IMG/VR virus record: IMGVR_UViG_3300010151_007551
Span: 23,860 to 87,859 of that record
From: a virus
Strand: one strand, 5' to 3'
Length of the DNA stretch: 64,000 nucleotides
The notes below the pieces were generated by a model, which worked only from the letters and a program-made list of their open reading frames with translations, was not told the origin of the DNA and did no database searches. The stretch's first letter is position 1. Each line of letters begins with the position of its first letter. Below are positions 1 through 64,000 of this stretch, in pieces. The position numbers and the translations under genes were made by a program.

Positions 1-3000
1 CTATTTGATTTATCCGTTACTTCTACTTTTAATGCAAATTTGCCTAAATCTTTAAATTTCCATACAAAAAATGGAACTCCTTTTACTCTAATAATTTCTT
101 CTTGAGTATGTTCATCTATTAGAGTCCAAATAAATTCTTGTTTTGCAGAGATGTTATTTACTATAAAAAATACCGGTGCAAATTTTGGAACCTCGAATCT
201 TTCGTTAAACAACTTAATGTTAGTTATGCTAAATGCATTTTCATCTATAGTAGTTGGTAAAAATCCTCTTTGTCTATCATCTTTCCATCTCCAATAATCT
301 GTGTCTACCCAGAAGTATGGATCCTGTACTGCGCCAGATATCATATCACTTGTCTTAGAAAATAAAAACAATGTTTCTTCGTCAAATGCAGGAAATGTGG
401 TTTTTAAATAATCTACTAACCGTTGAGAATATGCATTTCTGGGATGGAAGAACGTGTACTTATCACCCTTTTGACAACCCGGACTCAATGGACTAATTAA
501 AGTGGTAGGTGTTTCACATTCGTATCCTGTCCATATGGTGAAAAATACAGATGCAGGAGATGGTACTAATTGATTTGGAGAAGAAGTAAGCGAGTCTCCA
601 CCGTCTGACGTTTGTTTTATAGCATTATCCGGTACATCTACTGTTCCAATACCTGTCGTATATCCATCGGTTATGGTATGAAAATGTGAAGCAATTAGAG
701 CATTTGTATTATCAACGGGCAGTGCGCTTCCGTCCAAGTGATTAATTTCCCAAGTATCTCCCTCATCGGTAGATTTCATAAGAATTCCATCTTTTTGTGC
801 ATCTTCACTGCCGCCGCATGTTACCCAAAAATGATCTATGTTGTCTCCAGACGTGGGGTTCCAAGCTAATCTAAATGGTAGAAAAAAGAAATCAGGATCA
901 AATGGAGAAACCGATGGAAAATCCATGAACCAATCGAAAACTACATTAAAAGTAGTTCCACCATCTGTGCTTTTAAATATTCCTCCTATTTCGCCGACCC
1001 AGTCTATGCATCCAGCGATTAGGGTTTGCTGATCCTTTGATATGAATATGCCAAATGATTCTCTAGTAAAATCTCCACCGCACGGATTAACCGGAGCTAG
1101 TGGATTTCCGCTATTTAAAGTGGTCCATGTTAATCCGCTGTCTGTGCTTTTATATACAAAATTATCTCGTATCACAACAATTATATCATCACTGGCGTCG
1201 TTGGAAGGTCCTTCTATTACGTGAAAACTTAACGAAGGCTCTCCATCACACCACGTTTTAATACCGGTATATGCGGGACAATATCCTACCATATTGAAGG
1301 TTAATCCTGCATCGACGCTTTTAACTAGGTACCCGTCTATTCCTATTGCATATATTATTTTAGAATTCAACCACCACACTCTGTTCCAATGTCTGCCTTC
1401 CGTTGTTGACCATGGAAAAACATATTCCTCATCTTTCCAATTTCCACCTGGCTGAAACCAGTTATCCCCTGCATCATAGGATACTTTTATTCCACCGCCG
1501 TAATCTTCCTCAGGAGATACATCAGAACTTATAGCAGAAACTCCGCATACAATAACATTACTAGCTTTATTTGGTTCTGTCATTATGTCTAAATACAGTA
1601 CTTCAAAACCTGGCACTGGACCGCTTGGAAAATCTGGAGTTACGTCTATCCAGTCTCCTGTAAAATTAACAAGCTTATGAATTTTCTTTTGGCTACCGGC
1701 AACATATGTTATTGAACCATTACAAACCGGACCAGAAGGAATGGGACCGGGACTTACGCTTGGACATGGCATATATAATATGTGATACATTTCTTTACTA
1801 AAATATTCTGCCTGTGCATGAATCTTATCATCTATTACTTCGTAATTGTATAATCGTATTCCGGGATGATCTGAAGCATTTAATTTGTCTGCTAGGTTTT
1901 GCAAAGAAGTAAAATTTGGAAGAACATATGGAGAATATAAAGATATAGTAATAGTATCGCCCGCCGTGGGCGTTGTCATATAAAAACCTGCATTAAAATC
2001 TCCTTGGTATATTAAATCAGTAAGTCTTGTAAAATAAAGATCTTCGAATGTCATTCCTTGAAAATCTTTTAATTTAAAAGGAGGAGTATTACTTCCAAGT
2101 CCCCAATAATCTAATTTAGGACTATTCTGAGACGGATCACTGTACGGAATATATGTTTGTGTATTTTCATCATATATTTCTACATCATATATGTTTTTTC
2201 CTGTACCATAGTTATTTTGAAAATAAGATTCCCATTCAAGTACATTTTTATATACATTAAAATTCTTATCTTCATTGTCTATGACGTTAACTTTAGGATA
2301 ATAGAAAGTAGATGCTCCAAAGTCTCTCAGTTGAACATTGTCTAAATTGTTTATTCTATAATCAAATTTATCTTCTAATCTAGAAAAAGCTATTATTTCA
2401 GGTTTTTTATCAGTAACAGTAATAACTTGAGATAATGGAATAGTATCGCCGTTAAATGTGTGAAAATAAAGCTTAACTAAATATTCACCAGTATATGGTA
2501 AAAAATGAGGAAGCTTATAAAAATCTATAGCTTTCCCTTTATATTTAAAATTATATGGTTCTGGCGCAGGTTTTGTTATTTCCCAAGTTATCTCATAAAT
2601 GTTTCTGAAATCTAAATTTTGTAATGTCCAATATTTAGGAATACCTGGTCCTGGAGAATCTAAATCTTCCCATGTAACACCTTTAAATGTTTCAAAGGTA
2701 AACCGTGTTATATCCATTTCTAAAATAATGGGTGCACCTATTGGTTTATCTGGACTATCTCCAAATTCCCAACTTAAATTCTTTCCAATGTCTGGATATC
2801 TCTCATCTTTAATTGCTTCATAAAAACTATTAATATATGATGATATTCCACCCACGTCCTGTGATCCATATTTTTGAAGAAATTCATATGGATTAGGAGA
2901 GTTTTCATTAAATTGAACAACTCCTAATTCTACGCCAGTTTCATATTGTTGCCTATACATTGGATCTAAGCATCTTAATGTTAAGTCTACTTCACTCGTC

Positions 3001-4181
3001 GGATAGTGTTTAAATTTAGATATTTCATTTAAGTTATAATCTAAAATATGAGAATCGTCTCTCCAATACTTTAAAGTATACTTATTAAAATATACGAATT
3101 CACCAATTATATCTTTTATGATAACATTGACTGGTATTATTTCATTTTTAAGTTTGTCTGAAAGTCTATTTAACTTATAAAAAATTTCATCTACTGAAAA
3201 TTCAGTGGTTTCAACTACGATTGGTAAACCATCATCATCGTAATCATCAGATGCTTTAGTAAATTCATATGTTAAGGCTAAAAACTCTGTTTTAACAAAC
3301 TGCTTTCCAAATTTTAAGTTTTTGTTATTATTAAGAAGATTTAATTTATCAATTTTACCATCATCCAATATGTCTTTTAAATCAACTAGAAACAGTTTAT
3401 TATAATATGGAGAATTTCTATTTACGTTATTCCAATATTCTTGAATATGCAAGTCATCTTTATATCCAAACATATCTATGAAATTAACAAGTCCTCTATA
3501 TGTTCCAATATATGGAAAAATATCTTGCTTATTTACAAGTAGACCTTTTCTAGTTTCATTAATTTTTTTCCAATCGGGATATGCTTCTTTAATATCATAA
3601 TCTGCTAATATATTAGCATCTGCTTTATTAAATTTAATACCAAAATTCTGAATCCATATTTTAAATCTTTCATCTTCGTCTTCTCCTTCTCCATAAAAAT
3701 CTAATTTCGCTAATAATTGAGATTCATTTGGACTGCTATAGTCTTTTAAATAAATCTTTAAAGTTCTTCTAAATTCTGTTTCGGCATTTGGATTAAATGC
3801 TATGTTTGCTTGTAGAGGTAAGCTGATGTCTATATTAGATCCATCCGAAGTTGGAAGAATATCATCATAGCTTATAGTAATATTTTCTTTTTTATCTAGA
3901 AAATATCCATCTAGTTTAACTTCTTTTGTTACATCATATAGGAAAAATACATCATTTTTTGAATCTTCCCATTGCATAACAATGGCCTGTCCTGGAGATA
4001 GTGTTGGAAACTTATAATCAGTACCTACTTTTTCTACAATAAAAATGTTTTCATTATCAAATAGTGCTATTGAAAGTTGTTCGAAATAAATCGTCCCTTC
4101 CCATGCACCCGTTTCTGAATTAATTTGAAGATTTAAAGAATCTCCATTCTTATCAAAAAAGTAAAGATTATTGGCTACCAT
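1..4181 (-). CDS. Baseplate/tail structural protein with Asp-box propeller (partial, C-terminus beyond window)
   Basis: An open frame of about 1393 codons runs from ATG at 4181 (MVANNLYFFDKNG) off the left edge. The N-terminal third looks like a phage baseplate or tail protein, including a stretch GLLVNKQDIFPYIGTYRG followed by NFIDMFGYKDD. The middle has Ig/PKD-like beta segments. From about 1490 down to 590 it carries a series of sialidase-type Asp boxes, and Ig-like sequence resumes towards the edge. It probably sits in the baseplate or a tail-tip spike and may bind host surface glycans. A TATAAATT late-type promoter lies 12 bp upstream. The fold assignment is from motifs only; the exact T4 counterpart is not recognised. 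Confidence 0.75.
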   Translation of the reverse strand, partial: MVANNLYFFDKNGDSLNLQINSETGAWEGTIYFEQLSIALFDNENIFIVEKVGTDYKFPTLSPGQAIVMQWEDSKNDVFFLYDVTKEVKLDGYFLDKKENITISYDDILPTSDGSNIDISLPLQANIAFNPNAETEFRRTLKIYLKDYSSPNESQLLAKLDFYGEGEDEDERFKIWIQNFGIKFNKADANILADYDIKEAYPDWKKINETRKGLLVNKQDIFPYIGTYRGLVNFIDMFGYKDDLHIQEYWNNVNRNSPYYNKLFLVDLKDILDDGKIDKLNLLNNNKNLKFGKQFVKTEFLALTYEFTKASDDYDDDGLPIVVETTEFSVDEIFYKLNRLSDKLKNEIIPVNVIIKDIIGEFVYFNKYTLKYWRDDSHILDYNLNEISKFKHYPTSEVDLTLRCLDPMYRQQYETGVELGVVQFNENSPNPYEFLQKYGSQDVGGISSYINSFYEAIKDERYPDIGKNLSWEFGDSPDKPIGAPIILEMDITRFTFETFKGVTWEDLDSPGPGIPKYWTLQNLDFRNIYEITWEITKPAPEPYNFKYKGKAIDFYKLPHFLPYTGEYLVKLYFHTFNGDTIPLSQVITVTDKKPEIIAFSRLEDKFDYRINNLDNVQLRDFGASTFYYPKVNVIDNEDKNFNVYKNVLEWESYFQNNYGTGKNIYDVEIYDENTQTYIPYSDPSQNSPKLDYWGLGSNTPPFKLKDFQGMTFEDLYFTRLTDLIYQGDFNAGFYMTTPTAGDTITISLYSPYVLPNFTSLQNLADKLNASDHPGIRLYNYEVIDDKIHAQAEYFSKEMYHILYMPCPSVSPGPIPSGPVCNGSITYVAGSQKKIHKLVNFTGDWIDVTPDFPSGPVPGFEVLYLDIMTEPNKASNVIVCGVSAISSDVSPEEDYGGGIKVSYDAGDNWFQPGGNWKDEEYVFPWSTTEGRHWNRVWWLNSKIIYAIGIDGYLVKSVDAGLTFNMVGYCPAYTGIKTWCDGEPSLSFHVIEGPSNDASDDIIVVIRDNFVYKSTDSGLTWTTLNSGNPLAPVNPCGGDFTRESFGIFISKDQQTLIAGCIDWVGEIGGIFKSTDGGTTFNVVFDWFMDFPSVSPFDPDFFFLPFRLAWNPTSGDNIDHFWVTCGGSEDAQKDGILMKSTDEGDTWEINHLDGSALPVDNTNALIASHFHTITDGYTTGIGTVDVPDNAIKQTSDGGDSLTSSPNQLVPSPASVFFTIWTGYECETPTTLISPLSPGCQKGDKYTFFHPRNAYSQRLVDYLKTTFPAFDEETLFLFSKTSDMISGAVQDPYFWVDTDYWRWKDDRQRGFLPTTIDENAFSITNIKLFNERFEVPKFAPVFFIVNNISAKQEFIWTLIDEHTQEEIIRVKGVPFFVWKFKDLGKFALKVEVTDKSN
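594..1488 (-). repeat. Series of Asp-box (BNR) repeats in the baseplate protein
   Basis: On the minus strand the protein contains SYDAGDNW (about 1480), SVDAGLTF (about 1310), STDSGLTW (about 1140), STDGGTTF (about 965), STDEGDTW (about 765) and a weaker TSDGGDS (about 600). These match the S-x-D-x-G-x-T-W Asp box. They recur every 55-65 residues, the spacing of blades in sialidase or sortilin-like propellers. Confidence 0.75.
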
Positions 4182-4192
4182 TTACATGACTT

Positions 4193-4200
4193 AATTTATA
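4193..4200 (-). promoter_or_regulatory. Late-type promoter for the baseplate gene
   Basis: On the minus strand this reads TATAAATT, one base from the T4 late consensus TATAAATA. The expected start of transcription would be about 6 nt before the ATG at 4181. It is single-element evidence in A+T-rich DNA. Confidence 0.35.
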
Positions 4201-4226
4201 TTATTTATTATATAAAAAAAAGAAAA

Positions 4227-4661
4227 TTAAATTGTATATACTGAGCTATCGCCTTTCATATTTAAGGATATGGTTTCAACATTTTCACCGTCTTGCAAAC
4301 CAGTTTTCCTATGAATTTTTTTCCATTCTTTTGCATAACCGTTTTTACACATTTGAGTAAAATACGCAAATGCATTAGGTGGAGTAGATTTCGTTGGATC
4401 AAAATTTCTCCAATATTTTATGCAATCTACGAGAGCAGATTGAATACAGTCTTCTTTATCTCGATAGTCTCTAAAATATAATTTCTCAACTGCGCGATTT
4501 GCAAGTGTAATAAAACACTTAATTGTGAAATCTGAAAGCTCATCGTTTTTCTTGCATTCTATAACTGATTCTGTGAATTCTTTGTTGTTAATGTAATTTT
4601 TATCTCCTTTTTTTCTTCTTATTCTTTTCTGTGGCTGCTTTTTATATTGCATGTTATTCAT
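4227..4661 (-). CDS. gp55: Late-transcription sigma factor, gp55-like
   Basis: This 144-aa basic protein resembles T4 gp55, the small sigma-like factor that directs host RNA polymerase to late promoters. The parallels are KNYINNKEF (T4 YNYVNNKEL), an acidic and aromatic region-2-like helix (YRDKEDCIQSALVDCIKYW), RNFDPTKSTPPNAFAYFTQ (T4 HNFDETKYKNPHAYITQ) and a basic WKKIHRK. It is shorter than T4 gp55 (185 aa), with less C-terminal sequence after the core. It overlaps the resolvase gene upstream by 8 nt. TATAAATA-like boxes before virion genes in this window fit this role. The match is from memory of the T4 protein, not an alignment. Confidence 0.8.
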   Translation of the reverse strand: MNNMQYKKQPQKRIRRKKGDKNYINNKEFTESVIECKKNDELSDFTIKCFITLANRAVEKLYFRDYRDKEDCIQSALVDCIKYWRNFDPTKSTPPNAFAYFTQMCKNGYAKEWKKIHRKTGLQDGENVETISLNMKGDSSVYTI

Positions 4662-5325
4662 CGTTATTTTTAAAAATATTGTAAATTTTTAAAATAGGTA
4701 AGTATGAATCTACCATATCCATGTAAGGAGACTTAATATTTTTACCATTAAAAATGGAATCTTCTTTATTAAGTAATTTAAAAAGATCTGAGTTTTTTAC
4801 TTCTTCAATTATAGGATCTTCTTTAAATTTTAGAAACACATCTATTTTAGAAGCATTTCCCTTACACCCAATTGCGTTTTTTAATTCACTTGGACTAAAT
4901 ACAAAAAATTTATCTGATGAGTCGATTAAGGCGTTAAGTAATTTAGATTTAAGTATACCAGTTGCTTGTGAAATGTCTACTAAGCTGTTTCCTTTTGAAC
5001 CAAAGGAAATTCCTTCAATAGCTATTATATTATCAGTAGCGTTAGAGGTATGTTTTTTAATTTCAGTAATTATAACATTTGTTAATTTTTCAAAGTTCGT
5101 TAGTTTGTTTCTTTCGTTAATATGATATATTTCGTGTTTCTTTTCTCGTTCTCCTAATTTTTTTATTGTGAGATTATTGTAAGAGTTGTTTATAGTGTCT
5201 ATTAAATTGTCATCTTTTTTACTAAGTCTATTGTTTGTAACCGCAATCCATTTAAAATCTCTAAAATTATTAGAGATGCAAATTCCAGGATATAGGATAG
5301 AAAAATCTATACCTATTATATTCAT
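4654..5325 (-). CDS. RuvC-like Holliday junction resolvase (RNase H fold)
   Basis: This 223-aa protein starts MNIIGIDFSILYPGI, the beta-1 strand and first catalytic Asp of RuvC-type resolvases. It continues with IIAIEGISFG (second acidic residue) and NSLVDISQATGILKSKL, a typical RuvC helix. A C-terminal MDMVDSYLPI supplies the last acidic residues. Such enzymes cut Holliday or branched DNA before packaging, a job done by gp49 in T4. The gene is translationally coupled to the gp55-like gene. The acidic residues are seen; the resolvase role is inferred from the fold. Confidence 0.7.
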   Translation of the reverse strand: MNIIGIDFSILYPGICISNNFRDFKWIAVTNNRLSKKDDNLIDTINNSYNNLTIKKLGEREKKHEIYHINERNKLTNFEKLTNVIITEIKKHTSNATDNIIAIEGISFGSKGNSLVDISQATGILKSKLLNALIDSSDKFFVFSPSELKNAIGCKGNASKIDVFLKFKEDPIIEEVKNSDLFKLLNKEDSIFNGKNIKSPYMDMVDSYLPILKIYNIFKNNDE

Positions 5326-5416
5326 TCATTTAAATATTATTTTTATTATAATAGATTATACTTTTATATTACTTTATCTACATATAGTTTCATTCAAATA
5401 AAAATTAAAATAATTC

Positions 5417-5424
5417 TATAAATA
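5417..5424 (+). promoter_or_regulatory. Isolated TATAAATA late-promoter match
   Basis: This is an exact TATAAATA on the plus strand, pointing away from the resolvase gene. No plus-strand gene follows for 850 bp, so it may be chance or may belong to the control region at 5429-5528. Confidence 0.2.
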
Positions 5425-5428
5425 GTAA

Positions 5429-5454
5429 AACTCTTTTTTAGAGTCTAGTATAAT
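5429..5454 (+). promoter_or_regulatory. Phage AACY/TATAAT promoter with no gene behind it
   Basis: AACTCTTT starts exactly 20 nt before TATAAT, itself preceded by TAG. This is the same spacing as eight other promoters in the window. The transcript would begin at about 5461 and run through the G-rich tract and iterons into the antisense of the 5535-6176 gene. Confidence 0.55.
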
Positions 5455-5455
5455 A

Positions 5456-5470
5456 GGGTAGGAGGGTGGG
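5456..5470 (+). other. G-rich tract able to form a quadruplex or a stable R-loop
   Basis: GGGTAGGAGGGTGGG is four G-runs in 15 bases, within otherwise strongly A+T-rich DNA and directly after the -10 box. The RNA from the promoter at 5429 would be G-rich at its 5' end. Confidence 0.6.
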
Positions 5471-5474
5471 AGTA

Positions 5475-5522
5475 TACTTTAGTAGTTACTTTAAATTTTA
5501 CTTTAATTATTACTTAAGTAGC
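5475..5522 (+). repeat. Four 12-bp iterons
   Basis: TACTTTA begins at 5475, 5487 and 5499, and TACTTAA at 5511, an exact 12-bp period. Units 1 and 4 also share an AGTAG tail. The array is A+T-rich and abuts the palindrome at 5521. Iterons of this kind bind initiator or repressor proteins elsewhere; no binding protein is identified here. Confidence 0.6.
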
Positions 5523-5528
5523 GTACGC
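5521..5528. repeat. GCGTACGC palindrome
   Basis: This is a perfect 8-bp palindrome of high G+C at the end of the iteron array, between the array and the 3' end of the 5535-6176 gene. Confidence 0.5.
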
Positions 5529-5534
5529 AAACAA

Positions 5535-6176
5535 TTAAATTAAATATTTAATAATCGCATCAGTTTTTTTTCCTTTAAAACTTCTTAAATTATTTTTAAT
5601 TATTCCGCTTTCACTTGCCACTATTACCCTTTCATCATTCATATTAATAATTTCGAAATCTTCATCTTCATTTTTTAGGATAGCATTTACATGTATAGGA
5701 AAAAGGTTACCTGTCATTATTTGGTGTTTTATTCTTTTATTATCTGTTAAGTGATCATGTTGTTTTTTATGACGTGGACCTTTTTTATAATCTATATTAG
5801 GAAAAGCTCCTAACATTTCATTAAACCATTCTTTTACAGGTATTTTTTCTAATTGATTTACCTTTTCATCGTGTTTAATAGTTCCGCGAATGTTCCAAAT
5901 TCCGGAGTATGCAAATATGGTATTATTTAAATATAAATGTTCGTTTGAATCATTTGATTCTTTTTCTACTTCAGTTATTTCATCATTAAAGTCGTCAGCG
6001 GTTTCGTTTCCTTCTATGTTACCGAACCATACTGATCCATCTTCTCCAACTCCTTCTATTTCATATGTATACCAACTGTGTCCATGACTGTCTATTTCAT
6101 CATGAATTTCATCCCAGGATACTCTTATTTTTTTTTTTGTATCAGGATTTTCCTCAATTGTGAAAATATTATTCAT
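5535..6176 (-). CDS. Hypothetical protein, 213 aa
   Basis: The family is not recognised. It is an acidic protein with many Asp/Glu in the N-terminal half (ADDFNDEITEVEKESND) and a basic stretch KKGPRHKKQHDHLTDNKR near residue 130. The middle has a possible beta-rich part with Trp and Gly (GEDGSVWFGNIEG). There is no signal peptide or membrane segment. It is the only gene between the iteron region and a divergent small-gene operon. Any promoter would lie in 6177-6271. Coding is supported by length and a clean ATG start. Confidence 0.6.
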   Translation of the reverse strand: MNNIFTIEENPDTKKKIRVSWDEIHDEIDSHGHSWYTYEIEGVGEDGSVWFGNIEGNETADDFNDEITEVEKESNDSNEHLYLNNTIFAYSGIWNIRGTIKHDEKVNQLEKIPVKEWFNEMLGAFPNIDYKKGPRHKKQHDHLTDNKRIKHQIMTGNLFPIHVNAILKNEDEDFEIINMNDERVIVASESGIIKNNLRSFKGKKTDAIIKYLI

Positions 6177-6201
6177 ATATTTTTATATATACGTTAATAT
6201 T

Positions 6202-6210
6202 TAGTATAAT
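6202..6210 (+). promoter_or_regulatory. Possible -10 element for the 6272 operon
   Basis: TAGTATAAT matches the -10 part of the recurrent phage promoter, but no AACY element lies 20 nt upstream of TATAAT. It points to the plus-strand gene at 6272. Confidence 0.3.
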
Positions 6211-6224
6211 ATACTCAAATTATA

Positions 6225-6238
6225 TTTAACGTGTTAAA
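6225..6238. promoter_or_regulatory. Inverted repeat in divergent intergenic region
   Basis: TTTAAC-GT-GTTAAA is a perfect 6-bp dyad between the divergent genes at 6176 (-) and 6272 (+). It could be an operator, but such A+T-rich dyads also arise by chance. Confidence 0.25.
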
Positions 6239-6271
6239 AATACGTTCATTTTGTGATAAAAATTATTTAAA

Positions 6272-6454
6272 ATGGAAGATATTAAATATGTTATCGTTAG
6301 AACAAAGGAAAACGATAATAGAATTGAAACAAACCAAGACGGAAAGCCTTTTATTTTTAAAAAAAGAAAAAAAGCCGAAACCTTAGTTAATTTATGGAAT
6401 AAAATATCTATTGAAAATGTTAAATATTTAGTTAAAGAGATTAATAATGAATGA
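6272..6454 (+). CDS. Small hypothetical protein, 60 aa
   Basis: The family is not recognised. It starts MEDIKYVIVRTKEND and has a very basic middle (FKKRKKAE). Its layout, a beta strand followed by a lysine-rich helix, recalls small phage proteins read early in infection. Its 3' end overlaps the next small gene by 8 nt, which supports both being real. Confidence 0.55.
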   Translation: MEDIKYVIVRTKENDNRIETNQDGKPFIFKKRKKAETLVNLWNKISIENVKYLVKEINNE

Positions 6455-6614
6455 TATTAAAGAATATCAAAATATATTAAGACAGTTATATGATTGTTAT
6501 GATAATATTGATAAAATAAAAAATGAAGTTTTTAATAGCGGTGACATTAATAATTTAAAAACAATGATAACAAAATTAGAAACATACATTTCTGAAAAAA
6601 TGGATATAATATAA
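6447..6614 (+). CDS. Very small hypothetical protein, 55 aa
   Basis: An ATG at 6447, overlapping the stop of the previous gene, opens a 55-codon frame beginning MNDIKEYQNILRQLYDC and ending SEKMDII. The composition suggests a short helical, possibly coiled-coil protein. It lies directly upstream of the exonuclease gene at 6626, so the three would be co-transcribed. Evidence is position and an uninterrupted frame only. Confidence 0.45.
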   Translation: MNDIKEYQNILRQLYDCYDNIDKIKNEVFNSGDINNLKTMITKLETYISEKMDII

Positions 6615-6625
6615 AAATAAAAAAT

Positions 6626-7372
6626 ATGTTTACAAGACAAGAGATTAACAAATTAGTTTTCTTTGATGTGGAAACTGCTACTGAATTTAAGAATTTTAAA
6701 GAATTAACTAAACATAAACCACGTTTAGCAGAACTATGGGCAAAGCGATGTAGTTGGTTAAGGGATAGGTATGAAGACAATAAAGATAAAACAGATGCAG
6801 AATTGTATGAATATAAAGGAGCTCTTCATCCAGAATTTAATAAAGTATTATGTATATCGTTTGGAAGAGTAGAGGTGAATTCAACTGGTGTAATTACACA
6901 CAGTGTTAAAACATATAGTGGAGATGATGAAAAAGAAGTTCTCGCTAAAACATTAAACGTTTTTGAAAAATTTCTGAGCACAGGTTTTAGGTTTTCTGGT
7001 CATAATATAAAGAGCTTTGATATACCCGTTATATTAAAAAGAGCTATTATAAATGGATTAGCATTACCTAAAAGTTTACACTTACACCATCTTAAACCTT
7101 GGGAGTTTCCATTTTTAGACACAGGTGAGGTGTGGAGTTTTGGTTCATGGAAAGACGGATTAGTTTCATTAGATCTATTGTCTACTTCATTAGGTGTTCC
7201 TACTCCAAAGGAAGACATGGACGGTTCAATGGTATCTAATGCATATTGGAACGAAGATAAATTAAAGGAAATAGTTGAATATTGCGAAAGAGATGTAATA
7301 GCAACTGCAAATATTATGTTAAAGCTAGCCGGGTATGAATTAATTCCTATTGATCAAAATGTTGAAGTTTAA
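6626..7372 (+). CDS. DEDD-family 3'-5' exonuclease
   Basis: This 248-aa protein has the three exonuclease motifs of the DnaQ/PolB-type RNase H fold: FFDVETA near residue 14 (Asp-x-Glu), FSGHNIKSFDIPVI near residue 123, and EYCERDVIAT near residue 228 (Tyr-x3-Asp, the DEDDy pattern). It has no polymerase domain, so it is a stand-alone nuclease. It may proofread in trans, trim recombination ends or degrade host DNA; which one is unknown. It overlaps the following lipoprotein gene by 14 nt. Confidence 0.8.
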   Translation: MFTRQEINKLVFFDVETATEFKNFKELTKHKPRLAELWAKRCSWLRDRYEDNKDKTDAELYEYKGALHPEFNKVLCISFGRVEVNSTGVITHSVKTYSGDDEKEVLAKTLNVFEKFLSTGFRFSGHNIKSFDIPVILKRAIINGLALPKSLHLHHLKPWEFPFLDTGEVWSFGSWKDGLVSLDLLSTSLGVPTPKEDMDGSMVSNAYWNEDKLKEIVEYCERDVIATANIMLKLAGYELIPIDQNVEV

Positions 7373-7589
7373 AATATATTTAATACTAATATTGATAATA
7401 TATGCATGTTCTCCATCTAGGAGAGCTGTCCCTTGCAAACAATGTCCACAATATTCTATTGAAAAATTAATTATATCAGATACTTTTACATTTAATATTC
7501 CTCATTATAATATAAATTATATATGTTATCCTAGTTATAATTTTAATATTATAGAAAATGATACTCTATACATAGAACTTTTTCAATAA
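7359..7589 (+). CDS. Small putative lipoprotein, 76 aa
   Basis: The ATG at 7359 gives MLKFKIYLILILIIYACSPS: a short basic start, a hydrophobic core and a lipobox-like IYAC with Cys at about residue 15. A TTG three codons upstream is possible but less likely. The mature part holds another Cys pair (PCKQC) and is rich in Tyr and Asn. A small outer-membrane lipoprotein could be a spanin-like lysis factor or a superinfection-exclusion factor, but nothing in the sequence decides this. The gene begins inside the exonuclease gene. Confidence 0.5.
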   Translation: MLKFKIYLILILIIYACSPSRRAVPCKQCPQYSIEKLIISDTFTFNIPHYNINYICYPSYNFNIIENDTLYIELFQ

Positions 7590-7596
7590 ATCAAAA

Positions 7597-7622
7597 AACT
7601 ATTTTTTAATTGTTTGTATAAT
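7597..7622 (+). promoter_or_regulatory. Phage AACY/TATAAT promoter for the nuclease-GroEL operon
   Basis: AACTATTT starts exactly 20 nt before TATAAT (7617). Transcription should start within 1-2 nt of the ATG at 7631, giving a leaderless or nearly leaderless mRNA. Confidence 0.65.
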
Positions 7623-7630
7623 ATAAAAGT

Positions 7631-10002
<2,372 letters not shown>

Positions 10003-10033
10003 AAACATTATAAAAATATATTGTTGCTTTAAT

Positions 10034-10059
10034 AAAATCCCTCTTCGGAGGGATTTTTT
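10034..10059 (+). terminator. Intrinsic terminator after groEL
   Basis: An AATCCCTC/GAGGGATT stem closed by a C(TTCG)G tetraloop is followed by a T-run, 32 nt after the groEL stop. Confidence 0.9.
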
Positions 10060-10092
10060 ATATCAAATAAATAAAAAAAACTACTATTAAAA

Positions 10093-13000
10093 GTGGGTTG
10101 CGAAGAAGACGATTTAAAAACATTAGATGATCTCATTAAAAGAGCAATAGCTAGTCAAAAATCAGATTTACTAGATGCTTCTAATATTGAATCACGAGGT
10201 ACAGATAATATTGAATCACGAGGTACAGATAATATTGATGATATATTAGACACTATTGAATCTTGTCCCGTTCCTATATCTCCAATTTTTACAAAAAAAC
10301 AATTAGATGATATATCTTGTATAATAGATTCTTCAACGGAGTTACCAAGTCAACCTGATTTATTAGATTTAAAAACAGAATCCATAAATGATTTATCTCC
10401 AGAGGAATGTGAAAAGAAGGCATCTTCTTTGAATGAAGAATTAAAAATTGAATTAAAAGAATACACCGATTTAAATATTTTATTAGAAAAATTAATAGAA
10501 TATAAGGATAATTATAAAGTCTTTACAAAATACTTTTCCGAAAGAGCAGCTGAAATGGCTAGATTAATGAATAAATTTCAACCTGTACTTGAAGATATAC
10601 GAAGGCTTGAAACAGAAAAAGTTGAATTAAATTTAGAACTTGTTAAGGTACAATCTGCGTTAGACGAGTTATATTCTATAGTAGCTAGTGGGCAAATAAT
10701 ATATAGTGCGTGGTGGAATGATAATTTTGACGTCGTTGCCGATGTTCAAACTGAAATACAGACATTTATAGCTAGAAAAAAAGAAATCGTATCAAATATA
10801 GAAACTGTTGAAAATAATATTACAAAAAAAGAAAATTTAAGAGATACGTATACTTCAGAAGAAGATATTATTAATGATAACGATATAACTAATATACTAG
10901 ATGGATCTACTATAAATACGGTTGGCCTGATAGCTGGAACCAATTTTATTACTCAAGTTACACTTGCTTTAACTTCAGCTGGTTTTTCATCAATAAAAAA
11001 TTCAATAAAAGATTATTCGAGTGTTATTAAAACCGATAGTGCAAGCATTGCTGGAATAAAAACCTTAGTTAAAACTCCTATTATTTCATTTAATTTAGAT
11101 TTTATAGGCATTAATTCAATACCTATTGAAGAAGACGTATATAATAAAGAAACAGGAGACCGATCAACGATAACTATAAATTTTCCAATAAAGAATAATA
11201 AGTATTTACATAACAATTCATTTTTTAATTCAGTAAGTGGTGTAAATATAAAGGATGCATCTATTAATACTAATTTAACTGGAGATCTTTATGAAAAATA
11301 TTACAATAAGTTAGAAGATCCTTTAAATTTAATGTTTTCTACACAAGATAAAGGATTAACTTCTTCTGCTACTTTAGTGGATCCTAAATTAAAGGGAACT
11401 GATTTTCAGGTTAAAAGAGAAAATTCAACAGATTATTATATACGTGACATAGGTAAAATGCAAAGATTTTATGAAGATTTTGAAAACATATTTAATAAGA
11501 GAAAATTAGAAATACGAAAGACTGACGTAGAACCATTGTTTAATGGAGTTGCTTTAAATTTAAAAAAACTAGCAGTGCTCGATGTTAAATTATTTTTAGC
11601 GCTAGGTAGAATAAATTTAGATATAATCGATGAGAGTCAAGATTTAAAATTAATAATAAAAAACATAGAGCGATCTCAGGAAGATTTTTTAAAAAATGCT
11701 ACATCATTAAATGAAGAAATAATTAGAATAAAGGCAAGAATAAAAGAATTGAAACCCACCCCAGAGAAGATAAAAAAGAGACTCGCTGCGTTAGATATGA
11801 AGTGCTTTGAAGACAAAGAACCAATAGAAAACGAAAGTGAATTAAAAAGAAAAGTAGATGACTTGGAAGGAAATGATCCATACGGAGTAGAAACACTAAA
11901 GGGTGTTGATCCCACTTTACCATCTGCTAATGATATGAAATATTGGTTACAATTTTCAAAAATTTTAAATATGGTTAACATATTACCACTTCCTAAGGAT
12001 CCAACTTCTCTTAGGTATTGGCCCATTGGTTTAGTAATACCTACTCCAGTTAAATTGGTTAAAATACCACTTCCTATAGTTTGGATTCCAATAACTACGC
12101 TTTCGTCCCCTGCTGGTCAAACGGTAATTTTTATAACCATAAATGGATTGTTTATTTCCCCTGTTATTTTTAATTCTTCTAGTTCTGGTTTAAAACAACA
12201 TAAGATAACAATTAGAGGAGCCACCAATGATTTCGGATACAATGTAAATAAAGCAGTTAAGAAGACTATTTCTTTTCCACTATCAATAGCAGCTGCAAAA
12301 GATAGAGCGATCACGTCTCAAAAGAATCCATCAGATGAGTTATCAAAAATAGATAGAGACAAGTATGAACTTGAAATGAATTTGATGAAAGAAAAAATAA
12401 AAAACGCGGGCCCTTCTCAAAAAAAGAAATTAAATAAACAAATAAATGACCTACGTGATTCTATTTCATTAGAAAGTGGCAGTGAAATTTTACAAAAAAA
12501 TTTAGATAGAAAGGAGTCTCCACAAGATGCAATAGACGATGCAATAAAATCTATTTTTTCTAGACTCGATGATTTAAATGAACCCGAATTTAACGGTTGC
12601 AGAGATATTCAAAATAAAATAACTAAAAGGAAAAATGACATACGGAAAAATATTAATAAAACATATGAATCTAAAATGTCAATAAAAGAAAAAAGAAAAA
12701 AAATAAAGGAATATAATAAAGAATTAAAAAAAGATGGAATTTCTATGGATTCAAAGAAAAAAGCCATTAAAGAAGACATCTCAAAGTTTTTTAATAAAGT
12801 AAAGCTTCCAACTTTGAGTTTACCAAAGGATAAAACAAAAATAAATCCTTCTCTTACGCCAGCTGAGTCAATGAAAGAAGTGTCTGATCAGGCATTAACT
12901 AATTATGAATATAATTTAACGTCTAAGAATAATAAAAACGTTAGGAAAATATTATTAACAAACATTACTAAAGTAACAAATAACATAGATTTAACTAATC

Positions 13001-14307
13001 TCTCAATTAATAAAAATGGTAAGCTTAAAATAAGTGAATCGTCTACAGAAATAAAAAATACGCTATTAGATATAAATGAAAAATTATTTAATAAAGTTAA
13101 AGGAAAACCAGATCCAAATTTAAACGAAGGCGAATTAACAAACAAGAAAAAAGTTTTAGAGAAAGAAATACAAAAAGAAATAAACATTAAAAAGAAAAGG
13201 CTTCTTAAAAAAGATTTAAAGAAGACCGATGCCTCTTTATCAGATATTTCTGACACTAAAGATATTCAGGAATCTAATTCTATAGATTCTGATAAACTAT
13301 CTAAGCTTTCTAAGTTTAAGGTAAATTTTAATCCGTTTAAATCATTAACGGATATGTTACCAGTTAGCGTAGATTTAATATCACTACCGACCGCGGCATC
13401 GCTGCCCTTTGATTCAGCAAAAATAATAATTGATAGTTATATAAAAAATTTATCAAGTGAATCTCTCGTATCTATGTTAGGTGGAGTAAATGAAATATCA
13501 CCAAATACTATTAAAGATAGTTATTTTAATATTATAAGTGCAAATGTTCCAAAAGACTTAAATATTCCAGATGATCTTAATTTACAAACAATGAGTTCGT
13601 CTTTTTCAGGTATGTTTAATTCATTAAGTGGCAAAAAAGAAGAAATTGATATTTTAAAACCATTTACTTTATCTAAAAGTATTCCTTTAAATTTAAATAT
13701 TCTAATTAAACCAATGTTAGATATAATAGTTGGAAATATGGACGAAGTAGTAGAATGTTTACCTATCGATGTTGAAAATGATTTCAATAGTTTAAATCCA
13801 GTTGATTTAAAGGTCAATATTAAAAATACAGTTTTAGATAAAATAGAAAATTTATCATCGGTATTGAGTCCTGTATATAGCGTTCTATCACTGTTAAAAT
13901 CCACAAATGGCATTACTTTAAATCCATCTGATAAATTATCATTTTTATCATTACCGTTTGGTGGAATAATACTTGCTAAATTTATATCAGAGGCTACTTT
14001 AAAAATGTCTACGTCAAAGTCGTTTAATACTCCAACGTTCGATTTAAAGGCCACCGAGAAAGCATCTGCTCTCATAGAATCCACCATTAATCCAATTATG
14101 AGTGTTCCTATGAGTTACATTATACCTGCAACTGCTGCAATGGTACAACAACAGTCTTCTCTTAGGTTACTTCATCCTATTTTAAACGCAGATGATATTC
14201 CTCCATGGGAAAGATTATCGGCCAAGAATTTTTTATTCATTTTATTTTTAGATGAATTCATCACATCTGCCGCTGATAAAATAGGATTTTATAGAAGATT
14301 TATTTAA
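10093..14307 (+). CDS. Very large virion-type protein, 1404 aa
   Basis: The family is not recognised. The likely start is GTG at 10093 (VGCEEDDLKTLDD); no ATG lies close by. Residues about 100-260 are rich in charged heptad-like helices. A hydrophobic, Pro-rich block near residues 640-720 (PLPKDPTSLRYWPIG, then LPIVWIPITTLSSP) is followed by a Lys/Glu-rich stretch. The last 350 residues alternate beta-like and hydrophobic segments. Size and layout fit a tail or baseplate protein, perhaps a tape measure, but this is unproven. It carries an in-frame tandem duplication near its N-terminus and ends directly at the next promoter. Confidence 0.7.
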   Translation: MGCEEDDLKTLDDLIKRAIASQKSDLLDASNIESRGTDNIESRGTDNIDDILDTIESCPVPISPIFTKKQLDDISCIIDSSTELPSQPDLLDLKTESINDLSPEECEKKASSLNEELKIELKEYTDLNILLEKLIEYKDNYKVFTKYFSERAAEMARLMNKFQPVLEDIRRLETEKVELNLELVKVQSALDELYSIVASGQIIYSAWWNDNFDVVADVQTEIQTFIARKKEIVSNIETVENNITKKENLRDTYTSEEDIINDNDITNILDGSTINTVGLIAGTNFITQVTLALTSAGFSSIKNSIKDYSSVIKTDSASIAGIKTLVKTPIISFNLDFIGINSIPIEEDVYNKETGDRSTITINFPIKNNKYLHNNSFFNSVSGVNIKDASINTNLTGDLYEKYYNKLEDPLNLMFSTQDKGLTSSATLVDPKLKGTDFQVKRENSTDYYIRDIGKMQRFYEDFENIFNKRKLEIRKTDVEPLFNGVALNLKKLAVLDVKLFLALGRINLDIIDESQDLKLIIKNIERSQEDFLKNATSLNEEIIRIKARIKELKPTPEKIKKRLAALDMKCFEDKEPIENESELKRKVDDLEGNDPYGVETLKGVDPTLPSANDMKYWLQFSKILNMVNILPLPKDPTSLRYWPIGLVIPTPVKLVKIPLPIVWIPITTLSSPAGQTVIFITINGLFISPVIFNSSSSGLKQHKITIRGATNDFGYNVNKAVKKTISFPLSIAAAKDRAITSQKNPSDELSKIDRDKYELEMNLMKEKIKNAGPSQKKKLNKQINDLRDSISLESGSEILQKNLDRKESPQDAIDDAIKSIFSRLDDLNEPEFNGCRDIQNKITKRKNDIRKNINKTYESKMSIKEKRKKIKEYNKELKKDGISMDSKKKAIKEDISKFFNKVKLPTLSLPKDKTKINPSLTPAESMKEVSDQALTNYEYNLTSKNNKNVRKILLTNITKVTNNIDLTNLSINKNGKLKISESSTEIKNTLLDINEKLFNKVKGKPDPNLNEGELTNKKKVLEKEIQKEINIKKKRLLKKDLKKTDASLSDISDTKDIQESNSIDSDKLSKLSKFKVNFNPFKSLTDMLPVSVDLISLPTAASLPFDSAKIIIDSYIKNLSSESLVSMLGGVNEISPNTIKDSYFNIISANVPKDLNIPDDLNLQTMSSSFSGMFNSLSGKKEEIDILKPFTLSKSIPLNLNILIKPMLDIIVGNMDEVVECLPIDVENDFNSLNPVDLKVNIKNTVLDKIENLSSVLSPVYSVLSLLKSTNGITLNPSDKLSFLSLPFGGIILAKFISEATLKMSTSKSFNTPTFDLKATEKASALIESTINPIMSVPMSYIIPATAAMVQQQSSLRLLHPILNADDIPPWERLSAKNFLFILFLDEFITSAADKIGFYRRFI
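10183..10230 (+). repeat. Perfect 24-bp tandem duplication
   Basis: Two identical 24-bp units (10183-10206 and 10207-10230) encode NIESRGTD twice, in frame. The next bases again read AATATTGA. The perfect identity suggests a recent slippage event. Confidence 0.9.
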
Positions 14308-14333
14308 AACTTATTTGTTTTATTTTATATAAT
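14308..14333 (+). promoter_or_regulatory. Phage AACY/TATAAT promoter for the S1-domain gene
   Basis: AACTTATT begins immediately after the stop of the preceding gene and exactly 20 nt before TATAAT (14328). The leader to the ATG at 14384 would be about 44 nt. Confidence 0.65.
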
Positions 14334-14383
14334 ATAAATAAACTAGTATAACGTTAATAATTAATAATTTTAAAATTACATAA

Positions 14384-15577
14384 ATGGCATTTAGTAATTA
14401 CGATCATGTAAAACCTCTCGAAGATTTCGATTGGAGTCAATACACTAATGATAAATATAATACATCAATTGTATTAACAGAAGAAGATAAAAAAGCAAGA
14501 GTAAAAATACTATGTAAAGAACCGTATGCACAAGAGCTATACGATAAGATGGTTGCATGGGAAGGCAAAAGTGGCAGTGAAATAGCATATGATAAAGATT
14601 TTAAAGTTGGCCAACTGTATACTGTTGAGGCAAAAAGCATTTCTTTTGATTTAAGAGCAGTTGTAGTAGAAGAAGTAAATACCCTTGGACAAATAATTGT
14701 TCCATTCAAAGAATTTTCTGGAGATTTAGATGAATTAGCAAAAGGAAACTTAGATGCACAGTTTAGAGTAATTTTATATAAACAAACAGGCAATGGAGAA
14801 TATTTAGCCTCAGAACGCAAATGTAGAGCTATTAACTTCGCAGAAGAATTATTGCAACACCAAAAAAATAATACTTGGTTTGAGGTTAAAATCAAATCTT
14901 TAATAAAGGGAGGATATTTAGCTACATATAAAGACGAGGTAAAGTGTTTTATACCAGGTTCACATGCAGGAGCCAATGTAATTCACGATTTTTCAACTTT
15001 ACTAGGTAAAACTATTAATGTGATGGTAGACAATTATGATAAATCAAATAGCTTGTTTATTTTATCATATAAGAAATATGTTACACAGAGCCTTCCTATT
15101 AAAATAAGTGATCTTAGATTCAATAAAAAATATACTGGTAAATTAACAACTCGACCATATGACTTTGGAATGTTTATAGAGTTTGAAGGATATTACACTG
15201 GTCTTTTACATAGTTCTGAATTTAAAGACTATAATAAAGCAAAGAATGAAATGAAAACCGGAGATGAGGTTTCTTTTTGGATAAAGGACGTTAACTTTAA
15301 GAAAAGACAATATAGAATAGTTTTAACGTTAAATGAAAATTCTATTTCTAAAAACATGATAGGATGGGATAATACTAAGGAAGAATTAGAAGGAAAGCTT
15401 TTTGATTTTGAACTTAGTGAAAATCAAAAAGCAGTTGTTATAGAAACAGAAAATGGTCCAATTGAATTAGGATTAAACCGTCTATATAAAGATAAGGATT
15501 TAAGTACATATTCTAAGGTTTCTATAATAAAGGTAGATTCTATAAATAAGACTTTTAATTATAGGTTAATTTCATAA
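14384..15577 (+). CDS. S1-domain RNA-binding protein (ribosomal protein S1-like)
   Basis: This 397-aa protein has at least two or three OB-fold S1-type repeats. One covers about residues 70-150 (FKVGQLYTVEAKSISF ... IIVPFKEFSGD). A second covers about 160-235 (WFEVKIKSLIKGGYLATYKD ... CFIPGSHAGAN). A third covers about 245-320 (GKLTTRPYDFGMFIEFEGYY ... GLLHSSEFKD). This layout is that of ribosomal protein S1, which guides mRNA to the ribosome. It could favour phage mRNAs that lack Shine-Dalgarno sites, or it could act in RNA decay or transcription. It is a single gene with its own phage promoter. Confidence 0.75.
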   Translation: MAFSNYDHVKPLEDFDWSQYTNDKYNTSIVLTEEDKKARVKILCKEPYAQELYDKMVAWEGKSGSEIAYDKDFKVGQLYTVEAKSISFDLRAVVVEEVNTLGQIIVPFKEFSGDLDELAKGNLDAQFRVILYKQTGNGEYLASERKCRAINFAEELLQHQKNNTWFEVKIKSLIKGGYLATYKDEVKCFIPGSHAGANVIHDFSTLLGKTINVMVDNYDKSNSLFILSYKKYVTQSLPIKISDLRFNKKYTGKLTTRPYDFGMFIEFEGYYTGLLHSSEFKDYNKAKNEMKTGDEVSFWIKDVNFKKRQYRIVLTLNENSISKNMIGWDNTKEELEGKLFDFELSENQKAVVIETENGPIELGLNRLYKDKDLSTYSKVSIIKVDSINKTFNYRLIS

Positions 15578-15585
15578 ATTTTTTT

Positions 15586-15653
15586 AGATAGAGTTGATTA
15601 TACACACGGTAAAATATATAATCTTATAATGATTACCTCTATCTTAATACCGT
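15586..15653 (+). ncRNA. Candidate structured leader (pseudoknot) upstream of nrdJ
   Basis: Three pairings fit together. AGATAGAG (15586-15593) pairs with CTCTATCT (15637-15644). Inside it, GATTATA (15596-15602) pairs with TATAATC (15617-15623). The loop of that hairpin holds ACGGTA (15606-15611), which can pair with TACCGT (15648-15653) just outside the outer stem, making a pseudoknot. It lies about 90 nt before the nrdJ start. No cobalamin-riboswitch B12 box was seen. It is a prediction by eye. Confidence 0.4.
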
Positions 15654-15745
15654 ATTAAATTATAAATTTTGAACAACATTCATTGTTGATACAAGAATTA
15701 ACGCGTAACCACGTGAAAATGAAACATAAAAAAAATAAAATAAAT

Positions 15746-18316
15746 ATGGAACAATTTATTATGAATGAAGATAAAACTACACCGGCCCTTTCATTAAATA
15801 ATACAAATTTTATAGATGAATTTAGCTTTGAGATATTTGATCAAACGTATAGGTTTTTTGAAAATGAAAATATAAACGAAGCTCAATTAAGGAGTGCAAT
15901 TGATCTAGCAGAACCAGAAGACAATTATTCAGATTCAAAGGGATCTGAATATTGGGCAAAAAGGTTTAATTATGTATTAGAAGATTTTAAACTCGTAACA
16001 GGTGGTAGAATTTTATCAAACGCTGGAACTGGGCTCAAGGGAACTACTTATATTAATTGTTTTGTTGATGGCTTTACTGGAAAATGTCAAGATTCTATGG
16101 AAAGTATTATGAATACTTTAAAACGGCAAGCGATGATTTTAAAATCTGAAGGCGGATATGGTTTTTGTTCAGACGTAATGAGACCAAGGGGAACGTATGT
16201 CAATGGAATAGGAAACGAGTCACCTGGTTCCGTTAAAATGTTAGAAATGTGGGACAAGCAATCTGAAATAGTAACAGCTGGTTCCGGTAGAAAAAATACC
16301 AGGAAAAAGGGTAAAATAAAAATACGTAAAGGTGCTCAAATGGTTACTATGTCAATATGGCATCCCGACATAGAGGAATTTATAAAAGCTAAGCAAACGC
16401 CAGGTAGATTAACAAAGTTTAATATGTCGTGTTTAATCACTGATGATTTTATGGAAGCTAAAGAAAAGGGATTACCTTGGAATTTAGAATTTCCAAGCAT
16501 AGACGATAATATAAAGAGATATGATAACGAATGGGATGGAAATTTAAAGAAATGGAAAGATAAAGGATATGCCACAGTTGTATATAAAACGTATCAAAAC
16601 GCTGAAGAATTATGGGATATTATAATGGAATCTACATATAATAGAAATGAACCAGGTGTTCTTTTTGTTGATACTATGAATAAACTTAATAATTTAAAAT
16701 ATTGTGAATATATTAGTGCAACAAATCCGTGTGGAGAACAGATTTTACCAATAGGTGGTGTATGTTTATTGGGATCTTTGAATTTAACACAATTTGTTGA
16801 TTTTAAGAATAAAGATTGGGATTATGAAAAACTTGATGAAATAATTCCATTAGCGGTTCGTTTATTAGATAATGTTAATGATAAAACAAACGTTCCACTT
16901 AAATCACAAGAGGAAAATTTAAGAAATAAAAGGAGAATAGGATTAGGCGTTATGGGATATGGATCAGCGTTGATGATGTTAAAAATAAGATATGGTTCTA
17001 AAAAAGCATTGGAAATAACTGATAAATTAGAAAGCCATATTGCTAATCGGGCATATCAAGCTTCTGCGCTTTTAGCAAAAGAAAAAGGTTCTTTCTTAAT
17101 GTATAATGAAAAAGAATATTTATCTTCTGAATTTATAAAGGTTTTAAATGATGATACTATTAATATGATAAAAAAATATGGCATAAGAAATTCACATCTT
17201 TTATCTATTCAACCGACTGGTAATACTTCAATATTAGCTAATATTGTTTCAGGGGGACTTGAACCGGTTTTTATGCCACAGTATGTTAGAACATCTATGA
17301 TGCCATATGCTCCAGACGGATTGGATATTCCTGAAATTATTAATTTTAAGGAAGCAAAAGCAAATAGTTGTAAAACTAAATGGTCTTGGACAAAAGAGGG
17401 CGATGAGAACGTACTTAGAACAGAATTTAATGGTTACGTTTGGAAAATGGATGAAGCTCGAGGATTGCTTAGAGAGACTGTGGTGAAGGATTATGCCGTT
17501 AGGTTTTTAGAAGAAAGAGGAGAGTGGAATCCTAAAGAAAAATGGGCCGCTACCACAACTGAGCTTGGTATAGATGAACATATAAAAACAATGGAAGTAT
17601 TCGCAAAATACATAGATTCTGCTATGAGTAAAACTGTAAATATACCAAATGAATACAGTTATGAGGATTTTAAGAAATTATATACAGATGTTCATAAGAC
17701 CGGTGTTATAAAAGGATGCACTACATATAGAGCAGGGACTATGACAGAAGTATTGGGTTCTACTAAAAATTCTAAGGATGATGATAAAATATATGTACCA
17801 AAAACAGATGCTCCAGATAGACCAAAGGTTTTAAATTGTGATATACATCATTTAACTGCAGTGGGTAAAAAATGGATAGTTTTAGTAGGTTTATTAGAAG
17901 GAGATCCATATGAAATATTCGCATTTAAAACAAAATCTATACATTTACCATATAGCGTAAAGGCTGGGAGATTAAAAAAGGCTAAGCGAGGTGTTTATAA
18001 CTTAGAATGTGACAATGGTCTCATGATAGAAAACATAGCAGATAATTTTGAAACCGATGAGCAAGAAGCTCTTACTAGAATAATATCATGTGCACTTAGG
18101 CATGGTGCCAATATTCAATTCGTTTTTGAACAATTAAATAAATCAGAAGGTGGAATAATATCCTTTAGTAGAGCGATTGCGAGAACTCTTAAAAAATATT
18201 TAACGGATGGCGCAAAAGCAAATGGAATAGTTTGTAACAATTGTAAAAGTTCCAATATTGTTTATCAAGAGGGATGCGAAGTATGTTTAGATTGTGGAAG
18301 TGGAAAGTGTAGCTAA
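15746..18316 (+). CDS. nrdJ: Adenosylcobalamin-dependent (class II) ribonucleotide reductase
   Basis: This protein of about 856 aa has the class II reductase core: SNAGTGLKGTTYINCF (first active Cys), SEGGYGFCSDVMRPRG, SATNPCGEQILPIGGVC (radical-bearing and second redox Cys) and a phosphate-binding SIQPTGNTS. The C-terminal CNNCKSSNIVYQEGCEVC tail is followed by CLDCGSGKC, typical of NrdJ. It reduces ribonucleotides for phage DNA synthesis and needs host B12 cofactor. ATG at 15746 follows an A-rich leader; ATG at 15719 and TTG at 15683 are alternatives. No frame break or intein was seen, although nrdJ is a known intein site in related viruses. Confidence 0.93.
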   Translation: MEQFIMNEDKTTPALSLNNTNFIDEFSFEIFDQTYRFFENENINEAQLRSAIDLAEPEDNYSDSKGSEYWAKRFNYVLEDFKLVTGGRILSNAGTGLKGTTYINCFVDGFTGKCQDSMESIMNTLKRQAMILKSEGGYGFCSDVMRPRGTYVNGIGNESPGSVKMLEMWDKQSEIVTAGSGRKNTRKKGKIKIRKGAQMVTMSIWHPDIEEFIKAKQTPGRLTKFNMSCLITDDFMEAKEKGLPWNLEFPSIDDNIKRYDNEWDGNLKKWKDKGYATVVYKTYQNAEELWDIIMESTYNRNEPGVLFVDTMNKLNNLKYCEYISATNPCGEQILPIGGVCLLGSLNLTQFVDFKNKDWDYEKLDEIIPLAVRLLDNVNDKTNVPLKSQEENLRNKRRIGLGVMGYGSALMMLKIRYGSKKALEITDKLESHIANRAYQASALLAKEKGSFLMYNEKEYLSSEFIKVLNDDTINMIKKYGIRNSHLLSIQPTGNTSILANIVSGGLEPVFMPQYVRTSMMPYAPDGLDIPEIINFKEAKANSCKTKWSWTKEGDENVLRTEFNGYVWKMDEARGLLRETVVKDYAVRFLEERGEWNPKEKWAATTTELGIDEHIKTMEVFAKYIDSAMSKTVNIPNEYSYEDFKKLYTDVHKTGVIKGCTTYRAGTMTEVLGSTKNSKDDDKIYVPKTDAPDRPKVLNCDIHHLTAVGKKWIVLVGLLEGDPYEIFAFKTKSIHLPYSVKAGRLKKAKRGVYNLECDNGLMIENIADNFETDEQEALTRIISCALRHGANIQFVFEQLNKSEGGIISFSRAIARTLKKYLTDGAKANGIVCNNCKSSNIVYQEGCEVCLDCGSGKCS

Positions 18317-18341
18317 TTGAATTTGAATAAATAACAAAAAG

Positions 18342-18349
18342 TATAAATA
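18342..18349 (+). promoter_or_regulatory. Late promoter TATAAATA
   Basis: This is an exact T4-type late box. By T4 geometry the first transcribed base falls on or beside the ATG at 18355, implying a leaderless message. Confidence 0.5.
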
Positions 18350-18354
18350 TTATC

Positions 18355-18867
18355 ATGTATAATAAAAATATTAAATTTGTTTTTTCATATTCAGATTTTA
18401 TTAAAGTAAATGAACAGGAAATGGGAATGGGAGGAATGGGTGTTGATCCTATGGCAGGTGCAGGTGGAAATGCTCCACCTCCTAAAAAAGATAAAATCTT
18501 TTCTTTTATTTTTATAAATCATCCAACTAATCATGCAGTTAAGAATTACGAGGATGGTGGATATACTAAACGATATATTACATATGAAATGCCAGAAAAA
18601 GATATCTCTAAATGGATAGATGTTTCTCTTAAAGCAAAAAGAGATGGATATGAAAATGTATCTAAAGAAGATATTTTAAATGCCATCACCGGAGAAAAAT
18701 TCTCCTTAACTAAATCAGAAAAAAAGTTTTTAGATTTTTTTAGACACTCTGTTACCGTAGGTAAAAAAGGAGAAAGATCTATAGACATAGATGTATATTT
18801 TGATAAAAATCATATTCCATCTACTGACTCATTAGAAGTTACTTTTTTGGACACTATAAGCAAATGA
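18355..18867 (+). CDS. Hypothetical protein with Gly/Met-rich linker, 170 aa
   Basis: The family is not recognised. A short N-terminal segment (FVFSYSDFIKVNEQ) is followed by a Gly/Met/Pro-rich linker at about residues 23-45 (MGMGGMGVDPMAGAGG) and then a mixed alpha/beta domain to the end. The opening resembles a capsid- or scaffold-targeting start such as that of the next gene (NEFLKE), which suggests a virion or prohead-associated protein. A late promoter directly precedes it, and it overlaps the zincin gene by 4 nt (ATGA). Confidence 0.55.
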   Translation: MYNKNIKFVFSYSDFIKVNEQEMGMGGMGVDPMAGAGGNAPPPKKDKIFSFIFINHPTNHAVKNYEDGGYTKRYITYEMPEKDISKWIDVSLKAKRDGYENVSKEDILNAITGEKFSLTKSEKKFLDFFRHSVTVGKKGERSIDIDVYFDKNHIPSTDSLEVTFLDTISK

Positions 18868-19637
18868 ATATACTAGGATATAATGAATTCTTAAAAGAGG
18901 GCTCTTCAATAGAGCTTTCTTCTGTTTCTAGGGTAATATCTACTGCAGTAAATGAGATAATGAAAAGAATAGTTAAAGCAGAGTTTCCAATAGGAAAAGA
19001 TTATTATAATATATTTAACTATGAAATAGCAAATGACAATAATTTAGCAGATATTAAGGTTTTCATTAGAAAAGACAATAATCCTAATTTTTCAGAAGAT
19101 CCACATTTTAATAATATGAAATGGGAAAGGCACAGGTTCAAAGAAGATGGATTTGCAATAGACGCAAACACTTTTATTGAAAAAAACGCAGTGCCTGAGA
19201 TACAAGTATCTATATTAATAGACCCAGATAGAGCTGTCATTAGGCCAGGTGTAGATTCATACGATAAAATATATAATAAATTAAATAATTTAGTGGATCA
19301 TGAACTAAATCATACGCATCAGATAGGCATAAATAGATCACCGTTTAAAACAATACCTTCTCATAAGGATCATAGAGATAATTCAAATAATAATAACTAC
19401 TTCACTCTTCCAGAGGAAATAGAATCAATGGTAAGTGGAATGTATAGACAATCCAAATTAGAAAATGTTCCATTAGATAACATATTTGATAAACATTTAA
19501 ATATTTATGTTAAAGATAAATTCATAACAGAAGATCAAAAACTAGATATAATTCATACGTGGATTGAATATGCATTAATTAATTACCCAGATAGCTCTTT
19601 TAGTGCTAAATATTACAATTTTATCAATAAAATTTAA
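18864..19637 (+). CDS. Putative zinc metallopeptidase-like protein (HExxH), 257 aa
   Basis: VDHELNHTHQIG at about residue 148 gives HELNH, the zincin HExxH signature, and a downstream PEEIESMVSG could give the third ligand Glu. There is no signal peptide. The gene is expressed with the 18355 gene from a late promoter, so it may be carried in the virion or act in assembly. A second HExxH protein is encoded at 51437-52180. Whether it is an active peptidase cannot be told from the sequence; the wider family is not recognised. Confidence 0.55.
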   Translation: MNILGYNEFLKEGSSIELSSVSRVISTAVNEIMKRIVKAEFPIGKDYYNIFNYEIANDNNLADIKVFIRKDNNPNFSEDPHFNNMKWERHRFKEDGFAIDANTFIEKNAVPEIQVSILIDPDRAVIRPGVDSYDKIYNKLNNLVDHELNHTHQIGINRSPFKTIPSHKDHRDNSNNNNYFTLPEEIESMVSGMYRQSKLENVPLDNIFDKHLNIYVKDKFITEDQKLDIIHTWIEYALINYPDSSFSAKYYNFINKI

Positions 19638-19683
19638 AACCTATTTTTCTAGATCAGTAGAAAATATAAAAAATTATAATAAA

Positions 19684-19953
19684 ATGAGTGAATTAAATGA
19701 ATTTGAAACGTTTAAAGCAGTAGTCTTGAATGTTCAAGACGATGTATTTGGACAAATAAATGAAATTCTTGCAGAGTCTGAAGAAGACGCTGTTAAATTT
19801 TATGAAAAAGGAAATAAGAGCGCAGGAACAAGGTTAAGGTCTAGTATGCAAAAAATTAGAAAACTTATCCACCATCCAACTATTCGTCAAAGCATGAATA
19901 AAGTTAATTTAGGTGCACAGGAGGTGCGAATTAACGTAAACGATAGTAAATAA
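19684..19953 (+). CDS. Histone H1/Hc1-like DNA-binding protein
   Basis: This 89-aa protein has EEDAVKFYEKGNKSAGTRLR followed by SSMQKIRKLIHH. That is close to the conserved core of the small Hc1/histone H1-like family common in Bacteroidota and Chlamydiae (a KGNxxAGTRxRK-type motif followed by a helix). The Lys/Ala-rich tail of cellular members is absent. It may bind and compact DNA or help take over the host nucleoid. ATG at 19684 is used; the frame stays open further upstream, but that part overlaps the previous gene. Confidence 0.7.
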   Translation: MSELNEFETFKAVVLNVQDDVFGQINEILAESEEDAVKFYEKGNKSAGTRLRSSMQKIRKLIHHPTIRQSMNKVNLGAQEVRINVNDSK

Positions 19954-19991
19954 ATAAAGCTATAGATATAGTTTATTTTATACACTAGATT

Positions 19992-20046
19992 AAACGCCTT
20001 AATTGAAGTAGACTTAAAAATCTATTAAAATTAAGGCGTTTTTTAT
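19992..20046 (+). terminator. Strong intrinsic terminator
   Basis: AACGCCTTAATT (from 19993) pairs with AATTAAGGCGTT (from 20029), with an inner GTAGA/TCTAT pair, followed by a T-run. It ends the operon of the zincin and Hc1-like genes. Confidence 0.9.
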
Positions 20047-20097
20047 TGTTTTTAAATAAAAATGAACTTTTTTGTAAAAAAATGTTAAAATAATAAA

Positions 20098-20586
20098 ATG
20101 AAGCACAATACATGGATAACGAGTAATTCTATCTCAAAAACCGCTAGTTCTCAGGTATATTCACCATATAATGTTGGTGTTAGAAATCGTGTAAGAAATA
20201 ATAATATTGTGCAAGATGATCAAGAAAATGCGCCATCTATTTTACCCGAAAGGTTATCCTCGACTCCAAATCCTGCTTCTACAAAGTGGATAACCAGAAC
20301 TAGGATAAAGGTTGATCAAACATCTGATGATGCACAAATAGTAGATCCTGGTATACCAGGAAATAATCTTGTGTTTTTTGATAAGGTAGTATTAGATGGA
20401 ATAACAGATAGTGAAAATGTGGAATTTGGACTACCGTCTAGTCCAGACAAGGGTTCTGAACACATATATCTAAATGGACAGCTGCTAGATGCAGAAGATT
20501 ACACAATAGTGGGAGCCAGTGTCACGTTTAATTTTATACCTATGAAAGGCTCAAGATTATTGATATCTTACAGGGAAATTAAATAA
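20098..20586 (+). CDS. Virion-associated protein with beta-rich C-terminus, 162 aa
   Basis: The N-terminal 75 residues are polar and probably unstructured. The C-terminal half includes HIYLNGQLLDAEDYTIVG and VTFNFIPMKGSRLLISYRE. This is the repeated beta unit (xYLNGxLLxxxDYT) found in phage tail-fibre, collar and appendage proteins. The 680-aa protein at 21003 has a similar unit (VYCNGQLITKDQDYSV), so the two may belong to the same structure. Its exact place in the virion is unknown. Confidence 0.6.
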   Translation: MKHNTWITSNSISKTASSQVYSPYNVGVRNRVRNNNIVQDDQENAPSILPERLSSTPNPASTKWITRTRIKVDQTSDDAQIVDPGIPGNNLVFFDKVVLDGITDSENVEFGLPSSPDKGSEHIYLNGQLLDAEDYTIVGASVTFNFIPMKGSRLLISYREIK

Positions 20587-20661
20587 TGTGTAATTAAAAA
20601 TTATTATCATAAATATCTGATATTTTTTATGCAAAAACGTAAAAAATTAATCTAATAACTA

Positions 20662-20669
20662 GATAAATA
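20662..20669 (+). promoter_or_regulatory. Late-type promoter (GATAAATA)
   Basis: GATAAATA differs from the T4 late consensus in its first base, and the same variant occurs at 30674 and 46203 on the minus strand. Transcription would start about 5 nt before the ATG at 20680. Confidence 0.35.
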
Positions 20670-20679
20670 AATATGAACA

Positions 20680-20916
20680 ATGGAAAAATCAACAACATAT
20701 TACACAACATCAGATTTATATTTAGCAGCCTATTTAAAGGTAAAGGGCGGTAAGCTTTCCGTTGAAAAGAAGGGTTCCAAAGCCCTATTTAAATTTATAG
20801 AAAATCCAGATTTATCTTCAAATGTAAATGATTATTTTATGGAAACCGGTTCTTGCGAACCATTGGCATATACCAATGTCATAAAAAACCTAAAGAACCT
20901 GATCTTTAATAGTTAA
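20680..20916 (+). CDS. Small protein, possibly DUF5659-type, 78 aa
   Basis: It begins TTYYTTSDLYLAAYLKVKGG, which resembles the start of the small domain family named DUF5659 (Y-Y-T-x-D-L-x-L-A-A-x-L-x-x-x-G). The rest is Lys/Phe-rich (KGSKALFKF). Function is unknown. It lies between two virion-protein genes and is preceded by a late-type promoter. The family match is from memory and tentative. Confidence 0.5.
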   Translation: MEKSTTYYTTSDLYLAAYLKVKGGKLSVEKKGSKALFKFIENPDLSSNVNDYFMETGSCEPLAYTNVIKNLKNLIFNS

Positions 20917-21002
20917 TAAAACTAAAAAGATTTAAGTTAAAAAAATGGTTTTATTTCTATAGAATTCAGGCGAAATTAGGGCCTAAAAAAAATCTAAAAA
21001 AA

Positions 21003-23045
21003 ATGGATAATTTTAATTATAGACCATTTGCTCAATTTGGAATGGAGCAAATAAATTTTGAACCAAAACAAGTTGCCTTATTGGCAGCTATGGATAAAAA
21101 AGATGCAGATACGTCAGCTGCTATACAAGCAATAATAGATGGTGCAGTTTCTGATTTACAGAGTGCGGATACTAATATTGAAAACTTAGTAGCTACTGTT
21201 AAATCACAGCTTACTAAATCGATTGACTTAAACTCTTCAAAAATTGGTGATGTTGTTGACCAATTAGGTATGAATGGTTTACCTGCGTCATTGGTAAAAC
21301 TTTCAAAGGAACTTGAGAGGTTAATGAAGATTAGAGATGAGCTTCATGCACAAAAGATAGCTAATCAAAAAGGAGACGAGGTAGCAGAGTTAACTCAATC
21401 TGAGGAAGATTTTATGAGATTCATAAACGAAAACCTTGGATATGATTCTAGAATCACTGCAGTTAAGCATATATCATGGGCTTTTTCAGGATATAGTAGA
21501 CTAGATATAGCATCAATTATTGAATCATCTAATTATGGTGCTGACTATGCTACATATATTGATGCGTTTATACAAGCGTTTGGCGATGGTGATACTGCAT
21601 GGTTAGATAAATATGCTGAGAAAAATTTATCAACGCCTAATGATGACTATAGGAGTACTTGGCCTGGATATTTATTATTTAATGGAATCGCAGAAGATAA
21701 CTTTGACGACATGGTGAGAAAGTTCATTGCTGATACTGAACAGTGGATTAAAGACTTTTCAGCAGAAATGGGGTCAAATTTCTCAGATGTGTATGAGGAC
21801 ATTCGTGGATCACTTAACAGTATTAAAGCTGAAGCTAATGGAAACATTAAAAGTGGATGGACACGTCATGTTACTGCAGTTCAGGCATATGAAGAAAAAC
21901 CTTTATCTACTCGTAACTATACTCTTGTTAATGATGTATATGAGTCATCAGTAGTTGTATACTGTAATGGTCAGTTAATAACAAAAGATCAAGACTATTC
22001 AGTCAATAGAGATGATGATAGCGGAAAAGTAATAATTAAGTTTGCTGATTCAATGCCAATGGAACCTGGATTCTATTATGAAATTCATGCCATAGTATTG
22101 CATGCAACTGAATTATTTGGAATAGGTGCTCTTCCAGTTCAACCTGATTATGGAGTAACTGGATACGATACATCTTTCAAATTGGCGCAAGCGAAATTTT
22201 GGACAGAAAATCAATTGGCTAGATTATCACTATTTGATATTGATATTACAGAAATTTCTTCAGATATACGTTATAATATGGAACGAGGAGAGCAGCTTAA
22301 AACGGATAATATGAGTCTTACTGATAAACTGGCTGCATTTGAACAAGAAAAAGCAACTTTAAAAACTAATCTTGTTAGATTAAATTCAGAAAGAGACCAT
22401 CAAGCTGAGGAGTTAACCATGGTTAACACTAAGATTGCATCTTTCGAAGCAGATATAGTTGCTAATGAAGCCAATGTCGAAGATTTGACAGAACAATTAG
22501 CGCAGCTTGCTGAATTATTAGCAAAAGCTAAGCACAACCTTAAAGTTGCTGAGAATCCTGTTAATCCTAATGATTATGATGCAGAAAAATGCAAGGAACT
22601 TGAAACGATAGTTGAAACATCTACTCAAGCTCATATAGGAGGTAAAGCAGCTTTAGTTGCAGCAGAAACTAGTTTAGCAGAACTAAAAACTGAGTGTGAG
22701 ACTCACAAATCTCAAGTACCTGTAATTGAAGCGGATATTGCGACAAGTGATTCAAGTATAGAGACCACTACCACTCTTATTGAAAGCGTAGATGTATCTA
22801 TAAGTGGAACCAAATCGACTATTATCTTTAACGAAGCAGCAAAAACTGACTGTGATATGAAAGTTGCAAAAGCTGAACAGAAGGTGAAGAGTCTAAAAGA
22901 GGCGGTTGAAGCTATTGAAGCTGAGGTAAATCCTTATGCTACTATAGATCCTGCAGATGATCTGCTAGGTGATCCAAAAGACGAAGATAACGAAGGTGAA
23001 CCAGGTGGACCGGGTGATGGGATTGACAATATCATAGTTAATTAA
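21003..23045 (+). CDS. Virion structural protein with coiled-coil C-terminus, 680 aa
   Basis: The family is not recognised. Residues about 25-130 are helical. Residues about 310-370 contain a beta unit like those of tail-fibre and collar proteins (VYCNGQLITKDQDYSV). Residues about 430-650 are a long Ala/Glu/Leu/Thr-rich coiled coil (LTEQLAQLAELLAKAK, then later KAEQKVKSLKEAVEAIEAEV). The end is acidic and Gly/Pro-rich (EDNEGEPGGPGDGIDN). This layout suits a trimeric fibre or whisker. A strong terminator follows. Confidence 0.65.
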   Translation: MDNFNYRPFAQFGMEQINFEPKQVALLAAMDKKDADTSAAIQAIIDGAVSDLQSADTNIENLVATVKSQLTKSIDLNSSKIGDVVDQLGMNGLPASLVKLSKELERLMKIRDELHAQKIANQKGDEVAELTQSEEDFMRFINENLGYDSRITAVKHISWAFSGYSRLDIASIIESSNYGADYATYIDAFIQAFGDGDTAWLDKYAEKNLSTPNDDYRSTWPGYLLFNGIAEDNFDDMVRKFIADTEQWIKDFSAEMGSNFSDVYEDIRGSLNSIKAEANGNIKSGWTRHVTAVQAYEEKPLSTRNYTLVNDVYESSVVVYCNGQLITKDQDYSVNRDDDSGKVIIKFADSMPMEPGFYYEIHAIVLHATELFGIGALPVQPDYGVTGYDTSFKLAQAKFWTENQLARLSLFDIDITEISSDIRYNMERGEQLKTDNMSLTDKLAAFEQEKATLKTNLVRLNSERDHQAEELTMVNTKIASFEADIVANEANVEDLTEQLAQLAELLAKAKHNLKVAENPVNPNDYDAEKCKELETIVETSTQAHIGGKAALVAAETSLAELKTECETHKSQVPVIEADIATSDSSIETTTTLIESVDVSISGTKSTIIFNEAAKTDCDMKVAKAEQKVKSLKEAVEAIEAEVNPYATIDPADDLLGDPKDEDNEGEPGGPGDGIDNIIVN

Positions 23046-23083
23046 TTTAATTATTAAACGTTAATTCTTAATCTTTAAGTTTT

Positions 23084-23119
23084 AAAAAAAATTGGGGAAC
23101 TTCGGTTCCCCTTTTTTTA
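23084..23119 (+). terminator. Intrinsic terminator
   Basis: A GGGGAAC/GTTCCCC stem with a TTCG tetraloop is followed by a T-run, 48 nt after the preceding stop codon. Confidence 0.9.
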
Positions 23120-23165
23120 TATTATTATTCAAGAAATTATTTTTAATTATTTTAAAATTTATAAG

Positions 23166-23191
23166 AACCTATTATTTTTATATAGTAGAAT
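23166..23191 (+). promoter_or_regulatory. Phage AACY/TATAAT promoter for the gp32 operon
   Basis: AACCTATT begins exactly 20 nt before TAGAAT (23186), preceded by TAG. The leader to the gp32 ATG at 23231 is about 33 nt. Confidence 0.65.
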
Positions 23192-23230
23192 ATAACAAAT
23201 AATATAAATTACTAAAAAAAATACTTAATT

Positions 23231-24268
23231 ATGAATGACTTTTTTGATTTACCTAAAGAGACTTTTGGAAGCAGTAGTTCTAATTCCAATGAAAAGAAAA
23301 AAGATGAAAACATCTATGACCCAAATCCTGATGCAAGCGGAGGAATATATAAATCCGTTGTTAGGTTTATCCCCAATTTAAAAGATAAAACACAAACTAA
23401 ATACACTAAATATAGTGCTAAGGTATATAACCCTCTAACAAAGAGAGCTGTATATGTAGACTGTCCATCCAATGAAAATAAACCATCGGTATTGTGGACT
23501 TTATCTACTATTCTCGGCCGTCTTAAAAAAGAAGAACCTACCGTTGTCAATGAAATAAATGATAATTTTTCTAGGTGGTATACTCATCATTCTTACGTGT
23601 ATATTATAAAAGATCCTCAAAATCCTGATTTAGAAGGAAAAATTAAACTATTTAAATATCGCGCTCAGATTAATGATCTCATAGAGCAACAGATGAATCC
23701 AGACGAAGATGGTCTATTAGAAAACACGGTTAAAGTTAATCCCTTTCATTTATTAGAAGGAAAAGATTTCTTATGTGTTGTTTCAAAGAAAACAAAAACG
23801 TGGAGAGATTGGACAAAATGTAAATTTATGGATGAACTAACTCCATTTGTTTTTAATATAAAAGACAATCAAGTAGTTATGAAAAATGATGAAGGAGCTA
23901 TTAAAGTAGTAAAGGGATTCTTTGAAAAAACTGCTCCGTCCATGGAAGACTATTTACATCAGTCTTGGACAGATGAAACATACAATGAAGTTGCATCAGC
24001 GCTAAAAGCAGCGATTGGTCATAAAGAGGTTATAAACATGCTTATAGCTGAAACTAGAGATGAAAAAATGAAACAATTATTGTCTCTTGAAAATCCACAT
24101 AAAGAGTCTGTTGCACCGGCTTCTGTTTCATCAAATGACACATTAACCAATGATAATATTTCTTTTGGTGGAACCACTGTTAATACCGCTGTTGAAGAAA
24201 AAAAGACACCGGTTGTCACTGATGGAGAGTCTAATGATGAATATGATGATCTATTCAAAGATCTTTAA
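23231..24268 (+). CDS. gp32: Single-stranded DNA-binding protein, gp32-like
   Basis: This 345-aa protein has an N-terminal linker (LPKETFGSSSSNSNEKKKDE), a central OB-type DNA-binding core (SVVRFIPNLKDK ... RWYTHHSYVYIIKDPQNPD) and an acidic end NDEYDDLFKDL. In T4 gp32 such an acidic tail recruits replication proteins. The Cys/His zinc site of T4 gp32 is not evident: Cys residues are few and scattered. It coats single-stranded DNA at forks and in recombination. RNase H is encoded just downstream, as in T4-like gene orders. Confidence 0.9.
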   Translation: MNDFFDLPKETFGSSSSNSNEKKKDENIYDPNPDASGGIYKSVVRFIPNLKDKTQTKYTKYSAKVYNPLTKRAVYVDCPSNENKPSVLWTLSTILGRLKKEEPTVVNEINDNFSRWYTHHSYVYIIKDPQNPDLEGKIKLFKYRAQINDLIEQQMNPDEDGLLENTVKVNPFHLLEGKDFLCVVSKKTKTWRDWTKCKFMDELTPFVFNIKDNQVVMKNDEGAIKVVKGFFEKTAPSMEDYLHQSWTDETYNEVASALKAAIGHKEVINMLIAETRDEKMKQLLSLENPHKESVAPASVSSNDTLTNDNISFGGTTVNTAVEEKKTPVVTDGESNDEYDDLFKDL

Positions 24269-24301
24269 TATATAAAATTAAATAAAAAAAACAAATTAAC
24301 A

Positions 24302-24655
24302 ATGACTAAAGTTACAAATGAAACTGTAGAAAACACTAAAACAGATGCTTCTACTACTAATGCTACTGCTTCGGCTGAAAATACAACTGATCCAAATCAA
24401 GTTGTTCTTCTAGGAAGTATTTCATATACTGATGAATTTCAATATGAAGAATGGTTAAAAAACATGGATTTAAACCAGGCTATTTTTGTATTAGTTGCTA
24501 ATGCAAACTATGCACAATCAAAAGGATTATTATCTATTGCTGAATCTGAATTAGTTGCAGGTGCTCTTAGAACAATTAAGAAAAATTCTAAGCAGACTCC
24601 AGTTGCCCCCGTTGTAGATTCTAAAAATGTTACTGAAGATAAATCATCTAAATAG
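24302..24655 (+). CDS. Hypothetical protein in the gp33 position, 117 aa
   Basis: The family is not recognised. The first 35 residues are Thr/Ala/Asn-rich and probably disordered. A compact acidic and aromatic middle (YTDEFQYEEWLKNMDLNQA) is followed by a helix (SIAESELVAGALRTIKK) and a polar tail. It sits between gp32 and RNase H, where T4 has genes 59, 33 and dsbA. A small acidic protein here could be the late co-activator that partners gp55, but no sequence similarity to T4 gp33 is visible. Confidence 0.6.
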   Translation: MTKVTNETVENTKTDASTTNATASAENTTDPNQVVLLGSISYTDEFQYEEWLKNMDLNQAIFVLVANANYAQSKGLLSIAESELVAGALRTIKKNSKQTPVAPVVDSKNVTEDKSSK

Positions 24656-24664
24656 TTTTTACCA

Positions 24665-25804
24665 ATGGTTTATTTAATAGATGGAAATGCATATATAAAC
24701 GTAGCAGTAAGCGTTACTAAAAGTATTTTATCTAGAGATAAATCTATAGGAAGAGATTATTATATAGATGATATTTTTTCAGAAAATAAGAAGATCTTAA
24801 GGGAACAATGTAGGATAACATTTAGAGATTTTTGCTTATCTTACTTAGTATCATTAATTGCACCCATCCACAAAGAAGTGGATGAGGTGCATATTGTTTT
24901 TGATTCTAAAAGTTGGAGAAAGAAATATATTTCTGATTTTTTTACTACTGAAAATGTGTTATTGGATAGACCTTCTGATATTAAAGAATTTGAATATAAA
25001 GCTAATCGACGAGGAGACTCCAATATCTATTTATTTTTTGAATATTTTCAAGGCATTGTTCTAGACCATTTAAAAAATGAATGTGGAATTAATTTTCACA
25101 GGTGGTCCGGAATGGAGGGAGATGATATATTGGCGTATTTATGTGATACTTTTACTAAAGATACTATAATATATTCAGTTGATAAAGATTTAATACAGCT
25201 TGTTAATAATTCAGGATTAACATATACAATTATGGTATCACCTAAGCAGATGTCTAAGCATAAAAAATTATATGTTTCAGATTATTCAAGTGAATTAAAT
25301 GAATCAGATTTTTTTAACATAGATAACGTTACAGTTGGAAATCTAAATAATGTTTCTTCCAAGTTAATAGAAAAGGGATATGTTAAGTATCCAATAAATT
25401 CTACTCGTTCTGTGCTAGAAAAAATAATAGGTGGAGATAAGTCAGATAAAATACCAAGGTTATATAAAATGACTAAGTCTAAAGTTAATAAAGTTTGCGA
25501 ATTAATCATTGAAAAATATGGTAACGATATTTTACATAAACTAGATGAATTAAATGCAGAGTTTATAGATTATGCTATTTGTAAAATATCTAAGTGTAAT
25601 AAATTAGAAGAGAAAAAAGATATTGATACGCTTAGAAAGCATTTTATATTTAATACTAAAATAATTAGACTATCTCATACCTTATTGCCATTAGAGTTAA
25701 AAAATGAAATTGAAACTCGGCTAAACCTATTACAGAAAACAAAGTATAATAACTTTAAATATTCTAAGCTATTAGAACTCAAAAATAAATCAGTACTACT
25801 ATGA
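24665..25804 (+). CDS. rnh: RNase H / 5'-3' flap exonuclease
   Basis: This 379-aa protein is of the T4 RNase H/FEN family, which removes RNA primers. Visible are YLIDGNAYIN (first Asp), VFDSKSWRKKY, FEYKANRRGD, GMEGDDILAYL (paired Asp), IYSVDKDLIQL (Asp-x-Asp type) and IIGGDKSDKIP, the helix-three-turn-helix that binds duplex DNA. At 379 aa it is longer than T4 RNase H (305 aa), with extra C-terminal sequence. It overlaps groES by 4 nt, so the DNA-replication and chaperone genes are transcribed together. Confidence 0.88.
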   Translation: MVYLIDGNAYINVAVSVTKSILSRDKSIGRDYYIDDIFSENKKILREQCRITFRDFCLSYLVSLIAPIHKEVDEVHIVFDSKSWRKKYISDFFTTENVLLDRPSDIKEFEYKANRRGDSNIYLFFEYFQGIVLDHLKNECGINFHRWSGMEGDDILAYLCDTFTKDTIIYSVDKDLIQLVNNSGLTYTIMVSPKQMSKHKKLYVSDYSSELNESDFFNIDNVTVGNLNNVSSKLIEKGYVKYPINSTRSVLEKIIGGDKSDKIPRLYKMTKSKVNKVCELIIEKYGNDILHKLDELNAEFIDYAICKISKCNKLEEKKDIDTLRKHFIFNTKIIRLSHTLLPLELKNEIETRLNLLQKTKYNNFKYSKLLELKNKSVLL

Positions 25805-26100
25805 AACCTTTATATGAAAGAATTTTAATTAAACCTGTTCAAAAAGAAACATCTACTAAATCGGGTATTTTATTACCAACTAAAGCGGTTAAGCGTCCAA
25901 ATATTGGAACCGTAATAGCATGTGGAGAAGGAACACAACATAATCCTATGAAAGTTAAGGAAGGAGATGTAGTATTATGTAATAGATATGCAGGCGTAGA
26001 TATAGTTTATAAAAATGAACCTCATTACGTTATATTATCTAATGAAGTAATAGCCGTCTTGGAAAACATAGATGAGGTAAAACTCGACGAATATGAATAA
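25801..26100 (+). CDS. groES: GroES co-chaperonin (phage-encoded)
   Basis: This 99-aa protein matches bacterial GroES in length and order: KPLYERILIKPVQKE, the mobile loop TSTKSGILLPTKA, PNIGTVIACGEG, VKEGDVVLCNRYAG and a C-terminal VIAVLE. The mobile-loop motif GILLP, which contacts GroEL, is intact. In T4 this role is taken by gp31, which has almost no sequence similarity to GroES. Here the phage carries a genuine GroES together with its own GroEL (8401), although the two genes lie 16 kb apart. Confidence 0.95.
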   Translation: MKPLYERILIKPVQKETSTKSGILLPTKAVKRPNIGTVIACGEGTQHNPMKVKEGDVVLCNRYAGVDIVYKNEPHYVILSNEVIAVLENIDEVKLDEYE

Positions 26101-27112
26101 TGACTTAAAGTTCGACTTTAATGATATTTTAATATGTCCATCGGTTATAACTAATATAGAATCAAGATCTCACATTAATGTATTTTATCCTGATGGAAAC
26201 CTTCCACTTATAACTGCTCCAATGGATACCGTTATATTAGAGAAAAATGAACATGTATTTATTGAAAATAATATAATACCTTGTTTACCCAGGGGAGAAA
26301 AAGCTGGGCCTCGCTCTATAGAGTCATTTTCACTAAATGAAATGCTTAATAAATTTAAATCAAAGGAATTAAAAAAGCACAGGGGATATCTAATAGACAC
26401 AGCTAATGGTCATATAAAAAAACTAAAAGATGTCACTAGGATGATTAAGAATGAACTAGGTGATGATATATGGTTAATGATAGGAAATATAGCTAATCCA
26501 AAATCATACGCTGAATTATCTGAAGCCGGTGCAGATGCAATTAGAATAGGAATAGGCAACGGCGGAGGTTGTCTAACTACACAGCAGACTGGTGTAGGAT
26601 ATCCAATGGCTTCCTTAATAAAAGAATGTTATATTGAATCATTATCTTTAAATAATCCCGCTAAAATAGTAGCAGACGGTGGAATGAAAGATTATTCAGA
26701 TGTTATTAAAGCGCTCGCATTAGGAGCAGATTTCGTTATGATGGGTTCAATATTTAATAAAGCAATAGAAAGTTCTGGAAAAAATGTACATTATAGTAAT
26801 GCTGGTGAAACAGAACTTAGTTTAGAAGAAGCATTAGATTTGTTTAATTCTGGGAGACCTGTTTTCAAATCATTTAGAGGAATGTCTACCAAAGAGGTTC
26901 AAAGGAAATGGGGAAGGATTAATCTTAAAACATCTGAAGGAATAGTGGATACCAGAGAAGCCCAATACACTTTAAGCAGCTGGGTTGAAAACTTTAAGCA
27001 TTATCTAAGATCAGCCATGAGCTATACTAATTCTAGTGATTTAAATGAATTCATTGGGGAGACACACACTATAATGATCACTAAAAATTCATTAGATAGA
27101 TTTAAAAAATAA
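26093..27112 (+). CDS. IMP dehydrogenase / GMP reductase family enzyme
   Basis: This 339-aa TIM-barrel protein has the family hallmarks: FDFNDILICPS, LPLITAPMDTV, GIGNGGGCLTTQQTGVGYP (catalytic Cys loop), KIVADGGMKDYSDVIKALALG (phosphate-binding) and FRGMSTKEVQRKWG. There is no CBS domain. The length and TGVGYP loop are closer to GMP reductase than to IMP dehydrogenase, so it may shift the host guanine/adenine nucleotide balance in either direction. It is the last gene of the gp32 operon and overlaps groES by 8 nt. Confidence 0.82.
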   Translation: MNNDLKFDFNDILICPSVITNIESRSHINVFYPDGNLPLITAPMDTVILEKNEHVFIENNIIPCLPRGEKAGPRSIESFSLNEMLNKFKSKELKKHRGYLIDTANGHIKKLKDVTRMIKNELGDDIWLMIGNIANPKSYAELSEAGADAIRIGIGNGGGCLTTQQTGVGYPMASLIKECYIESLSLNNPAKIVADGGMKDYSDVIKALALGADFVMMGSIFNKAIESSGKNVHYSNAGETELSLEEALDLFNSGRPVFKSFRGMSTKEVQRKWGRINLKTSEGIVDTREAQYTLSSWVENFKHYLRSAMSYTNSSDLNEFIGETHTIMITKNSLDRFKK

Positions 27113-27124
27113 TTTTTTTATTTA

Positions 27125-27150
27125 AACCTTTTTATAAAGTTTAGTATAAT
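27125..27150 (+). promoter_or_regulatory. Phage AACY/TATAAT promoter of the ncRNA
   Basis: AACCTTTT begins exactly 20 nt before TATAAT (27145), preceded by TAG. It is one of the best matches to the consensus and stands directly in front of the non-coding block. Confidence 0.7.
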
Positions 27151-27156
27151 ATATAA

Positions 27157-27686
27157 ATCAATAACAAAATAGTTATTAACGTTCTTTAAAATAATGTGAA
27201 AGGCATCGGAAATCGACGGATTGAAGATGTTGATATGTGCCAGAACAATGAGTCCAGTGGAGCTCATATTGGATGGAATTAGATCGTCGGATCGCAGAAG
27301 CCCGTGATAGGGTGTTCCTAATCAAATGATTAGGCTGAACTACTTTAACAAGTGGAATTTCAGTTCTTAGTTTAGATTTATAGAAAATGTAGATCTGCAC
27401 AACGCTTGTGGGTAAATAAATAAATCCCGCTTTATGACTGAATAAGCTTTTTCGCGAGCTAAGGTGGTCTTGAATTCTATAGTGGATTTATCAATGATTA
27501 TGGTGAGTACAAACCATTTTTAAGATAAGCAACGTCGGTTATTTCAAGATGCAGTGTTTAAAATCGCAGCGGAGACTAAGTTGGAGGTATTCTATAATCC
27601 TTCCATATTTTCTTTCACTTTTTATTTTTATAATACATACACTAATTACAAAAAAAAGGGAAGCTTTATAGTTTCCCTTTTTTATT
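27157..27686 (+). ncRNA. Large structured non-coding RNA candidate, about 530 nt
   Basis: The stretch has a promoter in front, an intrinsic terminator behind and no credible reading frame. It is visibly richer in G+C than its surroundings. Pairings seen: GTGAAAG (27196) with CTTTCAC (27612), closing about 420 nt; GGCAT/GTGCC (27202/27237); a bulged hairpin CAATGAG-TCC-AGT-GGA-G-CTCAT-AT-TG (27246-27271); CCTAATC-AAAT-GATTAGG (27317-27334); GAACT/AGTTC (27337/27362) around ACTT-TAAC-AAGT; CACAA-CGC-TTGTG (27398-27410); ATGGT/ACCAT (27500/27513). It is not tmRNA, RNase P RNA or 6S RNA by any signature recalled here. Family unknown. Confidence 0.75.
27650..27686. terminator. Two-way intrinsic terminator between ncRNA and sheath gene
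   Basis: An A-run, then a GGGAAGC/GTTTCCC stem, then a T-run, symmetrical on both strands. It would end both the ncRNA (+) and the sheath transcript (-), whose stop lies at 27713. Confidence 0.85.
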
Positions 27687-27712
27687 TTATATTAAAATTA
27701 AGTTTTCTGTTA

Positions 27713-30652
27713 TTAGAAACTTGGAGTAAATCCTGAAGATTCAGAACTTAATTCTCCACCAACTCTTGTTATTGTTAATCTGTTAATAAACTTATGAATT
27801 CCTCTTGGGAAATCAACCGCTATGTCAACTATAGCTGTATTAGCTTCAATAACTTCAGCTGTATTGTTTGTACTATCAATAGTTACTTCATAAGATTGTA
27901 CACCTCTTGCGTTTTGAACTGCATCCATGTAATTTTCTAAAATGGTTTTAACTCTTAACCTTGTGATTTCATCATTGAAATCAAATAAGAAGTTTACTAA
28001 TATTTGTTCAATATCTCTTTCAATAGTTGAAAGATTATCTCTAACATGAGCATTATTTAATGCAGAAGTTACTCTCTGATATGCTGTATTGTTTGTGAAA
28101 ACAGTTATTCCAAAGCCTCTTCGTTTAACTATTAAGTTATGTCCAACTGGTTCTAAATAATCTCTATCTTCTTTTGTTAAATCATATTCCAATCCAACAA
28201 TTTCAGGATCGCTTAAAATAGCTCTTTTTCCAGCTGTTATTAAGAAAGGAGTTCCATTTTTAAATTTTCTAACAAATGCATTTGAAACATAACCAGCTGG
28301 TGGAACTGCTTTATTTTTACCACCTTCTCTAATTAAAACATATGGCATCGCAAAATATGCATATGATGCCAATGGTACTCCATTATAGTCTCCACTTGGA
28401 AATTTAAATAAGAAACTAGGATTTAAACTAACGTCTCCTCCTTCTGAAATATATTGTGTAGATACGAGTTTATTAACAGTATCAATAAAACTAGGATCTA
28501 CTGATTTTTCAAATTGCTCAAATGAAGGGTCATTAATAATTGCCATTACTTTTCCATTCATTGCTGCTAATTTTACTAAATAATATTTAGACGATGAAGA
28601 AATGCATCCTGCATATGAATCAACGATATATCTATAATCAATTGTTTCTCTATCTGAAAGAGTTTGAGGAATCTTAGTATAGTCATATAAATATGATAAA
28701 ATATCCTCTTGTCTTCCACATGTATTATTTGGCAACAATTCTGATCTAAGTTTAAATCCTCTTAGGAATTGTCCTTTAAGTGCTTCAACATAATTGTATA
28801 CTCCTTTATAAACAGATATTTCATTTCCACTAACCTCTAGACCATCTACTGCTTCTGCAGAAGGTGCCATCGTAGTTACAGTATATTCTAGTCTATATGG
28901 GCTTAATTCTTCACTTGACGTTATCGAAATAATTTTCAATAATCTAGTTCTAGAATCTCCATCTAATCTCGCTTTAATATAATGATTAACTTTTATGAAT
29001 TCATCTATTTCAGCTTTTTCTGCAACATTAGCGGTATTAATACCTAATACTAATTTATTAGGTTGAGTTATTGTGAAATCTGTAAAATAATTAGTATCAG
29101 CTAAATCAAATACTTTTTTGAAATTACTACCGTTTTGTAATTCATATTTAATATAGTCATCTCCATCAATGTAATAGTTTACACTTATTTGATTTAATAA
29201 ACTATTATCTTGATATGTGTATATTTTAATGTATGAATATTCTTTTCCATCATCAAGTATGGCTTTAAATCCATCTTCTATTTTAGAATAGTATGTATTT
29301 ACTCCATCCACTGATGTATCATTAGTTTTTAAGAAACCTCCAACATATGCTTCATATACTTTACTTCCTTCCATAGCTATCATGTATTCGACAGCAGCTG
29401 TTACTCTAACAAAGTCATCTGCTTCAACTAGTGTGAAATCTCCTGCTGCTTTAGCGATATCTATTTTATTAACTAGATTATCATCGCCTGGTCTACTATA
29501 GCTTACTACGCTAATTAGTGGAGTAGGGTCTGCGTCTGATCCATCTGGGTTTTTTCCACCTGTATCTATGGTATATACGTCATCTGTATTTAATGCATCA
29601 TATCCATAGCCTACTATGTCAACTCTGTGTGTTGACATTTCAATATCATTAAATGTATCGTCTTCTAAGTCTATTAAATCTAGTTTATCTCTATCTAATG
29701 CACAAAGAATACCTGTGCTAGCAAATAATCTATTTACTAACGTATCAATTGATGAATTTGTTCCAGATTGATCTTTAAAATCAGGTATTAGTGATCCAGT
29801 TACTCTTGCAATTGCTTTTACCTCTGGTAAAGCAATGAAGTTTGATATTTCAGAATCCATTAGTCCTGCTTCATCAAAAAATTGACCAAACGTTGGATCT
29901 TTTGCTAATTTTAAATTATTTGACCAGTCTCCCTCTACCATAATCACCTCTACAAAGTAATCAGATATAAAATCATCTGGTGATACGAAATTTGGAAAAT
30001 CTATGTCTTCTCCAAAGCTAGCATACCATTCTCTAGCTGTTACGTCAAATCCTGATATACCTGCTCTCTTAACCCAAAGTGTCATATTGCTACTTCCCGT
30101 GTTAACAAAGCTTAATATTTTATTGGATGCAATTGATGCGTTACCAAATGCTCCAGGGTTTAGGATAAAATCATCTCCTAACGCTAAATTTTTAGATCTA
30201 TTTAGACTGTCTTCATCTGCATACCATAGTTTATTTCTATTAAAGAACTCTATCATTGGATATTGATATGGTGCGCTGTTTGAATTATTAGATGAGCTTT
30301 CACAGTTAAATGTTGTAAACGATGCTTGATCTTTATTCGCAACTGTGTCTGTGTCATTATCTAACGGCCAAACATTCAGTGCAAAAACGGGACCTTCTCT
30401 TAATGCAACTTCGATAGTTCTATGAAAATAACTTCCTTGTTTTTCTAATTGCGAATCTCTGTCTCCGTAAACTGCTTTTAATGTTCTTAAGTCATTTATT
30501 AAAACCACAGTATTGAATGGACCTTGTCTACTTGATCCAATTATTAATCTTCCGGTGGTTAAAGGCAAGGCGGTGCCTTGACTTTGGTCTATCTCAACAG
30601 TATATACCCCGCTGGATTTAAAATTGTTTAAGTTTAATACTTTTTCGGCCAT
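27713..30652 (-). CDS. gp18: Contractile tail sheath protein, gp18-like
   Basis: This 979-aa protein begins with a sheath-type strand and loop (SSGVYTVEIDQSQG, RLIIGSSRQGPFNTVVLI). Its C-terminal fifth is typical of the conserved sheath core (GFGITVFTNNTAYQ, DIEQILVNFLFDFND, NYMDAVQNARGVQSYEV, FPRGIHKFINRLTITRVGGE). T4 gp18 has 659 residues; the extra 320 lie in the middle and probably form surface domains. It contracts to drive the tube through the host envelope. A late-type promoter lies 22 bp upstream; the gene is monocistronic. Confidence 0.9.
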   Translation of the reverse strand: MAEKVLNLNNFKSSGVYTVEIDQSQGTALPLTTGRLIIGSSRQGPFNTVVLINDLRTLKAVYGDRDSQLEKQGSYFHRTIEVALREGPVFALNVWPLDNDTDTVANKDQASFTTFNCESSSNNSNSAPYQYPMIEFFNRNKLWYADEDSLNRSKNLALGDDFILNPGAFGNASIASNKILSFVNTGSSNMTLWVKRAGISGFDVTAREWYASFGEDIDFPNFVSPDDFISDYFVEVIMVEGDWSNNLKLAKDPTFGQFFDEAGLMDSEISNFIALPEVKAIARVTGSLIPDFKDQSGTNSSIDTLVNRLFASTGILCALDRDKLDLIDLEDDTFNDIEMSTHRVDIVGYGYDALNTDDVYTIDTGGKNPDGSDADPTPLISVVSYSRPGDDNLVNKIDIAKAAGDFTLVEADDFVRVTAAVEYMIAMEGSKVYEAYVGGFLKTNDTSVDGVNTYYSKIEDGFKAILDDGKEYSYIKIYTYQDNSLLNQISVNYYIDGDDYIKYELQNGSNFKKVFDLADTNYFTDFTITQPNKLVLGINTANVAEKAEIDEFIKVNHYIKARLDGDSRTRLLKIISITSSEELSPYRLEYTVTTMAPSAEAVDGLEVSGNEISVYKGVYNYVEALKGQFLRGFKLRSELLPNNTCGRQEDILSYLYDYTKIPQTLSDRETIDYRYIVDSYAGCISSSSKYYLVKLAAMNGKVMAIINDPSFEQFEKSVDPSFIDTVNKLVSTQYISEGGDVSLNPSFLFKFPSGDYNGVPLASYAYFAMPYVLIREGGKNKAVPPAGYVSNAFVRKFKNGTPFLITAGKRAILSDPEIVGLEYDLTKEDRDYLEPVGHNLIVKRRGFGITVFTNNTAYQRVTSALNNAHVRDNLSTIERDIEQILVNFLFDFNDEITRLRVKTILENYMDAVQNARGVQSYEVTIDSTNNTAEVIEANTAIVDIAVDFPRGIHKFINRLTITRVGGELSSESSGFTPSF

Positions 30653-30673
30653 TGCTTATACTATATTTTTAAT

Positions 30674-30681
30674 TATTTATC
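30674..30681 (-). promoter_or_regulatory. Late-type promoter (GATAAATA) for the sheath gene
   Basis: The minus strand reads GATAAATAAT, 22 bp before the sheath ATG, and would give a leader of about 16 nt. Confidence 0.4.
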
Positions 30682-30720
30682 CCATATATAGAGCAATAAA
30701 ATTAAAAATACAAAAAAATA

Positions 30721-30746
30721 AACCTTTTGCAAATAAACAGTAGAAT
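30721..30746 (+). promoter_or_regulatory. Phage AACY/TATAAT promoter for the dUTPase operon
   Basis: AACCTTTT begins exactly 20 nt before TAGAAT (30741), preceded by AG. The leader to the ATG at 30783 is about 30 nt. Confidence 0.65.
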
Positions 30747-30782
30747 ATTAAAAATTATAAAACAAATAAATATAAGCTAACA

Positions 30783-31286
30783 ATGAGAATATTTAAAATT
30801 AGAAACGTGAAGACTCCAACGAGGGGAACTAACATGTCAGCGGGTATTGATTTATACATACCAGAAGATTTTTATATTAAAAGAGGAGATACGCTACATC
30901 CTGCTCCTTTATATGATAAAGGCACTGGGTCCTTTAAAATAGAGCCTGGCAAATCTGTATTGATTCCATCTGGAATAAAGATAAATGTTCCAAAAGATAG
31001 AGCATTGATAGCTTTTAACAAGAGTGGAGTAGCTGTTAATAAAAATTTAATAGTTGGTGCATGTGTAATAGATGAAGATTATACAGGTGAAATACATATA
31101 GATGTAAAAAATGTTGGATCAGAATCTACTTGGATACAGGCCGGTGATAAAATAATTCAATTAATTTGCATGCCAGTTGATTACGTAAATATAGAAGAGT
31201 GCAATTCAGAACTAGAATGCTTTGGAGACACCTTAGTTTTATCTGAAAGAGGAGAAGGCGGATTCGGTTCCACGGGAACAAAATAA
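30783..31286 (+). CDS. dut: dUTPase (trimeric type)
   Basis: This 167-aa protein carries the five dUTPase motifs in order: SAGIDLYIP (I), FNKSGVAVNKNLIVGA (II, more diverged than the usual RSS-G), GACVIDEDYTGEIHI (III, with the uracil-site region), AGDKIIQLICMP (IV) and RGEGGFGSTG (V). It hydrolyses dUTP to dUMP, keeping uracil out of phage DNA and feeding the nucleotide pathway with dCMP deaminase (42756). It is the first gene after a phage promoter. Confidence 0.92.
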   Translation: MRIFKIRNVKTPTRGTNMSAGIDLYIPEDFYIKRGDTLHPAPLYDKGTGSFKIEPGKSVLIPSGIKINVPKDRALIAFNKSGVAVNKNLIVGACVIDEDYTGEIHIDVKNVGSESTWIQAGDKIIQLICMPVDYVNIEECNSELECFGDTLVLSERGEGGFGSTGTK

Positions 31287-31301
31287 AAAAACAAAAGAAA
31301 A

Positions 31302-31562
31302 ATGAAAGTAATAGGAAACGATAACAATCAAGAACCAACACAAGGTCCACAGGACATGCCGCCTGGTATGAACGTAAATTTAAAGGATGCAGAAGACGTA
31401 AAGTGTGAAGAATGTGGAAGTTTAGTTTTTCAAGAAAAAATAATGATAAAAAAAGTATCTAAGTTCGCAACAGGTTCTACGAGAGATACCATTGCGCCAA
31501 TTCCAGTAATAGCGTGTGCTAAATGTAATCACATTAATAAAATGTTCATTCCAAATGTATAA
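31302..31562 (+). CDS. Small zinc-ribbon protein, 86 aa
   Basis: It has two Cys pairs, KCEECGS near residue 34 and ACAKCNHIN near residue 72, forming a probable zinc ribbon. A Pro/Gly/Asn-rich N-terminus precedes them (QGPQDMPPGMN). Function unknown. Its place between dUTPase and the DNA polymerase fragment suggests a role in replication or transcription. It is 3 bp from the polymerase gene, so the two are probably translated together. Confidence 0.6.
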   Translation: MKVIGNDNNQEPTQGPQDMPPGMNVNLKDAEDVKCEECGSLVFQEKIMIKKVSKFATGSTRDTIAPIPVIACAKCNHINKMFIPNV

Positions 31563-31565
31563 AAT

Positions 31566-32972
31566 ATGATAATTGGATGCGAGTATAATGAAAAAGTTCA
31601 ATCTTTATTAGTATCATATTATAATAAAGAAGGTAAAATATCATTTTTACAGAAAAAATTACACAAATCAGATTTATTTAATTGGAATATTTCTAAAACG
31701 CCAACTGTTGACAAAAATTGGGACGGTAGATATATTAAAAGGGCACCGTCTTCTGGTAAATGGATATCTCAATTTAGAATAGAAGAACTAATTAACGATA
31801 AATTCTCTGTGAATGAAAAGAATGCCATCTATGATATGGATAACTTTCCCATTAAAACATTTTTAGATATTGAAATAGAATTAATAGATGATACGTTTCC
31901 AACTCCAGAACAAGCAAAAATGCCAGTTAATCTTATAACCTTTTGTAATAATAAGAATAAGTGCTTTGTTTTATCAACAATGGAAAGAGGATTAGACTCT
32001 AAGTTTTCATCATCTGATTTATCCAATGATGTACATGAACATTTTAAAAAAGTAAAACCTTTAAGCGATTCTGATTCTGAAATATTAACTCAAAAATTTG
32101 ATATTAAGTATCTTACTTTTGAATCAGAGAAAGAGATGATGACATTTTTTTTCGAAAAGGTGCTAAATAGATTATCTTTTATTACAGGATGGAATGTAAT
32201 AAAATTCGATTGGGTTTATTTAATGAATAGATGTAAAAGATTAGGAATTGATCCATTTAAAAAACTACCCAGTGAAAGAGTAATTTCAAAAAGAACAAAG
32301 ATTCCATTACACACTGGCATATTGGATTATATGGAAATGGTTATGCAAATGAAACCATTTAAAGTTATTGAAAACTATACTTTAGATTATTTTGCTAATT
32401 TATCATTGGGCGTTACAAAATTAAAAAGTAAATATAGTTCAATGAAAGAAGCTCAATCTAACATGTTTGAATTTACAAAATATAATATAATAGACGTACT
32501 TCTTGTTAAAATGATAGACGATAAACTGGGTTTAATAGACGTGGCCCTATCTTTATCTGGAGTGGCTAATATTGAAGTTAATAAAGTGTTTAGCCCAGTT
32601 CATATTACTGAAATGTTAATGTGCAGAGAATTTCTAAGATCTGGATTAAAAATGGCAAAGGATGGAAAACCAGTTGGTATAAATGATTCAGAGTCATATG
32701 CAGGTGCATTTGTAATGCCAGTTGTGCCAGGTCATTATGACTTAGTAGCATGTTATGATTTTGCTTCAATGTATCCTAATATACAAATGCAATATAATAT
32801 TTCTCCAGATTCATATATCGGTAAACTCAACGGTTCGCATGAAGCCGGTGAAAACATTTTTACTAAAAATGACACGATCTTTGCAAAAAACAAAGATTCT
32901 GTAGCTAGAACAATATTAAACAGGTTATATAATGAAAGGGTTAAAACTAAGAAACAAATGAAAACTTTGTAA
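31566..32972 (+). CDS. gp43: DNA polymerase family B, N-terminal half (split gp43)
   Basis: This 468-aa protein contains the exonuclease domain (FLDIEIE; GWNVIKFDWVYL; KYNIIDVLLV) and the start of the palm with polymerase motif A, CYDFASMYPNIQMQYNISP (T4 DLTSLYPSII type). It stops shortly after NRLYNERVKTKKQMKTL, just before the fingers helix (KxxxNSxYG) and motif C (YGDTDS), which are absent here and were not found elsewhere in the window. T4 gp43 has 898 residues. Split gene-43 polymerases are known in some T4-like Aeromonas phages. The second half is probably encoded outside the window. Confidence 0.85.
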   Translation: MIIGCEYNEKVQSLLVSYYNKEGKISFLQKKLHKSDLFNWNISKTPTVDKNWDGRYIKRAPSSGKWISQFRIEELINDKFSVNEKNAIYDMDNFPIKTFLDIEIELIDDTFPTPEQAKMPVNLITFCNNKNKCFVLSTMERGLDSKFSSSDLSNDVHEHFKKVKPLSDSDSEILTQKFDIKYLTFESEKEMMTFFFEKVLNRLSFITGWNVIKFDWVYLMNRCKRLGIDPFKKLPSERVISKRTKIPLHTGILDYMEMVMQMKPFKVIENYTLDYFANLSLGVTKLKSKYSSMKEAQSNMFEFTKYNIIDVLLVKMIDDKLGLIDVALSLSGVANIEVNKVFSPVHITEMLMCREFLRSGLKMAKDGKPVGINDSESYAGAFVMPVVPGHYDLVACYDFASMYPNIQMQYNISPDSYIGKLNGSHEAGENIFTKNDTIFAKNKDSVARTILNRLYNERVKTKKQMKTL

Positions 32973-32973
32973 T

Positions 32974-33186
32974 TTGAAAAAAAACAATGAAATATTACAG
33001 TGGATAGCCGGTTTTATTGAAAATAAGAAAACCATTACAGAAAAAGAAGTAAAAAATATAAAGAAACGTATAATGACTTCTGAAAAATTTATTGTTTCTC
33101 AGATCGATATTGAAAAATATCACTTTAAATATAAAAGCGATAGTTCAATACCTTTTGATAAATATAACATTGTGTATAATGAATAA
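32974..33186 (+). CDS. Small hypothetical protein, 70 aa
   Basis: The frame opens with TTG one base after the polymerase stop and is Lys-rich and helical (IENKKTITEKEVKNIKKR); an internal ATG lies at 33073. It shows none of the missing polymerase motifs, so it is not the second half. Its end overlaps a possible ATG of the next gene at 33179. It could be a leftover where the polymerase gene was split, or a genuine small gene. Confidence 0.4.
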   Translation: MKKNNEILQWIAGFIENKKTITEKEVKNIKKRIMTSEKFIVSQIDIEKYHFKYKSDSSIPFDKYNIVYNE

Positions 33187-33232
33187 TTTAATAAATGGTA
33201 TAAAGTCACTGTTTAAAAAAAACTATAAAAAA

Positions 33233-33991
33233 ATGAATACCGAAAGATTAATAAGTCTAAAAGAAAATTTCACAGGGCAGAAGTTTCAATGGATAAAAAC
33301 AAAAGATACTAGCTTAAGAGGAAAAATTGTTAAGTGCAAAGATATAGAAGCAAGAGGAAATAAATTTATAGCATATTTCAATGATGGTTCTAAAATAGAT
33401 GCAGAACTATTAAATAGAAATCTCATGTTGATTGGAGAAGGAATGGCACAACTTTCAATTGATGAAATAAATTCTATAAACGGTCCAGCTGTTCCTCCAT
33501 CTAGCAGTAAAAGGCCTCCTCTTGAAAAATCTGCGAGCGGAGGTGGTCCTATCTCCATGCCAGATGATTTAAAACAGTTTCAGACGCCTCCAACTAAACA
33601 CGCGCCTAATATTTCTCCAAAAGTAAACGTAACTAAACAAACTGAAAAGAAGGCATCGGCGTCAAATATGTTTAGTATGTTTAATGCTGATGAAACGGAC
33701 TTGCCATTAAATGTTAAAATAAAAATACCTAATAAAAAACTTTTAAAGTTAATGTATGAAAATGCAGATAATAAAAATAAATTTTTAATGGATCTATCTG
33801 AACACGTTTATTCCAAGATAAATAACAATATAGTTAAAGATTCATTGGAAAAAATGTTAGTTCCTGTTTCTAGGAAGACTACTACTAAAAAAGATACAAT
33901 AGTTATTTCTTCCAATGTTTCTACTTCTAAAAAAGATAAACCTATTATAGATGGTTCTGTAGAGGTTACTGAAATAGAAAATGGAAAATGA
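33233..33991 (+). CDS. Hypothetical protein with disordered middle, 252 aa
   Basis: The family is not recognised. The start chosen is ATG at 33233, after an A-rich leader; ATG at 33179 would add 18 residues. Residues 1-75 look like a small beta barrel (GQKFQWIKTKDTSLRGKIV, then FIAYFNDGSKIDAELL), reminiscent of Tudor/SH3-type folds. Residues about 85-160 are Pro/Ser/Lys-rich and probably disordered, and a helical domain follows (KIKIPNKKLLKLMYENADN). It lies between the polymerase half and uvsX and overlaps the next gene by 11 nt. Confidence 0.55.
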   Translation: MNTERLISLKENFTGQKFQWIKTKDTSLRGKIVKCKDIEARGNKFIAYFNDGSKIDAELLNRNLMLIGEGMAQLSIDEINSINGPAVPPSSSKRPPLEKSASGGGPISMPDDLKQFQTPPTKHAPNISPKVNVTKQTEKKASASNMFSMFNADETDLPLNVKIKIPNKKLLKLMYENADNKNKFLMDLSEHVYSKINNNIVKDSLEKMLVPVSRKTTTKKDTIVISSNVSTSKKDKPIIDGSVEVTEIENGK

Positions 33992-34550
33992 AAAAATACA
34001 GTTTGTAAAATCTAATTTATACAACGACGATAGTTTTGAATTAGTTTCAATAAATGCCGGTGATGATACCTTGAAAAAAGGAAGGTGTAAATCTGAAGCA
34101 GTATGCATTCTCCCATTTGATTTAAGTGAACAAAATAAAATAAAGGATTTATATTTATTAAAACAAGAAGATTTCTTTAATAAAAATGTAATTCGTACTT
34201 GTTTAACAGAAGACATTAATGATAGCATAGATGATGATTCATTTGATACATTTAAGCGATGTATTCATAAAGATTTAGCAATTAAAAATTTTAATAATAT
34301 AGATTCATGTTATTATCTTGGAAAAATATCTCACACTGATCCCATAGTAAAGGATTATTATTGTTATGGAATATGTTTAAATGATTATATAAAGGGTCCT
34401 AATGGATTTACACCCGACCTTCCTACAGAAGAAGTTAATGGTAAATATTATACTTTAGATAAAATAAGGTTTTCTAAAGCTATAAAGGGCGAGGTGAACG
34501 ATTCACTGGTATTATCTTCGTGCATGCTATTAATATCTTATATTTCGTAA
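33981..34550 (+). CDS. Hypothetical protein, 189 aa
   Basis: The family is not recognised. It is acidic and contains several Cys (CKSEAVCILPF, RTCLTED, FKRCIHKD, CYYLGKIS, CYGICLND). It ends with a hydrophobic stretch SLVLSSCMLLISYIS. There is no signal peptide at the start. It is probably co-transcribed from the dUTPase promoter. Immediately after its stop is the promoter of uvsX. Confidence 0.55.
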   Translation: MENEKIQFVKSNLYNDDSFELVSINAGDDTLKKGRCKSEAVCILPFDLSEQNKIKDLYLLKQEDFFNKNVIRTCLTEDINDSIDDDSFDTFKRCIHKDLAIKNFNNIDSCYYLGKISHTDPIVKDYYCYGICLNDYIKGPNGFTPDLPTEEVNGKYYTLDKIRFSKAIKGEVNDSLVLSSCMLLISYIS

Positions 34551-34576
34551 AACCGTTACGTTATTTTTAGTAAAAA
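34551..34576 (+). promoter_or_regulatory. Phage AACY promoter for the uvsX operon
   Basis: AACCGTTA begins exactly 20 nt before TAAAAA (34571), preceded by TAG. The -10 is weaker than the others, but spacing and context agree. Confidence 0.5.
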
Positions 34577-34603
34577 ATACTAACTAAAAATAAATTAACA
34601 CAA

Positions 34604-35797
34604 ATGTCAAGAAATACAAAGGAATTACTTTCAGCTTTCAGTAAATTTAATGATAAATTAGAAAAAACCACTAAGGGAAGAGTTAAGCTTAGGGGTTTTT
34701 CTGACATAGATGAATATATTAATACTGGAAATTATCTTTTAAATGCCCAAATGTCAGGTTCATTAAGAGGAGGTTATCCAAATGCAAGAAGCCTTGGAAT
34801 AGGCGGAGATTCTGGAACAGGCAAAACTTTTTTATGTATGAACGCTATTAAAAATGCCCAAGACATGGGATATGCAGCCTTTTATATAGACACAGAAGGC
34901 GCATTAGATTCCAATGACTTTGAAAAATTTGGTATCGATATTGAATTATTAAATTATAAAAGAATGGGATTAATATCAGAAGTAAAGTTTTTTATAGATG
35001 ATATTATAAAAATGGCTGAAGAAACACCTGGTCTTAAAATGATGATAGTTGTAGATTCTTTAACTATGTTAGAAACAAATAAGGAAGTGGCTGATAGAAA
35101 AGCTGGAAAGAATGCCCAGGACATGGGATTAAGAGCAAAGGAACTACGGCAACTTTTTAAATCGTTCACATTAGACTTATCTAATTTAAAAGTTCCATTA
35201 TTATTTACTGCTCATACTTATTCCGGACAAGATCAATATACTCCTAAACAAATGAGCGGAGGCGGTGGACCTCTCTATTCTGCAAGTGTTGTCATGATGT
35301 TAGGAAAAGGACATTTGAAAGATGATAATAAAACAAAAACTGGCGTTATAGTTAGAAGTACAACTGATAAGAACAGATTAGCTAAACCCGATAAAATAGA
35401 ATTTCATATAAGCTTCCACAAAGGAATGAATCCGTATGTTGGTCTTCAAGATTATATAAGTTGGGAAAACTGTGGAGTAGGGAGGGGAAATAAACTTACT
35501 GAAAAAGAATTTAATAAATTAAAGGGAGCAGAGGCCGATGAATGCTCAATGTTTGAAGTAGAAGGAGAAAAGTTTTATTTTTTACCAAAGGAAAGAGCTA
35601 GGAACTATATAATTAAACATTCAGGAAACATAGTTCCTACACGAGAAATATTTACAGATAAAGTTTTTACAAGCGAAGTAATAGATGAATTAGATAAAAA
35701 TATAATAATTCCAAAGTTTAGATATAGTAGTTTAAATGATGTACTAAATGAAGAGTTAACAGAATTAGAAAATTTAGATAATGCAGACATCGATTAA
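34604..35797 (+). CDS. uvsX: UvsX recombinase (RecA family)
   Basis: This 397-aa protein (T4 UvsX 391 aa) has Walker A GIGGDSGTGKTFL near residue 65, an acidic FYIDTEGALDSNDF loop, Walker B MMIVVDSLTML near 147 and a conserved AHTYSGQ after the L1 region. QMSGGGGPLYSASVV is the L2 DNA-binding loop. It forms filaments on single-stranded DNA for recombination-driven replication and repair with gp32 and gp46/47. It starts an operon that runs on to the replicative helicase and the gp47/46 nuclease. Confidence 0.93.
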   Translation: MSRNTKELLSAFSKFNDKLEKTTKGRVKLRGFSDIDEYINTGNYLLNAQMSGSLRGGYPNARSLGIGGDSGTGKTFLCMNAIKNAQDMGYAAFYIDTEGALDSNDFEKFGIDIELLNYKRMGLISEVKFFIDDIIKMAEETPGLKMMIVVDSLTMLETNKEVADRKAGKNAQDMGLRAKELRQLFKSFTLDLSNLKVPLLFTAHTYSGQDQYTPKQMSGGGGPLYSASVVMMLGKGHLKDDNKTKTGVIVRSTTDKNRLAKPDKIEFHISFHKGMNPYVGLQDYISWENCGVGRGNKLTEKEFNKLKGAEADECSMFEVEGEKFYFLPKERARNYIIKHSGNIVPTREIFTDKVFTSEVIDELDKNIIIPKFRYSSLNDVLNEELTELENLDNADID

Positions 35798-36149
35798 AAC
35801 TAAAATAAAAATTAAAGATAATCTTAAATTAAAATATTATTTGGGTTTACATTTAAGAGGAGGTTATTCTAATAATGATTCAGTTTTATTTGAGTTAATA
35901 AACTATATTATATCAAATAATGTTGAAAATAAAGATAAAAATATATCTTATTCAAATTTAAAATTTTCTATAAAAACATTAAAATACATTTTCGGGGAAG
36001 ATATTTTAAACGATGATTTTAAAAATCAAATTATTTTTAGTATTAAAGAGTTAATTAAAGATAAAAAAATAGATGTTAATAAAAAATATTTTCATATAAC
36101 TGAAGATGGAATTAACACCTTTTATAACATAAATGGTAAATATAAATGA
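35781..36149 (+). CDS. Hypothetical protein between uvsX and helicase, 122 aa
   Basis: The family is not recognised. It is a small, Lys/Asn/Ile-rich protein whose layout (helices, then SIKELIKDKKIDVNKKYFHI) recalls a winged-helix domain: helix-helix, then a beta wing with YFHITEDGINTF. It overlaps uvsX by 17 nt and the helicase by 4 nt. In T4 the gene in this place is gene 40, but no similarity to it is claimed. A winged-helix DNA-binding role is only a suggestion. Confidence 0.55.
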   Translation: MQTSIKTKIKIKDNLKLKYYLGLHLRGGYSNNDSVLFELINYIISNNVENKDKNISYSNLKFSIKTLKYIFGEDILNDDFKNQIIFSIKELIKDKKIDVNKKYFHITEDGINTFYNINGKYK

Positions 36150-37660
36150 TAGAATTTATTGAAAATATAGAGCTTCTTGAAAAAATGATTTGGAATTTCG
36201 TTTTAAATCCCAATACGGATGAAGATTTATTAAAACCAAGCAACGGAGAAGAGTTTCTTGATAAAAACGAATTGATAGTTAAAATAAAATCTAAGTACTT
36301 TCAAAACGAAGACTTGGAGTTAACTTGGAAACACGCATCTATGTTTTTTAAGGAATATAAAAAGATTCCAACTAAAAAAGATTTACGTCAGTATTTAGAT
36401 ATAAAGAATCAAGAGATTAGCGATTCTGTTTTCAATGAAATTTATAATTATAATTTATCAGAATACAATTATAGTTTTTTATATAAATATGTAAAATCAT
36501 TTATATTATTGAGAAGCTTAAATGTCACAATGATAGATCTTCTTACTATGTTAAAGACAACGGATATTAATCCAGATAATATAGAAGAAGTAATAAACAG
36601 GGTTAGAAATTCTATAAATGACAAGTTGTCTGTTAATTTTGAATCGGGAAGATCGGGTTTAAATTTTTTAAATCCACTTCATCATATTCAAATATCTAAG
36701 GAAGGACTTCCGACAGGTTTTGCGTTTTTTGATAAAACACAAGGTGGTGGATGGAATCCTAAAACATTAGTTGTTTTTCAAGGTAGACCCAAGGTGGGAA
36801 AGTCTATTGTTCTAGGTAATATTGCTACTAGATCGTTTTTATCTGGAGTAAACACTGGTGTCGTTACCGTTGAGCTTTCTGAAAATAAATATATGAAAAG
36901 ATTAGGTTCTAATATATTGGAAATAAAATCAGTTGAGTATGATAAATTTACTCAAAAAGAGGCTATGGATAAATTATTTAATAAATTAAAAATATTTAAA
37001 GAGTCAGGTAATTCCTATGGTGAATTGATAATAAAAGAATTTCCAACAGGTGGCGCTACAGCAATTGATATAGAAAATTATTTTATACGACAGGAAAAAG
37101 AATTAAATAAAAAGTTTAGAGTAATAGTTGTAGATTATATTAATTTAATGAGACCTATTAAAGAACAGGGTGGACTATATGAAAAAATAAAAGTTATATC
37201 TGAGGAATTAAGAGGAGTTGCTATGAGAAATGAATGGTGTTTAATAACAGCTACTCAAATAAAACGAGATTCCATTGATGATTTTGATTTAGGAATGGAT
37301 TCTGTTGCTGAATCATTTGGTTTAATACACACCGTTGATACTCTATATGGATTAATGAGAGGTCCCCTTGAACAGCGAATGAAAATAAAACTAATAGCGA
37401 ATAGAGATAATGGATATGAAGAAAGCTATAGGTTTTACGATATGCACAAAGATTACATGAGATTAGCTGAATCGTTTGGAGAAAATAGTGAATATTATAG
37501 CGATGACGATCAGCTTCATCAAATGGAAGATGATCTTAGAAGATCTTATAAATCTCTGTCTGCTTCTAATAATGGAGATGAAGAAAATTCTGTTCATGCA
37601 GTTGAACTTTCTTCAGAAAAAACTACAAGTGAATATGATGATTTATTAAATCAGATTTAA
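36146..37660 (+). CDS. gp41: Replicative DNA helicase, gp41 (DnaB-like)
   Basis: This 504-aa protein has a helical N-terminal domain (residues 1-165) and a RecA-type motor: GFAFFDKTQGGGW, Walker A FQGRPKVGKSIVLG near residue 215, TGVVTVELSENKYMKRL, Walker B RVIVVDYINLMRP near 330 and the ATQIKRDS motif. It unwinds the fork ahead of the polymerase as a hexamer. T4 gp41 has 475 residues. No intein was seen, although gp41-type helicases are known split-intein hosts in environmental phage sequences. Confidence 0.9.
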   Translation: MIEFIENIELLEKMIWNFVLNPNTDEDLLKPSNGEEFLDKNELIVKIKSKYFQNEDLELTWKHASMFFKEYKKIPTKKDLRQYLDIKNQEISDSVFNEIYNYNLSEYNYSFLYKYVKSFILLRSLNVTMIDLLTMLKTTDINPDNIEEVINRVRNSINDKLSVNFESGRSGLNFLNPLHHIQISKEGLPTGFAFFDKTQGGGWNPKTLVVFQGRPKVGKSIVLGNIATRSFLSGVNTGVVTVELSENKYMKRLGSNILEIKSVEYDKFTQKEAMDKLFNKLKIFKESGNSYGELIIKEFPTGGATAIDIENYFIRQEKELNKKFRVIVVDYINLMRPIKEQGGLYEKIKVISEELRGVAMRNEWCLITATQIKRDSIDDFDLGMDSVAESFGLIHTVDTLYGLMRGPLEQRMKIKLIANRDNGYEESYRFYDMHKDYMRLAESFGENSEYYSDDDQLHQMEDDLRRSYKSLSASNNGDEENSVHAVELSSEKTTSEYDDLLNQI

Positions 37661-37675
37661 AATAATATAATTACG

Positions 37676-38233
37676 ATGGGTGAAAATGAAGAAAAATCTA
37701 AAAATGAAGATAAGAAAAAAGAAAAAAAGACTAGAAATCTTAGAAGAGAGGATAAAATCTTTAATAATAGATATAACCAAGGAGAAGGTTTAAAGGATCC
37801 TAACGATTATAAGTTTTCTACAGGAATCGCCGTAGATGGTGGTTATTCTAGTAATTATTTAAAGGATTTATATGACTATGAAAACAATGTAGATTATCAA
37901 ATATTTTTAGAGCATATTTTTGAAATAATAAAAAAAGATGAGATTTTATCTAACATAATAGATGAAAAAGAGGGAACTAGAAATAAATTTAATAAAGAAG
38001 AAGTCAATTTTTTGTTCGAGAGAATACAGGAAATATTAAGTAAACATATTGAATACGAAAAATTTTCCAGTGCAATTTATATTTTAGAAGCTATTTCTAG
38101 CATAACTGCTATGGAATATAAAAAACTTTTTGATTTTTTAAACTACTCATATAAAGAATCTCTTTTAACTGAACTCAACACCAAATATAAGTTCCTAGAA
38201 GGAAAAATGAATAAAAACAACAAACTATTTTAA
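37676..38233 (+). CDS. Hypothetical protein with basic-acidic N-terminus, 185 aa
   Basis: The family is not recognised. Residues 1-30 are almost all charged (KNEDKKKEKKTRNLRRED) and probably disordered. The remainder is helical with many aromatic residues (LFERIQEILSKHIEYEKF). It lies between the helicase and gp47 and is 3 bp from gp47. T4 has primase and other small genes near here, but no primase motif is visible. Confidence 0.55.
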   Translation: MGENEEKSKNEDKKKEKKTRNLRREDKIFNNRYNQGEGLKDPNDYKFSTGIAVDGGYSSNYLKDLYDYENNVDYQIFLEHIFEIIKKDEILSNIIDEKEGTRNKFNKEEVNFLFERIQEILSKHIEYEKFSSAIYILEAISSITAMEYKKLFDFLNYSYKESLLTELNTKYKFLEGKMNKNNKLF

Positions 38234-38236
38234 TAG

Positions 38237-39364
38237 ATGGAATTAAGTAATATAAATAAAATCTTTTTATTAGGGGATTTACATTTAGGCATACGTAACA
38301 ATTCAATAGAATGGTCTAAATCTCAGAGTGATTTTTTAATAGAATATTTTTGTAATAAAATAGATGAATTAGGATTTAATCCTGATACTGATATTTTAAT
38401 TCAAGAGGGAGATTGGTTTCATAATAGGGAAAGTACAAATAATAGAATATGGAAAGATTCATTAAAAATATTTGATATTCTTTCTAATAAATTTAAAAGG
38501 GGCGTTTATGTTATATTAGGCAATCATGATGTTTATTATAAAGATAATAATAGCATACATTCTCTACTTGGAATTGAAAAGATGTTTGATAATATTCATG
38601 TTTTTTCAAAGCATGAGATATTACATATTAATAAATGTCACAAATTTTTAATGTTACCTTGGGTAGAAGATGATGAACAAATAACTAAAATAGTTTCATC
38701 ATATTCTGATAAAGCAGACTATATTATATGTCATGCAGACATTAAGAATTTTAAACTCAACAAGTGGGTAAAAATAAATTCGGGTTTAGATTCTAATTAC
38801 TTAAAGTCTTTTAAAAGAGTTTATTCTGGTCACATACATATTCATCAAGAAGAAGGCAATGTTTTATATACTGGAACTCCCTATGAATTAGACAGAGGGG
38901 ATAGAGGAAACGTTAAAGGCTTTTACACATTAGACGTTAGTGATTCTAAAATAAAAGAACACTTTACAGAAAATTTATTTTCGCCTAAGCACATTAAAAT
39001 AGATGTTGAAGACATGTTAGAATTAAATGTAGAAAGTATTAAAAAATTGTTTAATAATAATTATGTAGATGTAATGATAAAAATAGATAAGGCAAACAGT
39101 TTTCCTGTAACCAGATTTATGGAATTAATAGACTCTTTTGATCAAAGAAGAATTGAATTTTTTACATATAATTCATCTATTCAAAAAGAAAAGATACAAA
39201 GAGATTTAGAATTAGATAGAATAAAAGAATACGATATTTATGAAATATTTAAAGAGTGTTTATTAGAAAGAAAGTATTCCAAAACAATGAATTCTAATAT
39301 AGAAAAATATTTTAAAAATTTGTATGAAAGTACTAAAAATAATGAAAAGGAACATTATGAATAA
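38237..39364 (+). CDS. gp47: Recombination nuclease subunit gp47 (SbcD/Mre11)
   Basis: This 375-aa protein has the five metallophosphoesterase motifs: LLGDLHLGI, EGDWFHNRES, VILGNHDVYY, YIICHADI and YSGHIHIHQ. These bind two Mn ions for DNA end processing. With gp46 it forms the Mre11-Rad50-type complex that resects ends and helps degrade host DNA. Unlike T4, where 47 and 46 are close neighbours, a lipoprotein-type nuclease gene is inserted between them here and overlaps the gp47 stop. Confidence 0.9.
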   Translation: MELSNINKIFLLGDLHLGIRNNSIEWSKSQSDFLIEYFCNKIDELGFNPDTDILIQEGDWFHNRESTNNRIWKDSLKIFDILSNKFKRGVYVILGNHDVYYKDNNSIHSLLGIEKMFDNIHVFSKHEILHINKCHKFLMLPWVEDDEQITKIVSSYSDKADYIICHADIKNFKLNKWVKINSGLDSNYLKSFKRVYSGHIHIHQEEGNVLYTGTPYELDRGDRGNVKGFYTLDVSDSKIKEHFTENLFSPKHIKIDVEDMLELNVESIKKLFNNNYVDVMIKIDKANSFPVTRFMELIDSFDQRRIEFFTYNSSIQKEKIQRDLELDRIKEYDIYEIFKECLLERKYSKTMNSNIEKYFKNLYESTKNNEKEHYE

Positions 39365-39938
39365 AGTATTATATTTCATATTTATAATTTTATATACAAC
39401 TACTAGCTGTTCGTCTCAGGTCAGTATACATTCTCCAATATTTAAAGTAAAATATTCAGAAAAACTAGAACAGCCCCTTTGTGTAGAATACAAGGTATTG
39501 TGTCCAAATGGTAACACAAGCAGAAGCGGAATGGATTTTTATAAAGTAGATAGTGTTCATACTTCTGATAATGAAGACTATAAAAATAACATATGGGATA
39601 AAGGACATATTGCTCCAGCAGCAGCATTTAATTGTAGTAAAGATACACTTAAGCAGACTTTTAGTTATTTAAACTGTGCACTTCAACATGAATCACTAAA
39701 TAGAGGTCCATGGAAAGAGCTAGAAAGATTCGAAAGAAATTTAGCTAAGTTTTTTGATGTGCACGTAATAGTTTATATTGAATTTGAAAAAGACTGTGAG
39801 GTACTAGAAACGGGCGCCTCAGTTCCCTCTGCTTTTATTAAAGTTATAGAATTTGAAAAATATAAATATACTTTTAAGTTTCCTAATTCTAATGTTTCTG
39901 GAACAAACTGGTTTAAATTTAAAGTAAAAGATAATTAA
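39357..39938 (+). CDS. Secreted DNA/RNA non-specific endonuclease, putative lipoprotein
   Basis: ATG at 39357 gives NKVLYFIFIILYTTTSCSSQ, a short hydrophobic signal with a lipobox-like TTSC. The mature part carries WDKGHIAPAAAF, the DRGH-type metal and catalytic-His motif of the Endonuclease_NS (NucA/NUC1) family, and LNCALQHESLNRGPWKELE, matching the family Asn-x-Gln/Asn-x-x-x-N-x-x-x-W-x-x-x-E pattern. It would degrade DNA at the cell envelope. The gene lies between gp47 and gp46, overlapping gp47 by 8 nt and 2 bp from gp46. Confidence 0.75.
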   Translation: MNKVLYFIFIILYTTTSCSSQVSIHSPIFKVKYSEKLEQPLCVEYKVLCPNGNTSRSGMDFYKVDSVHTSDNEDYKNNIWDKGHIAPAAAFNCSKDTLKQTFSYLNCALQHESLNRGPWKELERFERNLAKFFDVHVIVYIEFEKDCEVLETGASVPSAFIKVIEFEKYKYTFKFPNSNVSGTNWFKFKVKDN

Positions 39939-39940
39939 AA

Positions 39941-41641
39941 ATGAAACTTATTAAATTTTCTTGGAGAAATATATGTTCTTATGGAAATAAGACACAGGAG
40001 TTTACTGTTTCAGAAAACCCACAGCTAATACTAGTTGAAGGAAAAAATGGATCTGGAAAGTCCTCAATTAAAGAAGCTCTTACTGTTTCTTTATATGGGA
40101 AATCTGCGGTTAGAAAAACAAGAGATATTCCAAATAGGATTAATAGAAATGCATATACTGTAAATGAATTTATCACATCTTCAGGTGACCATGTAAAAAT
40201 AGAAAGGGGCATTGATCCTAATTTTACAAATTTAGAAATAAATGGAAGTTCGTATAATTTACCAGATAAAAGAAAAGTTGATCTTTTTTTAGAAGATGAA
40301 TTAATAAAATTACCATTTTCTGTATTTTCTAATACAATAAGCCTTTCTTTTGAAGATTTTAAATCGTTTATTAAATTAACTCCTACAGACAAAAGGAAAA
40401 TAGTAGATAAAATATTTGGAACAGATATTTTAACAGACATGTTAGTTAAAACAAAAGATGAGTCTAAAGAAAATAGTAGAGATTTAGAGTTTTTAAATAC
40501 AGATATTTTAAATAACACTGACATTTTAGAAAAATCACAAGAACAGCTTGAAATATTAAAAAACGCTGTTAATGAGAAAAAAGATATTGAGATAGATACT
40601 AAAAATAAAGATATTGTTAAAAAAGAAACAGAAAAGGATAAGTTGAATGTTGATCTAGATAAATTTTTAAAAATATTATCATCAAATAAAGAAGATTTAC
40701 AGAAATGTAAAGACACTTTATCTAAAAATAATGCAGCTTTGTTAGAAATTGACAAAAAGTTAAAAATATATGATAATAATAAGTGTCCACATTGTTTAAG
40801 TAATCTCACAGATGATAGTCATATAAAAATAAAGGATGCTATAATTTCAAAAAGGGAAATTTTTGAAAATAAGATACCGAATATAGAAAAATCTATAAAG
40901 AAATCATTTAATGATGTAAAGGATATAGATGATTCATCTAAAACTGTTAAAAATAACATTTATAATCTAGATATAGAAATATCATCTTTAAAATCAGATA
41001 TAAAGTCATTGAAAAGCAGTGGCTCTGATCAAACGTCATCGCTTCTTAAGATAATATCTGAGATTCAGAAGAAAATAGATGCATCATCAATAGAAATTGA
41101 TAAAAAAACTAAAAAACAATTAATTTTAACAGAAGTAGAGGAACTATTATCAGATAGTGGTATAAAAAGAGCTTTAATGGATAGAATAATTCCAGTTTTA
41201 AATGCTAAGATACTAAAAATAAGCAAACAACTAGAATTTAAGTTTTCTTTTGAATTTAATAATGCATTTGATGCTATTATTTCTCATATGGGAGAGGAAA
41301 TTTCATCAGATAGTCTTTCTACGGGTGAACAAAAGAAAATGAACTTAATAGTATTGTTAAGCATGTTAGAATTAATAAAAATGAAGCATCATCAAGTAAA
41401 TATGCTGTTTTTAGATGAAATATTTAGTTCTTTGGACAAAGAAAGCATATATATGACCATCGAGATATTAAAAGAGTTTTCTCAATGTCACAATTTAACT
41501 ATATTTGTAATATCACATGATCCACTCCCGGAAGAGCTTTTTGATAAGAAAATAATGATAACAAAAGATAATTTCTTTTCAGAAATGAATATTTTATCAA
41601 AAAATAAGTCTGAAAGAACCAAACTAGAACAAATAGTATAA
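39941..41641 (+). CDS. gp46: Recombination nuclease subunit gp46 (SbcC/Rad50)
   Basis: This 566-aa SMC-like ATPase has Walker A VEGKNGSGKSS near residue 35, two coiled-coil arms around the zinc hook CPHC near residue 283, signature SLSTGEQKKMN near 460 and Walker B MLFLDEIFSSLDKES near 490. Its length matches T4 gp46 (560 aa). It gates the gp47 nuclease and bridges DNA ends. Its last codons contain the promoter of the dCMP hydroxymethylase-like gene. Confidence 0.93.
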   Translation: MKLIKFSWRNICSYGNKTQEFTVSENPQLILVEGKNGSGKSSIKEALTVSLYGKSAVRKTRDIPNRINRNAYTVNEFITSSGDHVKIERGIDPNFTNLEINGSSYNLPDKRKVDLFLEDELIKLPFSVFSNTISLSFEDFKSFIKLTPTDKRKIVDKIFGTDILTDMLVKTKDESKENSRDLEFLNTDILNNTDILEKSQEQLEILKNAVNEKKDIEIDTKNKDIVKKETEKDKLNVDLDKFLKILSSNKEDLQKCKDTLSKNNAALLEIDKKLKIYDNNKCPHCLSNLTDDSHIKIKDAIISKREIFENKIPNIEKSIKKSFNDVKDIDDSSKTVKNNIYNLDIEISSLKSDIKSLKSSGSDQTSSLLKIISEIQKKIDASSIEIDKKTKKQLILTEVEELLSDSGIKRALMDRIIPVLNAKILKISKQLEFKFSFEFNNAFDAIISHMGEEISSDSLSTGEQKKMNLIVLLSMLELIKMKHHQVNMLFLDEIFSSLDKESIYMTIEILKEFSQCHNLTIFVISHDPLPEELFDKKIMITKDNFFSEMNILSKNKSERTKLEQIV

Positions 41642-41642
41642 T
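41617..41642 (+). promoter_or_regulatory. Phage AACY/TATAAT promoter within the end of gp46
   Basis: AACCAAAC begins exactly 20 nt before TATAAT (41637), preceded by TAG. It lies in the last codons of gp46 and points to the TS-family gene at 41686. Confidence 0.6.
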
Positions 41643-41685
41643 AGAATATATATAATATTTTATTACTATAAAAAATACAGTGTTT

Positions 41686-42564
41686 ATGAAAATTTATTCC
41701 AATAATACTTTCGCTTCTTCATATAATCATCTTTTAAGTGACCTTATGTCAATAGAAGCAGCTAATAATTCAGCGCGTTCGCTTCCAACTAGAGAAATAA
41801 TAGATGGGTGCATAGAATTGCACGATCCTATTAATTGTATGTATTTAAACAATGCTAGGTCTTCTCAATTTAGATATATTGCAGCAGAATTCATGTGGTA
41901 TTTTTTGGGAAGAAATGATGTTGATTTTATTAAAGAGTATGCTAAATTCTGGTTACAAATTCAGAATCCAGACGGAACTGTCAATTCTTCATATGGAAAT
42001 TTAATATTTAATATAAAAAACAGTCACGGGTATACTCAATATGCATGGGCACTCAATTCTTTACTTAAAGATAAAAATACTCGTCAAGCGGTGTTACATT
42101 TTAATTCAGCGGATCATCAATATGATAGTAATAAGGATTTTGTATGTACAATGTATGCAAATTTTCTAATTAGAGATAATAAATTGAGAATGTCTGTAAA
42201 AATGAGAAGTAATGATGTAATATTAGGGTTACCAACAGATGTCGCATTTTTCACAGTACTACAACAACAAATACTTAGTCATTTGCGTAAATTAAAATAT
42301 CCAGATTTAGAATTAGGCACATATACTCACATTGTAGATTCTCTTCATGTATATGAGAGACACTATGGTTTAGTTGAAAGAATGTTAGATGAAGATTTTA
42401 TTAATGTTCAGATGCCAACATTATATTCAGATTTAATAGACTTAACTGGAACGCCTTCCATTAATTTATTAGAAATAGGCGAATCTAAAGAAAACGATGA
42501 TCTACTTATGTGGATTCATGAAAATATGAAAATTAAAAAAGATGTTAAAGCGGTTCAAAAATAA
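41686..42564 (+). CDS. Thymidylate synthase family enzyme, predicted dCMP hydroxymethylase
   Basis: ATG at 41686 is chosen over a GTG two codons upstream; the product has 292 aa. Motifs follow the TS/hydroxymethylase family: AAEFMWYFLGRND with catalytic Glu, NSSYGNLIF (T4 NSNYGWAIW), DFVCTMYANFLIRD with catalytic Cys near residue 154, MRSNDVILGLPTDVAFF and DSLHVYERHY. The residue equivalent to E. coli TS Asn177 is Asp (PTD, residue 185), as in T4 dCMP hydroxymethylase. T4 gp42 shares CTN, LIRD and MRSNDV with it. The enzyme probably makes 5-hydroxymethyl-dCMP; a dCMP methylase is the alternative. Confidence 0.75.
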   Translation: MKIYSNNTFASSYNHLLSDLMSIEAANNSARSLPTREIIDGCIELHDPINCMYLNNARSSQFRYIAAEFMWYFLGRNDVDFIKEYAKFWLQIQNPDGTVNSSYGNLIFNIKNSHGYTQYAWALNSLLKDKNTRQAVLHFNSADHQYDSNKDFVCTMYANFLIRDNKLRMSVKMRSNDVILGLPTDVAFFTVLQQQILSHLRKLKYPDLELGTYTHIVDSLHVYERHYGLVERMLDEDFINVQMPTLYSDLIDLTGTPSINLLEIGESKENDDLLMWIHENMKIKKDVKAVQK

Positions 42565-42766
42565 ATTACCAAATATAGCTAAAGGATTTGGTGCAATAAT
42601 AGGGGGTTTAATATTTTGGATAATTGCCGCAACTATTAATTACTCAATATATTATTATATGTTAAGTGACGTTATTAAATTAAGTTTAATTAATTTTATA
42701 GGAATATATGTAATAATATTACAATTTTTAATTGTTATAAAAATATTTATGAAAAATGACAAGTAA
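42542..42766 (+). CDS. Small membrane protein with two TM segments, 74 aa
   Basis: A basic start (MLKRFKNKLPNIAKG) is followed by two hydrophobic helices at about residues 16-40 (GAIIGGLIFWIIAATIN) and 46-68 (IKLSLINFIGIYVIILQFL), ending in a short basic tail. The layout is that of a small holin or inner-membrane regulator, but it lies among nucleotide genes with no endolysin beside it. It overlaps the preceding gene by 23 nt and the next by 11 nt. Function unknown. Confidence 0.55.
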   Translation: MLKRFKNKLPNIAKGFGAIIGGLIFWIIAATINYSIYYYMLSDVIKLSLINFIGIYVIILQFLIVIKIFMKNDK

Positions 42767-43178
42767 GGATTTACAATATCATAAGACATATTTGAGAATG
42801 GCTATTGAATGGTCAAGTTTATCTAAAAGTAAGAGAAAACAAGTAGGATCATTAATAGTAAAAGATGGTATGATAATATCTGATGGATTTAATGGTGCAC
42901 CAACTGGTTTCCCAAATGACTGTGAGGACCTTGACGGATCAACATATTGGCATGTTTTACATGCAGAAGCAAATGCTATTTTAAAATGCGCAAAGCATGG
43001 TATTTCATGTAAAGATGCCACATTATATTTAACAATGTCACCGTGTAAAGAGTGTTCTAAATTAATAATACAAGCGTCTATTAAAAGAGTTGTATATTAT
43101 TTACCATATAGGGATTTGGATGGATTAAAAATGTTAAAATCAGTTGGTGTAGATGTTATTCAAATAGCCGATGTATAA
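42756..43178 (+). CDS. cd: dCMP deaminase
   Basis: This 140-aa protein has the deaminase zinc motifs HAEANAILKCAKHG and MSPCKECSK and an N-terminal RMAIEWSSLSKSKRKQVGSLIV, as in T4 cd and ComEB. It converts dCMP to dUMP. With the dCMP-directed enzyme just upstream and dUTPase at 30783, it balances dUMP and dCMP supply. The zinc-ligand His and two Cys and the catalytic Glu are intact. Confidence 0.9.
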   Translation: MTSKDLQYHKTYLRMAIEWSSLSKSKRKQVGSLIVKDGMIISDGFNGAPTGFPNDCEDLDGSTYWHVLHAEANAILKCAKHGISCKDATLYLTMSPCKECSKLIIQASIKRVVYYLPYRDLDGLKMLKSVGVDVIQIADV

Positions 43179-43193
43179 AAAATTATAATAAAA

Positions 43194-43613
43194 ATGCAAG
43201 AATTAGAACAAGACGCACAGGAAACTAGAGAAGTTAACATGATTTTCATTAAAGAATTTAAATTTTTCATAAAGAAATTTAATAAAAAACAAAAGGAAGA
43301 TTATATGTTAAATGTAAATAAAATAGTTAGAGATAAGTTCAATACTAAATTCTTAGTTCCCAATAAAGTTCAAGCCTTTTTATTAAATTATGAAATTAAA
43401 AAATTATTGGATAAAGCTATCAATATAAAGAATGAAAAATATAATAGAATAATTTATTTAAATTCCGATATGACACCAACTGGTATAATGAATACTTTAA
43501 CTTTCTTAAGTAATGAATATTATCACATTGAATTTAAATATCATATAATTGATCCAAAGGAGGATTTTGATAGGTGTACTTTTGAAAATGATAATATAGC
43601 ATTTATAGACTAG
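43194..43613 (+). CDS. Hypothetical protein, 139 aa
   Basis: The family is not recognised. It is a Lys/Asn/Phe-rich protein (FIKKFNKKQKEDYMLNVNK). The last 55 residues alternate strands (YNRIIYLNSDMTPTGIMN, then EYYHIEFKYHII). It ends the plus-strand nucleotide operon, and its stop overlaps the stop of the convergent gene by 4 nt. No terminator lies between them. Confidence 0.5.
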   Translation: MQELEQDAQETREVNMIFIKEFKFFIKKFNKKQKEDYMLNVNKIVRDKFNTKFLVPNKVQAFLLNYEIKKLLDKAINIKNEKYNRIIYLNSDMTPTGIMNTLTFLSNEYYHIEFKYHIIDPKEDFDRCTFENDNIAFID

Positions 43614-45076
43614 TGTGCTGAACAAGAAGAAGGACCAGCGCCCAACGCTGTTCCCGGGCTATGTCCAGTATTTGTAGCTTTCTTGATAGCAATATCAGTT
43701 CCTTGTCCATAATATCCATCGGCCTTTACTCCTAATTCTGCTTGCGCTTTTTTTACCCATTTTTTTGTATTTGGTCCATATTTACCATCTTCCTTTAATG
43801 GTGCATTTGGGATATCTTCTGTGAACTCTCCTGTTAATAACATATTTACTTGGTTTTGAGCAGTTTCAACTGCGTCGCCACAATCACCGACGCGCAAATA
43901 ACTTTTTCCTTTAGCTAGAATATCCAGGAGCCAATTATTATCTAAATTTCGTTGGCAGTAAAATCCGGCAGGTTCATTAGACTCTTCAGAGTCCACGTCT
44001 ATGTTTTTTGATCCTCCATTTTTAAACACCCAATAACCTTTACCTTGTGCAGAAATATAATAAGCATCATCACCGTAAACAGCTTTTAAATCTTCTGCTT
44101 CTTCGGGTGTACCTACCCATTTGCGCTCTTTATATTCTTCATTACAAGAAGAAGGACCAGCGCCCAATGCTATTTCTTCTGTGTTACAAGACGGACCGGC
44201 ATTTAGATGAATTTCTTCTATGTCAAATTCTTCGCTTTCACCACGATCTTCTTCTTTCTCTAAACTGTTTATCATTGCTATTCCCAAAATCCTTGCTGCT
44301 TCTTCTGCCGATATGTTTAAATAATCAGATAGATCTTGCACTGCGGCGGCTAGTTTATTTTTTGGATTAGGATCAACGTCTCTTTTAGGTGGACGAGTTG
44401 GGTTGAATGTTCTTCTTTTTGGAGTAGTCGTTTCTGTTTCTACTTCTTCTTCTGTTTCTACTGGCGCAGTTTCAGTATCTGCATCTAATACGTCATATTC
44501 TTCTTCAAACCAGTTTTCATTAACGTTAAATTCATTAAAATTAGAAATACATTTTCCTTCTGTTAAAACGTCTTTTTCTTTCTTTTTTAACTTATCTAGT
44601 ATTTTCTTTTCTCTATCTAGTTGAGATATTACATTGTCATTTAAGTCAATTGTTCCCTTCACTTCTCCGGTTATTCTACCTGTTCCAAATGGTACTTCTT
44701 TCTTTTCATTAACGAATGTATCGAAATTAGGTAAAACACTTTCACTAGTTTCATATTCTCCAACTTCCACTGTGGCAACTCCGGTTAGGTATGGATCAGC
44801 GTATTTAATAGGTTCTTTTCCGGCTTGTTTATATACTAAATCATTAGTCATCGCTTTATATGTAGAATTATAATGCTGATGTTTAAACATTGGAGATCTT
44901 TCAACCACGTTTCGATATCCCTTTAGTTTATTTTCACTATCGTTCTTTGGTATTTCTTTACCTTTTGCATCTCTAGCATATTTTAAAGAATCGTTTCCTC
45001 CGAATCCAGGTTTCTTTAAATCGATGTATGAATCAAAGTTTAAAATATCTCTTCTATGTATGTCAAATAAATCCAT
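43610..45076 (-). CDS. Peptidoglycan-binding virion protein, 488 aa
   Basis: The N-terminal 170 residues are polar and structural in type. The middle is acidic with a basic, Pro-rich linker (KRRTFNPTRPPKRD). The C-terminal region (about residues 405-470) is a peptidoglycan-binding domain (LRVGDCGDAVETAQNQVN, DGKYGPNTKKWVKKAQ, GVKADGYYGQGT). Three short AGPS(S)C motifs (NAGPSC, GAGPSSC, GAGPSSC) punctuate it, the last at the very end. A perfect 24-bp direct repeat (43622-43645 and 44144-44167) encodes two of them. It follows the tail tube gene, so it may sit at the tail end and contact the cell wall; this is inference. Confidence 0.6.
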   Translation of the reverse strand: MDLFDIHRRDILNFDSYIDLKKPGFGGNDSLKYARDAKGKEIPKNDSENKLKGYRNVVERSPMFKHQHYNSTYKAMTNDLVYKQAGKEPIKYADPYLTGVATVEVGEYETSESVLPNFDTFVNEKKEVPFGTGRITGEVKGTIDLNDNVISQLDREKKILDKLKKKEKDVLTEGKCISNFNEFNVNENWFEEEYDVLDADTETAPVETEEEVETETTTPKRRTFNPTRPPKRDVDPNPKNKLAAAVQDLSDYLNISAEEAARILGIAMINSLEKEEDRGESEEFDIEEIHLNAGPSCNTEEIALGAGPSSCNEEYKERKWVGTPEEAEDLKAVYGDDAYYISAQGKGYWVFKNGGSKNIDVDSEESNEPAGFYCQRNLDNNWLLDILAKGKSYLRVGDCGDAVETAQNQVNMLLTGEFTEDIPNAPLKEDGKYGPNTKKWVKKAQAELGVKADGYYGQGTDIAIKKATNTGHSPGTALGAGPSSCSAH

Positions 45077-45092
45077 TGTTTATATTTTTTTT

Positions 45093-45662
45093 TTATACTG
45101 TAATTGCTCCTATTCTTGTTTCTTTAAAAGCATCACATTGGAAATTAGCTGTAAGTGTATATAAATTATCTGATGCATAATCTAAATCCATTTTCGTTAA
45201 TTCACCAGTTAAATATGCTGGACTGAATCTGAATTCTCTGTAAATGTCTTGTGCTTTATTGAATATCGCTACATAAATTTGACCAATGTAGTCTCTTTTA
45301 AGACCCTGTCTTCCATTTAATGGATCAAATGTTAAATCTCCCCATGCCCTAAGTGTATTATATACATAAGCATCGTTTTCTTCATTTAAGTTAACTTCAA
45401 ACGTTACTGATAATTTAGCTGTGGTTTCAGCTGGTTTTCCAGCAGCAAAAGTACGCTTAGCGAATTTATAGAACTGATTAACTTGTCCAACACCTGTTAA
45501 TTCAGGAAGACCTGATATTTTTTTAACCTGTTCTACCAATAGGTCCACGTTATTGGTTATAGTAGAAGGAGGTGTTATAATTACTTCAAACTGATTTAAG
45601 AATAATGGTTCATAATATTCTACTGCAGCTCTTGAATTGTCATAGTGTGGTAAACCTGCCAT
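45093..45662 (-). CDS. gp19: Tail tube protein, gp19-like
   Basis: This 189-aa protein follows the T4-type tube family: an N-terminal FLNQFEVIITPPSTI strand, KISGLPELTGVGQVNQFYKFAKRTF, LSVTFEVNLNEEND, a WGDLTFDPLNGRQGLKRDY stretch and ALA-type strands near the end (NLYTLTANFQC). T4 gp19 has 163 residues. It stacks in hexamers to form the inner tail tube surrounded by the sheath (27713-30652), although the two genes lie 15 kb apart. No clear late box precedes it. Confidence 0.85.
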   Translation of the reverse strand: MAGLPHYDNSRAAVEYYEPLFLNQFEVIITPPSTITNNVDLLVEQVKKISGLPELTGVGQVNQFYKFAKRTFAAGKPAETTAKLSVTFEVNLNEENDAYVYNTLRAWGDLTFDPLNGRQGLKRDYIGQIYVAIFNKAQDIYREFRFSPAYLTGELTKMDLDYASDNLYTLTANFQCDAFKETRIGAITV

Positions 45663-45686
45663 TGTCTTTTTGTTATTTTATTTTAT

Positions 45687-45971
45687 TTATTTTTCTAAAG
45701 CGTCTCTTGTTTTTGTATAGTTTTTCCAAATTTGACCATACAGATCGCAAGATGCGCCTAAGAAGTTTATAATACCTACATACTTCCTTTTTTTCTCTCC
45801 GCTCATTTTCGCAATCTTTTTACCTAATTTCTTTCCATCCTTTTCAGGATCTAATTCTTCATCAGGTTTAAGACCTACTAGTTTTTTAAGATCTCCTTTT
45901 TTTTCTAGTATTGCGAAATCTTCAAATGTTAAAAAAGTTTTCTTCAACTTGGTATTGTTATTTTTTACCAA
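45687..45971 (-). CDS. Small Lys-rich protein, 94 aa
   Basis: The family is not recognised. No ATG lies near the start; the best start is TTG at 45971, overlapping the previous gene by 14 nt. It is basic (KKLGKKIAKMSGEKKRKYVG) with an acidic patch (KPDEELDPEKDG) and a C-terminal helix. It lies between the tail tube and an equally Lys-rich gene, so it may be a small tail or internal protein. Confidence 0.45.
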   Translation of the reverse strand: MVKNNNTKLKKTFLTFEDFAILEKKGDLKKLVGLKPDEELDPEKDGKKLGKKIAKMSGEKKRKYVGIINFLGASCDLYGQIWKNYTKTRDALEK

Positions 45972-46185
45972 CTACTTTAGCGCTCTTTACTTTAGCTAAG
46001 TATGTTTTAGTATATCTTTCAAGAGAAGCAGTTCCTTTTCCTCCCAAAGTTGCTAAATCTTGGTTAGTTTTGGATTTATCTGATCCTTCTTTTTGTTGTT
46101 TAATATCGCCCTTTGCACTATATTTAGCAACCGCCGATTTGCAAGCACTCATGAATTGAGTATAGTTCATTACAGAATTTGCCAT
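45958..46185 (-). CDS. Small Ala/Lys-rich protein, 75 aa
   Basis: The family is not recognised. It begins MANSVMNYTQFMSACKSAVA and is rich in Ala, Lys and Ser, with many residues typical of a disordered or DNA-associated small virion protein (KVKSAKVVGKK at the end). It is the first gene after a late-type promoter and is followed by the TTG-started gene and the tail tube gene, consistent with late expression. Confidence 0.5.
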   Translation of the reverse strand: MANSVMNYTQFMSACKSAVAKYSAKGDIKQQKEGSDKSKTNQDLATLGGKGTASLERYTKTYLAKVKSAKVVGKK

Positions 46186-46202
46186 TTGTTTAAATTTTTT
46201 TT

Positions 46203-46210
46203 TATTTATC
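46203..46210 (-). promoter_or_regulatory. Late-type promoter (GATAAATA) for the tail tube operon
   Basis: The minus strand reads GATAAATA 18 bp before the start at 46185, giving a leader of about 12 nt. Confidence 0.4.
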
Positions 46211-46322
46211 TATTAAATACGTCCCTATTTTATTATATAGTTTATATTTATTTTTATTATTTATTTGGTATATTATAAGTAAATTTTAAAAAAAGCAATA
46301 TACTTGTTCTTTACCTAATTAA

Positions 46323-46348
46323 AACCAATCACATATATTTTGTAAAAA
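46323..46348 (+). promoter_or_regulatory. Phage AACY promoter for the topoisomerase operon
   Basis: AACCAATC begins exactly 20 nt before TAAAAA (46343), like the uvsX promoter. The ATG is only 8 nt beyond the -10, so the message would be leaderless. Confidence 0.5.
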
Positions 46349-46355
46349 ATTACGA

Positions 46356-48227
46356 ATGGAAACAAAAAAACAAATAGCCAAGAAATATAGGAAGCTTACT
46401 GATATTGAACACGTATTGCATCGACCGTCTATGTACATAGGTTCTGTGAAGCCTCATACTGGAAAACAATATTTATATGATGGACATGATATTACATATG
46501 AAAGTATAACATATAATCCAGGCTTTTTAAAATTGTTTGATGAAATACTATCTAATTCAATAGACGAACATAGGAGAAATTCTAAATTAAACGAAATAAG
46601 AGTAACAGTTGATCTAGATGAAAATCAAATAACAATATGGGACAATGGTGGAATTCCAGTAGAAAAGCATCCTATTCATAAAGAGTGGATTCCAGAAATG
46701 ATATTTTCTAATTTAAAAGCGGGTTCCAATTTTAATGATGAAGAAGATAGAATAGTTGCAGGTACAAATGGAGTGGGCTCAACTCTAACTAATATATTTA
46801 GTAAAAAGTTTAGTATTTCTACATGTGATAGAAAAAACAAATTTAGTCAAACGTTTACTAAAAATATGCACAAAAGAAGCAAGCCATCCATTGCATCAGC
46901 TAAACGTGGTTTTACTCAGATTACATATATTCCTGATTTAGAAAGATTTGGAATGACTAAAATAGATGAAATTAGTTTGAAATTAATTTATAAGAGGTGT
47001 ATAGATGCAGTTGCATGTAACACTAAACTTACTTTACATTTTACAGTTGTTCAAAATAAAATAAAAATTAAGGATAAAATAAAATATTCTTCATTTAAAG
47101 ATTATGTTTCTTTATACACCAATGAATTTTTCTACGAAGAATCAAAGCATTGGAAAATAGCCTTTTCTTATTCAAGCGATGGATATAAAAATGTTAGTTT
47201 TGTCAATACGGTTAATACAAAAGATGGGGGAACTCATGTAGAATATATCGCTAATCAGTTAATTAATCACCTTAGGCAAATGATTAAGAAAAAACATAAA
47301 GTTGATGCTAAGCCTAGTGAAATAAAAAATCACCTTTGTGTTTATATAGATTCTACCATCATTAATTCGTTATTTAGTTCACAGACTAAAGAAAAACTTA
47401 TAACTGAAGGTAGAGATTTTCAAACTTCACACGAAGTATCTTTAAAAATAGCTAAACGGGTTTTTTCTTCAGAAATAATAGAATCCTTATTGGATTGGAT
47501 AGAACGAAAGCAATTGGCTGCAGAAAGAGCAGAGCTTAGGAAACTTAATAAAAACTTAAGTAGTTCTAAAGTTTTAAAATTAATAGATGCTAAAAAGAAA
47601 GGAAACAGATCAGATTGTATTCTTGGCATATATGAAGGATTATCTGCACTGTCCGCTGTTAGGAAATTTAGAGATTCTCAAAAAATGGGAGCTTTCCCAT
47701 TAAAGGGTAAGTTTTTAAACGTTAAAGAACTTCCAAATTCTAAGGTTATTCAGAATGAAGAAGTAAAGAATCTTATGGCATCAATTGGATTAAAACTTGG
47801 AGAAGAACCTAATAATTTAAGATATGGTAAAATATACATATATACTGATGCAGATCCTGATGGGGATTCAATAGCTGCATTATTAATAAATTTCTTTAAT
47901 AAATATTGGCCTGAACTGTTTGAGAATGGAATTATATACAAAGTGCTTACTCCACTTGTAGTAGTTAAGAAGGGCAAAGATGCAATAAGCTTTTATAATA
48001 ATACAGAGTTTCAAAAATGGTTAAATAATAAAAAGATTAACCATAAAACTTGGAATATCGAGTATAAAAAAGGGTTGGCTGCATTGGAAGATGATGAATA
48101 TAAAGAAATAATAACTAATCCTGTAACAATTAAGTTAGTTAATGATAAATTAGCTAAGGATACTTTAGATATTTGGTTCGGTAAAGATTCTTCTCCTAGA
48201 AAGGATAAGATTTTACAAAAAGAATAA
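46356..48227 (+). CDS. gp39: DNA topoisomerase II large subunit (ATPase plus TOPRIM)
   Basis: This 623-aa GyrB-type protein has an N-terminal GHKL ATPase with EILSNSIDEH (catalytic Glu and Asn), TIWDNGGIPV and GTNGVGSTLTNIF. A central transducer follows, then a TOPRIM domain with YIYTDADPDGDSIAALL near residue 497. In T4 the large subunit is split into gp39 and gp60; here it is one uninterrupted gene. It acts with gp52 (49107) to remove supercoils during replication. Three small genes lie between the two subunits. Confidence 0.93.
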   Translation: METKKQIAKKYRKLTDIEHVLHRPSMYIGSVKPHTGKQYLYDGHDITYESITYNPGFLKLFDEILSNSIDEHRRNSKLNEIRVTVDLDENQITIWDNGGIPVEKHPIHKEWIPEMIFSNLKAGSNFNDEEDRIVAGTNGVGSTLTNIFSKKFSISTCDRKNKFSQTFTKNMHKRSKPSIASAKRGFTQITYIPDLERFGMTKIDEISLKLIYKRCIDAVACNTKLTLHFTVVQNKIKIKDKIKYSSFKDYVSLYTNEFFYEESKHWKIAFSYSSDGYKNVSFVNTVNTKDGGTHVEYIANQLINHLRQMIKKKHKVDAKPSEIKNHLCVYIDSTIINSLFSSQTKEKLITEGRDFQTSHEVSLKIAKRVFSSEIIESLLDWIERKQLAAERAELRKLNKNLSSSKVLKLIDAKKKGNRSDCILGIYEGLSALSAVRKFRDSQKMGAFPLKGKFLNVKELPNSKVIQNEEVKNLMASIGLKLGEEPNNLRYGKIYIYTDADPDGDSIAALLINFFNKYWPELFENGIIYKVLTPLVVVKKGKDAISFYNNTEFQKWLNNKKINHKTWNIEYKKGLAALEDDEYKEIITNPVTIKLVNDKLAKDTLDIWFGKDSSPRKDKILQKE

Positions 48228-48234
48228 TAGAACG

Positions 48235-48612
48235 TTGGATTTATTAACAGCAGATTGGTTTTTTGAAACACCAATCGATTTTGAGTATAAAAAATATAAG
48301 ATGTTAGCCTATTTAAAAAAAGTAGATTCCAATTACTATATAAGAAAATTTTCACCTTGGCTTTTAAATAATGAGAAGTTTATAGTAGATATAGAAAGAA
48401 TAATGTGTAATATTAAATCATTTGAAGATTCTATATCTAAAGAAAAAATAATATTTAACGATTTTAGTTTAAAAATAGTTAATGTGAAACCTATTCCTTT
48501 TAAAGAAGTAGAAATTATAGAAGAGATGGTAGATTTTACTATTCCCCTTCTTAAAATTAGTAATGGTTTAGGATTAAAAATATGGGATGGAGGTCCTGAA
48601 ATACTCTGGTAG
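48235..48612 (+). CDS. Hypothetical protein in the topoisomerase operon, 125 aa
   Basis: The family is not recognised. The frame opens with TTG at 48235, and the sequence before the first ATG (LTADWFFETPIDFEYKKYKM) looks well formed, so the TTG start is preferred. Aromatic-rich helices follow (FSPWLLNNEKFIVDIERIM). It shows no topoisomerase motif and lies 7 bp after the large subunit. Confidence 0.5.
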   Translation: MDLLTADWFFETPIDFEYKKYKMLAYLKKVDSNYYIRKFSPWLLNNEKFIVDIERIMCNIKSFEDSISKEKIIFNDFSLKIVNVKPIPFKEVEIIEEMVDFTIPLLKISNGLGLKIWDGGPEILW

Positions 48613-48614
48613 AT

Positions 48615-48929
48615 ATGTTAAAATTAGACTGTAAAGACGAAGACGATTTTCAAAATTATTTCTTTGGAAATGATGTTGATCGTGATAAAATATATAAGAA
48701 CATTGTTTGTTCAATAGAGATGGCACATAATTCACATCAAGATGTTGCCCATTTCGCGGAAGTAACGTTTATTTATGGAGATGTGATAGTATTGGATGCA
48801 CATCGCGATCAATGGATTGATAACTTAACATGTGCTCTTAAATATTATGAATCTGATGGAATAGAAGATTTCGAGAGATGTCAGATGATAGTTAAATTAA
48901 TTGATAAAATACAAAAAGATTATGAATGA
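48615..48929 (+). CDS. Hypothetical acidic protein, 104 aa
   Basis: The family is not recognised. It is a small acidic protein with several His and Asp residues close together (AHNSHQDVAHFAEV, VLDAHRDQWIDN), which might bind metal. It starts 2 bp after the previous stop and overlaps the next gene by 8 nt. Function unknown. Confidence 0.5.
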   Translation: MLKLDCKDEDDFQNYFFGNDVDRDKIYKNIVCSIEMAHNSHQDVAHFAEVTFIYGDVIVLDAHRDQWIDNLTCALKYYESDGIEDFERCQMIVKLIDKIQKDYE

Positions 48930-49101
48930 GAAAAAAGAAGTAGAATTCGAAGAAATAATAGAATTGTTGACATGGGCATATAAACAGGGATACCTACATG
49001 CATCCCATGTTTTAAAGGAAACAGTTCCCAATGATAGTGCTCTTTCTAAAATGTTTGTTGACGCATTGAAAAATCGAAAACAAGAAGTAACAGAAAAATA
49101 G
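48922..49101 (+). CDS. Small hypothetical protein, 59 aa
   Basis: ATG at 48922 is used; the upstream TTG at 48901 is less likely. It is a Glu-rich helical protein (VEFEEIIELLTWAYKQGY). Its stop is 5 bp before the gp52 start, suggesting translational coupling. Confidence 0.45.
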   Translation: MNEKKEVEFEEIIELLTWAYKQGYLHASHVLKETVPNDSALSKMFVDALKNRKQEVTEK

Positions 49102-49106
49102 ATTTT

Positions 49107-50459
49107 ATGGAAAAGACAGTAACCGATTATTTAGATACTGATTATGGAAATTACGCAAAGTATGTAATAGAAAATAGAGCAATTCCATCTGTAATAGATG
49201 GTTTTAAACCTACACAGCGTAAGATAATTCATATTGCATCTAAGGTTTGGAAAAATAAAGGTTCAGATAAGCCATTAAAGATATTTCAATTAGCAGGTAA
49301 AGTTGCTTCTGATGCAAACTATCATCATGGGGATGCTTCTTTGAGTTCAGCTATTGTTAGCATGGCACAATCTTTTAAAAATTCAATGCCGCTCCTCGAT
49401 GAAATAGGACAATTTGGTTCATTGAGATCTCCAGATGCTGGTGCACCTAGATATATTTCTACTAGAATAAATGATAATTTTAAATTACTATACAAAGACT
49501 TTGAATTATTACAGAAAAGATATGAAGAAGGAATAGAAATAGAACCTAATTATTTTTTACCCATTATTCCAACAGTTCTTTTAAACGGTGGCTCTGGTAT
49601 AGCTGTTGGTTTTGCATCGAATATATTAAATAGGAATCCATTAGATTTAGTTAATGCATGCGTAAAGGAACTAGAAAATAAAAGATACAGTGAACCTAAA
49701 CCATGGTATAGAGGATTCACAGGACACTGCGAGAGGGACTCAAATAATAAGGACACTTGGATATTCAGTGGATCCTTTATAGTTAACAACACGTCAACTG
49801 TGACAATTGGTGAGCTTCCGCCTTCTTTGACGTATGAAAAATATGAAAAATATTTAGTTGGAATTGAAGATTCTAAGAAAATAACCACATTTGATGATAA
49901 TTCAAGCTCAAATATAAATTATGTAATTAAATTTAAGAGAGCAGATTTATCAAAATTAATAGATACAGGTCGTCTTATTAAGTTTTTAAAATTAGAGGAA
50001 AGGCAATCTGAGAATTTAACAATGTTGGATGAAAATGGTAAACTTAAAATATTCGATAATGTCAAAGACGTAATATCATACTTTGTTAATTTTAGATTGG
50101 CATTTTATGATAAAAGAAAAGGCTATCTTATAAACAAACTAGAACTTGAGCTTATAACCCTTTCTAATAAAGCAAAGTTTATAAAGCATATAATAGATGG
50201 TAAGTTAAAAATAAATAATATAGCTAAGCGTATTATAATAGATTATTTGGAAAAACATACTTTTGAAAAAGTAGAAAGTTCATATAATTATTTGTTATCT
50301 ATGCCAATACATTCTTTAACTAAAGAAAAATATGAAGAAATATTATCATTAGAAAAAGAAAAAAATAATGAATTGGTTATGGTTAATAAACTTAAACCCA
50401 TTAATATGTATATGAGCGATTTAAATGATTTAAAAAAGATGATTAAAAAAATAAATTAA
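49107..50459 (+). CDS. gp52: DNA topoisomerase II medium subunit, gp52 (GyrA-like)
   Basis: This 450-aa protein carries the DNA-cleavage domain: VIENRAIPSVIDGFKPTQRK, HHGDASLSSAIVSMAQ and LRSPDAGAPRYISTRI with the active Tyr near residue 117. Its length matches T4 gp52 (442 aa), without the GyrA-type C-terminal wrapping domain. With the gp39-type subunit it makes a phage type II topoisomerase. Confidence 0.93.
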   Translation: MEKTVTDYLDTDYGNYAKYVIENRAIPSVIDGFKPTQRKIIHIASKVWKNKGSDKPLKIFQLAGKVASDANYHHGDASLSSAIVSMAQSFKNSMPLLDEIGQFGSLRSPDAGAPRYISTRINDNFKLLYKDFELLQKRYEEGIEIEPNYFLPIIPTVLLNGGSGIAVGFASNILNRNPLDLVNACVKELENKRYSEPKPWYRGFTGHCERDSNNKDTWIFSGSFIVNNTSTVTIGELPPSLTYEKYEKYLVGIEDSKKITTFDDNSSSNINYVIKFKRADLSKLIDTGRLIKFLKLEERQSENLTMLDENGKLKIFDNVKDVISYFVNFRLAFYDKRKGYLINKLELELITLSNKAKFIKHIIDGKLKINNIAKRIIIDYLEKHTFEKVESSYNYLLSMPIHSLTKEKYEEILSLEKEKNNELVMVNKLKPINMYMSDLNDLKKMIKKIN

Positions 50460-50463
50460 TATA

Positions 50464-51174
50464 ATGGAGAATATTACAACTGTGGATTATTATGGGGAAT
50501 TTAAAGACTATGTTATTAAACACATGGGAGTTAGTGGAATGCAGTTTCACTATTGGGAAAAATTACAAGATAGGATATATTCTACTAGTGCATCTATGAC
50601 ACCATATATATTGGAGGAACGAGAAATGCGCGTAACTCAAATGGATATTTTTTCAAGACTAATGATGGATAGAATATTATGGGTGGCCGGTCCCGTTAAT
50701 GATAGCATGAGTACAGTTGTTCAAGCACAGTTGATGTTTTTAGATAACGTAGACACTAGAGATATTAAAATGTATGTGGATAGTCCAGGAGGATCTGTTA
50801 AATCTGGATTATCAATGGTAGACGTTATGGCTTTTATACAATCAGATGTTTCTACTACTAATACTGGAATGGCTGCTTCTATGGGATCAATATTATTAGG
50901 CGCAGGAACCAAAGGAAAAAGGTTTTCTTTAGAGCACAGTAGAGTAATGTTACATCAAGTTAGTTCAGGTGCACAAGGAAACATTCAAGATATTAGAATA
51001 TCATTAGCCGAAGCTGAAAAATATAATAGCTTATTATTTGATCTTTTAGCAGAGTATTGTGATAAAAAACCTAAAGAAGTATTAAAATTTGCTTCTAGAG
51101 ACAAGTGGTTAAATGCAGAAGAGGCATTGGAATATGGAATTATAGATGGTATTCATAAAAAAGATGATGAATAG
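50464..51174 (+). CDS. clpP: ClpP-type serine protease
   Basis: This 236-aa protein has the ClpP core with Ser139 in GMAASMGS, His164 in VMLHQVSS and Asp213 in SRDKWLNAEEALEYG, so the triad is complete. The N-terminus is about 40 residues longer than E. coli mature ClpP (193 aa). VDSPGGSVKSGLSM forms the substrate-binding strand. It may replace or redirect host ClpP, or act in capsid maturation; the separate gp21-type prohead protease at 53970 makes the latter less likely. It is 4 bp after gp52 and adjacent to the Smr gene. Confidence 0.9.
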   Translation: MENITTVDYYGEFKDYVIKHMGVSGMQFHYWEKLQDRIYSTSASMTPYILEEREMRVTQMDIFSRLMMDRILWVAGPVNDSMSTVVQAQLMFLDNVDTRDIKMYVDSPGGSVKSGLSMVDVMAFIQSDVSTTNTGMAASMGSILLGAGTKGKRFSLEHSRVMLHQVSSGAQGNIQDIRISLAEAEKYNSLLFDLLAEYCDKKPKEVLKFASRDKWLNAEEALEYGIIDGIHKKDDE

Positions 51175-51429
51175 ATGAGGACAAAAAGAAAAAACATTGT
51201 AATATCAAACCATACTTTAGATCTACATGGAGTTTATCATAGTGAAGTTGGTAAAAAAGTAGATTCTTTTGTAACTGATCACATTCTGAAGGGAAGTCGT
51301 TCCGTTTTCATAATTACAGGCAACAGTGTTGAAATGAAAAAGCTAGTAAATAAAACACTGTTGGATTATTCTATTATTTCAGAAGAAACACTAAGCAATT
51401 CAGGAATAGTTGCAGTTAGTTTAACATAA
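51175..51429 (+). CDS. Smr-domain protein, 84 aa
   Basis: This 84-aa protein is almost exactly one Smr domain: LDLHGVYHSEVGKKVDSF (the LDLHG motif) and the SRSVFIITGNS strand corresponding to the TGxG motif (here TGNS, partly altered). Smr domains act as DNA or RNA nucleases in MutS2 and in translation-coupled mRNA cleavage. It begins directly after the clpP stop. Whether it keeps nuclease activity is unclear because the TGxG loop is changed. Confidence 0.7.
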   Translation: MRTKRKNIVISNHTLDLHGVYHSEVGKKVDSFVTDHILKGSRSVFIITGNSVEMKKLVNKTLLDYSIISEETLSNSGIVAVSLT

Positions 51430-51436
51430 ACCCACC

Positions 51437-52180
51437 TTACTTCTTACTCGCGGCCCTGAGGGTGTTCTTTTCACCATCCGTGAGATTAGACCAACCCCTA
51501 GCAGATAGCTTATCTAGTATTTTATCTATTTTTGACTGATTTTGAAAGATTCTAGGCTGTTTTTGAGGTAAAATTGGCTTGGTTTTAAGTTTATTATAAA
51601 TATATTCATTAACTTCTTCAATAGATGATAAATTTTTGCTCTTTACTTCATCTCTAAGCTTTTTTAAATAGTTCGTGAAGTATTTCTTATCCATATTTGA
51701 ATAAAATGTAGATATTGGCGTTTTTTCTTCAATATTATGACTTTTTAGTAAGCTTTTTGCTTTTAAATAGGCTAATCTATCGGCTACTAACTCAATATTC
51801 ATTAATAATTCACCCGCTTGGTCTATATCTATGTTAGAGCTGTATGCATCCCATACTACGTCTTTTCCATACTTTTTATACTGATATTGATGGGCTATTT
51901 CATGTAAAATAACATATAGTAGGTCACCTAGGCTTCTAGTTAGCGTATCTTTATCAATAATGCATTCATCCGTCTTAGATATTCCCATTGCTCCATATAA
52001 AGTGTCAAATCGTATTTTTGGACAACCTGAACTGCTTATAAAAGAAGATAAGTCTTTTAATAGTTCTATATTATTTGGAAAACTATTATTAATTTCTTGA
52101 ATGAACTCTGAGAGTCCCTGGGTACTGCCATTTGTGTTTAAAACGGCTTCAAACAGTATATAGGGTAGAGTTTTTTTCAT
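51437..52180 (-). CDS. Putative HExxH zincin-like protein, 247 aa
   Basis: YVILHEIAHQYQYKKYG near residue 92 has the HEIAH zincin motif with a downstream Glu in NIELVADRLAYLKA that could be the third ligand. It shares the layout of ImmA/IrrE- or SprT-type small peptidases (helix, HExxH, helix with E-x-x-A-D), though no HTH is seen. The C-terminus is Lys-rich (KQPRIFQNQSKIDKILDK). It lies beyond the capsid-gene terminator and converges on the Smr gene. Its role is unknown. Confidence 0.55.
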   Translation of the reverse strand: MKKTLPYILFEAVLNTNGSTQGLSEFIQEINNSFPNNIELLKDLSSFISSSGCPKIRFDTLYGAMGISKTDECIIDKDTLTRSLGDLLYVILHEIAHQYQYKKYGKDVVWDAYSSNIDIDQAGELLMNIELVADRLAYLKAKSLLKSHNIEEKTPISTFYSNMDKKYFTNYLKKLRDEVKSKNLSSIEEVNEYIYNKLKTKPILPQKQPRIFQNQSKIDKILDKLSARGWSNLTDGEKNTLRAASKK

Positions 52181-52201
52181 ATATTATTATATATTATAAA
52201 C

Positions 52202-52232
52202 AAAAAAAGGGAATCTTTCGATTCCCTTTTTA
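52202..52232 (-). terminator. Intrinsic terminator after the major capsid gene
   Basis: A GGGAATC/GATTCCC stem (symmetrical A-run and T-run) lies 28 bp beyond the capsid stop and before the zincin gene; it can act on either strand. Confidence 0.85.
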
Positions 52233-52259
52233 ATTATCATAACTAATCTCAATTAAAAA

Positions 52260-53951
52260 TTAGGATGCGTTAGAAGGAGCAGCTCCACCTGTAAGAACAG
52301 CTAGATCTCCTAATACGTCCATGTTACAATACTGAGTTTCTGGATGCCATCCAGCTTCAGTAATCGCGTAACGTGATTTCATACCAATTTTTGGTGAGAA
52401 AGTACCTTCAGAAATAGTTTGAAGTGATTCTGCCATAATATAAGGCAAGAATTTAACACCTGGCTCTTCGTCAGATCCTTTACGTCCGATTACGATTCGA
52501 GAATCGCCAAATCTTAAGTTAGGATCAACGTAAACCTGTACTCCATAAACCTTTCCGGCTGGGTAAAGATTACCTGCAACTCCACTCATGTCCGATGGGA
52601 CTTGAGCAATTGAGTAACCAGCAACATCAGCTAAAGCTGAAGCTACTCTACCATTGGTGATTAAGAAAGTACCAGCACCGAATCTACCTCTATGGTAAAT
52701 AAGGTTAGCAATTTCAAGAATCTTGGTTACAAGTCTTCTTTGAAGAGTTGAAGTATTTTCAAATCCACCAACACCAGCGTTTAAGTCTAATGTAGTAATA
52801 CCAGCACCCTCAACCATTGTTACTTCTGTGTTGTGATCGTCAGCAAGAACGAAAATCCTATCAACTAACTGTTTGTTAATTGATTGAGCTAATTCGTTAA
52901 CTGCAACGTTTTCTAACATTGAAATAACATCGAAGTTCCATACTCGGTTAAGATCTTGGATTTGTTCAACAGATGCTGAGATAGAAACTTGATCAGTTCT
53001 AGCTTCAACAAATTTGGTGAACATTCTAAGACCCATTTGACGGAATCTAGAAAGCTCTGCAGCATTTCTATCCATTCCCGGAGGAATAGTTCCATCAGCT
53101 TCCGTAAAGTAAGGACCTTGGAAAGCAGTAGTGTCATAATCGTTATCGCTTACTGATGTAAAACCAGAAATATGGTTTTCCAATGCAGAAACTAATGCGA
53201 TTGTAATACCTGTAGTCATATCAATAACTGCAGGAGTCGGAGCAACACCACCAATAGTATTAAGGTCGTTTACACCACCTCCACCTGGATCTGTTAAATC
53301 GTCTGCTACTGAATCAACAGCACCAGCACCATCATCAACGACTTTTAAAATTAATTGGCCATCTATACGAGAAAAACCAACAAAGTGATAAGTACCATTA
53401 GAGTTACTAAAGGCAACAATAGCACCTGGAGCAGCATCAGCTGCAGCGCCTAGATCATCGGCATTGACACCATCACATTTGACCATATATGGTTCAAAGT
53501 CTGTGTCTGTTCTACCACCCGCATATAAATAATCCAAATAAGGTAAGAAACCAACTGGAGAATCCATAGGGACAACAGAAACAAGATCAAATCCGATCGT
53601 TTTTGCAGCTACTTGTATAGCAACTGGTAGAAGCGATGGAAATTTATCTCCAGATCCTGAGTCAGCATAACTGTTTTTGGCACCACCTGCGGTAAAAGGA
53701 GTCTGGCCAGCAGTAGGAGCAACGGGGTTACCCATACCTAGTACAGAGCCTGGTTGTTGGAAGAACAATCCTGGTTCAGTTTGCTCAAATAACGGTGTAC
53801 TATTATCAAAAATAGCGTGGTTATGAGCATATTCTGCTAACCATTCCTGCTTTCCACTTTCAGCGGTTACACCATAGTTTTCCAACAATGGCTTCCAAGT
53901 GTTAAGGACTTTAGAATCTGAAGTACGTTTAAAAATTTTAGAACGTGACAT
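52260..53951 (-). CDS. gp23: Major capsid protein, gp23-like
   Basis: This 563-aa protein follows the T4 gp23 plan. The N-terminus has LNTWKPLLENYG (T4 LNKWKPLLEG) with possible protease sites after LAE (residue 40) and LFE (residue 56). The HK97-type body shows FDLVSVVPMDSPVGFLPYLDY, RFRQMGLRMF and LNRVWNFDVISMLE, and it ends with a conserved MKSRYAITEAGWHPETQY region. It assembles the head shell on the scaffold encoded upstream. Together with the phage GroEL/GroES pair it suggests the chaperonin serves capsid folding, as in T4. Confidence 0.92.
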   Translation of the reverse strand: MSRSKIFKRTSDSKVLNTWKPLLENYGVTAESGKQEWLAEYAHNHAIFDNSTPLFEQTEPGLFFQQPGSVLGMGNPVAPTAGQTPFTAGGAKNSYADSGSGDKFPSLLPVAIQVAAKTIGFDLVSVVPMDSPVGFLPYLDYLYAGGRTDTDFEPYMVKCDGVNADDLGAAADAAPGAIVAFSNSNGTYHFVGFSRIDGQLILKVVDDGAGAVDSVADDLTDPGGGGVNDLNTIGGVAPTPAVIDMTTGITIALVSALENHISGFTSVSDNDYDTTAFQGPYFTEADGTIPPGMDRNAAELSRFRQMGLRMFTKFVEARTDQVSISASVEQIQDLNRVWNFDVISMLENVAVNELAQSINKQLVDRIFVLADDHNTEVTMVEGAGITTLDLNAGVGGFENTSTLQRRLVTKILEIANLIYHRGRFGAGTFLITNGRVASALADVAGYSIAQVPSDMSGVAGNLYPAGKVYGVQVYVDPNLRFGDSRIVIGRKGSDEEPGVKFLPYIMAESLQTISEGTFSPKIGMKSRYAITEAGWHPETQYCNMDVLGDLAVLTGGAAPSNAS

Positions 53952-53969
53952 AATTCATATTGATTATTT

Positions 53970-64000: not shown

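Follow-up and report, generated by a model that had tools for sequence, protein, structure and literature searches.

A gene at positions 41686..42564 (+ strand) of the window, the whole 64,000-nucleotide stretch of phage DNA analysed here, is predicted with high probability to encode a dCMP 5-hydroxymethylase (EC 2.1.2.8 type; hereafter HMase), a T4 gp42-like protein of 292 aa with a thymidylate synthase (TS) fold. This divergent version of T4 gp42 belongs to an enzyme family already known, in which it represents a new branch with many members; it is not a new kind of system. Homology, active-site residues, phylogeny, and a gene order that is itself conserved were observed, and the enzyme activity is what we infer from them. 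The original prediction had named a T4 gp42-type dCMP hydroxymethylase, an identity on which residues, phylogeny, fold ranking, and the separate TS of relatives now agree; that the phage makes 5-hydroxymethyl-dCMP, as was also proposed, can reasonably be inferred from its sequence. The phage, uncultured and T4-like, is represented by record G000 (87.9 kb) and the nearly identical, longer record G001 (136.8 kb), which together cover about 147 kb.

Family placement and active-site residues

The HMase reading frame extends from ATG at 41686 to the stop codon TAA at 42562-42564. The mechanical ORF call started at GTG 41680, and the Met at 41686 was invariant across 40 aligned homologues. Searches matched the protein to the Pfam TS model with E = 2e-20 and to phage TS families with E values down to 6e-40, so its sequence similarity to the HMase/TS family is well beyond chance. 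By sequence, the nearest solved structures were MilA (3e-23) and T4 dCMP HMase (2e-21), with E. coli TS (8e-9) behind them, and the NCBIfam thymidylate-synthase equivalog models gave the HMase 39.6-62 bits, far under their cut-offs of 108-405. The window protein is much nearer to dCMP/CMP hydroxymethylases than to genuine thymidylate synthases. The Pfam TS profile aligned to position 226/266 only, with the TS C-terminal part outside the match, and T4dCH is likewise devoid of the TS C-terminal tail (PMC6400193).

Scanning of IMG/VR revealed 273 places encoding an HMase relative, the best 80 of which were used for comparison. Alignment confirmed that Asp185 in LGLPTDVAFF, the residue pointed out in the original prediction, occupies the column of E. 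coli TS Asn177 and T4 gp42 Asp179. Asp was found at this specificity position in 80/80 uncultured relatives (the best 80 of 273) as well as in T4 gp42, Xp15, vipetofem, ATCCB, phage G, and others, while E. coli ThyA and the SPO1-type dUMP hydroxymethylase (gp29) carry Asn. The stretches DFVCTMY, LIRD, and MRSNDV, previously said to match T4 gp42 better than TS, indeed aligned with DFMCTN, LIRD, and MRSNDV of T4; E. coli TS reads APCHAFF, VADG, and QRSCDV at the same places. An independent metagenomic association study (MetaGPA) identified TS positions 177 (Asn versus Asp, with Asp going along with cytosine-modified phage DNA) and 147 as the top residues tied to modified cytosine (PMC8670742), and the window HMase has Asp at the former and Thr at the latter, which is His in TS.

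Twelve residues of the HMase correspond to the active site of T4 dCMP HMase, namely E68 (T4 Glu60), S101 (Ser94), Y103 (Tyr96), R133 (Arg123), D151 (Asp145), C154 (Cys148), T155 (Thr149), S175 (Ser169), D177 (Asp171), D185 (Asp179), H221 (His216), and Y223 (Tyr218), and W89 matches Trp82 of T4. All the T4 gp42 catalytic residues tested (Cys148, Glu60, Asp145, Ser94, Tyr96, and Asp171) are present. The T4 structure paper assigned roles to Asp179, Cys148, Glu60, Ser94, Tyr96, and Asp145, and noted that the last, which is polar, has no counterpart in active sites other than that of T4dCH and that its D145N exchange abolishes dCMP binding (PMC6400193). The sole notable difference is the phosphate-binding Arg124 of T4, which is replaced by Gln134, invariant in the clade alignment, with the adjacent Arg123 kept as R133. 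The loss of the second arginine speaks against a T4 gp42-type enzyme, although this residue does not define the family. Since Gln or Lys is found at this position in other Asp-bearing phage pyrimidine HMase-like proteins, and Gln in the SPO1-type dUMP HMase too, Gln134 is not diagnostic.

An ordinary thymidylate synthase acting on dUMP would have the same fold and family, the adjoining dCMP deaminase would supply its dUMP, and no other TS, neither ThyA nor ThyX, was found in G000/G001, records of a genome that may be incomplete. Nevertheless, this reading is very improbable in view of the uniform Asp for Asn177 (80/80 of the best 80 of 273), the Thr for His147, the scores far under the TS equivalog cut-offs, and the separation in the tree described below. 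True ThyA or ThyX is also present in relatives: besides the HMase, G004, G005, and G007 possess a canonical ThyA showing Asn and the PCH motif, and G008 carries ThyX, so that the HMase cannot be the only TS of these relatives. In the ThyA proteins of G004 and G005, the TS match is interrupted by extra stretches (frames about 390-400 aa).

A hydroxymethylase of another substrate, either dUMP (SPO1 gp29 type) or CMP (MilA type), is the least probable of the identities weighed here. MilA is the top PDB match in both sequence and fold, and the SPO1-type enzyme has the same Arg-Gln pair, yet the latter carries Asn where the window protein has Asp185. The CMP preference of MilA was attributed to Lys133 and Ala176, and the A176S/K133R exchange turned MilA to dCMP (PMC5175136). 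In the clade these positions are Arg and Ser (Arg133 and Ser175 in the window HMase), the dCMP-choosing residues.

Phylogeny, predicted fold and probable product of the reaction

Phylogenetic analysis joined the clade with the T4 gp42 group and with Xp15/HHU4 at a support of 98/98 (97/98 with RB69 added) and set the thymidylate synthases apart from the clade at 100/100. MilA, SPO1 gp29, and RB69 formed long branches of unsure placement. The AF2 model of the HMase had a pLDDT of 90.4 and a pTM of 0.90, and its best fold match was MilA (Z 28, rmsd 2.6 over about 265 residues; VIA), compared with a Z of about 22 and an rmsd of about 3.0 for TS (VIA). T4 gp42 ranked 10-11 in Foldseek and was not among the best 50 matches listed by VIA, which is a matter of ranking and not evidence against kinship.

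A 5-hydroxy-dCMP synthase (RB69/AfhB type), a flavin-dependent TS-fold monooxygenase that places OH directly onto C5, was weighed as an alternative. In RB69-type phages, 5-hydroxy-dCMP is the product of a different enzyme of the TS superfamily (PMC13390438), the fold search also matched the solved dCMP hydroxylases 9iqc and 9iqu (Z about 22), and the specificity Asp alone does not exclude this type because the RB69 protein has it as well. However, RB69 p048, the one member compared, has lost Asp171 (Asn), Trp82 (Ala), Tyr218 (Phe), and Asp145 (Glu) of T4, whereas the window HMase keeps D177, W89, Y223, and D151. RB69 p048 scored 35 bits against the window HMase, compared with 39 for TS, 80 for T4 gp42, and 86 for MilA, and 9iqc/9iqu reached just 35 bits. 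Hydroxylation of this kind is thus hardly to be expected. The TS, dUMP HMase, CMP HMase, and 5-hydroxy-dCMP synthase identities were all rejected by the residue table together with the tree.

A dCMP methylase would use the same substrate and cofactor, with the methylene adduct reduced by hydride to 5-methyl-dCMP, a product exemplified by the DNA of phage Xp12. The specificity Asp does not separate a methyl from a hydroxymethyl product. According to PMC8670742, which refers to Hardy and Nalivaika (1992) and to Liu and Santi (1992), TS becomes a dCMP methylase with the single Asn-to-Asp exchange, and the residue taken alone is hence no proof of hydroxymethylation. On the other hand, the remaining active site is like T4 gp42 and unlike TS (S101, D151, and T155), the TS C-terminal part falls outside the profile match as in the tailless T4dCH, and the tree joins the HMase to T4 gp42 and Xp15/HHU4, the Xp12 enzyme lying outside the comparison. 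Moreover, in Xp15-type phages such a gene is accompanied by one for a carbamoyltransferase, an arrangement active on 5hmC in the MetaGPA study (PMC8670742). A methylase is accordingly considered unlikely, if somewhat less so than the other alternatives.

For the preferred dCMP hydroxymethylase, the overall route is most likely as in T4 gp42. Cys154 would attack C6 of dCMP, and Asp185 would hydrogen-bond with and protonate the cytosine ring, by which cytosine would be chosen over uracil. Methylene-tetrahydrofolate activated by Glu68 would then give its one-carbon unit to C5, and the final step would be carried out by water, not hydride, leading to 5-hydroxymethyl-dCMP.

Gene neighbourhood and the predicted supply of hydroxymethylated nucleotides

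The clade shows a fixed gene order of gp41, gp47, gp46, HMase, dCMP deaminase, and a 139-aa protein. In the window, all on the + strand, the gp41-like replicative helicase (DnaB fold; 36146..37660) forms the upstream end of the conserved block, followed by the gp47-like (SbcD-type) subunit (38237..39364) and the gp46-like (SbcC/Rad50-type) recombination nuclease subunit (39941..41641) directly upstream of the HMase, an order in which gp46 precedes the HMase in 66/72 loci. The neighbouring dCMP deaminase noted earlier was recovered at 42756..43178 as a T4 Cd-like protein, with a small 74-aa ORF (42542..42766, recognisable in 10/80 clade loci) sitting between it and the HMase. The deaminase, found in 16/16 genomes, is always downstream of the HMase in the clade, lying 3' of it within about 400 bases in 75/75 loci with room. 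The third gene of the block (43194..43613) encodes the conserved 139-aa protein with no Pfam or PHROG match, whose model was weakly like polynucleotide-kinase-like P-loop folds (T4 Pnk), with a best PDB match at E 1.2e-2; a Walker A motif is absent from it. A DNA/RNA non-specific endonuclease gene (PF01223; 39324-39938) is inserted between gp47 and gp46 and is absent there in G004, G006, and G007.

The HMase had also been said to share a promoter embedded in gp46, which the search did not sustain: 22 sigma-70-like sites were found at 41000-43700 against 21.3 expected, that is, at chance frequency, and the Bacteroidota-type -33/-7 pattern had no match in the HMase/gp46 region.

In T4, DNA synthesis with hmC needs gp56 for the removal of dCTP, gp1 for the phosphorylation of hm-dCMP, and glucosyltransferases for the protection of hmC. 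No gp56 dCTPase was recognised in G000/G001, and a trimeric dUTPase-family protein with all five motifs is encoded at 30783..31286 (+), in a slot next to a family-B DNA polymerase gene that covers the N-terminal (exonuclease) half of the enzyme (31566..32972, +). The polymerase is split into two distant genes (window 31566-32972 and G001:34998-36446), and Aeromonas phage 31.2 possesses two polymerase genes as well. T4 gp56-type proteins (dCTPase/dUTPase) occur in G002, G004, G005, G006, G012, G013, and G014, and trimeric dUTPases in G000/G001, G003, G007, G008, G010, and G011. The two are mutually exclusive, with 0 genomes having both, and G009 and G015, which start near the HMase, having neither. 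When near-identical records are counted once and relatedness is ignored, the probability that 11 records would show such complete exclusion by chance is 1 in 462. In all of them but G007, the coordinates place gp56 or the dUTPase about 10-12 kb upstream of the HMase, and the slot beside the polymerase gene was seen in the genomes mapped (G001, G004, and G006). On the HMase tree, the exchange occurred at least three times (four by parsimony).

No gp56 was seen in vipetofem or ATCCB either, both of which have an HMase and a beta-glucosyltransferase. Together with the exclusion, this suggests that in these phages either the removal of dCTP is not essential or the dUTPase took it over. One tentative scenario is a T4-like hmC route in which an unrelated protein of the trimeric dUTPase fold took the place of gp56 several times independently, for the most part at one and the same slot: the dUTPase may have gained dCTPase activity, or a mixture of dC and hmC may be tolerated with dCTP removal dispensable. 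We regard this scenario as possible rather than probable, and the dCTPase/dUTPase interchange itself is the most interesting by-product of the analysis.

Regarding the kinase step, no convincing match to the T4-type dNMP kinase gp1 was obtained, only three short pieces at 17-20 bits. A thymidylate-kinase-family P-loop protein (phrog_761) was weakly matched at G001:42418-43035 (= L108:4418-5035), outside the window, and matches to this family, several of them very short, were present in 11/16 records. It is a plausible candidate hm-dCMP kinase, its substrate being a guess. In the proposed pathway, this kinase would plausibly phosphorylate 5-hydroxymethyl-dCMP, the host NDP kinase would complete hm-dCTP, and the phage polymerase would incorporate it, probably for the evasion of host restriction. 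The dCMP deaminase would draw on the same dCMP pool, turning some of it into dUMP from which thymidylate is made.

The phage carries a predicted T4-like hydroxymethylating enzyme, and its DNA therefore probably contains modified cytosine; hmC in virion DNA is considered likely, with somewhat less certainty than the identity of the enzyme. That no gp1, gp56, or T4-type glucosyltransferase was found counts against the hydroxymethylase reading. Replacement of all cytosine is doubtful and not supported, because a dUTPase is present and a dCTPase was not recognised, and the substitution may be partial.

The phage and its relation to known systems

The window phage possesses a T4-type Gp23 and a T4-like replication set, and among named phages it matches huge uncultured and Prevotella (Lak) phages best. 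Relatives were found in genome bins labelled Bacteroidetes, Flavobacteriales, and, once, Aenigmatarchaeota (a 4.6-kb contig); such metagenome bins were the only cellular matches, two of the three labelled Bacteroidota, and a Bacteroidota host is likely. The phage also encodes a Cpn60 chaperonin (8401-10002), an IMPDH/GMP-reductase-family protein (26093-27112), and a ClpP-like protease (50464-51174).

A role of the glycan genes at 57-64 kb in adding sugars to the DNA, which had been suggested speculatively, found no support. This region and its continuation (window 57094-63824, L108:17135-18970, and L109:1447-2139) contain PseF-like, sialyltransferase-like, WbqC, PIG-L, sulfotransferase, methyltransferase, NeuB, GT29, and GT2 genes near structural genes including the Gp23 capsid gene. 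Judged by its NeuB, PseF-like cytidylyltransferase, and sialyltransferase-like members, the cluster is assigned to the nonulosonic-acid type. T4-type alpha- and beta-glucosyltransferases were not found in 16 records, including the known ~147 kb of the window phage, in a search whose positive control for the beta family recovered T4, vipetofem, and ATCCB, the alpha family having no control. Likewise, the clade records searched contained no homologue of the vipetofem and ATCCB glucosyltransferases, and phmmer found no homologue of T4 denA, denB, alc, or arn in five records, in itself weak evidence.

These results extend predicted hmC DNA synthesis to a large group of uncultured T4-related phages in which HMase and deaminase form a fixed operon. 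The repeated exchange of gp56 and dUTPase offers a natural comparison for whether the destruction of dCTP is required for cytosine replacement, as in T4. Modified cytosines, if present, could bias metagenomic libraries of these phages or make them resistant to restriction-based methods.

Among known systems, MilA, the CMP 5-hydroxymethylase, is the best structural match and shares the specificity Asp and a C-terminal region that aligned further than that of TS, but differs in Lys133 and Ala176. The RB69-type 5-hydroxy-dCMP synthase (AfhB, 9iqu) shares the TS superfamily, the dCMP substrate, and the Asp, but is without the equivalents of Asp171, Trp82, and Tyr218 that the window clade keeps. 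Enterococcus phage vipetofem and Lactobacillus phage ATCCB also have an HMase-like gene with Asp and show no gp56; a trimeric dUTPase gene lies beside the HMase in the former and a phrog_761 (thymidylate-kinase) gene in the latter. In both, unlike the window clade, in which none was found, a beta-glucosyltransferase gene adjoins the HMase.

The HMase-like proteins of Xanthomonas phage Xp15 and Acinetobacter phage HHU4 share the Asp and the tree neighbourhood with T4 gp42, and in Xp15 a dCMP deaminase gene adjoins the HMase-like gene. Xp15 also encodes a carbamoyltransferase by which hmC could be decorated, and no homologue of it was found in G000, G001, G004, G006, or G007. T4 itself has in common with the window phage the fold, the catalytic Cys/Glu/Asp, the cytosine-selecting Asp, and the deoxyribose-selecting Ser/Arg, together with gp41/gp46/gp47-type replication genes close by and a dCMP deaminase in the genome. 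The two enzymes are about 30% identical, and the window HMase has Gln for Arg124 and a longer C-terminus. Unlike T4, in the window phage no gp1, gp56, or T4 glucosyltransferases were found, and its HMase, dCMP deaminase, and 139-aa protein form a fixed operon.
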